Shown piece by piece: positions 1 to 43,789 of a stretch of 43,789 nucleotides of DNA. The stretch comes from Chloroflexota bacterium (lineage in GTDB: Bacteria > Chloroflexota > UBA6077 > SHYK01). Positions within the stretch are counted from its first letter, which is position 1. Each line of letters begins with the position of its first letter. The notes beneath the pieces were generated by a model. That model did not search any database. It was not told the DNA's origin and worked only from the letters and a program-made list of their open reading frames with translations. The stretch is from positions 1 to 43,789 of the forward strand of contig DASRDP010000143.1 of the NCBI GenBank assembly GCA_035652535.1, in the 5' to 3' direction. A program made the translations under genes and the position numbers.

Positions 1-821
1 GCCAGCATGTTTGCAAACGCCGCGTTTTGGTCGCCGATGAACATGAACCGGATCCGGTCGATCTTCGGTCGCCCCAGAACGTGCTGGTCGAACGCGGTTG
101 CCTCCATGAACGAGCCGGGCTCCCAACGGCTGAGCTTAAAAGGCCCCGCACCGACAAACTCCGTGTCCCAGTAGTGGCTCTCCCTGATGGCCTTTGGATC
201 ACCGAGGGCAAAGGTCGATTCGAGCAGATGTCGCGGCAACGGGACCAGTCCCATTCGGGAACCGGTTCCCAGAAGCACCCCGGCGTCGGGGTACGGACCC
301 TTCCAGTGGATTGTCAGCGACCGGTCGTCGTCCGCGCTCACGCGATCCATCTGGTTGTACGGTGCGATGCCGGTCCGAAAGCCGATCTCCGGCGTCGCAT
401 TCTCAAAAGTGAACACGAAGTCGCTTGCGGTGAGCGGCGCCCCGTCGTGCCAGACCAGATTCGGCTTCAGGCGGTAGTGAGTCTCCATCGTCCCGTCGGG
501 GAACACCACCCAGCTATCGTCGTGCAGAGCCGGCAGCGCCTCGGCGAGGTACGGGTGAGAGATGCTATCGCCGTCGTACAGGTCCAGAAACGCGCTGAAG
601 GCGCGCGTCCAGAAGTCGCTGGCGCCCAGGCCAGCCATCGGCGCCAGCGCAGCGATGAATTGCGGCTCGCCCTCGATCGATACAACGAGCACGTGCTCCG
701 CGTGCGGTTCCGCAGCCTGCCCCGCCCGTTGAGCGGGTTGAGGAGCGGGCATGCATGCGGCAACCACAAACGCGGACAGGACCAGCATGGAGGTGCGAGG
801 ATCTGGGAGCCACGCTGTCAT
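1..821 (-). CDS. Family-5 ABC solute-binding lipoprotein (partial, C-terminus beyond window)
   Basis: The minus-strand reading frame is open from an ATG at 821 to the window edge, so only the N-terminal ~273 residues are visible. It begins with a lipoprotein signal peptide: a hydrophobic stretch ending in the lipobox V-A-A-C at residues 20-23. Further in it has the SBP_bac_5 hallmark P-D-G-T-M...Y-R-L-K-P-N...W-H-D-G-A-P-L-T-A. Proteins of this family are membrane-anchored extracytoplasmic receptors for peptides or other organic solutes that deliver ligand to an ABC importer. The start is supported by GGAGG six bases upstream. It lies 12 bp after the amidohydrolase stop and is the third gene of the Rieske-amidohydrolase-SBP operon. 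No transporter permease or ATPase gene is visible. The ligand cannot be predicted. Confidence 0.88.
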   Translation of the reverse strand, partial: MTAWLPDPRTSMLVLSAFVVAACMPAPQPAQRAGQAAEPHAEHVLVVSIEGEPQFIAALAPMAGLGASDFWTRAFSAFLDLYDGDSISHPYLAEALPALHDDSWVVFPDGTMETHYRLKPNLVWHDGAPLTASDFVFTFENATPEIGFRTGIAPYNQMDRVSADDDRSLTIHWKGPYPDAGVLLGTGSRMGLVPLPRHLLESTFALGDPKAIRESHYWDTEFVGAGPFKLSRWEPGSFMEATAFDQHVLGRPKIDRIRFMFIGDQNAAFANML

Positions 822-833
822 CCGCCGCCTCCA

Positions 834-1997
834 CTACCTGTCGAGGTGAAAGAAGTCGATCAAATTCTGGCTGAGCATCTTCCGCCGCTCGTCGGCGGGC
901 ACTTCCGCGAGCTGCTGGCTGAGCAGTTTCTGCGATTCGGGCCAGCGGGTTACCTCGTGCGGAAAATCGCTTCCCCAGATAATGCGATCGATGCCAACCT
1001 CGTGGCGAAGCTTGACGCCGATGGGGTCATCGAAGAACCCCCAGTACGCGTGCTCTTCAACGTACTCGCTCGGCTTTCGCCGCAACCTATGGAGTCCGAG
1101 TGCCCGCTCCGCCCAAACGTGGTTGACCTCGTAGATCATGTCCATCTGCTCTTTGAAGATGGGTATCCAGCCGATCTGATTCTCCGCAAAGTAGATGTGC
1201 AGGGCCGGGAAGCGGTCGAAGATTCCCGTCATGATCATTTCGGTCAACTCGAGGCAGCCGCAGTGGGTCGTGCCGTAGCGCGACATCCGGTCCACGATAC
1301 AGATCGGCGGCCGCTCCCAGCCGTCGGGCTCGATCGGGTACTTGATCGAGAACTCGCCGTATTCTGCGCGCCGAATGTTCATCGCCGTGTGCACGCTGAT
1401 GGGCATTTGAAGATCGAGCGCCGCGGCCCAGAACCGGTCGTCCTCGGGCGTGGGGTAGCGCTGGCCGTTCGGCCACTTGTACACGACGACGCCGGTGAGC
1501 CCCAGCTTCTTGCAGTGCTCCATCTCCGCGATGTCGTCGTCCACCAACCCGCTGTGGGGAAGGAGCCCGATCCCGAGCAGCCGATCGGGCGCGTAGGAGC
1601 AGAATTCTTCGGCGAGATAGGCGTTGTACGCATGAACGACGGCTTTGGTGGTCTCCGTGTCGAAGCCCCGCCGACCCCAGATCGTGTACAGGATCTCGGC
1701 GTCGACGCCGTCCGCGTCCTGCTCCCTCAGTCGCTGCTCGGGACCACCGTGGCCGACCTCCTCGTCGAAATGGACGAGGCGCGGATCGAACGTCTCGGGA
1801 CTATGGCCCGCGTAGTGTCCGGTGCTGCCGACGAACGTCGTGCCGTCTGGATAGCGCCGTCCATCCCCGCCGTTCGGCAGCTTGATCCGCTGGGGCAGCT
1901 TGTCGCGGAATTTCTCAGGAACGCGGTGCGCATAGGTTTCCGCCTCGAACTGGACGTGACTGTCGCCCGACATGCATGAATACGTCATTATTCTCAT
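834..1997 (-). CDS. Amidohydrolase-2 family metal-dependent hydrolase/decarboxylase
   Basis: A 387-residue protein of the amidohydrolase-2 (ACMSD / resorcylate-decarboxylase-like) TIM-barrel superfamily. The N-terminal G-D-S-H-V-Q supplies the Asp-x-His metal site; the barrel has P-I-S-V-H-T, F-A-E-N-Q-I-G-W-I-P, and near the C-terminus W-G-S-D-F-P-H, which carries the metal-binding Asp. Family members hydrolyse or decarboxylate cyclic and aromatic acids in the cytoplasm; the substrate here is unknown. The frame is open further upstream (to 2210) but that part overlaps the Rieske gene. The ATG at 1997 has AGGAG just before it and leaves a 28-bp gap to the Rieske stop, so I chose it. It is clearly a paralogue of the protein at 10086-11291. 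A joint role with the upstream oxygenase in aromatic-acid breakdown is inference. Confidence 0.9.
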   Translation of the reverse strand: MRIMTYSCMSGDSHVQFEAETYAHRVPEKFRDKLPQRIKLPNGGDGRRYPDGTTFVGSTGHYAGHSPETFDPRLVHFDEEVGHGGPEQRLREQDADGVDAEILYTIWGRRGFDTETTKAVVHAYNAYLAEEFCSYAPDRLLGIGLLPHSGLVDDDIAEMEHCKKLGLTGVVVYKWPNGQRYPTPEDDRFWAAALDLQMPISVHTAMNIRRAEYGEFSIKYPIEPDGWERPPICIVDRMSRYGTTHCGCLELTEMIMTGIFDRFPALHIYFAENQIGWIPIFKEQMDMIYEVNHVWAERALGLHRLRRKPSEYVEEHAYWGFFDDPIGVKLRHEVGIDRIIWGSDFPHEVTRWPESQKLLSQQLAEVPADERRKMLSQNLIDFFHLDR

Positions 1998-2025
1998 GCT
2001 CTCCTGGTTCCGATACACGGAAGCA

Positions 2026-3321
2026 TCAGCGAACGCCTGACTCGGCCTCGTCGGGGTATTCGAGGGCCGACCATGGGATGTCGACGGGGACGACGGATGT
2101 TCCCCCTCGGATGAGATCCCAACGGATGGATCTGTCCTCCGCCGGCGTCTCCCCCGATTCCATGAATCGCCGAACTGCCGCCAGCATGCGCGCTCGAAGG
2201 TGAACGACAACGGTATCGCTCATCCCGAGATGCTCGGTCTCCCGATCGTAGATCGGGCCCATGCTCTCGGTGACCAGCATATCCTGCAGCGGTTTTCCCC
2301 AGGGGATCCCCGAGTAGCTCCAGTACTCCCGCCGCTCCCGCATCGCTGTGCGATCCTGCTGGTAGTTGTTCTGCAGGGTGCGGAGCTTGTGGTGGTCAGG
2401 AGCGAGGTCCTCCCCAACGCGCTCGCCGCGCTGCGCGAGTTCCGTATCCCGGTCGATCGCGTGCACTTCAGAAGCACGCACGTCGTAGAGCCACGTGTGC
2501 TCGTCATCTGCGGGCACGAACATGTGTGGGACCTCGTGCAACCAGACGTGAAACGGGAGCAGCATCGGCGTCATGTTCAGGACCTTCTTCCCTTCTGGGG
2601 CGGGTCGATCGCGTCGCGCGCTCCCGTAACGGAAGCCGTAGGCCGTATCAACGATATCCAACGTGTGCGGAAGCGCCGCCTCCGAGCCCACGGTGCCCAC
2701 CATGCGGATCCCGCGTATGCGCTCGATCTGATCAGGCGTCCAGTGCATCAACGCAAAACCCGCGTGGAGGGCGCTGTTGTGCGCATCGCTCACCGTGCCC
2801 TCCAACCCCTGGAGGTAGTTGCAGGCGTAGTCGATCTTCCCGACGACGCGGTGGCTGGCCGGCACGTTCGTCCACCAATAGTTGGGGAAGGGCGGCTGCT
2901 TCTCCCTGGGTCCGAGGTAGGCCCACAGCACGTCGCCGGCTTCGACGGTCGGATAGGCGCGGTGCGTTACGTGGTGGCGGATCATGCTCTCGGACGGCTC
3001 GCACGGCGTGTCGAGGATCTTCCCCTCCACGTCGACCTTCCACCCGTGGTAGAGGCAGCGCAGCCCTCCCTCCTCGTTGCGGCCGAAGAACAGCGATGCG
3101 CCCCGGTGCGGACACCGGTGCTGCATCAGCCCGACGCGGCCGGACGTGTCGCGGAACGCCACCAGGTCCTCGCCCAAGAGGCGGACGCGGATGGGGTCGC
3201 AATCCGGCTCCGGTAGCTCTTCCGACAGGCAGGCCGGCACCCAGAATCGTCGGATCATCTCTCCCATCGGCGTGCCCGGACCGACGCGGGTGAGAAGCTC
3301 ATTTTCTTCGCGGCTGAGCAT
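2026..3321 (-). CDS. Rieske non-heme iron oxygenase, phthalate 4,5-dioxygenase-like, with displaced bridging Asp
   Basis: 431 residues. The N-terminus (M-L-S-R-E-E-N-E-L-L-T-R-V-G-P-G-T-P) and overall layout match phthalate 4,5-dioxygenase-type oxygenase subunits. Rieske [2Fe-2S] ligands are C70-x-H72 and C89-x-x-H92. The catalytic iron site has H181 and H186 in L-E-G-T-V-S-D-A-H-N-S-A-L-H. In the family an Asp sits three residues before the first His; here that position is Ser178 and Asp is at 179, so the bridging aspartate is shifted by one. Start ATG is preceded by GGAGG four bases away. It heads an operon with the amidohydrolase and the binding lipoprotein and is divergent from the Rieske gene at 3475. 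No reductase is nearby. Ring hydroxylation or O-demethylation is the family role; the actual substrate is unknown. Confidence 0.92.
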   Translation of the reverse strand: MLSREENELLTRVGPGTPMGEMIRRFWVPACLSEELPEPDCDPIRVRLLGEDLVAFRDTSGRVGLMQHRCPHRGASLFFGRNEEGGLRCLYHGWKVDVEGKILDTPCEPSESMIRHHVTHRAYPTVEAGDVLWAYLGPREKQPPFPNYWWTNVPASHRVVGKIDYACNYLQGLEGTVSDAHNSALHAGFALMHWTPDQIERIRGIRMVGTVGSEAALPHTLDIVDTAYGFRYGSARRDRPAPEGKKVLNMTPMLLPFHVWLHEVPHMFVPADDEHTWLYDVRASEVHAIDRDTELAQRGERVGEDLAPDHHKLRTLQNNYQQDRTAMRERREYWSYSGIPWGKPLQDMLVTESMGPIYDRETEHLGMSDTVVVHLRARMLAAVRRFMESGETPAEDRSIRWDLIRGGTSVVPVDIPWSALEYPDEAESGVR

Positions 3322-3366
3322 CCTTCCTCCAAATTACGACCTACACTGGGGCCAATGTTGTCGGCC

Positions 3367-3395
3367 ATTGTACGGGGGATCCCAAAATGGTTCAC
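3367..3395 (-). promoter_or_regulatory. Putative promoter of the Rieske-amidohydrolase-SBP operon
   Basis: On the minus strand a -10-like TACAAT (3372-3367) follows a weak -35-like GTGAAC (3395-3390) with a 17-bp spacer, about 45 bp before the ATG at 3321. The -10 is good, the -35 poor. The same stretch holds CAATG and CATTG half-sites on the plus strand (8-bp spacer). Position fits the operon, but this is pattern reading only. Confidence 0.25.
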
Positions 3396-3422
3396 GGGAC
3401 GAACGATATCGAGGCAACCGCG

Positions 3423-3447
3423 CGCGTGGATACGCGTCATCTATACT
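3423..3447 (+). promoter_or_regulatory. Inverted repeat next to a -10-like element upstream of the second Rieske gene
   Basis: CGCGT-GGAT-ACGCG (3423-3436) is a perfect 5-bp inverted repeat and sits six bases before TATACT (3442-3447), a good -10 match, 28 bp before the ATG at 3475. I see no convincing -35, which would fit an activator-dependent promoter with the palindrome as the activator site. CG-rich palindromes arise easily in this base composition, so confidence is low. Confidence 0.28.
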
Positions 3448-3474
3448 CAGGACCACGATTTTTGGGGGGCTGCC

Positions 3475-4683
3475 ATGTTGACCGCGGAGGAAAACCGACT
3501 CCTTACGCAAGTGGGTCCGGGGACGCCGGGCGGTGAGCTTCTTCGCCGCTACTGGCATCCCGTCGCATTTGTGTCGGACGTCTGCTCGGATAGTCCCGCG
3601 AAATACATTCGGATGCTGGGCGAGGACCTCGTCCTCTTCCTCGACAAGAGCGGTAGAGTGGGGCTCCTCGCCGACCACTGCTCCCATCGTGGCGCCTCAC
3701 TCCTGTACGGCCGAGTCGAGGAGCGCGGTATTGCGTGCGCCTACCACGGCTGGCTATTCGACACGCGGGGCAACTGTCTCGAGACGCCGGCAGAGCCGCC
3801 CGACAGCAAGTTCTATCTCACGGTCAAGCACCGCGCCTATCCGGTCGTCGAGCGTTACGGCATGTACTGGACGTACATGGGGCCAGCGCCGGCGCCCGTG
3901 CTCCAGCGCTACGACGTCACCGAACGGGGAGTGATCTCCAGCATTCGACGCCTGGAGAGCCTGGACTGTAACTGGCTGCAGACGATGGAGAATCACGTGG
4001 ATCAAACCCACACGGTGATCCTTCACCAGGCCACGCGCCAGCGAGGTGTGGATGGCATGAACACAGCGCGGGGTTTGATTGACCAGCTCGCGTCGACCGA
4101 CTACACGGAGACCGCGTTCGGAATTAGTCGCCACCGGGTGGACGCAGACGGCTACGACGATTCCGACCTGCTCATATTTCCCACCTGTCAGCGCATTTAC
4201 AACATCTTGAACTTTAAAGTGCCGATCGACGACACCCACACGCGGCGGTTCAGCTTTCTCATTGATCTGGGTCTCGGCAATGCGTCGCCGACGGACGCGC
4301 GGGCCGCGGCCGGCCGGGACCCTTCTGGACGGATCAGGTACGCCGATGAAACCGTCGGCAAAACGCCGGCCAACGCCCGCCATCCGTTTGCCACCTATCG
4401 CATGGACCAGCTTCTATACCAGGACAACACGGTCCTTGAAACCCAGGGGGCGATCTCCGATCGCACCGTCGAGCGACTCGCGACGGCCGATAAGGGAGTT
4501 GTGCTACTCCGCAAGCTGCTCCGTCGGGAGATCGACAAGGTGCAGCACGGTGAGGACCCGATCGGAGTAATTCGGGACCCCATGAATGAGCTGATCGACA
4601 CCAACATCCAGGTCTATATCGATGCAGTGCAGAAGGTTCCCGCACCGGTGTCGGCCGTGTCGGTGGCGCCACAGCCACGGTGA
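3475..4683 (+). CDS. Rieske non-heme iron oxygenase alpha subunit (divergent phthalate-dioxygenase type)
   Basis: 402 residues beginning M-L-T-A-E-E-N-R-L-L-T-Q-V-G-P-G-T-P. The frame is open from 3355, but the ATG at 3475 matches the conserved start of its relatives and has a G-rich ribosome site (GGGGGG) just upstream. Rieske ligands are C69-x-H71 and C88-x-x-H91. The catalytic motif M-E-N-H-V-D-Q-T-H-T-V-I-L-H gives Asp176, His179 and His184, with the bridging Asp in its normal place. It is the most divergent of the four Rieske proteins: E-N-H replaces the usual E-G-x. It heads a plus-strand series with the beta-propeller gene (91-bp gap) and the NMT1-like gene. Cytoplasmic oxygenase needing an external reductase that is not in the window; substrate unknown. 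Confidence 0.92.
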   Translation: MLTAEENRLLTQVGPGTPGGELLRRYWHPVAFVSDVCSDSPAKYIRMLGEDLVLFLDKSGRVGLLADHCSHRGASLLYGRVEERGIACAYHGWLFDTRGNCLETPAEPPDSKFYLTVKHRAYPVVERYGMYWTYMGPAPAPVLQRYDVTERGVISSIRRLESLDCNWLQTMENHVDQTHTVILHQATRQRGVDGMNTARGLIDQLASTDYTETAFGISRHRVDADGYDDSDLLIFPTCQRIYNILNFKVPIDDTHTRRFSFLIDLGLGNASPTDARAAAGRDPSGRIRYADETVGKTPANARHPFATYRMDQLLYQDNTVLETQGAISDRTVERLATADKGVVLLRKLLRREIDKVQHGEDPIGVIRDPMNELIDTNIQVYIDAVQKVPAPVSAVSVAPQPR

Positions 4684-4688
4684 GAGCG

Positions 4689-4707
4689 GCTGCGTCACCC
4701 TCGCAGC
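4689..4707 (+). terminator. Possible hairpin after the second Rieske gene
   Basis: GCTGCG-(7)-CGCAGC forms a 6-bp stem five bases after the Rieske stop codon. It is followed by only TT, with no U-tract, so it may reduce read-through into the propeller gene or simply be chance. Confidence 0.22.
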
Positions 4708-4774
4708 TTGAACCATTGACGCCGGCTCGCCTCGAGCCTACAGTGGCGCAGGCCGATGACATGGGAGGGCTGCG

Positions 4775-5830
4775 ATGAGCGGGCACGTCCGGTTGTACGC
4801 GGGGACCGAACGCGGGCTTTCCGTGTGGCGCGAGGGGCTCGCCGGCTGGGAGGTCGTTGGGCCGGGCATCCCGAAGGAACCCTGCCGGGCGGTGGCAGGT
4901 TCCCGCTCCACGCCAGAGCGCGTGTTCGCCGGCGTCGAGCATGACGGCGTCTACCGGACAGACGACGCCGGCCGGAGCTGGACAAAGCTGCTGGAGCACG
5001 ATGTCTGGTCACTCACGGTCGATCCCACCGACGATCGCGTCATCTACGCGGGGACCGCGCCGGTGCATCTGTATCGAAGCGAGGATTCCGGTCAGCACTG
5101 GGAGGAGTTGACGGGGCTCCAAGAGCTGCCGCCCGAGATCCGCGCCCGCCAGATCTATCCCGTCTTGGGCGAAGAGAGCCACATTCTCAACATCTTCGTG
5201 GATCCGGAAAACCCCAAGCACATCGTGCTGGCGCTGGAGCACGGCGGCGTGATCCGGAGCGACGATCGGGGCGAGACGTGGGAGGACGCCACGGAGGGCA
5301 TCGACTACGTGGACATCCACATGGTGACGAAGCTGCAGGGGCGCGCCCAATACTTTGCCGCGACGGCCCGCGGCTTCTTCTCGACGACGGATCTGGCGCG
5401 TGGTTGGACGCGCGCCGAGAACGGCTTCACGCGCGATTATTTCTACAAATTCATCGTCGTGCCATCTCAGGATCCCACAGCAGACCCGGTGATGCTCATC
5501 TCGACGGGCGATAAGTCGCCGGGCTCGTGGAACCGACCGGAGGGCGCGCGCGGCGCAATCTTTCGCAGCCTGGACAGCGGTGAATCCTGGCATCGGGTGG
5601 GAGCCGGCGCGGGCCTTCCGGAGGATATGCGGGAGCGCGCGTGGAGCTTCGTCCCGCACCCGCACGATCGCAATGCCGTGTTCACCGGGTTGGGGCGCTA
5701 TCCTTATCCCAACGTCGATACCGGCCCAGGCGCGATCGCCCTCACCCGCGACATGGGCGAGCACTGGGAGATCATGCCCGGCATCCAGGTGAAGCCCGTT
5801 TGGGGGCTGTGGGCCGCGGCGGACGATTGA
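4775..5830 (+). CDS. BNR/Asp-box repeat beta-propeller protein (sialidase/VPS10-like fold), no signal peptide
   Basis: 351 residues. At least five S/T-x-D-x-G-x-x-W Asp-box repeats are spaced along the chain: R-T-D-D-A-G-R-S-W, R-S-E-D-S-G-Q-H-W, R-S-D-D-R-G-E-T-W, R-S-L-D-S-G-E-S-W and L-T-R-D-M-G-E-H-W, with a weaker one at S-T-T-D-L-A-R-G-W. This is the fold of BNR/VPS10-type beta-propellers, which act as glycosidases, binding scaffolds or assembly factors. I see none of the sialidase catalytic motifs, so a binding or scaffold role is more likely. It has no signal peptide or membrane segment and should be cytoplasmic, which is unusual for this repeat type. Start: GGGAGGG six bases before the ATG. 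It lies between a Rieske oxygenase and an NMT1-like protein on the same strand; a shared role with them is inference. Confidence 0.82.
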   Translation: MSGHVRLYAGTERGLSVWREGLAGWEVVGPGIPKEPCRAVAGSRSTPERVFAGVEHDGVYRTDDAGRSWTKLLEHDVWSLTVDPTDDRVIYAGTAPVHLYRSEDSGQHWEELTGLQELPPEIRARQIYPVLGEESHILNIFVDPENPKHIVLALEHGGVIRSDDRGETWEDATEGIDYVDIHMVTKLQGRAQYFAATARGFFSTTDLARGWTRAENGFTRDYFYKFIVVPSQDPTADPVMLISTGDKSPGSWNRPEGARGAIFRSLDSGESWHRVGAGAGLPEDMRERAWSFVPHPHDRNAVFTGLGRYPYPNVDTGPGAIALTRDMGEHWEIMPGIQVKPVWGLWAAADD

Positions 5831-5898
5831 GCGACCCGATACGATGGGCGGGCGCGAGGATCCCGGCTCTCCCGTACTCGACGTGACACGAGGTGCGC

Positions 5899-6828
5899 AT
5901 GGATGAGCTGACGCCGATCGCGGCGGGGTACGCCACGCCCGCCCAGGGGGCCGGACCGATGCTCATCACCGTTCGAGCCGGTCTCTTCGAAAAGCATGGG
6001 CTTGCCGTCGAACCGCAGGACCGCGGCCGAGCGCGAAGCGTCGTCGACGGACTCATGGCGGGCGAGCTTCAGTTCGGGAACCTCGCCGCGCCCTCCATGC
6101 TTCGTATGGTTTTGACCGGCGAAGCGGACGTGGTGTTCCTCGCCCTCGGGATCAATCAGCAATTTCTGGTCGGCCGCCCCGGCCTCGGCAGCAAGCGCGA
6201 CCTCGCTGGGGCGCGGCTGGCGCGAAGTGGGGATGGGGCGATCACCGATCTGCTCACCGTGTTCCTCCACGAGCAGCTTGGCCGGGAGGGGATCGGCGGA
6301 ACGACGCTGGTTCCGCATGCGGGCAGCCAGGCCAGCCAGATCGACGCGCTCTTGCGCGGGGAATACGACGCGGTGGTCCTCACGCCTCCCGCAGCCATCG
6401 AGGCGCGGCGTAGAGGGTGCCACCTGGTCGTCGATCTCGCGGAATACGGGCTGAATTATTCGCTGGGAGGAATCGCGGCCCGGCGACCCTACGTCGCCGC
6501 CCATCCGGATATTGCCCGGTCCTTCATCGCCGCGTACATCGAAGGGCTCCACCGGTACAGAACGGACCGCGCGTTCACGGTCGGCGTGCTGCAAGAGTTC
6601 ACCGGCGAGCGCGACCGCTCGCTGATGGAGACGCACTACGACCTGACGATGCCCGGGATGCCGAAGGCGCCCTATCCGCGCACAGACGGATTGGCCACCG
6701 CGCTTCGCATCATCGCGCGGGACCTTCCGGCGGCTGCGAGCGCGGATCCCGGGGATTTCGTCGACGAGCGCTTCGTGCGCGAGCTGGACGCGAGTGGCTT
6801 CATCGCTCGCGTGTATGAGGAGTCGTGA
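5899..6828 (+). CDS. NMT1/THI5-like periplasmic-binding-fold protein lacking a signal peptide
   Basis: 309 residues. Features of the NMT1/SsuA/TauA binding fold are visible: an N-terminal T-P-I-A-A-G-Y with A-G-L-F-E-K-H-G-L-A-V-E, then G-E-L-Q-F-G-N-L-A, then a second lobe with L-L-R-G-E-Y-D-A-V-V-L-T-P-P. Such proteins normally bind aromatic, sulfonated or pyrimidine-like small molecules for ABC import. There is no signal peptide or lipobox, so it could be a cytoplasmic binding or enzymatic derivative, as THI5/NMT1 itself is. An in-frame GTG lies six bases upstream at 5893; the ATG at 5899 has GAGGTG at a better distance. It closes the Rieske-propeller plus-strand group and is convergent with the MFS gene. 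Ligand unknown. Confidence 0.8.
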   Translation: MDELTPIAAGYATPAQGAGPMLITVRAGLFEKHGLAVEPQDRGRARSVVDGLMAGELQFGNLAAPSMLRMVLTGEADVVFLALGINQQFLVGRPGLGSKRDLAGARLARSGDGAITDLLTVFLHEQLGREGIGGTTLVPHAGSQASQIDALLRGEYDAVVLTPPAAIEARRRGCHLVVDLAEYGLNYSLGGIAARRPYVAAHPDIARSFIAAYIEGLHRYRTDRAFTVGVLQEFTGERDRSLMETHYDLTMPGMPKAPYPRTDGLATALRIIARDLPAAASADPGDFVDERFVRELDASGFIARVYEES

Positions 6829-6858
6829 GCGCCGCAAGGGGCCAGGAGTGAGCCTCGC

Positions 6859-8136
6859 TTAACGAGCGGGGACAGGGACGGACGCTGGCGCCGGCTCGTG
6901 GCTCGCCCGCGTGTCGGGCACGTAGGCGATGAGCAGCACGACGACGACAGCCGCCGCCATGGCGACGTAGACGAACGAGAAGCCGTAGCCGCTGTGGTCG
7001 GCCAGAAAGGCGAAGATTGAGGGGCTCGCGGCTGTCCCGATCTGCGCGGTGAAACGCCAGAGACCCAGAAACATCCCGCGTGCGCCGTCGGGCGCCACGT
7101 CCGCGCCAATCGTCTGCACCGAGCCGCCGGTGAGGCTCTGCGCCGCCGCGGCGCAGAGAAACGCCGCGACGTACCAGCCGAGTGGGAGCTGGAGGAACGC
7201 AGTGGCCGCGACGCCGAGCATCGTGAGACTCACGCCGAGGAAGCCGGGCACCATGGTGATCTTGCGGCCGAAGCGATCCATCAGCCACCCGGAGGTAAAG
7301 CTCACGGGAAGGGCCATGACGCTCGTCGTGGTCGCGAGGACGCCTATGGCTTGTGCGTCGAGGTTGTAGGCGAACGCCGCGTACAGGTGCATGACGCCGG
7401 CAAATATGGGTCCGCGGGCCATGGCTGAGAAGAACGCGACGCCGAAATACTGGAGGCGCGGCAAGACGATCTCCCGCAGACTGGGCCGACGCGTTTGGCT
7501 CGGTGCAGACCGGCTTCGTTCCACCTGCACTGGCCGGATCTCCGGCGCCAGCTTGACGGTCGGGATCAGCGCCAGGAGGGCGAGGACGGCGTACGCGGCG
7601 AAGGGACTTCGATCACCCCACGTCGCGGCGATCAGCCCGCCGACCAGCGGTCCCGCCAGTCGGCCGACGTTGTCCATCCCGTACATCCACGTCACCTGCC
7701 GGCCACGTTGGCTGCTAGCGGCCCCGAACGAGATCCGGGCCAGCCTGGCGAGAAGCCACATCTGCGCTGCCCAACCGTCGAAGAAGCGATAGATCAGCAG
7801 CTCCGGGAAGGATTGGGCGGTCATGACAAGCAGGGCCATGGCGGCGGTGAGGATCGGGCCGGCGATCATCACCGGGCGGCGTCCGAACCGGTCGATCACC
7901 CATCCTGTCGGCAGCGTGCCGACCATTCCCCCGATGAGAAATGACGTGACGACGAAGCTCGCAAGGCCAAAGCTCACGTCGAACGATTTCGCGATCCGCG
8001 GGATGGCGGGCAGTGCGACGCCGGTCCCCAGGGCGAGGAGCATCGCGGGGAAATAGATCGACAGAAACGCATTCCACGAAACTGCGTTTCCTTCTGCACG
8101 GCCGCCGGCTCGCCCGGGGGGCGCAACCTCAGTCAC
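6859..8136 (-). CDS. MFS transporter, DHA1-like, 12 TM
   Basis: About 425 residues from a GTG at 8136; the frame is open much further upstream, but that part is Arg-rich, non-hydrophobic and overlaps the divergent gene. Two MFS halves are visible, each with the A-type loop motif: G-W-V-I-D-R-F-G-R-R-P in the N-half and G-W-L-M-D-R-F-G-R-K in the C-half. Hydrophobic segments are consistent with 12 helices. The family exports or imports small organic molecules by proton antiport or symport in the inner membrane. It is convergent with the NMT1-like gene (30 bp between stops) and divergent from a binding-protein gene. No clear ribosome site is seen before the GTG, so the start is uncertain. Substrate cannot be predicted. 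Confidence 0.86.
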   Translation of the reverse strand: MTEVAPPGRAGGRAEGNAVSWNAFLSIYFPAMLLALGTGVALPAIPRIAKSFDVSFGLASFVVTSFLIGGMVGTLPTGWVIDRFGRRPVMIAGPILTAAMALLVMTAQSFPELLIYRFFDGWAAQMWLLARLARISFGAASSQRGRQVTWMYGMDNVGRLAGPLVGGLIAATWGDRSPFAAYAVLALLALIPTVKLAPEIRPVQVERSRSAPSQTRRPSLREIVLPRLQYFGVAFFSAMARGPIFAGVMHLYAAFAYNLDAQAIGVLATTTSVMALPVSFTSGWLMDRFGRKITMVPGFLGVSLTMLGVAATAFLQLPLGWYVAAFLCAAAAQSLTGGSVQTIGADVAPDGARGMFLGLWRFTAQIGTAASPSIFAFLADHSGYGFSFVYVAMAAAVVVVLLIAYVPDTRASHEPAPASVPVPAR

Positions 8137-8215
8137 GGGCCCATAGTACCGGATGGGCGCGCCACGATACGGCGCTTCGCGCTCGAATCGGCACAGCGTC
8201 GCCGCAGAAGATTGG

Positions 8216-8251
8216 CCATGATGTGTCCCGGTCCGCCGATCAGTATCATGG
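8216..8251. promoter_or_regulatory. Inverted repeat in the MFS/SBP divergent intergenic region
   Basis: CCATGAT (8216-8222) and ATCATGG (8245-8251) are perfect reverse complements separated by 22 bp, in the 151-bp gap between two divergent genes. The right arm overlaps TATCAT, a -10-like hexamer for the downstream gene at 8288. It could be an operator shared by both genes. No regulator is encoded next to it. Confidence 0.25.
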
Positions 8252-8287
8252 TGCCATCGCACGATTTCCGATGGGCAGGAGAAAGGC

Positions 8288-10039
8288 ATGGGACGGGGGA
8301 TCCTGTGGGTACTTCGCGACAGGGTGCGGTGGCACGCGTCCCGCGCATTCGTGCTTCTGGTCACCGCTCTGGTTGGATGCACGACCACACCCGCAAGCGT
8401 CGGCCAATCAACAGCGCCGAGGGACACGGGGCAGGCAGACCGCCCGCTGGTGATTCTGGTCGGCGTGGAACCGGCCACGGTCGCAACGAGGGGATTTGTC
8501 CAGAAGGGAGCAGGCCTCCACGTCGCGCTGCGCATCTTCAACGCGCTGCCCACCCTCATCGATGCCCGGGGCCAACCTCAACCCGAGCTGCTCGCAAGCA
8601 TCCCCGCGCTCCACACCGATACGTGGCAGGTGTTTCCCGATGGCACCATGCGCACTCTGTACACCTTGCGGCCCAATCTCACGTGGCACGACGGCGAGCC
8701 GCTCACCGCGAACGACTTCGAGTTCGCCTGGCACGTGTATTCCACGCCCGAGCTTGGCCTCGCCAGCCAGCCGCCCATGTCGTCGATCACAGACCTGGAA
8801 GTTCTCGATCGCGAGCACTTCGTGATCAACTGGAGCGTGCCCTACCCCGATGCCAACACCCTCTCGCTGTACAACCGGGAGTTCCCCCCGCTCCCGCAGC
8901 ACATCCTGGCGGGCGCTTTCGATCAGATGGCGTCGACCGGTCGCGATGCGTTCGCCACCAATTCGTTCTGGGGACCCGAATACATAGGAGCGGGACCCTA
9001 CCGCATGCAGCAATGGCAGCAGGGCGGGTCCATCGACGCGATCCGGTTTGAAGGCTACCCGCTGGGCGCGCCAAAGATCGCTCGCATCCAGCTGCGATTC
9101 GGGAACGATCAGAACGTGGTGATGGCGACGCTGCTTTCGGGGGAGGCGCACGTGGCGACGGACAGCTCGATCGCCCAGGCTGCCGAGACCTTACGGGCGC
9201 AGTGGGCCCAGACGAACGATGGCGCGGTCTTTCGCTGGCCCAACGCCTGGCACGCCACGGCCTTCCAGCTTCGCCCCGATTTAGCAAATCCGAACGCCAT
9301 TCTCGACGTCCGCGTACGAAAGGCAATCGCGCACGCCATCGACAAACAGGCGATAAACGAGGCCGTGTACGCGGGCCAGGCGATCTTCGCCGATACGCCC
9401 ATCTGGGAAGGCTCGGCATGGGGCGAGGCCCTGGATGACTCCATCACGACGTATCCGTATGATCCCCGAACCACTGAGGCGCTGATGAGTCAGGCCGGCT
9501 TCGTCAAAGGGAGCGACCGCTTCTACCAAGGAGCGGACGGGCGGCTGTCGCTCGAGCTGGTCACGAATCAGAATCCCGATTTCGTTCGCGAGATTCTCGT
9601 GATGGCCGATGGGCTCGGTCGCGCGGGGTTCGATATTCAACAGAAGGTGCTCCCGTCCGCGCAGTCGCGGGATGGGCAGGTCCGCGCGACATTCCCTTCG
9701 ATGTTCACGAGCAATACAAACCTGGGTGATTCCGCGCTGAACTACCTGGCGATTAGCCAGATCCCCAGCCAGGCGAACCGATGGGTTGGAGGCAATCGCG
9801 GTGGCTGGGTCTCCCCGGAGTTTGACCGGATCCTCAGCAGCTTCAACACCACGCTGGATCGCGGAGAGCGCGTGGACCTGGTGCGTCAGATGCTTCGCAT
9901 TTACAGCGACGACCTACCGCTGGTGTCGCTCTTCTTCAGCGCGCAGCCGTTCGCCTACGTTCGAGGGTTGACAGGTCCCGCTATCGCCGTTCCGGAGTCG
10001 AACCTCGCATGGAACGTGTACGAGTGGGAGTTCAGGTAA
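8288..10039 (+). CDS. Family-5 ABC solute-binding lipoprotein
   Basis: 583 residues. An N-terminal lipoprotein signal ends with lipobox L-V-G-C at about residues 28-31. The mature part has the family-5 pattern: V-F-P-D-G-T-M-R-T-L-Y-T-L-R-P-N-L with W-H-D-G-E-P-L-T-A after it, then D-V-R-V-R-K-A-I-A-H-A-I-D and a C-terminal W-N-V-Y-E-W-E-F-R. Length is normal for the family, so it looks intact. It should be a membrane-anchored receptor for an organic solute in an ABC import system. The ATG has AGGAG seven bases upstream. The amidohydrolase gene follows after 46 bp and is probably co-transcribed. This is the same pairing as at 1-1997, with gene order reversed. No permease or ATPase genes are present. 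Confidence 0.92.
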   Translation: MGRGILWVLRDRVRWHASRAFVLLVTALVGCTTTPASVGQSTAPRDTGQADRPLVILVGVEPATVATRGFVQKGAGLHVALRIFNALPTLIDARGQPQPELLASIPALHTDTWQVFPDGTMRTLYTLRPNLTWHDGEPLTANDFEFAWHVYSTPELGLASQPPMSSITDLEVLDREHFVINWSVPYPDANTLSLYNREFPPLPQHILAGAFDQMASTGRDAFATNSFWGPEYIGAGPYRMQQWQQGGSIDAIRFEGYPLGAPKIARIQLRFGNDQNVVMATLLSGEAHVATDSSIAQAAETLRAQWAQTNDGAVFRWPNAWHATAFQLRPDLANPNAILDVRVRKAIAHAIDKQAINEAVYAGQAIFADTPIWEGSAWGEALDDSITTYPYDPRTTEALMSQAGFVKGSDRFYQGADGRLSLELVTNQNPDFVREILVMADGLGRAGFDIQQKVLPSAQSRDGQVRATFPSMFTSNTNLGDSALNYLAISQIPSQANRWVGGNRGGWVSPEFDRILSSFNTTLDRGERVDLVRQMLRIYSDDLPLVSLFFSAQPFAYVRGLTGPAIAVPESNLAWNVYEWEFR

Positions 10040-10085
10040 CGAAGCGACAATGGCGGCAACTTCCCGCACCGACGAGGAGGACCCG

Positions 10086-11291
10086 ATGGCTCGCAGCTAT
10101 CCGATCATCTCAGCCGACTCACACCTGCAGATCGCCGCGGAGCGCTGGACCTGGCGCGTGCCACCCAAGTACCGCGACTGCGCCCCGAAGACGATTCAGC
10201 TGCCGGACGGGACCGACGCGACGGTCGTGCTGGATGGCAGGCCCGAGATGTGTACCGCTGGTCTTTCGGGCCTTCCGTACGAGAAACGGACGCCCAACCT
10301 CGGTCGATTCGATTCAGCCCCCGGTCGAGGGAGCCCTCAGCAGCGGTTGCAGGAGCAAGATATCGACGGGGTCGACGGGGAGATCATGTACGCATCGCCC
10401 GCTGGGGCCGACTCCTACCGACGGATCAAGGCGAAGGACGTCGCGGCCTATGCGGCCGTGATCCATGCCTACAACGAGTTCCTGGCGGAGGAGTACTGCA
10501 CGGCATCGCCGCATCGGCTGATGGCCATGGGGATGATTCCGGACTCCGGGATCGATGACGCGGTGGCGGAGCTGGAGTACTGCGCCGCCAGCGGCCTGAA
10601 GGGCGTCTGCCTGACGCGGTATCCCAGCGGTCAGGAGTATCCCACGCCCGAGGACGACCGCTTCTGGGAGCGCGCGCTCGAGCTGAACATGCCTCTGACC
10701 GCGCACATGTACCTTGCCGGGGCCGGGGCAGATGCTGGCCACCCGCCATTCCCACTCCCGTGGGAGCAAGCCGGGCTGCCGTACGATCTGCGGGACGTGG
10801 CCCGGGGCCTCGATCCCTTTTCGAAGTTCACGATGTACGCGGTGCGCGGCGCCGGAAACGCCGTCCAGATGATTTTCGACGGATTGTTCGAGCGCTTCCC
10901 CGGTCTGCGCTTCTACTTCGCCGAGACGATGGTGGGCTGGCTGCCTCACTTCCTGGAGACGCTCGACGACCAGTACCAGCGTCACATCTCCTGGTCGTCG
11001 CGCTATCTGGGCGTGCGCAAGCTCGATCGGATGCCCAGCGAGTACGTGCGCGAGCACTTCTACTGGGGATTCATGAAGAATCCGGTCGGCGTACGCATGC
11101 GCCACGAGATCGGTGTCAACCGCATGATGTGGGCGAACGATTTCCCCCACGCGGAGAGCGATTGGCCGGAGTCGCAGCAGGCGATCGAGGTGACGTTCGC
11201 GGGGGTGCCGGAAGACGAGCGGGCCCAGATGTTGAGCGGCAACGTCTGCGACTTCTTCCACCTCGATCCGGAGGCTTACCTCTCGGCCTGA
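10086..11291 (+). CDS. Amidohydrolase-2 family metal-dependent hydrolase/decarboxylase (paralogue)
   Basis: 401 residues. The N-terminal I-I-S-A-D-S-H-L-Q gives the Asp-x-His metal site; P-L-T-A-H-M, F-A-E-T-M-V-G-W-L-P and W-A-N-D-F-P-H-A-E-S-D-W-P-E-S follow in family order, the last carrying the metal-binding Asp. It shares long stretches with the protein at 834-1997 (for example Q-R-L-x-E-Q-D-x-D-G-V-D-x-E-I and Y-P-T-P-E-D-D-R-F-W), so the two are paralogues in the ACMSD/resorcylate-decarboxylase-like superfamily. The frame is open from 10050 but the ATG at 10086 has GAGGAGG at ideal spacing and keeps the conserved N-terminus. It is the second gene after a binding lipoprotein. Its last 16 bp overlap the convergent VOC gene. 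Confidence 0.9.
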   Translation: MARSYPIISADSHLQIAAERWTWRVPPKYRDCAPKTIQLPDGTDATVVLDGRPEMCTAGLSGLPYEKRTPNLGRFDSAPGRGSPQQRLQEQDIDGVDGEIMYASPAGADSYRRIKAKDVAAYAAVIHAYNEFLAEEYCTASPHRLMAMGMIPDSGIDDAVAELEYCAASGLKGVCLTRYPSGQEYPTPEDDRFWERALELNMPLTAHMYLAGAGADAGHPPFPLPWEQAGLPYDLRDVARGLDPFSKFTMYAVRGAGNAVQMIFDGLFERFPGLRFYFAETMVGWLPHFLETLDDQYQRHISWSSRYLGVRKLDRMPSEYVREHFYWGFMKNPVGVRMRHEIGVNRMMWANDFPHAESDWPESQQAIEVTFAGVPEDERAQMLSGNVCDFFHLDPEAYLSA

Positions 11292-11665
11292 GTGACCCGC
11301 AGCTCGATCTCGTTGCCGTCCGGGTCATTGACGCGGAACTGGATCCAGCCGCGGCCCACGTCCTTCGGGCCGTCCCACGGCTTGGCGCCGTGGGCGCGCA
11401 CGTAGTCCAGCAGCTCGTCGATGCTGCGATCGGTCCTGAGAAACAGGGCGAGGTGCTGGAGATTTTGCCCGTCCGGCCGCGGCGTGTAGTTGGGCTCGTG
11501 ATGGAGCAACACGCGGGTCGCGGGACCAAGCGCCATGGGCGTGTTGACGGCGCCGGTCGCAGCGGTGCGACCCCCGAACATCTCATAGAAGGCGATCGAC
11601 TTCTCCAGATCTCGAACGCGCAGCACGATGTGATCGAGGCTCTCGACGATGAATGGGCTCTCCAC
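11276..11665 (-). CDS. VOC-superfamily (glyoxalase/extradiol-dioxygenase fold) protein
   Basis: 129 residues from a GTG at 11665, preceded by GGGAGGA; a TTG seven codons upstream is an alternative. One VOC module is present with plausible metal ligands: His in L-D-H-I-V-L, His in N-L-Q-H-L-A-L-F and Glu in G-N-E-I-E-L near the C-terminus. This triad is what glyoxalase-I and extradiol-type enzymes of the vicinal-oxygen-chelate fold use, so it may be catalytic. It follows the CpaF-like gene on the same strand after 43 bp and its 3' end overlaps the amidohydrolase by 16 bp tail to tail. Substrate unknown; a part in aromatic-ring metabolism is suggested only by neighbours. Confidence 0.85.
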   Translation of the reverse strand: MESPFIVESLDHIVLRVRDLEKSIAFYEMFGGRTAATGAVNTPMALGPATRVLLHHEPNYTPRPDGQNLQHLALFLRTDRSIDELLDYVRAHGAKPWDGPKDVGRGWIQFRVNDPDGNEIELRVTQAER

Positions 11666-11708
11666 GTTCCGTCGTCCTCCCTGCAAAGTCAGCGGTATGC
11701 GGCGGAGA

Positions 11709-13079
11709 TCAATCCGGGAGGGTGATCCCCGCGTCGTGCAGTCGACGAATCAGGCCGGAGCCTTGACCGGTCTCAACGAATCGCCCGGCGGCCGCCCCAT
11801 CATGCGGTATCTCGAATCGGAATGCGTCGTTGAGCGCGAGTTGGCCGGCCGCGTCGAGCCCGGCGACTTGGCTGATGCTGGTGACCTTGCGCGCTCCGTC
11901 GCCCCCTCGGTCCACGTGGACGACCACGTCCACGCACGCGGCGATCCACTCACGGATAGCGGACGGTGTGGCATGGGTACCGGCGGATGACGCGAGGTGC
12001 TGCACCCAGCCGAGGGCTTGGGTCGGCGATGCGCCCTCGACCGCCGTCAGCCATCCCCGGACGCCGCGAGTCATGGCCTCCAGCATATCCAGCGCCTCGG
12101 GGCCAGTGCACTGAGCAAGAACGATTCGGTCGGGACGGAGGGCCAGGGCATTGCGGAGGAGTTGAGTCGCTCCGATCTCGCCGTGGCCACTCGCATCAGC
12201 AGGCCGTTCTTCCAGAGCGACCACCGGGGCGTCGCCGAGCAGAGTGGGGCCCCTCCCGACCATGGTAACGAACTCCCCCGCGGGAATGAACGAGCAGAGG
12301 AGATTCAATAGCGTCGTCTTTCCCGCGCCGGGTGGGCCGGTCACGACGATGTTGAGCTTCGCCATGACGCAGGCACGCAGCAGCGCCACCATCTCGCCGG
12401 TGAGGAATTCGCGCCCGAGCAGGTCACTGGCGCTCAGCTGCTCGGTCCGCGGTCGCTGGATGGCGATGACGGACCCACGCGCGGACACCGGCGGGATCGC
12501 CACGGACACGCGGCTGCCATCGGACAGCGAGCCGAGCCAGACGGGGTTGGACTCATCCACGCGCTGCCCATCCGACGCGACCAATCGGTCGATGAAGAGG
12601 CGAACCTGGGATTCGTTGTCGAGCTGCACGTCCGTGAGATGGAACTTGCCCCCCTCCCGGATGTAGACCTGCTGCGGCCCGATGACGAGGACCTCCTCGA
12701 CGGTCGGGTCCCGCACGAACGGCTCGAGGGGGCCCAGGCCTATGAGGTCCGCGACGATGACTTCGAACAGGCTTTCCAGCGCCGATTCGGATAGCTCGAT
12801 CGTCTGGCTTTCCACGATCTGGTCGAAGAGCTCGCGGATGTGCTGGCGCATGCCGGACTTGGTGGCGGCGCCCGGGCGGCGCTCCAGATTGGCGACGATT
12901 CTGGTCTTCACCCAGCTCTTCAGGTCCGCGTCCGAGCTAATGGTTTCCGGCGGCCCCGCCGTGGCTCTTGCATTGGTCGAATCACTGGTGGCCTGAGACC
13001 CTCCCGGTGTCGCGGTTGCCGATTCAGGAGATGGGGGACTGGATGGATTCGCGGATCCAAGGCGGTTCAAAAGTCCCAT
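11709..13079 (-). CDS. CpaF/TadA-type secretion ATPase with degenerate catalytic motifs
   Basis: 456 residues. An N-terminal Ser/Pro/Ala-rich linker (1-50) precedes the CpaF N-domain and a C-terminal ATPase domain. Walker A is intact: G-P-P-G-A-G-K-T-T at 248-256. The other motifs are not. The Asp box, normally T-I-E-D-x-x-E-L, reads T-M-V-G-R-G-P-T-L. Walker B, normally V-G-E-x-R-G-x-E-A-x-D-M-L, reads L-A-Q-C-T-G-P-E-A-L-D-M-L, with Gln323 for the catalytic Glu. The His box, normally L-T-T-I-H-A-N-S-P, reads L-T-A-V-E-G-A-S-P. It probably binds nucleotide but hydrolyses it poorly or not at all. No other pilus or secretion gene adjoins it; a CpaE-like gene lies 13 kb away. The frame is full length without stops, so it is under some selection. 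Confidence 0.88.
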   Translation of the reverse strand: MGLLNRLGSANPSSPPSPESATATPGGSQATSDSTNARATAGPPETISSDADLKSWVKTRIVANLERRPGAATKSGMRQHIRELFDQIVESQTIELSESALESLFEVIVADLIGLGPLEPFVRDPTVEEVLVIGPQQVYIREGGKFHLTDVQLDNESQVRLFIDRLVASDGQRVDESNPVWLGSLSDGSRVSVAIPPVSARGSVIAIQRPRTEQLSASDLLGREFLTGEMVALLRACVMAKLNIVVTGPPGAGKTTLLNLLCSFIPAGEFVTMVGRGPTLLGDAPVVALEERPADASGHGEIGATQLLRNALALRPDRIVLAQCTGPEALDMLEAMTRGVRGWLTAVEGASPTQALGWVQHLASSAGTHATPSAIREWIAACVDVVVHVDRGGDGARKVTSISQVAGLDAAGQLALNDAFRFEIPHDGAAAGRFVETGQGSGLIRRLHDAGITLPD

Positions 13080-13210
13080 GGCAGCCTCACCACGTCGTAT
13101 CGGTCAGAGCACTGCATTATGGGAGATGACCTGCCCGCTGTCGATCCCGGTTCGTCCCGCGGATCCAACGACTGGACTCGGGCTGGATTCCCGAATTTGG
13201 ACGCGTGTCC

Positions 13211-13229
13211 CAACGCGATAGACGCGTTG
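13211..13229 (+). promoter_or_regulatory. Putative operator: 7-bp inverted repeat overlapping a -35 element
   Basis: CAACGCG-ATAGA-CGCGTTG is a perfect 19-bp inverted repeat whose right arm overlaps the -35-like TTGTGC of the third Rieske gene. A second, imperfect palindrome (TTGG...CCAA, 13197-13213) abuts it on the left. The layout is what a repressor site, or a site for an activator touching -35, would look like. The regulator is not adjacent. Confidence 0.4.
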
Positions 13230-13255
13230 TGCGCGGCTCGCGGGCTGCGTACACT
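13227..13255 (+). promoter_or_regulatory. Putative sigma-70-type promoter for the third Rieske gene
   Basis: TTGTGC (13227-13232) and TACACT (13250-13255) are separated by exactly 17 bp, about 95 bp before the ATG at 13349. Both hexamers are partial matches (-35 keeps TTG, -10 four of six). Confidence 0.35.
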
Positions 13256-13348
13256 ACGCTCGGTCATCCGGCGACCGTCCGCCATATGGGCGATCACGCG
13301 GGCGTCCCCGAGCAAGCGCGGGACACAGTTTGACTTGGGAGACTGATG

Positions 13349-14659
13349 ATGCTGTCCAAGGAAGAGAACGAGCTCATCACCCGAACCGGACCTGGAACGC
13401 CCGGCGGGGAGATGTTTCGGCGATTCTGGCTGCCGGCCTGCCTGTCGTCCGAGCTACCGGAGCCGGACGGTGACCCAGTCCGTGTCCGACTGTTGGGGGA
13501 GGACCTGGTCGCCTTTCGCGATAGTCGCGGACGGGTCGGGCTGATGCCCGAGAACTGTCCGCATCGCGGAGCGGCGCTGTATTTCGGGCGCAACGAGGAA
13601 GGCGGCCTGCGCTGTCTCTACCACGGGTGGAAATGCGACGTCGACGGGAATCTCCTCGACACGCCGTGTGAGCCCGAAGGGAGTGTCGTCCGGGACCGCG
13701 TCAAGGCTGACGTGTACCCAGTGCACGAACAGGGGGGCGTGATCTGGGCCTACCTTGGGCCCCGCGGAACACGGCCGCCATTCCCCGATTTCCATTGGAC
13801 TCTGGTGCCGGCGCCGAATCGGTCCATCAAGAAAGTCTTCGAGGAGTGCAACTACTTGCAGAGCCTCGAAGGCTCCATGGACCGCTCCCACAATCCGGTC
13901 CTGCACGATGGGCGCGACATCATGCGGTATCCGGATGAACAGGCCCATCTGCGTCAGAAGCCCCGCCGCGTCGAGGTTGTCGATACACGATACGGCCTGG
14001 TTCACGTGGCGACGCAGCCTGATCCTCGAGACCCGGGGGGCGGGAAGGCAGTCTCCGCTCGGCCGTTCGTCGTGCCATTCACCTCGTACGTCACCGGTCC
14101 CGAATCGGGAAATTGGGGCGATGCGAGCTGCGACGTGGGCGCGCACCCGTGGGGTGTGCACCTGTTCGTCCCAGCGGATGACTACAGCAACTGGTACTAC
14201 GAGATTCGCTACCATCCCAGCATGGAGGTAGACCAAATCGAGCCGGATCGCTTTCTGGTGGTGGGCGTCGACATCGACGAGTCCGGGCGGAAGATCAAGC
14301 GTCGGCTGGAGAATCGGTACCTGCAGGACCGAGGTGCGATGCGGGCCAAACGCACGTTCTCCGGCATTCCCGGCCGACCCCACGAGGATATGGCGATGAT
14401 CGAGTCCATGGGGCCGATCTACGACCGAACACGAGAGCATCTGGGGCTGGCCGACGTGGTCACCATTCGGCTTCGGCAGCGCCTGCTGGACGCGGTGCGA
14501 GCGGTACAGGACGGACGAGAGCCCCCTGGCCTCGATCCTACGATCCCATACGACCGGCTCGCCGTCTTCAGTCGAGTCGTGCCGAGCGACACGCCCTGGC
14601 AGGCGGCCGGAATGGACATCGGTGATGCGGCCGCGCTCCCGGCGAGCGCGCTACGGTAG
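13349..14659 (+). CDS. Rieske non-heme iron oxygenase, phthalate 4,5-dioxygenase-like
   Basis: 436 residues starting M-L-S-K-E-E-N-E-L-I-T-R-T-G-P-G-T-P. Two ATGs are adjacent (13346, 13349); the second matches relatives and is seven bases after GGGAG. Rieske ligands are C70-x-H72 and C90-range C89-x-x-H92 (C-L-Y-H-G-W). The catalytic motif L-E-G-S-M-D-R-S-H-N-P-V-L-H gives the bridging Asp178, His181 and His186, all in normal places. It is closest to the protein at 2026-3321 (shared stretches such as F-G-R-N-E-E-G-G-L-R-C-L-Y-H-G-W) but keeps the Asp that one has displaced. It stands alone between divergent cpaF-like and convergent GT87 genes, behind its own putative promoter and operator. 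No reductase partner nearby; substrate unknown. Confidence 0.92.
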   Translation: MLSKEENELITRTGPGTPGGEMFRRFWLPACLSSELPEPDGDPVRVRLLGEDLVAFRDSRGRVGLMPENCPHRGAALYFGRNEEGGLRCLYHGWKCDVDGNLLDTPCEPEGSVVRDRVKADVYPVHEQGGVIWAYLGPRGTRPPFPDFHWTLVPAPNRSIKKVFEECNYLQSLEGSMDRSHNPVLHDGRDIMRYPDEQAHLRQKPRRVEVVDTRYGLVHVATQPDPRDPGGGKAVSARPFVVPFTSYVTGPESGNWGDASCDVGAHPWGVHLFVPADDYSNWYYEIRYHPSMEVDQIEPDRFLVVGVDIDESGRKIKRRLENRYLQDRGAMRAKRTFSGIPGRPHEDMAMIESMGPIYDRTREHLGLADVVTIRLRQRLLDAVRAVQDGREPPGLDPTIPYDRLAVFSRVVPSDTPWQAAGMDIGDAAALPASALR

Positions 14660-14703
14660 GGACGAGCCCCCGGCCGATCGGCGATTTGCGCTCCTGTCCG
14701 TTG

Positions 14704-16059
14704 TCACCCGAGAGGTACGTCCGTCGACCACTCCACCTCGTGAGCCATCGCTGTGGACTCAGGGACCGCAGACCGGTGGAATGTGAGCGCGCTCCACGTG
14801 ACGAGGAGCAAATTGGCGAGAAACGGCGCGATCGGGTTGAGACTGAGATCGATGGCGGCCGCGAAGAGGGCAAGGTACGGGGCGAGAATCCACGCGGCGG
14901 CGATGCGCACGGGCAAGCGTCCCCGGCCGGCCAGGTAGAAGAGTGGCGCGCTGAGTAGCAGGCCGGTGTCGATAAGCGAATACCACGTCACACTGCAGGT
15001 CGCCGCGAGGGTCCCGAGCGTCATTGTCGCGAATGCGCGTGAATGAGGGCGTCGTGCTCGGTGCCACAGGGACAGCGCACACATGGCGGTGAGCAGCATG
15101 CCCGTGATCGCGACCGACCAGGCAATCGTCGGCGGGATCTGCGTCGCAAGCCGAACGGCCATGCCTCGCCAGTTCGGCATGATACTTGGCTGCGCCGTGA
15201 TGCCGTCCGCCGAGTACGACAGAATGAGCTGGGCCTCGCTCGCGAGGGCCTCGACACCTCCGACCGCCAGAGAGACGAGGATGACGGCGACAGCCATGGT
15301 GAGGAGTCCAAGGAGCATTCGCCATCGATGGGCGATGACCAGAGCCGGTGCGAAGAGGATCAACGTCTGGGGTTTGACGAGAAGCGCGCCTAGCCAGAGA
15401 CCCGACCGGTAGTCTGCCCCACGCATCCCGAGTCGGAGGAACTCTCCGAGCGCGATCAACAGAAAAGGGTTCACCTGGCCCCACCGCAATGAATACAAGG
15501 ACGGAAACGAGAGCACGACGGCGAGCCCGATGCTGCGCGACGAATGGATCCCCGTGGATCGCTTGAGCACGAGGAGATAGGCCGTGATCGCCGCGAGGCT
15601 CAGGGCGCTCCAGATCGCAAATCCGGTCGTCCAATCGACGAGGAGCAGCGGCTGGAACAAGACCAGGTAGGCGGGGAGATAGGGCACGTCCACGGTGACA
15701 AAATTCGTGCGGAACTGCCCTGGCTCCGAAAAGCCGACGAGGTGGCTCTCGAAGGCGCCGAGCAGCTGCAAGTCGTAGACCTTGGCATAGCCGTAATCGT
15801 GCGCCACCTCCGCGGCGGCTCGATAGGCCCGGAAATCGGAACCGGCCCACGCATAGAGGCCGTCACGCACGACGCCCTGGAGAATGACCAGGCCGTAGAT
15901 CGTGGCGAGCGCGAGAGCCGCGGCATTGATGCATCCCGCGGGCGACCACCGTGAGCGATAAGCAAGCCACAGCGTCCGAAATCTGCTGACTGCTGGGGAG
16001 GCGCCCCGGACGGCGAGAAGGGGCCTGCAGACGGTCCGCGGGAGCCAATTTTGGTCCAT
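14704..16059 (-). CDS. GT87 / DUF2029 family membrane glycosyltransferase
   Basis: 451 residues from the ATG at 16059, which has AGGA four bases upstream; an in-frame ATG at 16128 lacks a ribosome site. The protein has many hydrophobic segments, roughly ten helices, in the GT-C layout. After the first helix comes W-A-G-S-D-F-R-A-Y, whose acidic residue sits where GT-C enzymes have their catalytic Asp, and mid-protein has L-R-W-G-Q-V-N-P-F-L-L-I-A-L-G, typical of GT87. Characterised GT87 members are polyprenyl-phosphate-dependent mannosyltransferases of the cell envelope. Here the sugar and acceptor are unknown. It is convergent with the third Rieske gene (44 bp apart) and divergent from the GGDEF-EAL gene; the 224-bp gap between them is relatively AT-rich and may hold both promoters. 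Confidence 0.85.
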   Translation of the reverse strand: MDQNWLPRTVCRPLLAVRGASPAVSRFRTLWLAYRSRWSPAGCINAAALALATIYGLVILQGVVRDGLYAWAGSDFRAYRAAAEVAHDYGYAKVYDLQLLGAFESHLVGFSEPGQFRTNFVTVDVPYLPAYLVLFQPLLLVDWTTGFAIWSALSLAAITAYLLVLKRSTGIHSSRSIGLAVVLSFPSLYSLRWGQVNPFLLIALGEFLRLGMRGADYRSGLWLGALLVKPQTLILFAPALVIAHRWRMLLGLLTMAVAVILVSLAVGGVEALASEAQLILSYSADGITAQPSIMPNWRGMAVRLATQIPPTIAWSVAITGMLLTAMCALSLWHRARRPHSRAFATMTLGTLAATCSVTWYSLIDTGLLLSAPLFYLAGRGRLPVRIAAAWILAPYLALFAAAIDLSLNPIAPFLANLLLVTWSALTFHRSAVPESTAMAHEVEWSTDVPLG

Positions 16060-16283
16060 TTCGTCCTGATCGCACGCGACTGGGGCTGTCGCGCTGTGAG
16101 CGGAGCGAAAGATACGACCGCGGATCATTACATGTCTATTACTGAGTGATTACGAATCTGTACATTCCGCCTCGGGGAGGGCGATATCATTTGACGCGGA
16201 CCGTGTAGACGAGGACATCCGCTTGGAACCCGCGACGGTGGTGCGTGGGCAGTCCACCCGCAGCGCGAAGCACGGAGGATCGA

Positions 16284-17990
16284 GTGGAGCCGCACAAGGA
16301 CGGCTGGCAAGGCGACGGCTCGCCAAGCGAATCGACGCTCCGCGCGCTTGCTGAGCAGACCGCGTCGGGGCTGCTCGTGGTTTCGGACGACGGCACGATC
16401 CGCTACGCCGGAAGCTCCACTGAGGTGCTTCTGGGTCATCCACCGCGCGACATGGCGTCCACGAATGTTTTCGCGCTCGTGCACGCAGAAGACGTGGAGC
16501 GGCTCCGGTTGGCGATCGCCGCTGTCGGGCCGCGCGAAGGGGACACCAGCTACGAGGAATTTCGGGTGGCTGCGCCTACCGGGGGTTGGCGCTGGGTGGG
16601 CGCGTCCATACGCAACTGTACAGCCGACCCGCAGATAGGCGGCCTGCTGCTTCATCTGCACGACGTCACCAGGCGAAAGCAGCTCGACGAGAACGCGGTC
16701 CTGCAGCAGGTGATGTACGACCGGCTGACGGGCTTGCCGAGCCGCCCGCTGCTCCAAGACCTGCTCGAGCGCGCGTGTCTCGTGGCGGCTCGCGAGCGCG
16801 AGCCGCTGGCGGTGCTCCTGATCAACATCGATCGATTCAAGGACGTGAACGTGGCGCTCGGACACACGCTGGGCGACGCGGTGCTGGCGATGGTGGCGCA
16901 GCGCCTACGGGCAACCCTTCGCGTTTCCGACACGTTTGCGCGGCTGATCGGCGACGAGTTCGTTGCGCTCTTGCGGGACAGCGACGAGGTCAGCGCGCTG
17001 AACGTAGCGGAGCGCGTCGCGGCAGCATTCGAGGAGCCGTTTCTCATTGACCGCAACCGGATCGCCCTGAGTGCCAGCATGGGAATCGCTCTGTACCCAA
17101 TGCACGGGAAAGATGGCGAGGAGCTCCTTCGGCACGCGGACGTCGCCGTCCAAAACGCGCGCGAAATGCACCTTCCCTGCGCGGTGTATCGCTCAGAAGA
17201 CGACGGCCGCACCGTGCGCAGACTAGCCATGCGCGCCGAGCTTCGCGAGGCGATCGAGCAGAACCGCCTCGTTCAGTACTACCAGCCGAAGCGCACACTG
17301 CGCACGGGACGTATCGAAGAGGTCGAGGCTCTCGCGCGATGGGCGCACCCTTCACAGGGCTTCGTTCCGCCATCTGAGTTCATCCATCTCGCCGAACGCT
17401 GGAATGCGATTAAACCGTTGACGATTTGGGCGCTCCGGACCGCCATCAATGAGGCCGAAACGTGGAGCGCCGCGGGCTTGCCCCTTACCGTGAGCGTGAA
17501 CTTGTCGACGCGAGACCTGCACGGGCAAGACCTGGTGCCCGCGGTGAGCGAGCTACTGGGCGGGGCTGGGTTGGATCCCCACGCCCTCATCCTGGAAGTA
17601 ACCGAGAGCACGCTCATGGTGGATCCCGACAATGCGCGGTACGTCCTGGGGCAGCTCCAGGCGCTCGGTGTCGGGATCTCGGTGGATGATTTTGGAACGG
17701 GCTACTCCTCGCTTTCGTACCTGTCACGCTTGCCCTTGGACGAGCTGAAGATCGACTCTTCCTTCGTCGCCGGAATGAGGAGGACGGATCGAGAGCGGCT
17801 TGTGGTGGCGACGACCATTGATCTGGGCCATCGACTGGGGCTGACCGTGACCGCGGAAGGGGTCGAGGACGAGGCCACAGCCGGAACGCTGGCGGAGATG
17901 GGTTGCGATAAGGTCCAAGGGTACTACGTGTCTCGGCCGGTTCCCTCCGAGGAGCTGATGCGCTGGCTCCGCGAGACAGCTACGTCTTGA
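16284..17990 (+). CDS. PAS-GGDEF-EAL protein with degenerate GGDEF, probable c-di-GMP phosphodiesterase
   Basis: 568 residues, no transmembrane segment. Order: PAS sensor (about 20-130), GGDEF domain (about 140-305), EAL domain (about 315-565). The GGDEF signature reads I-G-D-E-F at 222-226, losing the first Gly, so cyclase activity is doubtful. The EAL domain keeps its key residues: E348-A-L, N406, E438, D468-D469, K489 and E525, so c-di-GMP hydrolysis is expected, perhaps with the GGDEF domain acting as a GTP-sensing module. The start is the GTG at 16284, five bases after GGAGG, rather than the GTG at 16245. The stop codon overlaps the first of a set of TTGA repeats that precede the potassium-transport operon. 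Confidence 0.92.
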   Translation: MEPHKDGWQGDGSPSESTLRALAEQTASGLLVVSDDGTIRYAGSSTEVLLGHPPRDMASTNVFALVHAEDVERLRLAIAAVGPREGDTSYEEFRVAAPTGGWRWVGASIRNCTADPQIGGLLLHLHDVTRRKQLDENAVLQQVMYDRLTGLPSRPLLQDLLERACLVAAREREPLAVLLINIDRFKDVNVALGHTLGDAVLAMVAQRLRATLRVSDTFARLIGDEFVALLRDSDEVSALNVAERVAAAFEEPFLIDRNRIALSASMGIALYPMHGKDGEELLRHADVAVQNAREMHLPCAVYRSEDDGRTVRRLAMRAELREAIEQNRLVQYYQPKRTLRTGRIEEVEALARWAHPSQGFVPPSEFIHLAERWNAIKPLTIWALRTAINEAETWSAAGLPLTVSVNLSTRDLHGQDLVPAVSELLGGAGLDPHALILEVTESTLMVDPDNARYVLGQLQALGVGISVDDFGTGYSSLSYLSRLPLDELKIDSSFVAGMRRTDRERLVVATTIDLGHRLGLTVTAEGVEDEATAGTLAEMGCDKVQGYYVSRPVPSEELMRWLRETATS

Positions 17991-18043
17991 GGCTGTTGAG
18001 GAAATATTGAGGTGGAGCCCGGGTCTGTTGACATCTTGTTGAG
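17985..18043 (+). promoter_or_regulatory. Helically phased TTGA direct repeats upstream of the KimA-KdpDE operon
   Basis: TTGAGG occurs at 17987, 17996 and 18007, TTGACA at 18028 and TTGAGC at 18038. Spacings are 9, 11, 21 and 10 bp, about five helical turns in all, so all five sites face the same side of the DNA. OmpR/PhoB-family regulators, to which KdpE belongs, bind direct repeats at such spacing, and a KdpE-like gene is in the operon downstream. TTGACA could double as a -35, but the best -10-like element (TATCGT, 18055) is 21 bp away. Confidence 0.42.
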
Positions 18044-18130
18044 CGAAAGCCCTCTATCGTCCTGATTGCGCAGCGCTTCCGAGCGTGTGCGGGGCTGGTG
18101 CCCGCCAACGGGTCCAGACAGGAACAGGAG

Positions 18131-20257
18131 ATGGAGAGATCGTCGGACCAGCCGGACGCAGAAATCCGGCCTGACCGACATGGCGCGAACGGCTCCGGGC
18201 GGGGCGACGCGAGGACGGACCCCGGCCAGACAAAGGTGCGAATCGGGCGGCACCAGGGCCGCAGTGTCGAAGTTGCCGGCCGGAGGCCTGGCGACCGCTA
18301 CGTTCGGACCGTCAGACGTCGAGCTCCGGAGTTTCGAGTTTCTGGGCCGGGCCAGCTCGTAGCGACCGAACGCGTATTTCACCCATCCGGGACTTTTGGG
18401 CGGATCGCCGAGCGTGTCCGCCGAGTGATCATCGGGCAGCGGATCCCGAACGAGCGCGAGCTTCACGAGCGCATTGGCGTGGTCAAGGGCCTGGCCGTTT
18501 TCGCCTCGGACAACATCTCGTCGTCCGCCTACGCGTCGGAGGAGATTATGCGCGTGCTCCTCCTTGCGGGGGCGGGCGCGCTCAGCCTCACATTGCCGAT
18601 CACGATTGCCATTGTGATCGTCCTTGCCATTGTCGTGGCGAGCTATCAGCAAACGATCCATGCATATCCAAATGGCGGCGGCTCCTACATCGTGGCCAAT
18701 GACAACCTCGGCGCGCCGGCGGGCCTCACCGCCGCGGCGGCTCTCCTCACGGACTACGTCCTGACCGTATCGGTCTCGATTGCTGCGGGGGTCGCGGCTC
18801 TCACCTCTATCTTTCCCGCCATGTACGAACCGAAGGTATGGATCGGGGTGGGCTTCGTAGTCCTGCTCACCATGGGAAACCTCCGCGGGATCCGAGAGAG
18901 CGCATCGATCTTCGCAGCACCAACGTACCTGTATCTCGTGTCGATTTTTGGGCTTCTGGCATATGGGCTCTATCTCACTACTACGGGCGCCCTCCCGACC
19001 TATCACGCGCCTCTTGAGTGGCAGGAGGCCGCGGGGACCCAGGGGCTCGGAATCGTGCTCCTGCTGCGCGCGTTTGCTTCGGGTTCGGTAGCCCTCACCG
19101 GCACGGAAGCGGTTTCGAATGGCGTTCCAGCATTTGCTCCGCCAGAGTCGGCGAGGGCGCGGATGGTGTTGATCCTCATGGGAAGCTTCTTCGGGATCAT
19201 CTTCTTGGGGATCAGCTTCCTGGCCGGACAACTCGGAATTCTTCCCGATCCGACAGAAGCCGAGACCGTCGTCAGTCAGCTCGCCCGAACCCTCGTCGGC
19301 GAGGGGACGCCGTTTCACTATTTGATCCAAATTTCGACGGCGTTGCTACTCGTTCTCGCTGCTAACACGGCATTCGCCGATTTTCCTCGGCTGGCCAGCA
19401 TTCTGGCCAAGGACGGGTACTTGCCGCGCGCGTTCCAATTTCGTGGCGAGCGTCTCGCGTTCAACGTGGGGATCGCACTGCTCGCCCTGCTTGCCGCCGC
19501 GCTCATCGTCGGGTTTGGCGGAAGCGTCACGAATCTCATTCCGCTCTATACGGTGGGCGTCTTTGTCGCGTTCACGCTGAGCCAGACGGGCATGGTTCGG
19601 CACTGGTGGCGACTGAAGTCGGTCGAACGGACATGGGGCTGGCGCGCACTTTTCAACGGGATCGGGGCGCTTGCGACGGGGGTCGTGGCGATCGTTGTCG
19701 GAGCGGTCAAGTTCTCCCTCGGCGCCTGGATGGTGCTGGTGCTCATCCCGATCCTCATCTCGGTAATGTGGGCAATTCGTCGCCACTATGGACATGTGGA
19801 GGCGGCCCTCGCGATCGATTGGCCTGAGACGCTGCCGCCCCCGCCGCCCGCGCCCGACGTCGTAGTGCCGATCCGCGCCCTCGATCGAGCGACGATCGAG
19901 GCGCTTTCCTACGCACGGTCGATCTCGCCGAACGTCACCGCTGTCCACGTATCTGATGACCGCGGCCAGGCGGCGTTGCTGCGGCAGCGATGGGATCAGA
20001 TGAAGAGCGAAGTTCCCCTGGTAATCATCGAGTCACCGTTTCGCTCGCTGATTCCGCCCCTCGTCGCGTACATCGCAGAGCAAGATGACCAGGAGCCCGG
20101 CAGGCCGATCACCGTCGTGCTGCCAGAATTCGTCCCTCGCCACCTCTGGGAGCAGTTGCTCCACGGTCAGACGGCGTTGCGCTTGAAGCTCCGCCTCTTT
20201 GCGCGTCCGCACACCGTTGTGGTCGATGTGCCCTACCACCTCCACAGAGTAAGCTAA
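18131..20257 (+). CDS. kimA: KimA-like APC-superfamily potassium importer
   Basis: 708 residues if the ATG at 18131 (AGGA seven bases upstream) is the start. The N-terminal ~80 residues are Arg/Gly/Asp-rich and look unlike the family, so the true start may be a later GTG. The core has about 12 helices and the family signature K-G-L-A-V-F-A-S-D-N-I-S-S-S-A-Y-A-S-E-E-I. The C-terminal ~130 residues form a soluble USP-like domain, as in Bacillus KimA (YdaO), a high-affinity K+ uptake protein of the KUP type controlled by c-di-AMP. The gene is directly followed by a small ORF and a KdpD/KdpE pair, which supports potassium uptake over amino-acid transport. The phased TTGA repeats lie 90-145 bp upstream. 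Confidence 0.82.
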   Translation: MERSSDQPDAEIRPDRHGANGSGRGDARTDPGQTKVRIGRHQGRSVEVAGRRPGDRYVRTVRRRAPEFRVSGPGQLVATERVFHPSGTFGRIAERVRRVIIGQRIPNERELHERIGVVKGLAVFASDNISSSAYASEEIMRVLLLAGAGALSLTLPITIAIVIVLAIVVASYQQTIHAYPNGGGSYIVANDNLGAPAGLTAAAALLTDYVLTVSVSIAAGVAALTSIFPAMYEPKVWIGVGFVVLLTMGNLRGIRESASIFAAPTYLYLVSIFGLLAYGLYLTTTGALPTYHAPLEWQEAAGTQGLGIVLLLRAFASGSVALTGTEAVSNGVPAFAPPESARARMVLILMGSFFGIIFLGISFLAGQLGILPDPTEAETVVSQLARTLVGEGTPFHYLIQISTALLLVLAANTAFADFPRLASILAKDGYLPRAFQFRGERLAFNVGIALLALLAAALIVGFGGSVTNLIPLYTVGVFVAFTLSQTGMVRHWWRLKSVERTWGWRALFNGIGALATGVVAIVVGAVKFSLGAWMVLVLIPILISVMWAIRRHYGHVEAALAIDWPETLPPPPPAPDVVVPIRALDRATIEALSYARSISPNVTAVHVSDDRGQAALLRQRWDQMKSEVPLVIIESPFRSLIPPLVAYIAEQDDQEPGRPITVVLPEFVPRHLWEQLLHGQTALRLKLRLFARPHTVVVDVPYHLHRVS

Positions 20258-20259
20258 CC

Positions 20260-20571
20260 ATGGATTGGAGCACCGACGGATCCATTTCGCCGTCGGATCG
20301 CGCGCTCGTCGAGTTCATTGCCGCCACGGCCGCGACCATTGCGCGGAACCCTCACTTGGGGGCACTGCTCGCGGCCCCATGGCGTCGTGGAATGAGCGAT
20401 CTCGCTCGCCATGTCGCGGACTCCGCTGGTGTCGATCTGGTGATCTCAGTCGAAGGACGGTTTGCGCGACTGTGTTTCAGTCCCCGTCACCAGGATCGGA
20501 GCGTGGCGACATGGGCGGCCAGGCCGGGGTTGTGGCAGGTCATGCGCGTCGGGTCACGTGTGTCGCGATGA
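20260..20571 (+). CDS. Small hypothetical protein in the potassium operon
   Basis: 103 residues, not recognised. The ATG lies two bases after the KimA stop codon and the ORF ends 46 bp before the kinase start, so it fits translationally coupled operon spacing. The N-half is helical-looking (A-L-V-E-F-I-A-A-T-A-A-T-I-A-R) and the C-half reads like beta-strand (V-D-L-V-I-S-V-E-G-R-F-A-R-L-C-F). No signal peptide, membrane segment or known motif. It could be a small regulatory or c-di-AMP/K+-sensing partner, but nothing in the sequence shows that. It might also be a spurious ORF. Confidence 0.5.
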   Translation: MDWSTDGSISPSDRALVEFIAATAATIARNPHLGALLAAPWRRGMSDLARHVADSAGVDLVISVEGRFARLCFSPRHQDRSVATWAARPGLWQVMRVGSRVSR

Positions 20572-20617
20572 GTCATTCGGTGCATCTTCTGGCGCTGCGC
20601 AACTGCCCGATTTCGTC

Positions 20618-22237
20618 ATGAGCACGCTGAGGCTGGTCGCGCTGGATAGGTTGCGGAGCCTGGGTTGGATGCGTCGGCTCGCGGGCTACGTGTCCGCACT
20701 GGTCGCCGTCGGCATTGTCACCGGCGCAATCGGGCTAGCAAGCACACAGGTCCATCTCGCGAACGCGTCGATGCTCTACCTCATAGCGGTGAGCGCGCTC
20801 GGCATCTTCTTCGGCAAGGGGCCGGCGGTGGTCGCTTCGATGGCCGCGTTTCTGGCCTTTGATTTCTTCTTCATCCAGCCGATCCACACGCTGACGGTCA
20901 CAGATCCCGAAGAGTGGATCGCCCTCCTCGTGCTCCTGTTCACGGCCGTTGCGACGGGTCAGTTGGCAGCCGCTCAGCGCCAGCGGGCGCGAGAGGCGGA
21001 AGCCCGTGAGCGCGAGGCTATCGTGCTCTACGACGTCGGTCGCACGCTGTCAGAATCCGACTTGGACCAGGCGTTGCCAGCCGTCTCGAGGCGGCTGCGG
21101 CGGGAATTGAACCTCGACGCCGTGGCGATCGAAGTCCACGGCGCATCCGGGGGCCGCATTGAGCGAGCGGAGGTAGGCGCCCCGTACGCTGTCGAGGCAA
21201 CTCGACACGTGGCCACGCAGCCGGCGATGGTGTTGGGCACGAACCCAGAGGAACGAGGGACGGCCCTGGGGGTCCCGGGCCACTGGTTTCGGGCTGTTCC
21301 ATCCTCAACACCCCGCAGCGAGCGCAGACACCCGCGGCGGCTTCATGTTGTTCCAATCCACAGTCGTGATCGCCAAATTGGGCGCCTGATTCTGGTCCGG
21401 GTCCCCGGGGCAACGACGTTTGCCAGATCGGAAGACCGTATGCTCCTCGCGGTGACGAATCAAATCGGACAAGCTGTCGAACGCTCGGCGCTCCGCCGCG
21501 AAGCGATGGAGGCCGACGTTCTGCAGCGGGCGGATTCCCTCAAAACGGCGCTGCTGAACGCCGTTTCGCACGACCTCCGGACGCCGCTCGCTTCGATCAT
21601 CGCGTCCGCCAGCAGCCTGCGTCAGCACGACGTCACGTGGTCGGAGGACGAACGAGACGCCTTCGCGGAGGCGATCGAGCAAGAGGCTACGAGGTTGAAT
21701 CGGATCGTTGGGAGCCTACTCGATCTCTCGCGGATCCAGGGCGGAAGCCTTCACCCGCAGCGAGACTGGTACGACCTCGGATCTCTCATCGACGATGTGG
21801 TTGGGCGCCTCGGCCCCGGACTCGGCCGATGCACGGTCACGACGGATGTGCCGTCCGATCTGCCTCCCGTATTCGTCGACTCCACCGAGATCGATCAGGT
21901 GCTCTCGAATCTCCTCGAAAATGCCACCAAGCACACGCCGTGCGGCACCGAGGTGCGCGTCGCCGCGCGCACGCACGACGATGAGATCGAAGTTGAGGTG
22001 ACGGACGCCGGTCCAGGCATTCCGCCGGACGCATTGGGGCAACTCTTCGACCCCTTCTACACGCTCAGTGCGACGGGCGGTCAGCCCAGGGGCATCGGGC
22101 TGGGGCTTGCCATCGCGAAGGGCCTGGTCGAAGCTCACGCGGGGAGGATATGGGCGGAGAATCGCACCGAAGGCGGCGCCCGTTTCGTCTTCACCCTACC
22201 TGCCCGGACCGCGACGAGCGTACAAGGCGAACCGTGA
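20618..22237 (+). CDS. kdpD: KdpD-like sensor histidine kinase lacking the N-terminal KdpD/USP domains
   Basis: 539 residues from the ATG at 20618; the open frame upstream overlaps the small ORF. Order: four short transmembrane helices of the DUF4118 type (about 20-115), a linker helix, a GAF-like domain (about 135-290), HisKA with phospho-acceptor His318 in N-A-V-S-H-D-L-R-T-P-L, and HATPase with N435 in L-L-E-N-A-T-K-H and D-A-G-P-G-I-P. Full KdpD is about 900 residues and starts with a Walker-containing KdpD domain plus a USP domain that binds c-di-AMP; both are missing here. It overlaps the response-regulator gene by 4 bp. Likely senses potassium or turgor and phosphorylates the KdpE-like partner. 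Confidence 0.9.
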   Translation: MSTLRLVALDRLRSLGWMRRLAGYVSALVAVGIVTGAIGLASTQVHLANASMLYLIAVSALGIFFGKGPAVVASMAAFLAFDFFFIQPIHTLTVTDPEEWIALLVLLFTAVATGQLAAAQRQRAREAEAREREAIVLYDVGRTLSESDLDQALPAVSRRLRRELNLDAVAIEVHGASGGRIERAEVGAPYAVEATRHVATQPAMVLGTNPEERGTALGVPGHWFRAVPSSTPRSERRHPRRLHVVPIHSRDRQIGRLILVRVPGATTFARSEDRMLLAVTNQIGQAVERSALRREAMEADVLQRADSLKTALLNAVSHDLRTPLASIIASASSLRQHDVTWSEDERDAFAEAIEQEATRLNRIVGSLLDLSRIQGGSLHPQRDWYDLGSLIDDVVGRLGPGLGRCTVTTDVPSDLPPVFVDSTEIDQVLSNLLENATKHTPCGTEVRVAARTHDDEIEVEVTDAGPGIPPDALGQLFDPFYTLSATGGQPRGIGLGLAIAKGLVEAHAGRIWAENRTEGGARFVFTLPARTATSVQGEP

Positions 22238-22938
22238 GTGCGCATTCCCACCCCAAAATCCTGATTGTGGACGACGAGCCGGCGATCCGCAGAGCCGTCA
22301 GGACGAATCTTGTCGGGCATGGGTACGCGGTCGAGGAAGCGGAGAACGGCCGCGCGGCAGTGGAAATGCTTCTGTCGAGCAATGTCGACCTAATACTGCT
22401 GGATCTCGGTCTGCCGGACGCGGAAGGGCTGGAGGTCATTCGGGAGATTCGCACCTACGCGCAAACGCCAATCGTCGTCCTATCCGTCCGCGACGCGGAG
22501 CGCGACAAGGTCGCGGCCCTCGATGGCGGCGCAGATGACTATTTGACCAAACCGTTCGGCGCCAACGAGCTCTTGGCTCGCATCCGCGTGGCGCTTCGCC
22601 ATGCCGGCCGTGGACCGGACAGTCTCGGCGTCGTACTCACCGCCGGCGATCTCAGCTTGGACGTGGACAAGCGCAGGGTCACCCGGGCCGGACGGGAGAT
22701 CCACATGACGCCCACGGAGTACGAGCTGCTGAACGTGTTCATGAGCCATCCGGGTAAGGTCCTCACCGACCGGATGCTGCTTCGCGCTGTATGGGGGCCG
22801 TCGTATGGTGCGGAAGCCCACTACCTGCACGTCTACGTGGCCCGCCTTCGGAAAAAGATTGAACGGGATGGGCAGCAGGCGCGCTATGTGAAGACGGAGC
22901 CCGGCGTCGGCTACCGGTTTATGGCAGACGAGCCCTGA
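22234..22938 (+). CDS. kdpE: KdpE-like OmpR/PhoB-family response regulator
   Basis: 234 residues from a GTG at 22234 that overlaps the kinase stop (GTGA), indicating translational coupling. The receiver domain has the D13/D14 acidic pair (I-V-D-D-E), phospho-acceptor D57 in L-L-D-L-G-L-P-D, S84 and K106 in L-T-K-P-F-G. The C-terminal winged-helix domain has M-T-P-T-E-Y-E-L-L and V-Y-V-A-R-L-R-K-K-I-E and ends Y-V-K-T-E-P-G-V-G-Y-R-F, typical of KdpE. It should bind direct repeats and activate potassium-transport genes; the phased TTGA repeats before the KimA gene are a candidate target. No kdpFABC pump genes are in the window. Confidence 0.92.
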   Translation: MSAHSHPKILIVDDEPAIRRAVRTNLVGHGYAVEEAENGRAAVEMLLSSNVDLILLDLGLPDAEGLEVIREIRTYAQTPIVVLSVRDAERDKVAALDGGADDYLTKPFGANELLARIRVALRHAGRGPDSLGVVLTAGDLSLDVDKRRVTRAGREIHMTPTEYELLNVFMSHPGKVLTDRMLLRAVWGPSYGAEAHYLHVYVARLRKKIERDGQQARYVKTEPGVGYRFMADEP

Positions 22939-22953
22939 CGGGACCTCTCGCGC

Positions 22954-24072
22954 TCAAGGTAGCCACGGCTGCCGAGGGGGATCGATGTTCACCGGCCACG
23001 GCGCCTCACGCGGCGGATACGACGCGCGAACGCACGCCGGCCCGATCTCCGCAATGGACGTGACGCCGATGTTGGCCATGGCGAGCAGCATCTCCGTCCT
23101 CAGGATTTCGAGGGCGCGGGCGACCCCCGCGGTTCCCCCCGCTCCGAGCGCCCACGCCATGAGCTTTCCAATGAGCACGGCTCGCGCGCCCAGGGCGAGC
23201 GCCTTCACGACGTCGGTGCCACGCATGAACCCGCTGTCGACGAGCACTTCCGCTCGCCCGTCAACCGCGCGCACGATTTCCGGCAGGACGTCGAGCGTGG
23301 CCGGCGCGTGGTCGAGCTGCCGGCCGCCGTGATTTGAGACGTACACGACCTGTACACCATGCTGCACGGCCAGCTCGGCGTCCTCGGGGCTCAGGATTCC
23401 CTTCAGGATAATCGGAAGCGGGGTGGCGGAGCGAAGCCAATCGACATCGTCCCAGGTTAGACCCGCCTGGTAGTCGCGTGAGCCGCCGCCTTCGCTCCCG
23501 GGCAAGCCTGCGAGATTCGGCTGGGTGCCGCCGTCGCCTCGGAAGTACCGCTTGTGCAGGTCGCGCTCGCGCCGCCCGTAGGCCGCCGAGTCGACGGTCA
23601 GGCACAGCGCGGAATAGCCAGCGGTCTCGACGCGGCGAACGAGCGCGGCCAGCCATGCACGGTCGCCGCGAATGTAGATCTGGAACACGAGCGGGCCATT
23701 TGATCCGGCTCGGACCTCCTCCATGCTGGGCGACGAGAGCGTGCCGATGAAGGCCATGGTCCCAACCTGGTCCGCTGCTCTCGCGCACGCCAAGGCGCCG
23801 TCTGGGTCATAGTTCTGCGGACCGCCGATCGGCGCCAGCATGACCGGAAGCGAGAGCGGGTTGCCCAGGAAGGTTGTGGACGTCGTACGCGAGCGGACGT
23901 CGCGTAGGACGCGGGGGCGCAATGCGACGTAGTCGAACGCGGTTCGATTCCGTCGCAAGGTGGTTTCCGTCTCCGCGCCCCCGAAGGAATAGTCCCAGGC
24001 GTTGATGGGGAGGCGCTCCTTCGCCGCTTGAACGATCTCGGGGATGGTAATCCAGTCTTCGGGTCGATCCAT
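22954..24072 (-). CDS. FMN-dependent alpha-hydroxy-acid dehydrogenase/oxidase
   Basis: 372 residues, a single TIM barrel of the glycolate-oxidase / lactate-dehydrogenase (LldD) / lactate-oxidase family. Catalytic signature V-S-N-H-G-G-R-Q-L-D gives His248 and Arg251; K224 (I-I-L-K-G-I-L) and the FMN-contact region L-T-V-D-S-A-A-Y-G-R-R-E-R-D are present. It oxidises (S)-2-hydroxy acids to 2-oxo acids with FMN; whether the electron acceptor is O2 or the respiratory chain cannot be told. The ATG at 24072 has GGAG eight bases upstream; a GTG three codons earlier is an alternative. Convergent with the kdpE-like gene (15 bp apart) and divergent from the Ser/Thr kinase. Confidence 0.9.
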   Translation of the reverse strand: MDRPEDWITIPEIVQAAKERLPINAWDYSFGGAETETTLRRNRTAFDYVALRPRVLRDVRSRTTSTTFLGNPLSLPVMLAPIGGPQNYDPDGALACARAADQVGTMAFIGTLSSPSMEEVRAGSNGPLVFQIYIRGDRAWLAALVRRVETAGYSALCLTVDSAAYGRRERDLHKRYFRGDGGTQPNLAGLPGSEGGGSRDYQAGLTWDDVDWLRSATPLPIILKGILSPEDAELAVQHGVQVVYVSNHGGRQLDHAPATLDVLPEIVRAVDGRAEVLVDSGFMRGTDVVKALALGARAVLIGKLMAWALGAGGTAGVARALEILRTEMLLAMANIGVTSIAEIGPACVRASYPPREAPWPVNIDPPRQPWLP

Positions 24073-24196
24073 GTGTTTCACTCCATCTGAACCTGGGCTG
24101 ATCGCGGAGTCTAATGATCGAACGGATGCCGGTCAAGCGCCCGCATGGAGGCTCGGCTCATCGTATACTGGCGTACGTCGTGATCGCTGGGTTTCA

Positions 24197-25774
24197 ATGG
24201 AGAACGAAGGCTCGGTAGGCGACCTCGTCGGGCGCGTCCTCGGCCAGTACACCATCATCGAGCTGCTCGGCCGCGGCGGGATGGCGACCGTATACAAGGG
24301 CTACCAGGCTGCCCTGGATCGTCAGGTCGCCGTCAAGGTCCTGGATCCGTACCTCGCGCGCGACCCCGGGTTCGCGGAACGCTTCCGCCGCGAAGCGCTC
24401 TCGATTGCCGGACTGGAGCATCCCAACATCCTCCCCGTCTACGACTTTGGGGAGGAAGGCGGCGTCTCCTACATCGTGATGCAGCTCGTCCCGGGCGGCA
24501 CCCTGCAAGATCGAATGCGCGATGTGCTCCCCCTCGGCTGGTCGGTGGACATCTGCGGCCAGGTCGCCAGGGCCCTCGACCATGCCCATGCCCGAAACAT
24601 CGTTCACCGAGACGTCAAACCCGCCAACGTCCTGCTGAGGGACGGCGATTGGGCGCTGCTGGGGGACTTTGGCATCGCCAAGATGCTGGGGAGCGGGGCC
24701 AAACTCACCGGAACCGGCCTCGGCGTCGGCACACCCGCGTATCTCAGCCCCGAGCAGGCCCAGGGTTTGGCTGTCGACAGCCGGTCAGACGTCTATTCGC
24801 TGGGGATGACGCTGTTCGAGATGCTCGGTGGAACGGTCGCGTATGCGGGGGACACGCCCCTCGCCGTAATTCTGAAGCAGATCAACGACCCGGTTCCGAG
24901 CATCCGCGCGGTGCGTCCAGAGATACCCCAGGGCGTGGACGACGTCCTGCAGCGAGCGCTCGCGAAACGCTCCGAGGATCGGTTCCCCACCGCGGGGGCG
25001 TTCGCCGATGCGCTGCGGCGAGCCGCGGCGCCGAGTGGTCGGGCCGCGTCCGCCTCCAGCTTGCCCCCGACTGTTGAGGCACGGTACCCGTCGGACGCGC
25101 TCGAGGCGAGACGGTCCCAGCGGCCGTTGTGGCCGCCGCTGACCCGGCGTTCGACCGCCTGGTTGACAGGCGTTGGCGTTTGTGTCGCGTTGATCGCGGT
25201 CCTGGCGCTTGCATTGGTCCAGCGCGGCCCCATCGGAGCAAGCTCCGACCCGGGCACGGTTGTTGAGACGGGCGTCCGACCCGCAGCGAGCGACCCGCCC
25301 GATGCCGCGTCGGCCCCGGTTTCGGGCGGGTCGGACGCAACGGTGGAGGCGCGATCGGATGCACCGATTGGCGCGAATCCATTGGGCGATGGAGGCGGAG
25401 ATACCGAGAGGACGCAGTCGAACCAAACGCCCATCGACTCAGTGGCAACGCGAATCGCAGAGGTGCGCCAGGGGATCGCCCCAAGAGCGGGGCGGCCATC
25501 AGTCCACCTAGCCCTCGAGATCACCCACACGACGTGTTCGATTGTCGCCGGCACGGTGACGGCGCAGGGCGAGCCAGTCCGCGGATACGCGTTAAAGGGG
25601 ACCTACGTCAGTCCCAACGGGGTGACTCGGTCTCTCGGCGGGGAGATCAACGTGGTTGGTCCGCAGTTCCGTCTCGATGTTCCTCTCAGGCGCGGGACGG
25701 CTGAGGTTCAGATCGTCGCGTCGAAGGCGGGATTCCTCGACTCGGCACCAGCCCATGCCACGTTGACCTGCTGA
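24197..25774 (+). CDS. Transmembrane Ser/Thr protein kinase (PknB-type) with extracytoplasmic C-terminal domain
   Basis: 525 residues from the ATG at 24197, the point where the conserved kinase N-terminus begins. Hanks-type kinase domain at about 17-275: glycine loop L-G-R-G-G-M-A-T-V-Y-K, Lys47, H137-R-D, D157-F-G and G-T-P-A-Y-L-S-P-E-Q, all intact. A Ser/Pro-rich linker follows, then one transmembrane helix at about 321-342, a low-complexity stalk and a C-terminal beta-rich domain of about 90 residues with two Cys. The domain order is like PknB but the outer domain is not PASTA. Activity should be cytoplasmic phosphorylation in response to an outside signal. A TATACT element at 24164-24169 is a possible -10; no clear ribosome site. 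Confidence 0.9.
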   Translation: MENEGSVGDLVGRVLGQYTIIELLGRGGMATVYKGYQAALDRQVAVKVLDPYLARDPGFAERFRREALSIAGLEHPNILPVYDFGEEGGVSYIVMQLVPGGTLQDRMRDVLPLGWSVDICGQVARALDHAHARNIVHRDVKPANVLLRDGDWALLGDFGIAKMLGSGAKLTGTGLGVGTPAYLSPEQAQGLAVDSRSDVYSLGMTLFEMLGGTVAYAGDTPLAVILKQINDPVPSIRAVRPEIPQGVDDVLQRALAKRSEDRFPTAGAFADALRRAAAPSGRAASASSLPPTVEARYPSDALEARRSQRPLWPPLTRRSTAWLTGVGVCVALIAVLALALVQRGPIGASSDPGTVVETGVRPAASDPPDAASAPVSGGSDATVEARSDAPIGANPLGDGGGDTERTQSNQTPIDSVATRIAEVRQGIAPRAGRPSVHLALEITHTTCSIVAGTVTAQGEPVRGYALKGTYVSPNGVTRSLGGEINVVGPQFRLDVPLRRGTAEVQIVASKAGFLDSAPAHATLTC

Positions 25775-25805
25775 GCGGCGTGTGGATGGACATGTCGCTC
25801 ACTCG

Positions 25806-27062
25806 TTACCGCGGGCCGCGTCGCCAGAACGCGATTCCCCGCTTGGCGGTCGGTGGTGGGGGCGCCAGCGTTCGGCCGGCGACGACCTCGACCAGCCGAA
25901 TGAGGTCGCGCGCAAATTGGTGATCGGGTTCCTGGTCCTGATAGAGCACGGGCATGCCGCGATTGGCCGCGTCGACAACCAGGCGCCCGGCGCTGGGGAG
26001 CGACACGGCGGCCGGCACGTGCAGGTGCTGTTCGACGAGATCGGTGCTCACGCCAGTATCCGCGCGGTTGACGACGAGCACGATCTTGGTCAGATACCCG
26101 ACTCGCTCCGCAATGTCGAGGAATCTCCGGGTGTTGTGGAGTGCGCTCACGTCCGAGGTGGCGACCAGAACGATCTCGTCCGCCGAATCCATCAGATCCA
26201 GGGTGAGCTCGCTGAGGCTGGGCGCCGTGTCGACAACGACGAAGTCGAAGAGTGTCGTGTAGCGGGCAATCGCCTTGACGGCAAGGGCCATATCGAGCTG
26301 TTCGACCAAGGCGGGATCGTCCGGTCGCATCAGCACGGACACCCCCGACTTATGGGCCGCCGGCACTTTCCTCAGCTCCCATTCGTCGAACTCTTGCCCC
26401 GTCCACGTGTCTACGGCCCGAAAAATCGTCGCCGTGGGCTTGAGGTCCATGAGAACGCCGATATCGCCGTACCAGAGGTCGGCATCCACGAGTAAGGTTC
26501 GCGGTTGGCCGGTGCGAGCAAGGCCGACAGCCAAATTCGTGGCCACGGTGCTGGCGCCGACACCCCCTTTGGCGTGAGCGACGACGATGAGCCGGCCGGG
26601 CGCGCCGTTGGCCTGCGACGCGGCGTGCCGGAAAGCGTCACTTTTCGGCTGGTAACCGCTGCGAATCATCAAGGCTTTGACCAGTACGGCCAGCTCGTCT
26701 GATTCGATCGGCTTCGTTGCGCATTCATCGCGCGCGCCAAGAATTGAGTCGCCCCGCACCTGTTCGGCTTCGCCCGGCGGGACGAGCACGAGCGTCGGCA
26801 CCGACCCTGCGCGCAAGGCCTGCCGGATGTCGGGAAGCACTTCCTCCGAGATGCTCGCGTCCAGGACTGCAACCCAATGCGGGTATTGTCCGAGTGCGAG
26901 CTTAAGCGCCCCGGCCGAATCCACGACATCGGTATCGATGCCGTCCATCGTCAATGAAGAGGCATATCCACGAATCATTGGGTCGTTGGAGATGAGGATG
27001 AGTCGTGCATGTGGGCGGGATCGCGCTTTCACTTCAGTCTGTTCCGCAAGGCTTGCAACCAT
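25806..27062 (-). CDS. CpaE/TadZ-like protein: atypical receiver + ParA/MinD-type ATPase
   Basis: 418 residues. N-terminal receiver-like domain (about 18-130) with an acidic pair in I-S-N-D-P, a candidate phospho-Asp in V-L-D-A-S-I and a K-P near its end. The C-terminal ATPase domain begins A-K-G-G-V-G-A-S-T-V-A-T-N-L-A, the deviant Walker A of CpaE/TadZ in which the second Lys is Ala, followed by L-L-V-D-A-D-L-W-Y-G-D-I-G. CpaE/TadZ proteins localise Tad/Flp pilus machinery at the cell pole. No pilin, TadB/C or secretin genes are adjacent; the only other Tad-like gene here is the degenerate CpaF at 11709. It follows the secreted FN3-like gene on the same strand (151-bp gap). A GTG at 27032 is an alternative start. 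Confidence 0.87.
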   Translation of the reverse strand: MVASLAEQTEVKARSRPHARLILISNDPMIRGYASSLTMDGIDTDVVDSAGALKLALGQYPHWVAVLDASISEEVLPDIRQALRAGSVPTLVLVPPGEAEQVRGDSILGARDECATKPIESDELAVLVKALMIRSGYQPKSDAFRHAASQANGAPGRLIVVAHAKGGVGASTVATNLAVGLARTGQPRTLLVDADLWYGDIGVLMDLKPTATIFRAVDTWTGQEFDEWELRKVPAAHKSGVSVLMRPDDPALVEQLDMALAVKAIARYTTLFDFVVVDTAPSLSELTLDLMDSADEIVLVATSDVSALHNTRRFLDIAERVGYLTKIVLVVNRADTGVSTDLVEQHLHVPAAVSLPSAGRLVVDAANRGMPVLYQDQEPDHQFARDLIRLVEVVAGRTLAPPPPTAKRGIAFWRRGPR

Positions 27063-27213
27063 CGTGACGTCTGGACCTTCCTCACAGCGTTGGGCGAGCT
27101 GTGTGCATGGGCCGCGTAATACATTTGTATGCCAACAACTCCCGCTACGGGTGCGGATTTACGCAAATCGTAACGATACGTGGCAGGAATAGTAACAGAA
27201 TTGTCATGCGCCC
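27063..27213 (-). promoter_or_regulatory. AT-richer intergenic region with a small palindrome
   Basis: This 151-bp gap before the CpaE-like gene is visibly richer in A+T than its surroundings and contains ATCGT-A-ACGAT (27167-27177), an 11-bp palindrome. It probably carries the promoter of the CpaE-like gene, but I could not pick convincing -35/-10 hexamers at proper spacing. Confidence 0.28.
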
Positions 27214-28386
27214 CTATCGCGCAAGCGACGGGCCACTGGCCTGCCGCAGGCCCGAATCCGTGGCAGCGACGGATGGGAAGCCGGGCCATGCGCAGACGAC
27301 GTCGGACGTGCCGCCGACTCCGGATTCGGTGAGGCTCGCGATCACAAAGCAGCTTGGTCCGCCCATCTGGGTCGACGTGGCGCGTGCGCTTGCAGGGAGC
27401 ACCGAGGGATCCCCGCTGAACGGCACGAGGGCATAGCCGCTGATCGAATCGACCGTCGCGGGCGAGATCCAGGTCAACGTTGCGATGGTTGACTGGCCGA
27501 GCTGAATTGTCGGCTCGCCGGGGGGCAAGGCACCCGAGTGACTCCCCGGCACACCGCACAAGAGGTCGGAGCCAGCGAGCACGGCGGCGGCGCCGATGGC
27601 GAAGACGACATAGCAATCTAGCCCGGTGGGTGGCGCAACGTCCGTGAAGCCGGTGGCCGATGCCGGTAGCGCAGCGTCGGATGGCAGCAGCGTCGGTCCG
27701 GTGGAGTCCAGGCGGACGATTACGTACGACAGGGTACCGGGGATGTTGGTCCAGGAAAGAGTCGTCGAACCCGACCGGTCCGCTCGGAGGTTCAGGTTGA
27801 GACCTGAGGGCGGCGGGAGCGCCAGCCCGCCCCAGAGCCGAGGAGGAAACACGGTCGCCAGGTGCGTATCGTCCAGACACGCGGAGACCGATCCGACCTG
27901 GCTCCTCGAGGTCAGAAGCGCAGCCGTGACGAGCGCGACCCCCTTGCCGCACCCGAGGTCGGCGGACGCGTCGGCGGGCCAGGTGACCGCGCCCTGGGAT
28001 AGCTGGCCGTTCAGGGTGGCGGACCCGGTCGAAAGGGTCCAGGTACCTTCGTTGATGACGACGGCATGGCCGAGTCCGGCGGCGCCAGAATAGTTCACGA
28101 TCACCACCCAGGCGATCGGGCCGCCGCGAAAGGCCGCCCATCCATTTGAAACGGGGCCGGCGCCGCCGATCCACCCGCCAAACGTCACGCCGCAGTTTCC
28201 GGCGAGCCCGGCGACGACGCATGCGCGTCCGGCCGAAACCTCGTACCCGGAGACGAAGATTGGCGTCCGGTCAGCAGCACGCGCTGTCGGTCCGTCCCGC
28301 AGCCACAGGGCGAGCGCAAAGGCGATTGCGCCGCGTGCGGTCGTGCGCCAGAGCGGACGGGCGGGTCGGAGATGGATTCGCGACAA
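27214..28386 (-). CDS. Secreted or surface protein with two fibronectin-III-like repeats
   Basis: 390 residues from a TTG at 28386 with GAGG five bases upstream. This start gives a normal signal peptide: Arg-rich n-region, hydrophobic A-I-A-F-A-L-A-L-W-L and cleavage after A-R-A. Upstream in-frame starts (GTG 28437, others to 28563) would give an n-region that is too long. The mature part has an N-terminal Gly/Ala-rich beta domain with several Cys, then two related FN3-like modules beginning P-P-P-S-G-L-N-L and P-P-G-E-P-T-I-Q-L, each with a strand T-L-S-W / T-L-T-W and ending S-D-x-x-C-x-x-P-G. No catalytic motif or anchor is visible. Function unknown; adhesion or binding is a guess from the fold. 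Adjacent to, and on the same strand as, the CpaE-like gene. Confidence 0.68.
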   Translation of the reverse strand: MSRIHLRPARPLWRTTARGAIAFALALWLRDGPTARAADRTPIFVSGYEVSAGRACVVAGLAGNCGVTFGGWIGGAGPVSNGWAAFRGGPIAWVVIVNYSGAAGLGHAVVINEGTWTLSTGSATLNGQLSQGAVTWPADASADLGCGKGVALVTAALLTSRSQVGSVSACLDDTHLATVFPPRLWGGLALPPPSGLNLNLRADRSGSTTLSWTNIPGTLSYVIVRLDSTGPTLLPSDAALPASATGFTDVAPPTGLDCYVVFAIGAAAVLAGSDLLCGVPGSHSGALPPGEPTIQLGQSTIATLTWISPATVDSISGYALVPFSGDPSVLPASARATSTQMGGPSCFVIASLTESGVGGTSDVVCAWPGFPSVAATDSGLRQASGPSLAR

Positions 28387-28610
28387 ATCAGCCTCTCGGA
28401 AGTTCTCGATCGTGGCGCGAAGCTCACCCGGCCGCACCTTGCCCTCTCCACACTCTACCCCGGGAGCGCCAACCTCGCATGGCCAGCGCCCGCAATTGCG
28501 GCGATGGGGCATGCCGGCAATATCATTGAGCCGTCGCGATCGGTCGGCGTGCTCCTCGGCCAACGGAGCCCGCGGCTTTCGCGCGATGATTCCCGATCGT
28601 GGAGCCGGTG

Positions 28611-29546
28611 GTGCTGCGTCTTTCGCTCTCCTGCGGCGTGTACGACCGCACGCTTCCGCTGCTCTTGGGGGACGTCAAACCGGATGGGATCGACCTCGAC
28701 GTTGGGCCGATCGAGCTGGGGCGGTCCATGGGCTCGAGCGATGCTGACGTGTTCGAGATGCCGATTGTCGGCACCATCATGCAGCGGGCCCGGGACGACA
28801 CACTCCGCGCGCTTCCGATCTTTCCCAAGCGAACGTTCTTTCATCAGCTCGTCCTCACGCGGGTGGATCTCGACGTGACCGGGCTCGGCGACCTGCGTGG
28901 GCGGCGCGTGGGCGTGATGAACTGGTACCAGCACGCCATGGGCGTTTGGCTTCGTGGCCACCTTCTTGAAGCGCACGCCATCCAGGCGGAGGAGATTCGA
29001 TGGGTCACGGATCGACCCAACGCGTTTCCCATGCCGGAATCGAGCAGAGTGGACATTCAGTACACGCCGCAAGGCGCGACTCTCCTCGAGCTACTGCTCC
29101 AGGGCGAGATTGACGCGCTCATTCATGAGCACGCGCACGAATTTTTGGGAGATCACCCGAGCTTGCGGCGTCTCGTGGCTGACCACCGAGACGAGGAGGT
29201 CCGATACTACCGCGCGACGGGGTGCTTCCCCATCAATCACGTCCTGGCGGTCCGGAGAACGCTTGTGGAGGCAGAGCCATGGATCGCGGGATCTCTGCTG
29301 CGGGCATTCGAGGAATCAAAGGCGCGAGCTACGGAGCTGATGCGCCGAAACAACGCGGTCGTGAGCGCGCCTTGGATAGCCGATCTCCTCGAAGCGCAGG
29401 AGCGCGACCTGGGGCCGGACCCCTTCGCCTACGGGCTGTATCGGACCCGTGCCGAGCTCGAGCGCCTCGTCCGCTATCTGGTTGAGCAGGAGCTCATTCC
29501 GGCGCCGATCCCGATCGAGGCGATCTTCGTCGAGTCCTCGGCATAG
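28611..29546 (+). CDS. 4,5-dihydroxyphthalate-decarboxylase-like / substrate-binding-fold protein
   Basis: 311 residues, no signal peptide. The N-terminus L-S-C-G-V-Y-D-R-T and the following D-V-K-P-D-G-I-D-L, D-V-F-E-M, F-P-K-R-T-F-F-H and L-R-G-R-R-V-G-V with E-E-I-R-W-V-T match proteins annotated as 4,5-dihydroxyphthalate decarboxylase, a periplasmic-binding-protein-like fold. The true enzyme removes CO2 from 4,5-dihydroxyphthalate to give protocatechuate; many homologues carry this label without proof. Four phthalate-dioxygenase-like oxygenases in the window make the assignment attractive but do not establish it. GTGs at 28599, 28608 and 28611 are possible starts; 28611 is six bases after GGAG and fits the relatives' length. 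Divergent from the FN3-like gene and convergent with the TctC-like gene (16 bp apart). Confidence 0.8.
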   Translation: MLRLSLSCGVYDRTLPLLLGDVKPDGIDLDVGPIELGRSMGSSDADVFEMPIVGTIMQRARDDTLRALPIFPKRTFFHQLVLTRVDLDVTGLGDLRGRRVGVMNWYQHAMGVWLRGHLLEAHAIQAEEIRWVTDRPNAFPMPESSRVDIQYTPQGATLLELLLQGEIDALIHEHAHEFLGDHPSLRRLVADHRDEEVRYYRATGCFPINHVLAVRRTLVEAEPWIAGSLLRAFEESKARATELMRRNNAVVSAPWIADLLEAQERDLGPDPFAYGLYRTRAELERLVRYLVEQELIPAPIPIEAIFVESSA

Positions 29547-29562
29547 GCCAAATGCCGTCGCT

Positions 29563-30648
29563 TCATGGCTTGATGATGGCTTTGAGCCTGGCGCGAAGGT
29601 CGTCCGGCGTCGCGAGCATCTCGAGGACGAGCTTCTTGATGTCGTCGCCGAAGAAGGGGTCGATCTCGAGTCGCGCGCTTTCCGCCTCGGCCAGAAAGCC
29701 CTTGTCAGCGAAGGTCTGACGAAATGCCTCCTGCAGCGCGGCGGCGCGATCCGCCGGAACCTCGGGCGCCGCGACGTAGACCTTCCCAAATTGATTTGGA
29801 TAGAGAATGCCCAGCTTGATGAGCTGGCGCATCTCGTCCGTCTTGCCGATATCGTTGATCGTCGGCGCGGGGAACGGGAGATCTTTGGTGGGATGATCGT
29901 TGATGTCCGCTAAGACGGTCCACGTTCCGTCTTTGACGTCGTCGAGATTCGTCAGCTTCACGGACTGCCACGAATTCACGAATCCGTCGACCTCGCCGCT
30001 GTCGATGGCGAGTCGCACCGGAGCGGTGCCCTCGTAACCGGACACGACGCGGATGTTGGCCCCCAGGGCTTCGCGCATCATGTATGCGCCCTGCTCGACA
30101 GCCGAGTTGGGGATGCCTGCGAGGACGAGAGTCTTGGCGTTCGGACCGGTCACGTCGTCCAGCTTGGTTATTCCGGTTCGACTATGCACGATGAGCACGT
30201 ACGTCTCTTTGACCGGGACCGCCAGGTACCAGAACTTCGAGGCGTCGTACTCGACCCCGTCGGTCTGGAAGAGCTGCTCCGTAACGAGTGGACCTCCGAT
30301 GTTGGCGACTACTGTGCCGTCCTTGGGGAGGGAGTTGTAGGTTTGGTTGGCCGCGATGATGCTCCCCGCCCCCGGGAGGTTTTCGACGATCACGTTCGGG
30401 TTTCCCGGAATGTAGGTGCCGAGGTATCGGGCGATCAGCCGCGTGTAGGTGTCGTACCCGCCGCCGGGCGAGAAACCGACGATCAGGCGAACGGTCTTCC
30501 CACGGTAGAAGTCGGCAACCGCCGGCTCGGCAGCCGCCGGATTGGACGATCGTGCGCTCGACGAGGCGGGTGTTTGCGACCGGCTGCAGCTCGCGAGGGC
30601 AAGCATGGAGGCCGCGAGCGCCAATGCGATAGACCGCTGCCGTGTCAT
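29563..30648 (-). CDS. TctC/Bug-type tripartite tricarboxylate transporter substrate-binding lipoprotein
   Basis: 361 residues. Signal peptide with lipobox L-A-S-C (about 18-21), then a TctC/Bug domain: K-T-V-R-L-I-V-G-F-S-P-G-G-G-Y-D, V-E-N-L-P-G-A-G-S and N-S-L-P-K-D-G-T-V. These extracytoplasmic receptors bind carboxylates (citrate, dicarboxylates, aromatic acids) for TctAB permeases. No tctA or tctB gene is present. Start ATG has AGGAGG seven bases upstream. It lies 21 bp after the family-5 binding lipoprotein at 30670-32382 on the same strand, so two receptors of different transporter classes appear to be co-transcribed. Ligand unknown. Confidence 0.91.
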   Translation of the reverse strand: MTRQRSIALALAASMLALASCSRSQTPASSSARSSNPAAAEPAVADFYRGKTVRLIVGFSPGGGYDTYTRLIARYLGTYIPGNPNVIVENLPGAGSIIAANQTYNSLPKDGTVVANIGGPLVTEQLFQTDGVEYDASKFWYLAVPVKETYVLIVHSRTGITKLDDVTGPNAKTLVLAGIPNSAVEQGAYMMREALGANIRVVSGYEGTAPVRLAIDSGEVDGFVNSWQSVKLTNLDDVKDGTWTVLADINDHPTKDLPFPAPTINDIGKTDEMRQLIKLGILYPNQFGKVYVAAPEVPADRAAALQEAFRQTFADKGFLAEAESARLEIDPFFGDDIKKLVLEMLATPDDLRARLKAIIKP

Positions 30649-30669
30649 CTTTGACCTCCTAGTCGCTGG

Positions 30670-32382
30670 CTACTGGAGGACCCAAGTCTCGATGTTCCAG
30701 TACACGTTTGTCTCGGGCGGCTCTTCGTGCGGTCCTTTGAGCCCCGCCGCCGCGGCCCAGACGTTGGGTGGGAAGACGAGCGAGATCGCGGGGAGGTTTT
30801 CGCCAAAGACGTGCGCCATCTGCGTCATCTGCTGCCCGCGCTGGTCACGGTCGAGGGTCGAAATGAACTGGTTGACGAGATCGGTGTATGTGGGATCCGT
30901 CCAGCTCAGTTGCGAGCCGCCCCGCCAGCCATTGTCGGGCGTCGGGATGTTCCCCGGGACCGGCGATTCGACCGTTCGTTCGGTGGCGGGAATGGTCGTG
31001 ATCGCTACACCCGGGTACCCGAATTTCGTCGCGAGGTCGAATGCCTGGGCCGGCGGGATGATGCGCTGATCGGCTTTGAAGCCCGCGGTCTCCCAGTTCT
31101 TGGCGAGGATGGCCGCCTCGTTCCCGTCGTTGGTCCCGGCGCGCAGCTCCATGGCGAAAGGGCCGTCCGTCGGGCTGGAGTAGATGCCGTCGGGTCCCTT
31201 CTCGTAGCCGGCCTCACGCATGAGCTGGTCGGCGAGTCGCACGTCAAGGTCGTGCTTGACGACGCCGCGCTGCACGTCCGGCCCCCACTGGCTATTGGGG
31301 GGTAAGAAGAAGTCGGCCTCCGTCGCGATTCCGGCGAAGATCGCCTCGTTGATTCCGGGTTTGTCGATGCTATGCGCGAGAGCGCGCCGAACGCGAACAT
31401 CGGTGAGGGAGCGTGGCGTGGTAAGGCCAGGGAGAAATTGGACGATCACCCCGTGCCAGACGAAAACCTGATAGAACACGCTTCCGCCCTGGCGCCCCTG
31501 CCATTGCTGTTGAAGGGAGAGCGATTGGGGTATCCGCAGCGCGGTGGCCGAGGCGAGGTCGACGTCCCCGCTCAGCATATTGGCGAGGACGGTATCTGGG
31601 TCTGAAATGAAGACCAGCTTCATGCGATCGATCTTGGGGCGCCCGGTGGCATGGCCGTCGAAGGCGGCGGCCTCCAAATATGCCCCCGGCTCCCAGCTCG
31701 TGACGCGATATGGGCCGAGGCCGACGAACCCGTGCGTCCAATACCGATTGTCGACGAAGTCCTCCACGGACTGGCTGTTGAACGATTCTTCGAGGAGGTG
31801 CCGCGGCAGCGCGGGGAGGTTTCGGTCGCGACCCGTCATGTGGGCCGCATCCGGATAGAGCTGTTTCCATCGAACAACGAATGTGCGGTCGTCGGTCGCC
31901 TCTACTTCGCTGATGGCGTTGAAGGGGGGCTGTGACGCCAGGCCGACATCCGGTTTCGCGTACACCCGCCATCCAAAAACGAAGTCGCCAGCGGTGAGTG
32001 GCGCACCGTCGTGCCACGTCAAGTTCGGGCGGAGGCGGTATGTTGTCTCCATGCGGCCGTCCGGAAACACCTTCCACGTGTCGGAGTTGATCTCGGGCAG
32101 CGCCTCTACGAGGTAGGGGCGCGGGACGGCCTGCTCATCGACGTTGGCGATGTCGGCATTGAAGATGCGCCGATGGTCGACGTTGGAGACCTCCTCGGTC
32201 GGCGGCCGGAGCGCGAGCCCTTTCGGCTCGAGGCGTAGGGCCACGACAAGCGTTCGTTGCCGGGACGTCTCTCCACCTGACGGCGCGTTCTCACTCGGCC
32301 GTCCGGCGCTCGGCGCGCTGGCCGTGCAGGAGAGAAGCAGGGAGGTGAGGAGTAGGATTGCCACCCGCGCGGTTCTGGTCAT
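30670..32382 (-). CDS. Family-5 ABC solute-binding lipoprotein
   Basis: 570 residues from the ATG at 32382 (GGAGG nine bases upstream); the frame runs on to 32505 but without a signal-like sequence. Lipoprotein signal I-L-L-L-T-S-L-L-L-S-C at the N-terminus. Family-5 markers: V-F-P-D-G-R-M-E-T-T-Y-R-L-R-P-N, W-H-D-G-A-P-L-T-A, D-V-R-V-R-R-A-L-A-H-S-I-D and C-terminal N-V-Y-W-N-I-E-T-W-V-L. It appears intact. Downstream, on the same strand, is the TctC-type lipoprotein gene after 21 bp. No ABC permease or ATPase is nearby. Upstream lies a decayed histidine kinase. Ligand cannot be predicted. Confidence 0.92.
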   Translation of the reverse strand: MTRTARVAILLLTSLLLSCTASAPSAGRPSENAPSGGETSRQRTLVVALRLEPKGLALRPPTEEVSNVDHRRIFNADIANVDEQAVPRPYLVEALPEINSDTWKVFPDGRMETTYRLRPNLTWHDGAPLTAGDFVFGWRVYAKPDVGLASQPPFNAISEVEATDDRTFVVRWKQLYPDAAHMTGRDRNLPALPRHLLEESFNSQSVEDFVDNRYWTHGFVGLGPYRVTSWEPGAYLEAAAFDGHATGRPKIDRMKLVFISDPDTVLANMLSGDVDLASATALRIPQSLSLQQQWQGRQGGSVFYQVFVWHGVIVQFLPGLTTPRSLTDVRVRRALAHSIDKPGINEAIFAGIATEADFFLPPNSQWGPDVQRGVVKHDLDVRLADQLMREAGYEKGPDGIYSSPTDGPFAMELRAGTNDGNEAAILAKNWETAGFKADQRIIPPAQAFDLATKFGYPGVAITTIPATERTVESPVPGNIPTPDNGWRGGSQLSWTDPTYTDLVNQFISTLDRDQRGQQMTQMAHVFGENLPAISLVFPPNVWAAAAGLKGPHEEPPETNVYWNIETWVLQ

Positions 32383-32578
32383 GGATCTAACCCTCCGACG
32401 ACGCGCCCCGTGAAGGTGTGCCGCCCGTTGCCGGCAATCGAACCATACCGTCGAGAGCCCTCTCGGGACTGGGCCCATTGTGCCGCGAGTTCCCGACGGG
32501 CTCAAGGGAGTCGGAGCGCGTTTGGTCGGTCATTCGGGCAAGGCGCCCGATTACCGGCGTCGCCAAGACTCGTGGGAC

Positions 32579-33220
32579 TTACGCGGTGCTTCTCGAAACC
32601 CAGACGTTGGTCGCCGGGAGCGCAATGCGGACGGTGGTTCCCCTACCAAGCTGGCTCTCGATCTCGAAACTCCCGTCGCGTTCTTGCACGATGCGGCGGC
32701 GGATCGCGAGTCCCAGCCCCCCGATGCCCGCGGGCGTCACGGACGAAAATGGTGCGAGGACGTGGGGGAGTAGCTCGGGCCCGTCGATGATTTCGAGAGA
32801 CCGACGGTTGCGGTCTTCCTAAGGGGACGTCACGCAAGACGGATTCGAGGCGGAGGCTCATCGTCGCGAGGGGATTGTTCAGCACGTTCGCGACGCTCGC
32901 GGCGAGCCCCCCATGGTGACCAGCTTCGCGGTTTGCCAGAGCTGCTGCGTCGTCGCTCTCAGCTCTTCGGACTTCTCGGCCAGCTCGGCGGTGCGGGCGA
33001 CGACGCGGTCTTCCAGATCAGCAGCCAGACTCTTGAGCGCGGCGTTGGCGTCCGCGAGCAGGTTGGCCTGGGCTTCAATCGTCTGGAGATGGAGCTTTTC
33101 ATTGTCGTGGAGGCGTTTTCTCTCTATGGAGGCGCCGATCCTGGCGCGGAGAATCACAACCTCCTACGGCCTGGTGAGATAGTCATCCGCTCCCAATTCG
33201 ATGCAGCGAACCTCCGGCGG
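32579..33220 (-). pseudogene. Decayed hybrid sensor histidine kinase
   Basis: Reading minus-strand frames in order recovers a kinase in pieces. First comes the end of a receiver domain (R-C-I-E-L-G-A-D-D-Y-L-T-R-P), broken by an in-frame TAG at 33164-33166. The same frame continues as I-L-R-A-R-I-G-A-S-I-E-R-K-R-L and a coiled coil ending L-V-T-M-G-G. A frameshift at a run of six G (32907-32912) leads to L-A-A-S-V-A-N-V-L-N-N-P-L-A-T-M, an H-box whose phospho-His is replaced by Asn. Near 32820 another break removes the N-box, and the end of an ATPase domain follows (G-I-G-G-L-G-L-A-I-R-R-R-I-V, G-R-G-T-T-V-R-I-A-L-P) to a TAA at 32579. The 5' part is missing where the VOC gene ends. One stop, two frameshifts, an internal deletion and a lost His make it non-functional. 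Confidence 0.82.
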
Positions 33221-33236
33221 GCCTACGCTCAGCGGG

Positions 33237-33716
33237 CTATTCCCGCGGGCAGGCCAGCTCGATGAAGTTGCTCGACGGATCTTTGAGATAAATTGACTGG
33301 GCGACCGGACACGGCGCCGGGTGCTCCACCGGTCCTTCAAAGGGTATGTCGCATCGCGACAGCACGTCGATCGCCCGTTCCAGTTCATCGGTCGATACGG
33401 TGAGCGCGATCCGGGGAGTGCCTCGCATCTGTTCCGGCGGGGGCTCCTGCACATGCTCCTGATACAGAAACAACGGTATCAGCGTTTCGCCGACGCGGAC
33501 GCTGCTATGCGGCGCTATGACGTTCCCCGAACCGGTCGTCCCGCGCATTTCGCGCAGCCGCTTGCCGCGAATGATCTCGTCCGTCGTGAGTCCGCTTCGA
33601 TCTTCAATTCTCCCATAACCGAAGATCTCGCCGAGGACGTCGCAGTAGAACCGTTCGGCGAGGATCAGATCGTTGACGGCCAGCACGGTGTGATCGATCT
33701 CCAGGAATTCTTCCAT
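33237..33716 (-). CDS. VOC-superfamily protein
   Basis: 159 residues from the ATG at 33716 (GAGGA five bases upstream); an ATG eight codons earlier, at 33740, is possible. Single-chain VOC fold: F-L-E-I-D-H-T-V-L-A-V at the start supplies a His, and S-S-N-F-I-E-L-A-C-P at the end supplies a Glu. The central ligand His seen in the VOC protein at 11276 is not present (R-I-A-L-T-V), so the metal site may differ. It sits 55 bp after the VOC-Rieske fusion gene on the same strand and is the last gene of a group SBP - fusion - VOC. Its stop codon lies at the broken end of the kinase pseudogene. Possibly a glyoxalase or extradiol-type enzyme; substrate unknown. Confidence 0.84.
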   Translation of the reverse strand: MEEFLEIDHTVLAVNDLILAERFYCDVLGEIFGYGRIEDRSGLTTDEIIRGKRLREMRGTTGSGNVIAPHSSVRVGETLIPLFLYQEHVQEPPPEQMRGTPRIALTVSTDELERAIDVLSRCDIPFEGPVEHPAPCPVAQSIYLKDPSSNFIELACPRE

Positions 33717-33771
33717 GCCCGTCCTCACTTCTGCTGTCATGGCCGTTCCGAGTTTCCCGCGCGGGAGCTGC

Positions 33772-34545
33772 TCAGGTTGCGGCCGGAACTGGGACCATCC
33801 TTTTCGCTTCCGCGGGCGACCGCGCGATGTTACGGTCCGTATCGACGATAACCTGTCCGTCCTGAATCTCGACGGCATATGCCATGAGAGGCGGAACGCC
33901 GGGGGTGTGCCCGATGTGCTCGCCCTTTCTCGTGAATTTGTTGTAGTGGCACGCGCAATAAAAGCGGTAGTGCTCCGGTTGATATACGAGGTTGCACTGC
34001 ATATGCGTACAGGTGTGGTTCAGGGCCAGGATACCGTCCTCCAGGCGCACAATGAAGAATTTACCGTCTTTGATGTGCGTGATGGAGCCGACCGGAAAAT
34101 CCTCGATCTTGCCCGCGACCATCTTGCCGAGACCTGCCGCCGGCACCTGGAACGATTCCGCAGAAAAGGCCGTCACCTGGAGCTGATGGCCATCGGGGTC
34201 GACGAAGTACTGGCTGATCTCTCCGACGGACCGCTGCCCGAGGTCGCCTCGAAAGTCGCCCTTCAAGCACCCCGTCTCTCGAAGTCGGTCGACGACGCGA
34301 TGGTAGTCCTCGATGGTGAGCAGGAAATCCGTGTGCACGCCGGGCCCGTCGCGCTTGACCTCGGGAACCTCGACGAGGACGAGGTACTGGCCGGCACTGG
34401 TCTGAAACGTGCTGTTCGGCCGATCCTCGTTCCAGAGGTCCCGACCAACGTGCACGAGGCCGACGGCTTCCTTGAAAAACTGCTCCGAGCGCGCCAGGTC
34501 GGCGACTTCCAGCATCACGTGACTGAGCTGGCCCGGTCGTGGCAT
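33772..34545 (-). CDS. Fusion protein: VOC domain + bc-type Rieske [2Fe-2S] domain
   Basis: 257 residues from the ATG at 34545, with GAGGAGG seven bases upstream; the frame extends to 34818 but that part overlaps the SBP gene. Residues 1-125 are a VOC domain (L-S-H-V-M-L-E-V-A-D-L; His9, and Gln123 where a metal Glu is usual). Residues about 140-240 are a Rieske domain: C179-T-H181-x-x-C184 and C197-A-C199-H200, then a Gly/Pro loop and Q-V-I-V-D. C184 and C199 are the extra pair that forms a disulfide in bc1/b6f-type Rieske proteins; ring-hydroxylating oxygenases and their ferredoxins lack it. There is no signal peptide or anchor, so it should be cytoplasmic. It lies 11 bp after an SBP gene and 55 bp before a VOC gene. 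A redox-coupled VOC enzyme, or an electron donor to the Rieske oxygenases, are both inference. Confidence 0.88.
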   Translation of the reverse strand: MPRPGQLSHVMLEVADLARSEQFFKEAVGLVHVGRDLWNEDRPNSTFQTSAGQYLVLVEVPEVKRDGPGVHTDFLLTIEDYHRVVDRLRETGCLKGDFRGDLGQRSVGEISQYFVDPDGHQLQVTAFSAESFQVPAAGLGKMVAGKIEDFPVGSITHIKDGKFFIVRLEDGILALNHTCTHMQCNLVYQPEHYRFYCACHYNKFTRKGEHIGHTPGVPPLMAYAVEIQDGQVIVDTDRNIARSPAEAKRMVPVPAAT

Positions 34546-34556
34546 GCAACCCTCCT

Positions 34557-36278
34557 CTAGTTGACGTCCCAGTCCGCGGCGTTCCAGGACACGCTGGTGC
34601 GTGGGCTCGTATCTCCGCGAACGCCGCGGACGCCCTCGCGAAAGATCGCGACGTTGATGTTGAAGTACAGCGGAAGCACGGCGACCTCCTCGGTTTCGCT
34701 CCGGATGAGCTGGCGGTACAGCTCCCGGCGCTCGTCGGTGTCGATCGCTCGGAGCAATGCGTCGACCACGCGGTCCATCGCCTCGTTTTGATAGCAGCCG
34801 CGGTTTCCGCCCTGCCACCGGGTCTGCTCGGTCGGACAGTCGCGGCCGTACAGCCGCTTGAGGGTGTTCCCCTCGCCGAGCGGGATGGACGTGATGTCGA
34901 AGGCCGCGAAGCTGGCGCGGGCCTTCGTGTCTCGCATGAGGGGCTCGGGGATGACGGACTGGTCAACGGCGAGACCAGCGCTTCTCCACGAATCGGCAAT
35001 GATGGCCAGCTCCTGCTCGCTCTGTGCGCCGGCCGTTGTCCAGATGGGGAGCGCGACCCGCTCACCTTCCCTGTTCACGACTTGGCCATCGGCGCCGACG
35101 CGCCAACCTGCCTCGGTGAACAGCTCCCGAGATCTCCGGAGGTCATACGCGTAGCGAGCGGTGACGTCATCCACCCATGCGGATCGAGGATCGTCCGGCG
35201 GGATGAACGAGTCGGAGACGGGGGCCTGCCCGTCGAGGACCGTATTGACCAGCGCCTGGCGATCGATAGCATGCAGCAGCGCGCGGCGAACGCGCACGTC
35301 CAGAACCTCGCGCGGAGTGGGATTCCGAAACTGCACACCCACGAAGCGCCAGTGAGTGGTTTGGATGACGACGAGCGGATCGTGCCCGGCCCGCTGCCAT
35401 TCCTGGCGTACCAGCATCGCTTGAGAGAACGAGATTGCCTTGTTGTCCAGGGCCCCGTCGACGGAGCCCGCGAGCAGACTGGCGACGACAGTCTGCTCGT
35501 TGGTGATGAAGCGCAGGATGATTTCGTCGAGCTTCGGGCGGCCCGTATAGAAGCCGTCGTACGCAGACAGCGTGAGGTGGCTTCCGGGCACCCAGCTCTC
35601 CATCTGGAAGGGACCGACTCCGACGAACTCACGCGTCCAGTACGGAAGCTGCTGAAAGCGTTGCTTGTCGGTGGCATAGACGTCGCCGAGGAGGTGATCG
35701 GGGAGTGGACCCAGCTCGTCGGTCACAATCGCATTGCCCCACGGACTCGTCTCGGACCACTCCGTCACGAGCGTGTATTCGTCGGGCGTGTCGATGCGGG
35801 TGATCAAGCGGGCGACAGCAGGGAAGAGAGGGAGATCCGGGTCGCGGGCGACGGTCCACGCAAGGAGGAAGTCCCGTGCGGTGAGCGGCGTTCCGTCGTG
35901 CCAGGTCACGTCGTGGCGGAGACGGTAGGTGACCTGCATCGTGCCGTCGGGCCGCACGACCCAGGAGCCATCGTCTCTGGATGGGACGGTCAACGCCAGC
36001 ATCGGGTGGAGGTCGCCTCGGTCGTCATACGTTACGAGCTGCTGGTGCACCGCGAGCCGAAAATTCTGCGCGATGGTTCCCGAACCGCCACCGCCGCCGA
36101 GGTTCGCCATCACGATATACTCCGGCTCTCCCCCGAGCGCGATCGTGAGGCTCTTGCGTCCGACTGGCGGCGCGGAAGTGTCGCCGGTTGCCCCACGACT
36201 GGGCGCGGGTGCCTCGCGAGAGCACGCGCCCAACAAGGCGACCAGGCCCACGATTGCGACGGTCCGCCGCGGCCACAT
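34557..36278 (-). CDS. Family-5 ABC solute-binding lipoprotein
   Basis: 573 residues from the ATG at 36278; a TTG four codons earlier is closer to a GGGGAG but would leave no spacing. Lipoprotein signal V-G-L-V-A-L-L-G-A-C. Family-5 markers: V-R-P-D-G-T-M-Q-V-T-Y-R-L-R, W-H-D-G-T-P-L-T-A, D-V-R-V-R-R-A-L-L-H-A-I-D and a C-terminal V-S-W-N-A-A-D-W-D-V. An unusual Gly run (G-G-G-G-G-S-G) follows the first strand of the mature domain. Intact. It is followed by the VOC-Rieske fusion 11 bp downstream and then by a VOC gene, so receptor and oxidative enzymes appear to be one transcription unit. Divergent from the methyltransferase gene; no transporter partner genes. Confidence 0.92.
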   Translation of the reverse strand: MWPRRTVAIVGLVALLGACSREAPAPSRGATGDTSAPPVGRKSLTIALGGEPEYIVMANLGGGGGSGTIAQNFRLAVHQQLVTYDDRGDLHPMLALTVPSRDDGSWVVRPDGTMQVTYRLRHDVTWHDGTPLTARDFLLAWTVARDPDLPLFPAVARLITRIDTPDEYTLVTEWSETSPWGNAIVTDELGPLPDHLLGDVYATDKQRFQQLPYWTREFVGVGPFQMESWVPGSHLTLSAYDGFYTGRPKLDEIILRFITNEQTVVASLLAGSVDGALDNKAISFSQAMLVRQEWQRAGHDPLVVIQTTHWRFVGVQFRNPTPREVLDVRVRRALLHAIDRQALVNTVLDGQAPVSDSFIPPDDPRSAWVDDVTARYAYDLRRSRELFTEAGWRVGADGQVVNREGERVALPIWTTAGAQSEQELAIIADSWRSAGLAVDQSVIPEPLMRDTKARASFAAFDITSIPLGEGNTLKRLYGRDCPTEQTRWQGGNRGCYQNEAMDRVVDALLRAIDTDERRELYRQLIRSETEEVAVLPLYFNINVAIFREGVRGVRGDTSPRTSVSWNAADWDVN

Positions 36279-36410
36279 GCGAATCGCCAACTCCCCGTAT
36301 CTGCTCGGGGTACAGTATCACCGGCGCCGGCTCCGGGCAACTGTCGAGAACGTTGTTCGGCGGGCGATTCAGACGCGCGCAAGCGGGCGTTGGGCGCGGA
36401 GGGAGGAGCG

Positions 36411-37163
36411 ATGCGCGAGCAGGTGTCGCCTGGCGGCGACCTCACATTGCGGGCTGGCCATCACTGGAAAGAGGCGGATCGGGTCGCCGACTACGTCGAG
36501 CAAAACGACCGTGACGCACAACAGATGGCGGAAGTGTTCGGCATCGCGACAGGGCTCCTGCCCTTCGAGGCCAGTCGCCCACTGCGCGTGTTGGACGTTG
36601 GATGCGGCCATGGGGTGTTTGCCGCCGCGGTCCTGGACGCGTTTCCGCAGGCAACGGCGATCGGGCTCGACGTCTCTCGGGCGATGATGGACGTGGGCCG
36701 CGAGCGAATGGCCCGCTACGGCGAGCGGTTTGCCTACTTCGAGGGCGATTTCGCCGACGGCCGACTCCCGATCGAGCTGGCAGGCCCGCTCGACCTCGTC
36801 GTGTCGTCGCGCGCCATTCACCACATCACGCCGGACGCGAAGCGGTTGCTCTTCGGCGAAATCTTCGCGCGGCTCGCGCCCGGTGGGTGCTTCGTCGACG
36901 TGGACAATATGCGCCCGCGCGACGAGTTCCTGCGGTCTCGCTATGCTCAGGTCGATCCGGCTCGGCCACGCTACGGGAACCGAGCGCAAACGCCCAGAAC
37001 GGGCGGAAGCCGCGAGCACCCGGATCCGGTCGCCGAGCAGCTGGCAATTTTGCGCGAGGTGGGGTTCGAGCACGTGGACTGCTTCTGGAAGCGACTCGGG
37101 CGCGCGTTGATCGGTGGGTTCAAACCCGCGGAGGGGGCGCCGGGGCCTTCAGGCCGTCTGTAG
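36411..37163 (+). CDS. Class I SAM-dependent methyltransferase
   Basis: 250 residues. Motif I L-D-V-G-C-G-H-G-V-F, an acidic residue at the end of strand 2 (G-L-D-V-S-R-A-M), motif near F-E-G-D-F-A-D-G and post-I strand D-L-V-V-S-S-R-A-I-H-H-I are in the normal class I order, with L-A-P-G-G-C-F-V-D-V-D before the last strands. Substrate cannot be told; it resembles ubiquinone/menaquinone- and small-molecule-methyltransferase-like proteins. The frame is open far upstream (from 34539) but that is antisense to the SBP gene; the ATG at 36411 follows GGAGGGAGGAG. Its last 15 bp overlap the convergent hemerythrin-like gene. Confidence 0.9.
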   Translation: MREQVSPGGDLTLRAGHHWKEADRVADYVEQNDRDAQQMAEVFGIATGLLPFEASRPLRVLDVGCGHGVFAAAVLDAFPQATAIGLDVSRAMMDVGRERMARYGERFAYFEGDFADGRLPIELAGPLDLVVSSRAIHHITPDAKRLLFGEIFARLAPGGCFVDVDNMRPRDEFLRSRYAQVDPARPRYGNRAQTPRTGGSREHPDPVAEQLAILREVGFEHVDCFWKRLGRALIGGFKPAEGAPGPSGRL

Positions 37164-37652
37164 CGCCTTCATGAGCGCGCGAATGTTCTCGTGCACTAAC
37201 GCTGTGTCGAAGTGCGCCGCGACGCGGGCTTCCGGGCCGGCGCGAAGCTGATCGGCGAGCGCCTTCACCTCCCCTCCCGCGATCCGTTCGGCGATCTGGT
37301 ACATGCCGCCAGGGGCCTCTTCGCGCTGGTTGTGGCTCACGAGGAGATCGCGGAGCTGCGACAGGATCTCCACAGTCGGCGTAGGCACCAGCATCGCGGC
37401 GAACAGGGCGTGCTCCTGGTGGAGCCGGGAGATCATGGCCTGGGTAGCTGCGTCTCCGGTTCGACGCGCGACCGGAAATACGAGCTTCTCCTCCAGCCCA
37501 ATGTGCCGCAGGAGTCCCGCCCGAAACGCCTCATAGGAAGCCAGATCCATACTCGCCGGTTGCAGGGCGTCGTCGAGGAGACGTCCGAGGCGGTCGTGAT
37601 CTCCGGCTAGGTACTGATGGACCGGGCCTTGATTCGAACGGCTGGCGTTCAT
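37149..37652 (-). CDS. Hemerythrin HHE-domain protein
   Basis: 167 residues from the ATG at 37652. The four-helix hemerythrin pattern is clear: H19 (A-G-D-H-D-R-L), H50 with E54 (L-R-H-I-G-L-E-E), H78/H81 (L-H-Q-E-H) and H107 with E111 (V-S-H-N-Q-R-E-E). These ligands would bind a di-iron centre; HHE proteins bind O2 or NO, protect iron centres or sense redox state. It is cytoplasmic. It is divergent from the ThDP-enzyme gene and overlaps the methyltransferase gene by 15 bp tail to tail. No clear ribosome site is visible, and the frame stays open to 37748. With several O2-using iron enzymes around, an oxygen- or iron-related role is plausible but not shown. Confidence 0.86.
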   Translation of the reverse strand: MNASRSNQGPVHQYLAGDHDRLGRLLDDALQPASMDLASYEAFRAGLLRHIGLEEKLVFPVARRTGDAATQAMISRLHQEHALFAAMLVPTPTVEILSQLRDLLVSHNQREEAPGGMYQIAERIAGGEVKALADQLRAGPEARVAAHFDTALVHENIRALMKALQTA

Positions 37653-37836
37653 CGCGCGATTCGTCCAGGAGGTGGCCGGCGTTGGCCGCTCGAGGCCTCG
37701 CCTCGACAGCCTACCAGATGCGCGAATTGCGTTGCACCGATGCCCCAAGCACCCTCACGTCGGAACGGGCACAGGCTTCGCGCGAGGATATGATGGGGCC
37801 AAGTTGCCGCACGATCCAAGGAAGGAGGGCGCCGCC

Positions 37837-39486
37837 ATGCGCGTGAGCGACGCGATCGCCGAGGTCTTGAAGCGCGAGGGAGTCCAGTACCTCTTCTGCT
37901 ACCCGGTCAACACGCTCATCGAGACAGCCGCCGAGGCCGGAATTCGTCCGATTGTGTGCCGCCAGGAGCGAGTCGGGATGGGGATGGCAGATGGCTACAG
38001 CCGGATCTCCAACGCAAACCCGGTCGGGGTCTTCACGATGCAGCACGGGCCAGGCGCGGAAAACGCCTTCTCGGGCGTCGCGACGGCCTACTCCGACTCG
38101 ACGCCGGTGCTGGTTTTCCCGTATGGGGAGGCGACGACGCGATTGGGGATTCGTCCGGGCTTCAGCTCCGCTCGCGCCTTCGAACCGGTCAGCAAGGCCG
38201 TCGAATTACTGATCCGGACGGACCGGGTAGGCGAGGTGATGCGGCGGGCGCTAACGGCCTTGCGCATGGGCAGGCCCGGGCCCGTGATCGTCGAGGTCCC
38301 CGACGACCTGGGAACGGAAACCTGCGACCCGGCCCAGCTCGCCTTTCCGGTGGTGAGGGCCACCCGATCGGCGCCCGATCCGGACGACGTGGATCGGGCC
38401 GTGGTCGCCCTCCTTGGCGCCCGCTGCCCGGTGATCTTCGCTGGGCAGGGCGTGCGGTCCGCGGGCGCGACGGAAGACCTCGTGCAGCTCGCGGAGGTGC
38501 TTCAGGCGCCGGTGATGACGACGCTGCTCGGCAAGGGGTCCTTCCCAGAAGACCATGCCCTGTCCGCGGGTACGGCGGCTGGAGTACGAACGGGCGCGGC
38601 GGCCCACTTCCTCGCCAAGGCGGACGTGGTCCTCGCCATCGGGACGAGTCTCACGCGCCATGGGATCTCGACGGCCACGATTCCAGACGGCAAGACCATC
38701 ATCCACGCGACGAACGATCCACGCGACATCAACAAGGACTATGCCGTCGATTTCCCCATCATCGGCGATGCGCAGCTCACCATTCGCGGATTGCGCGACG
38801 CCGCCCGCGACCGGCTCGGGGGGAAGCTTCGCGACGAGGATGGGGTGACTGCCGGTGAAGTCAAGCGGGTCACCGACGCGTGGCTCCAGGCGTGGATGCC
38901 CAAGCTTACATCGGATGAAGTGCCGATCAACCCTTACCGCGTCGTCGGAGAGATCATCAGGGCAGTTGATCCCGCTCGGTCGATCCTGACCCACGACTCC
39001 GGAAGCCCGCGGAGTCAGCTCGTCCCCTTCTATCGGTCGGCCCCGCGAGGCTACATAGGATTCGGGAAGTCGCACGCGCTCGGGTGCGGGCTGGGGCTCA
39101 TCATGGGCGCGAAGCTGGCCGCTCCCGAGAAGCTCTGCATCAACTGGATGGGCGACGCGGCGTTCGGCATGGTGGGCACCGACTTCGAGACCGCGGCGAG
39201 AAACGGCATTCCGATCCTTACGATGGTCTCAAATAACTTCGAGATGGCGGTGGAAACAGCGCGCATGACGGCATCGCACAGTCGCTATCAGACGCGCACG
39301 ACGACCGGGAACTACGCGGACATGGCGCGCGCGATGGGCGGGTACGCGGAGCGAGTGGAGAAGCCGGGCGAGATCGCGCCTGCCATCCAGCGCGCGCGCC
39401 GCGCGACCGAAGACGGGCGCGCGGCGCTCCTGGAGTTCATCACCTGCGCAGAGACCGCCACCTCGACGGGCGGCGGTCCCGAGTAG
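37837..39486 (+). CDS. Thiamine-diphosphate-dependent enzyme (acetolactate synthase / benzoylformate decarboxylase-like)
   Basis: 549 residues from the ATG at 37837, nine bases after GGAGG. Three-domain ThDP layout: N-terminal PYR domain with the cofactor-activating Glu44 in C-R-Q-E-R-V-G-M-G-M-A-D-G-Y, a central Rossmann-like domain, and a C-terminal PP domain with the ThDP/Mg motif starting G-D-A-A-F-G-M and ending in N-N. Length and motifs place it with acetolactate-synthase-like proteins, a group that also holds decarboxylases of 2-oxo acids. The position after C-R-Q-E differs from the usual H-E-x-A-A, so the substrate is probably not pyruvate. It is followed by the fourth Rieske gene after 261 bp. 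Cytoplasmic; substrate unknown. Confidence 0.9.
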   Translation: MRVSDAIAEVLKREGVQYLFCYPVNTLIETAAEAGIRPIVCRQERVGMGMADGYSRISNANPVGVFTMQHGPGAENAFSGVATAYSDSTPVLVFPYGEATTRLGIRPGFSSARAFEPVSKAVELLIRTDRVGEVMRRALTALRMGRPGPVIVEVPDDLGTETCDPAQLAFPVVRATRSAPDPDDVDRAVVALLGARCPVIFAGQGVRSAGATEDLVQLAEVLQAPVMTTLLGKGSFPEDHALSAGTAAGVRTGAAAHFLAKADVVLAIGTSLTRHGISTATIPDGKTIIHATNDPRDINKDYAVDFPIIGDAQLTIRGLRDAARDRLGGKLRDEDGVTAGEVKRVTDAWLQAWMPKLTSDEVPINPYRVVGEIIRAVDPARSILTHDSGSPRSQLVPFYRSAPRGYIGFGKSHALGCGLGLIMGAKLAAPEKLCINWMGDAAFGMVGTDFETAARNGIPILTMVSNNFEMAVETARMTASHSRYQTRTTTGNYADMARAMGGYAERVEKPGEIAPAIQRARRATEDGRAALLEFITCAETATSTGGGPE

Positions 39487-39541
39487 GACGGCCACAGCCG
39501 ATAGCACCCGCGCGATCCGGAAGAGCTGCGCGCCGCCAGGC

Positions 39542-39564
39542 GCCCCACCCGTGCGGGTAGGGGC
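39542..39564 (+). terminator. Terminator-like hairpin after the ThDP-enzyme gene
   Basis: GCCCCACCC and GGGTAGGGGC form a 9-bp stem with one bulged A and a GTGC loop, 55 bp after the stop codon. It is strong and GC-rich but is followed by AAGACT rather than a T-tract, so it is only terminator-like. Confidence 0.38.
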
Positions 39565-39701
39565 AAGACTATCCGTTCGCGTGGGCTCCGTACCACCTGA
39601 ACGGCGCGGTCGGACCCGCTTGATCGCTCAGTATCGTTCGATTAGTCGCCCGCGTCGACGATCGGGGGCGCCGGCCTGCGTGGTCGGCGTCCGGGCGCGA
39701 G

Positions 39702-39724
39702 CGTTGCTGACGCGATTCGCAACG
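39702..39724 (+). promoter_or_regulatory. Inverted repeat upstream of the fourth Rieske gene
   Basis: CGTTGC and GCAACG are perfect reverse complements with an 11-bp spacer, ending 23 bp before the ATG at 39748. CGTTG/CAACG half-sites also make up the palindrome before the third Rieske gene, in the opposite arrangement. This could be an operator, but the arms are short. Confidence 0.27.
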
Positions 39725-39747
39725 GCGCGGGACTGGGAGCGGGAACG

Positions 39748-41067
39748 ATGTTGAGCAAAGAAGCGAATGAGCTGCTGACGCGTGTTGGTCCGGGAACGGT
39801 AATGGGCGATCTCATGCGGCAGTACTGGATGCCATTCCTCTATTCGTGGGAGATCGAGCCGGATGGCGCTCCCTTGCGCGTGCGGCTCCTCGGTGAGGAC
39901 CTGATCGCATGGCGGGACACCGATGGTCGCGTCGGCCTGATCAACCAGTACTGTCCCCACCGCGGCGCATCGTTCTTCTTTGGTCGCAACGAGGAACGGG
40001 GGATTCGTTGCGTCTACCACGGTTGGAAGTTCGACGTGGATGGGAACTGCACCGATATGCCCAACGAGCCGCCCGAGAGCAACTTCAAACACAAGGTGAA
40101 GGCTACGACGTACCGGTGTGTAGACCGAGGCGGAGTGGTCTTCGCCTACATGGGTCCGCTTCAGGACAACCCGCCGGGATTGCCCCAGTTCGAATGGATG
40201 ACCGTTCCGGCGGTTCAGCGGCACCACGAGTACAAGGCAGTCCTGGAATGCAATTGGGTGCAGGCACTCGAGGGAGATATCGACACGGCGCACCTGTACT
40301 TCCTGCACAGCCGTCTCGATCCGAGCCAGAATCCCGCGACGGGCGTTTACCACCCGGATCGGTCCCCGCGACTGGAGATCACCGAGCAAGAGTACGGGCT
40401 ACTCTACGGTGCGCGCCGCGTCGAAGGGCCAGACAGAATCTACTGGCGTACGACGCAGTTCCTCATGCCGATCTACACCATGTTTCCCGCGAGCGAGGAC
40501 GGGATCGTGCCGTCCCACATCTATACGCCCATTGACGACGAGCACACCCTCCATTGGGGCGTTCGCTGGCATCCTGTGCGGGAGTTGCCGGAGCGTGAGC
40601 TCATGAGCAACAAGGCGGAGATCGCTGGGATGGGGCACATGCGCGAGGAGCAGCACGGAAAGTTCTTCGCTCACTGGTGGCCAGCGGCGCGACAGGACAA
40701 CGACTTCCTGCTCGACCGCGACGTTCAGCGATCGCAGACCTACACCGGCATCCCGACGATTCGGCTCCAGGACGCCGCGGTCATCACGAGCATGGGCCCC
40801 ATCCAAGACCGAACGACCGAGCGGTTGGGCACAACGGATGCGATGATCATCAAGGTGCGCCAGCGGCTCATGCGCGCCGCGACCGCTCTGCGCGAGCATG
40901 GTATGGCCCCGCCGGGCGTGGATCGGCCCGAAGCCTATCGCGTGCGGTCGGGGTCCGTCGTCCTCGCCGATGGCCTGGACTGGAAAGCGGCCATGGCGGC
41001 ATGGCACGAAGGCCGGGATACAGAGCCCCCCTCGGTCACGGTGGCCCGGGCCGGCGGCTCCGTCTAG
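39748..41067 (+). CDS. Rieske non-heme iron oxygenase, closest of the four to phthalate 4,5-dioxygenase
   Basis: 439 residues starting M-L-S-K-E-A-N-E-L-L-T-R-V-G-P-G-T. Rieske ligands C69-x-H71 and C88-x-x-H91. The catalytic motif A-L-E-G-D-I-D-T-A-H-L-Y-F-L-H gives bridging Asp179, His182 and His187. Further C-terminal, Y-W-R-T-T-Q-F-L-M-P and T-P-I-D-D-E-H-T-L-H-W resemble known phthalate 4,5-dioxygenase oxygenase subunits more than do the other three copies. GGGAG and CGGGAA precede the ATG. It follows the ThDP-enzyme gene and is itself followed by a tandem repeat and two damaged binding-protein genes. The natural reductase partner is absent. Aromatic-acid dihydroxylation or O-demethylation is the likely reaction class. 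Confidence 0.93.
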   Translation: MLSKEANELLTRVGPGTVMGDLMRQYWMPFLYSWEIEPDGAPLRVRLLGEDLIAWRDTDGRVGLINQYCPHRGASFFFGRNEERGIRCVYHGWKFDVDGNCTDMPNEPPESNFKHKVKATTYRCVDRGGVVFAYMGPLQDNPPGLPQFEWMTVPAVQRHHEYKAVLECNWVQALEGDIDTAHLYFLHSRLDPSQNPATGVYHPDRSPRLEITEQEYGLLYGARRVEGPDRIYWRTTQFLMPIYTMFPASEDGIVPSHIYTPIDDEHTLHWGVRWHPVRELPERELMSNKAEIAGMGHMREEQHGKFFAHWWPAARQDNDFLLDRDVQRSQTYTGIPTIRLQDAAVITSMGPIQDRTTERLGTTDAMIIKVRQRLMRAATALREHGMAPPGVDRPEAYRVRSGSVVLADGLDWKAAMAAWHEGRDTEPPSVTVARAGGSV

Positions 41068-41075
41068 CGTCAGTC

Positions 41076-41138
41076 GGCGTACGGCGTACGGCGTACGGCG
41101 TACGGCGTACGGCGCACGGCGCACGGCGCACGGCGCAC
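41076..41138. repeat. Heptanucleotide tandem repeat, nine units in two homogeneous blocks
   Basis: Nine perfect 7-bp units start nine bases after the Rieske stop codon: five of GGCGTAC (41076-41110) followed by four of GGCGCAC (41111-41138), then a partial unit GGCAT. The two types differ by a single T/C and are not interspersed. With a 7-bp period three units are 21 bp, so the repeat stays open in several frames, but no gene runs through it. Confidence 0.95.
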
Positions 41139-41299
41139 GGCATCTCGATCTCGCCCTCTGCCAACCCGAGAAAGTCGCGCATTCTTCGTCTTGTGCTGTT
41201 CCAACGGTGGGGGCACCGACCGAATGCTCGACGACCCTGGTCGGATCACCCCGGCGCCAGCCTCCGGTCGGCGCCGGCGCCTGTGATATCGTTGTTGTC

Positions 41300-41596
41300 A
41301 ATCGCCCCGCGTGGACGAATCCCCAGGACGATCAGCTCGATGCTGCGTGGGACTCGACCCTCGATCCGACGGAGCGCGGCAACTCCGTCGCTCAGCTCAT
41401 GGCGCTGATCAGCGAGAACCTCCCGGGCTATTCGCTCTACTTCCTGCAAGTGGTGAATAGCTGGGTCGCCGGGCTGCAGGGCCCAACCGCCGGGAAGGAA
41501 AGCACCGGGTTCGGCCAGACCAGTCGCGGGACGACGAACTACTGGAGCATCCAGGATTGGACGTTGGCGGGGCCGGAAAGGACGGCGCAGCAATGA
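41300..41596 (+). pseudogene. 3' remnant of a family-5 solute-binding protein gene
   Basis: About 98 codons matching only the C-terminal end of family-5 binding proteins: A-W-T-N-P-Q-D-D, S-T-L-D-P-T-E-R-G and E-N-L-P-G-Y-S-L-Y-F align with S-W-T-D-P-T-Y-T, S-T-L-D-R-D-Q-R-G and E-N-L-P-A-I-S-L-V-F of the intact protein at 30670-32382, and the end N-Y-W-S-I-Q-D-W-T-L matches N-V-Y-W-N-I-E-T-W-V-L. The N-terminal ~480 residues are absent, there is no start codon or signal peptide, and a tandem repeat lies 160 bp upstream. The last codon overlaps the ATG of the next binding-protein gene (ATGA), so the pair was once a coupled operon. Confidence 0.8.
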
Positions 41597-43323
41597 CCGC
41601 GATCCATCGGAGGTTCCCGTTCACCCGACTGAGCGCTTCCGTCGTGCTGGTCGTCTTTGCGCTGGGGTGCGCTGCCCCTCAGGCGCCCCAGGCTGCGCGC
41701 GAAGGAGCGACCTCCGCGCCCCGCGCTCCCAAGCGGCTGGTGGCCGCGATGAAGACGATCCCACCGTTTCTCTACAACCAGCTCAACCCGGCGAACGTCG
41801 GCGGCGGTGTCGAGCTTGCCGAGCTGGTCAACAGCGGAATGGTTACGATGGGCGACAGCGGCCTGCTGGTGCCGCGGCTGGTGACCGAGGTTCCGTCAAC
41901 CGAAAACGGGCTCTGGGTGGTTTAGCCGGACGGCCGCATGGAAGTCACCTGGAAGCTGCGCCCCAACGTTCGGTGGCACGACGGCGCGCCCTTTTCAGCC
42001 GACGACCTGACCTTCACCCTGGACGTTGTTCGCGATCCGGATCTGGCCGTCCTGCGGGATCGGACTTATGAGGCGATTGAGGGCCTCGATGTTCCCGACG
42101 CTCGAACGGTGGTGGTCCGCTGGAGCCGACCGTACATCGAAGCGGATCAGCTCTTTTCATCGGTGTTCTCCGATCTCGCCGTCCCGATGCCCCGGCACCT
42201 TCTGGAGCGGGCATTTCGCGACGATCCGGCCAGCTTTCTCGACCTCCCCTATTGGAACGCGGAGTTCGTTGGGACCGGCCCCTTCAAGGTCCGGGAGTGG
42301 GAGCGCGGCAGCTACATCACCCTAGACGCAAATGACGACTATACCCTGGGCCGTCCGAAACTCGACGAGATCGAGGTGCGCTTCATCACCGACGACAATA
42401 CCCTGATCGCCAACATCCTGTCCGGTCAGGTCGCCCTCACCCTCGGGCGCGGGCCATCCATCGAACAGGCGCTGCAGGTCCAGGAGCAGTGGCGCGACGG
42501 GCGCGCCGATTTTCAGGCGCTGGATAGCTGGCTGCTTCTCTATCCCCAGTTCCTCAACCCGACGCCACCCATCGTCGCCGACCCGCAGTTCCGTCGCGCG
42601 CTGATCTCGGCCATCGATCGGCAGCAGCTCGTCGATAGCATCGAAGCCGGCCAAACGGTCGTCGCCCCAAGTCCGATCAGTCCCCACTACGCCGGCTATA
42701 CGGACATCGATCCATCCATCGTGAAGTACCCGTATGACCCGCAGCGCGCGGCGCAGATGCTGGAAGGCCTCGGGCTGACGAGGGATTCGGCCGGGATGTT
42801 GCGCGACGCGGCGGGCCAGCGGCTGTCGGTCGGAATCCAGGTCACCACGGTCCTCGACGTCCAGCCCAAGTCGGCCTACCCCGTGGCGGATTTCTGGCAG
42901 CGAGTCGGGGTTGGCGTCGACATCGACGTGGTGCCACCCCAGCGGGGGCAGGATTTGCGCTATCGCGCCGAGTTTCCTTCCTTCGCCCTCCAGCGACAGC
43001 CTGTGAATGAGCGCATGCTCATTCGCATTGACGGATCACAGGCTCGCACACCGGAGCGCGGGTACACCGGGATCAACAACGCTCGGTATGTGAACCCGGA
43101 CGTCGATGCGCTCCTTGCCCGAGTGGAGACCACCATTCCGGTTCGCGAGCGCAACGCCGCGATCGCGCAGCTCGTCCATCGAATCACGGACGAGCAGATC
43201 TGGATGGGGCTGTTCTTCGACACGGAGCCCGCGCTGATCGCCAACTCGCTGGCCAACGTGACAGCAAAGCACGACGAGTCGCGCGAGACGTGGAACGCTC
43301 ACCTGTGGGATGTCAAGAGCTGA
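41593..43323 (+). pseudogene. Family-5 solute-binding lipoprotein gene interrupted by one in-frame TAG
   Basis: The reading frame starts at the ATG at 41593 with a lipoprotein signal (V-V-L-V-V-F-A-L-G-C) and continues in the same frame to 43323, except for a single TAG at 41923-41925, codon 111. The stop falls inside the conserved motif: L-W-V-V-stop-P-D-G-R-M-E-V-T-W-K-L-R-P-N, where relatives have F or R. All else is intact, including W-H-D-G-A-P-F-S-A and a normal C-terminus N-A-H-L-W-D-V. It is a very recent nonsense mutation, an assembly error or a read-through codon. If translation restarted at the ATG at 41938 the product would lack the signal peptide. Either way it belongs with the Rieske gene upstream. 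Confidence 0.85.
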
Positions 43324-43392
43324 CGGTCCCGATGCGCCCAATGTCGGGCGAACGATGACGGTCGGCCGAACGAGGAAGCCAGGAGGCGCGAT

Positions 43393-43789
43393 ATGTCGGA
43401 GTCGATAGCTGGGCCGCCGTGGGGCGGTTACACCCTTGCCGAGCGGGACCGCCGTTGGGCCGCGGTGCGCGAAAAGGCCCGCGCCGCAAACCTCGACTGC
43501 ATCCTCGTGCCGATTGGGAACCGCTTCGACGCGCGCTATCTCACCCAACTCCTCGACGCCGCGGTGGTGTTGCCCGCCCATTCGGACGGCGCGCCTCCAA
43601 TCGTTGTGTCGGAAGGCTTACCGCGGAGCCCGTGGGTGAGCGAAACGCGCCCGGCCATCGCTGGCTGGGGCAGGGCGATGGGCGATGCCCTTCTCGATGC
43701 CGGGATGGAGCGCGCGCGAATCGGCGTGGCGGGACTCGGTCCGGGGCTCGTCACCTACGTGCGCGACACGGATGGCGTAATCGACCACA
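43393..43789 (+). CDS. M24-family peptidase-like protein (Xaa-Pro peptidase/creatinase N-terminal domain), partial
   Basis: 132 codons from the ATG at 43393 to the window end; AGGAGG lies seven bases before the ATG. The visible part looks like the creatinase_N domain of M24 proteins: A-E-R-D-R-R-W-A-A-V-R-E-K-A-R-A-A-N-L-D-C-I-L-V-P, N-R-F-D-A-R-Y-L-T-Q and later R-I-G-V-A-G-L. The metal-binding catalytic domain would lie beyond the window, so it could be an Xaa-Pro dipeptidase, a creatinase-type hydrolase or an inactive relative. It follows the damaged binding-protein gene after 69 bp, suggesting they were one unit with the receptor supplying the substrate. Confidence 0.72.
   Translation, partial: MSESIAGPPWGGYTLAERDRRWAAVREKARAANLDCILVPIGNRFDARYLTQLLDAAVVLPAHSDGAPPIVVSEGLPRSPWVSETRPAIAGWGRAMGDALLDAGMERARIGVAGLGPGLVTYVRDTDGVIDH

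What the first reader, a model, noticed from the sequence alone, without database searches (positions are those of the whole stretch)
33772..34545. VOC domain fused to a bc-type Rieske iron-sulfur domain
The sequence shows one 257-residue chain with an N-terminal VOC module and a C-terminal Rieske domain carrying C179-T-H181-x-x-C184 and C197-A-C199-H200. The extra Cys pair marks the high-potential bc1/b6f class, not the ring-hydroxylating-oxygenase ferredoxins. Bc-type Rieske domains are normally membrane-anchored on the outer face of the membrane; this one has no signal peptide. I know of no described enzyme with this architecture. The neighbours are a binding lipoprotein 11 bp upstream and a separate VOC protein 55 bp downstream. 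It could be a self-sufficient redox VOC oxygenase, or the missing electron donor for the four Rieske oxygenases.
Basis: partly seen in the sequence, partly recalled or inferred. Interest (0 to 1): 0.78.

Follow-up and report, generated by a model that had tools for sequence, protein, structure and literature searches.

The report
VOC-Rieske fusion family with VOC partner
A bacterium carries a small cytosolic protein that joins a metal-pocket (VOC) domain to an electron-carrying Rieske iron-sulphur domain borrowed from respiration; the same fusion recurs 28 times in four related genomes, almost always beside a second VOC gene, so it is probably the electron-feeding part of an undescribed VOC enzyme system.

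Summary
Window 33772-34545, minus strand, encodes 257 residues: VOC (7-125) plus Rieske (145-222), both above Pfam cut-offs. It is not an assembly join: 28 full-length copies occur in four genomes of one phylum (four in this genome), under purifying selection. 'High-potential' is not supported: the cysteine pair is missing from 21 of 28 copies and the potential-raising serine from 27 of 28 (22 of 24 bc relatives keep it). The proteins are soluble. Twenty-one of 28 have a single-VOC gene directly downstream and six more have another VOC gene in the operon; fusion and partner co-diverge. One type of family-5 binding protein lies within 3.5 kb of 18 of 28. Rieske oxygenases nearby are no more frequent than chance (7 seen, 5.8 expected), and a relative with 44 of them lacks the fusion, so a general oxygenase-donor role is unlikely. 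Best explanation: a redox subunit that passes electrons to the iron of a VOC-fold oxygenase or dioxygenase, at each turnover or by ferredoxin-like reactivation. Activity and substrate are unproven.

The parts
33772..34545 (-). VOC-Rieske fusion gene, 257 aa
   Evidence: 28 homologues
34171..34527 (-). VOC domain (residues 7-125); metal-site positions H9, H71, Q123 (FosA-type H/H/E positions, with Glu replaced by Gln)
   Evidence: Pfam; alignment to FosA structures; conservation (H71 invariant, H9 at least 90%)
33832..34128 (-). Rieske domain (residues 140-238), bc-type by ancestry
33946..34011 (-). Rieske cluster ligands C179, H181, C197, H200 and the potential disulfide pair C184/C199
   Evidence: the four ligands are invariant in 28 copies; the extra Cys pair is in 7 of 28, always both or neither
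33237..33716 (-). partner single-domain VOC protein, 159 aa; the family keeps H9 and E153 in all 19 aligned copies
34557..36278 (-). family-5 solute-binding lipoprotein (SBP_bac_5); genes closest to this one lie within 3.5 kb of 18 of 28 fusion copies

Best explanation
The fusion is the cytosolic redox subunit of a small VOC-fold metalloenzyme encoded by a two-gene (VOC-Rieske, VOC) or three-gene (VOC-Rieske, VOC, VOC-VOC) operon with its own substrate-binding lipoprotein. SHOWN: domain make-up, recurrence, operon structure, co-divergence with the partner VOC, conservation of the four cluster ligands and of two VOC metal-site histidines, bc-type ancestry of the Rieske domain, absence of the membrane anchor and of the potential-raising residues. 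INFERRED: the Rieske cluster takes single electrons from a cytosolic donor and passes them to a mononuclear iron held in a VOC pocket, most likely the partner's (His/Glu site), with the fusion's own VOC domain (H9/H71/Q123) docking or sharing substrate or metal. The electrons either drive O2 activation at each turnover (a VOC counterpart of Rieske oxygenases) or re-reduce iron that has become ferric (as XylT-type ferredoxins do for catechol 2,3-dioxygenases). Substrate: probably an aromatic compound; unknown.
For: 21 of 28 copies have a single VOC gene immediately downstream on the same strand, some with overlapping ends; of the other seven, three are followed by a larger VOC protein (one a single+double VOC in one 448-aa chain, two cut by contig ends), one by a VOC-VOC gene, two sit in one tandem with a VOC gene, and one has none. 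Mirror-tree correlation between the fusion's domains and the partner VOC: r 0.79-0.86 overall, 0.66-0.67 within clade B, Mantel p 2e-4 (shared species ancestry contributes). Cluster ligands C179, H181, C197, H200 and VOC H71 are invariant, H9 at least 90%. The partner family keeps H9 and E153, and its best PDB relatives include small VOC proteins named dioxygenase-related. Soluble. Catabolic surroundings: LigXa-type Rieske oxygenases, UbiD decarboxylase, cupins, amidohydrolase-like genes. Reactivation of VOC-fold extradiol dioxygenases by small iron-sulphur proteins is a known job (PMC2590616).
Against: No activity, substrate, metal content or potential is known. The fusion's own VOC site has Gln in place of the usual Glu in most copies, and the partner in the window has Ile where clade B has the middle His, so either site may be weak. 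No FNR-type reductase domain was found in the genome (PF00175; PF00970), so the electron source is unidentified. The single-sequence structure model was too poor to use (mean pLDDT 42), so geometry is untested.
Confidence: 0.5

Rival explanations
1. Electron donor for Rieske oxygenases: the Rieske domain acts as the ferredoxin of the genome's roughly 100 oxygenases, and the VOC domain only docks.
For: The genome has 132 Rieske hits and 99 LigXa_C hits but no PF00175, PF00970 or PF14759 reductase, so donors are missing; the potential-raising residues are lost, as in low-potential ferredoxins.
Against: Oxygenases near the fusion are at chance level, 7 seen against 5.8 expected; G005 has 44 LigXa-type oxygenases and no fusion; the constant neighbour is a VOC gene; only 4 fusion genes for about 100 oxygenases here.
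Confidence: 0.15
2. XylT-like reactivator only: the Rieske domain merely rescues oxidised iron of the partner VOC dioxygenase and takes no part in turnover. (This is the narrower of the two modes inside the best explanation.)
For: Functional precedent with plant-type ferredoxins (PMC2590616); partner VOC in the same operon.
Against: Known reactivators are separate plant-type [2Fe-2S] ferredoxins, not Rieske and not fused to a VOC domain; one redox fusion per enzyme operon suggests stoichiometric use (inference).
Confidence: 0.25
3. Non-catalytic: the fusion is a redox or oxygen sensor or a substrate-binding accessory, with the VOC domain a binder like bleomycin-binding proteins.
For: Gln instead of Glu at the third metal position in most copies; many VOC proteins only bind (general knowledge).
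Against: H71 invariant and H9 nearly so; purifying selection on both halves; operons with further VOC genes and binding proteins, no regulator as constant neighbour.
Confidence: 0.1

Closest known systems
Rieske subunit of cytochrome bc/b6f complexes (closest solved: 9rk4, anammox bacterium Kuenenia, PMC12954380)
   Same: Sequence ancestry of the Rieske half; same four ligands; window copy keeps the disulfide cysteines
   Different: No membrane anchor, no cytochrome b neighbour, VOC half in front, H+2 serine lost in 27 of 28, Cys pair lost in 21 of 28
Rieske oxygenases (LigXa type, four in the window)
   Same: Would pair a Rieske cluster with a mononuclear non-heme iron site, in catabolic cassettes with binding proteins
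   Different: Catalytic fold would be VOC, not the oxygenase alpha-subunit domain (LigXa_C, Ring_hydroxyl_A); Rieske half of different ancestry
VOC proteins: FosA/FosB/glyoxalase I, ChaP, small 'biphenyl-2,3-diol 1,2-dioxygenase III-related' proteins
   Same: Sequence family and metal-site positions
   Different: None of the solved ones has a Rieske domain; third ligand is Gln in most fusion copies
XylT-type ferredoxins that reactivate catechol 2,3-dioxygenase (PMC2590616)
   Same: Small [2Fe-2S] protein encoded beside a VOC-fold dioxygenase
   Different: Plant-type cluster, stand-alone protein
Arsenite oxidase small subunit AioB (PMC3758308)
   Same: bc-like Rieske proteins in which a Phe/Gly pair replaces the disulfide in some members; clade B here has Gly and Phe/Tyr/Met at the two positions
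   Different: Partner is a molybdenum subunit; no VOC domain

Membership tests
bc/b6f-type Rieske protein | CxHxxC and CxCH motifs with the disulfide Cys pair | tested here: inconclusive
   Met by the window copy, not by 21 of 28 family members
bc/b6f-type Rieske protein | Common ancestry of the Rieske domain with bc Rieske proteins | tested here: met
   Tree: 28 fused domains together (89/99) on the bc side, apart from oxygenase and ferredoxin Rieske domains (94/93)
bc/b6f-type Rieske protein | Membrane anchor or signal, and gene next to cytochrome b | tested here: not met
bc/b6f-type Rieske protein | Serine at H+2 (potential tuning) | tested here: not met
   1 of 28 fusions against 22 of 24 bc relatives; effect of Ser on potential from PMC12954380
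VOC superfamily | Profile match to VOC families | tested here: met
   Pfam E 1e-7 above cut-off; family profile hits FosA, FosB, glyoxalase structures. The fold itself was not modelled well
VOC superfamily | Metal ligands H/H/E | tested here: inconclusive
   H9 and H71 conserved, third position mostly Gln, Glu in some copies
Rieske oxygenase | Catalytic domain of the oxygenase alpha subunit (LigXa_C, Ring_hydroxyl_A) | tested here: not met
   No such match in the fusion
Rieske oxygenase | Electron transfer from Rieske cluster to mononuclear iron | not testable with these tools
   needs biochemistry
XylT-type reactivating ferredoxin | Plant-type [2Fe-2S] domain | tested here: not met
   Rieske domain instead
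XylT-type reactivating ferredoxin | Encoded with a VOC-fold dioxygenase and restores its iron | tested here: inconclusive
   Neighbour VOC gene present; activity untested

The most novel reading that the evidence does not exclude
A separate way of building a Rieske-driven non-heme iron oxygenase: the operon encodes a VOC-fold oxygenase whose Rieske electron-entry module was taken from the respiratory bc complex, retuned and fused to a VOC subunit, independently of the classical Rieske oxygenases.
Probability: 0.25. Interest if true: 0.88.

Novelty: new variant of a known kind. Interest (0 to 1): 0.6.

Why it matters
VOC enzymes (extradiol dioxygenases, glyoxalase I, FosA and others) are known without a built-in redox partner, and respiratory-type Rieske domains as parts of membrane or exported enzymes. 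A conserved fusion of the two, in an operon with further VOC proteins, points to a redox-driven VOC enzyme class that can be tested directly. It also bears on how organisms with about a hundred Rieske oxygenases but no recognised flavin reductase move electrons. A 2025 review states that no self-sufficient Rieske oxygenase has been identified (PMC12445004).

Tried and rejected
Assembly join: rejected, 28 intact copies in four genomes with the same order. Mesorhizobium hit L038: spurious, a short low-identity match with no gene of this kind. The genome-contig scan used exact peptides of the window copy and finds only close relatives, so absence elsewhere is not proven. Apparent VOC-Rieske-VOC fusion in G001 C333 (L118): a broken copy with a lost linker and shifted frame. 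The flag '1 TAA' in copy C163:19967 is its own stop codon. The 24 of 24 Cys pair in bc relatives is by construction (they were picked by that motif) and is not used as evidence; the serine count is not affected. Papers: searches for VOC or glyoxalase with Rieske fusions found none describing it.

Full report
What is there. The gene lies on the minus strand, 34545 to 33772, 257 residues. Pfam gives a VOC domain at residues 7-125 and a Rieske domain at 145-222, all above curated cut-offs. The best solved relatives of the Rieske half are bc/b6f Rieske proteins (9rk4, E 1e-13), those of the VOC half FosA-type proteins; no solved chain listed covers both halves, even with the family profile. Upstream (11 bp) is a family-5 binding lipoprotein, downstream (55 bp) a single-domain VOC protein.

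It is a family, not an accident. The own genome (G000, 4.45 Mb, 98% complete) has three more full-length copies at 35-40% identity. Two other genera of the same family (G001, G002) and one genome that is the only one held of its class (G040) bring the total to 28; none of the other genomes among 400 of the phylum, or among 29 of the class, has the fusion at these thresholds. G001 also has one broken copy. Orthologous pairs across genera show dN/dS of 0.07-0.19, with saturated dS. The tree has two well-supported clades, A (9 rows, the window's) and B (19 rows); the G040 copies sit inside clade B, which suggests horizontal transfer between classes.

The Rieske half. Cluster ligands C179, H181, C197, H200 are invariant in all 28. 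The extra cysteines occur as both or neither: both in 7 of clade A, neither in 2 of clade A (Ala or Ser with Arg) and in none of clade B (Gly with Phe/Tyr/Met). The paired loss supports a real disulfide where both are present. In a Rieske-domain tree the 28 fused domains form one group (89/99) on the bc side, away from the window's oxygenases and a stand-alone ferredoxin-like Rieske protein (94/93); deep branches within the bc side are unresolved. The nearest stand-alone relatives in the phylum have an N-terminal hydrophobic anchor and lie beside what look like cytochrome b genes (gene identity read from the sequence, not searched). The fusions have no membrane segment. The serine that hydrogen-bonds the cluster in bc proteins is present in 22 of 24 relatives and 1 of 28 fusions; losing the Ser or Tyr lowers the potential by about 130 or 65 mV in yeast (PMC12954380). 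In arsenite oxidase a Phe/Gly pair can stand in for the disulfide without lowering the potential (PMC3758308), so the cysteines alone do not decide it. A lowered potential is therefore likely but inferred.

The VOC half. The positions of the FosA metal ligands align with H9, H71 and Q123 (which FosA residues are ligands is general knowledge). H71 is invariant, H9 at least 90%, the third position is Gln in most copies and Glu in some. It may bind metal weakly, bind substrate, or dock the partner.

The operon. Twenty-one of 28 copies are followed directly by a single-VOC gene (gaps -28 to 119 bp). Of the other seven, three are followed by larger VOC proteins: L039 by a 448-residue single+double VOC chain, L071 and L076 by VOC genes cut at contig ends. 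L081 is followed by a VOC-VOC gene, two copies sit in a tandem with a VOC gene in L063, and only L070 has none. Clade B operons mostly add a VOC-VOC gene. The single+double VOC chain hints that these subunits work together. Distances of the fusion's domains and of the partner correlate (r 0.79-0.86 overall; 0.66-0.67 in clade B alone). Partner VOCs keep His9 and Glu153 in all 19 aligned. A binding protein closest to the window's 34557 gene lies within 3.5 kb in 18 of 28.

Not the general donor of Rieske oxygenases. The genome has 132 Rieske hits and 99 LigXa_C hits. Near the fusions, 7 oxygenase genes were seen in 208 kb of flank against 5.8 expected from their density in this genome, and G005 has 44 LigXa-type genes without any fusion. 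The donors of these oxygenases remain unknown: PF00175 and PF14759 are absent from G000, and PF00970 from all five genomes tested.

Mechanism. The most economical reading is that the Rieske module delivers electrons to iron in a VOC pocket of the same complex. Whether this is used at each turnover or only to rescue ferric iron, as plant-type ferredoxins do for catechol 2,3-dioxygenase (PMC2590616), cannot be told from sequence. Shown: architecture, recurrence, operon, conservation, ancestry. Inferred: complex formation, metal identity, electron path, aromatic substrate, lowered potential.

Novelty. Both domain families are well known; the fusion and its operon were not found in the papers or structures searched, with the limits that most subscription papers are missing and other phyla were only searched for close relatives. 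I rate it a new variant of a known kind, with a plausible path to a new oxygenase type.

Noticed in passing
whole genome G000; also G001, G002, G005, G040: 99 LigXa_C-type Rieske oxygenase hits in G000 (74, 69, 44 and 24 in the others), yet PF00970 is absent from all five and PF00175 and PF14759 from G000: the electron donors of about a hundred oxygenases are unidentified. SAR202 bacteria were reported with up to 62 (PMC6946804).
   Followed up: partly
L039:8590-9936 (minus): 448-residue protein that joins the single VOC and the VOC-VOC proteins of the same operon type into one triple-VOC chain.
   Followed up: partly
L118:4005-5411 (G001 C333): Broken VOC-Rieske copy: linker lost and frame shifted between the two domains.
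   Followed up: yes
window 3-692, 8288-10039, 30670-32244, 34557-36278, 41207-43323: Several family-5 binding-protein genes in 44 kb without obvious permease genes; the one at 41593-43323 is interrupted (41593-41925 and 41938-43323), and 41207-41596 looks like a remnant C-terminus.
   Followed up: no
window about 41070-41170: Short tandem repeat coding VRRTAYG-like units in the spacer after the Rieske oxygenase gene 39748-41067.
   Followed up: no
clade B fusions, N-termini (e.g. L039:12328-13197, L065:6448-7317, L078:4425-5306): A conserved N-terminal extension with a motif like LPxxSDExPxFxGG that clade A lacks.
   Followed up: no
L112:3641-3994 (G000 C112): Stand-alone 117-residue Rieske protein that looks like an oxygenase-type ferredoxin, a candidate donor for the oxygenases.
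   Followed up: no
L080, L081, L082 (G040): Copies from a genome of another class nest inside clade B of the fusion tree, suggesting horizontal transfer of the operon.
   Followed up: partly
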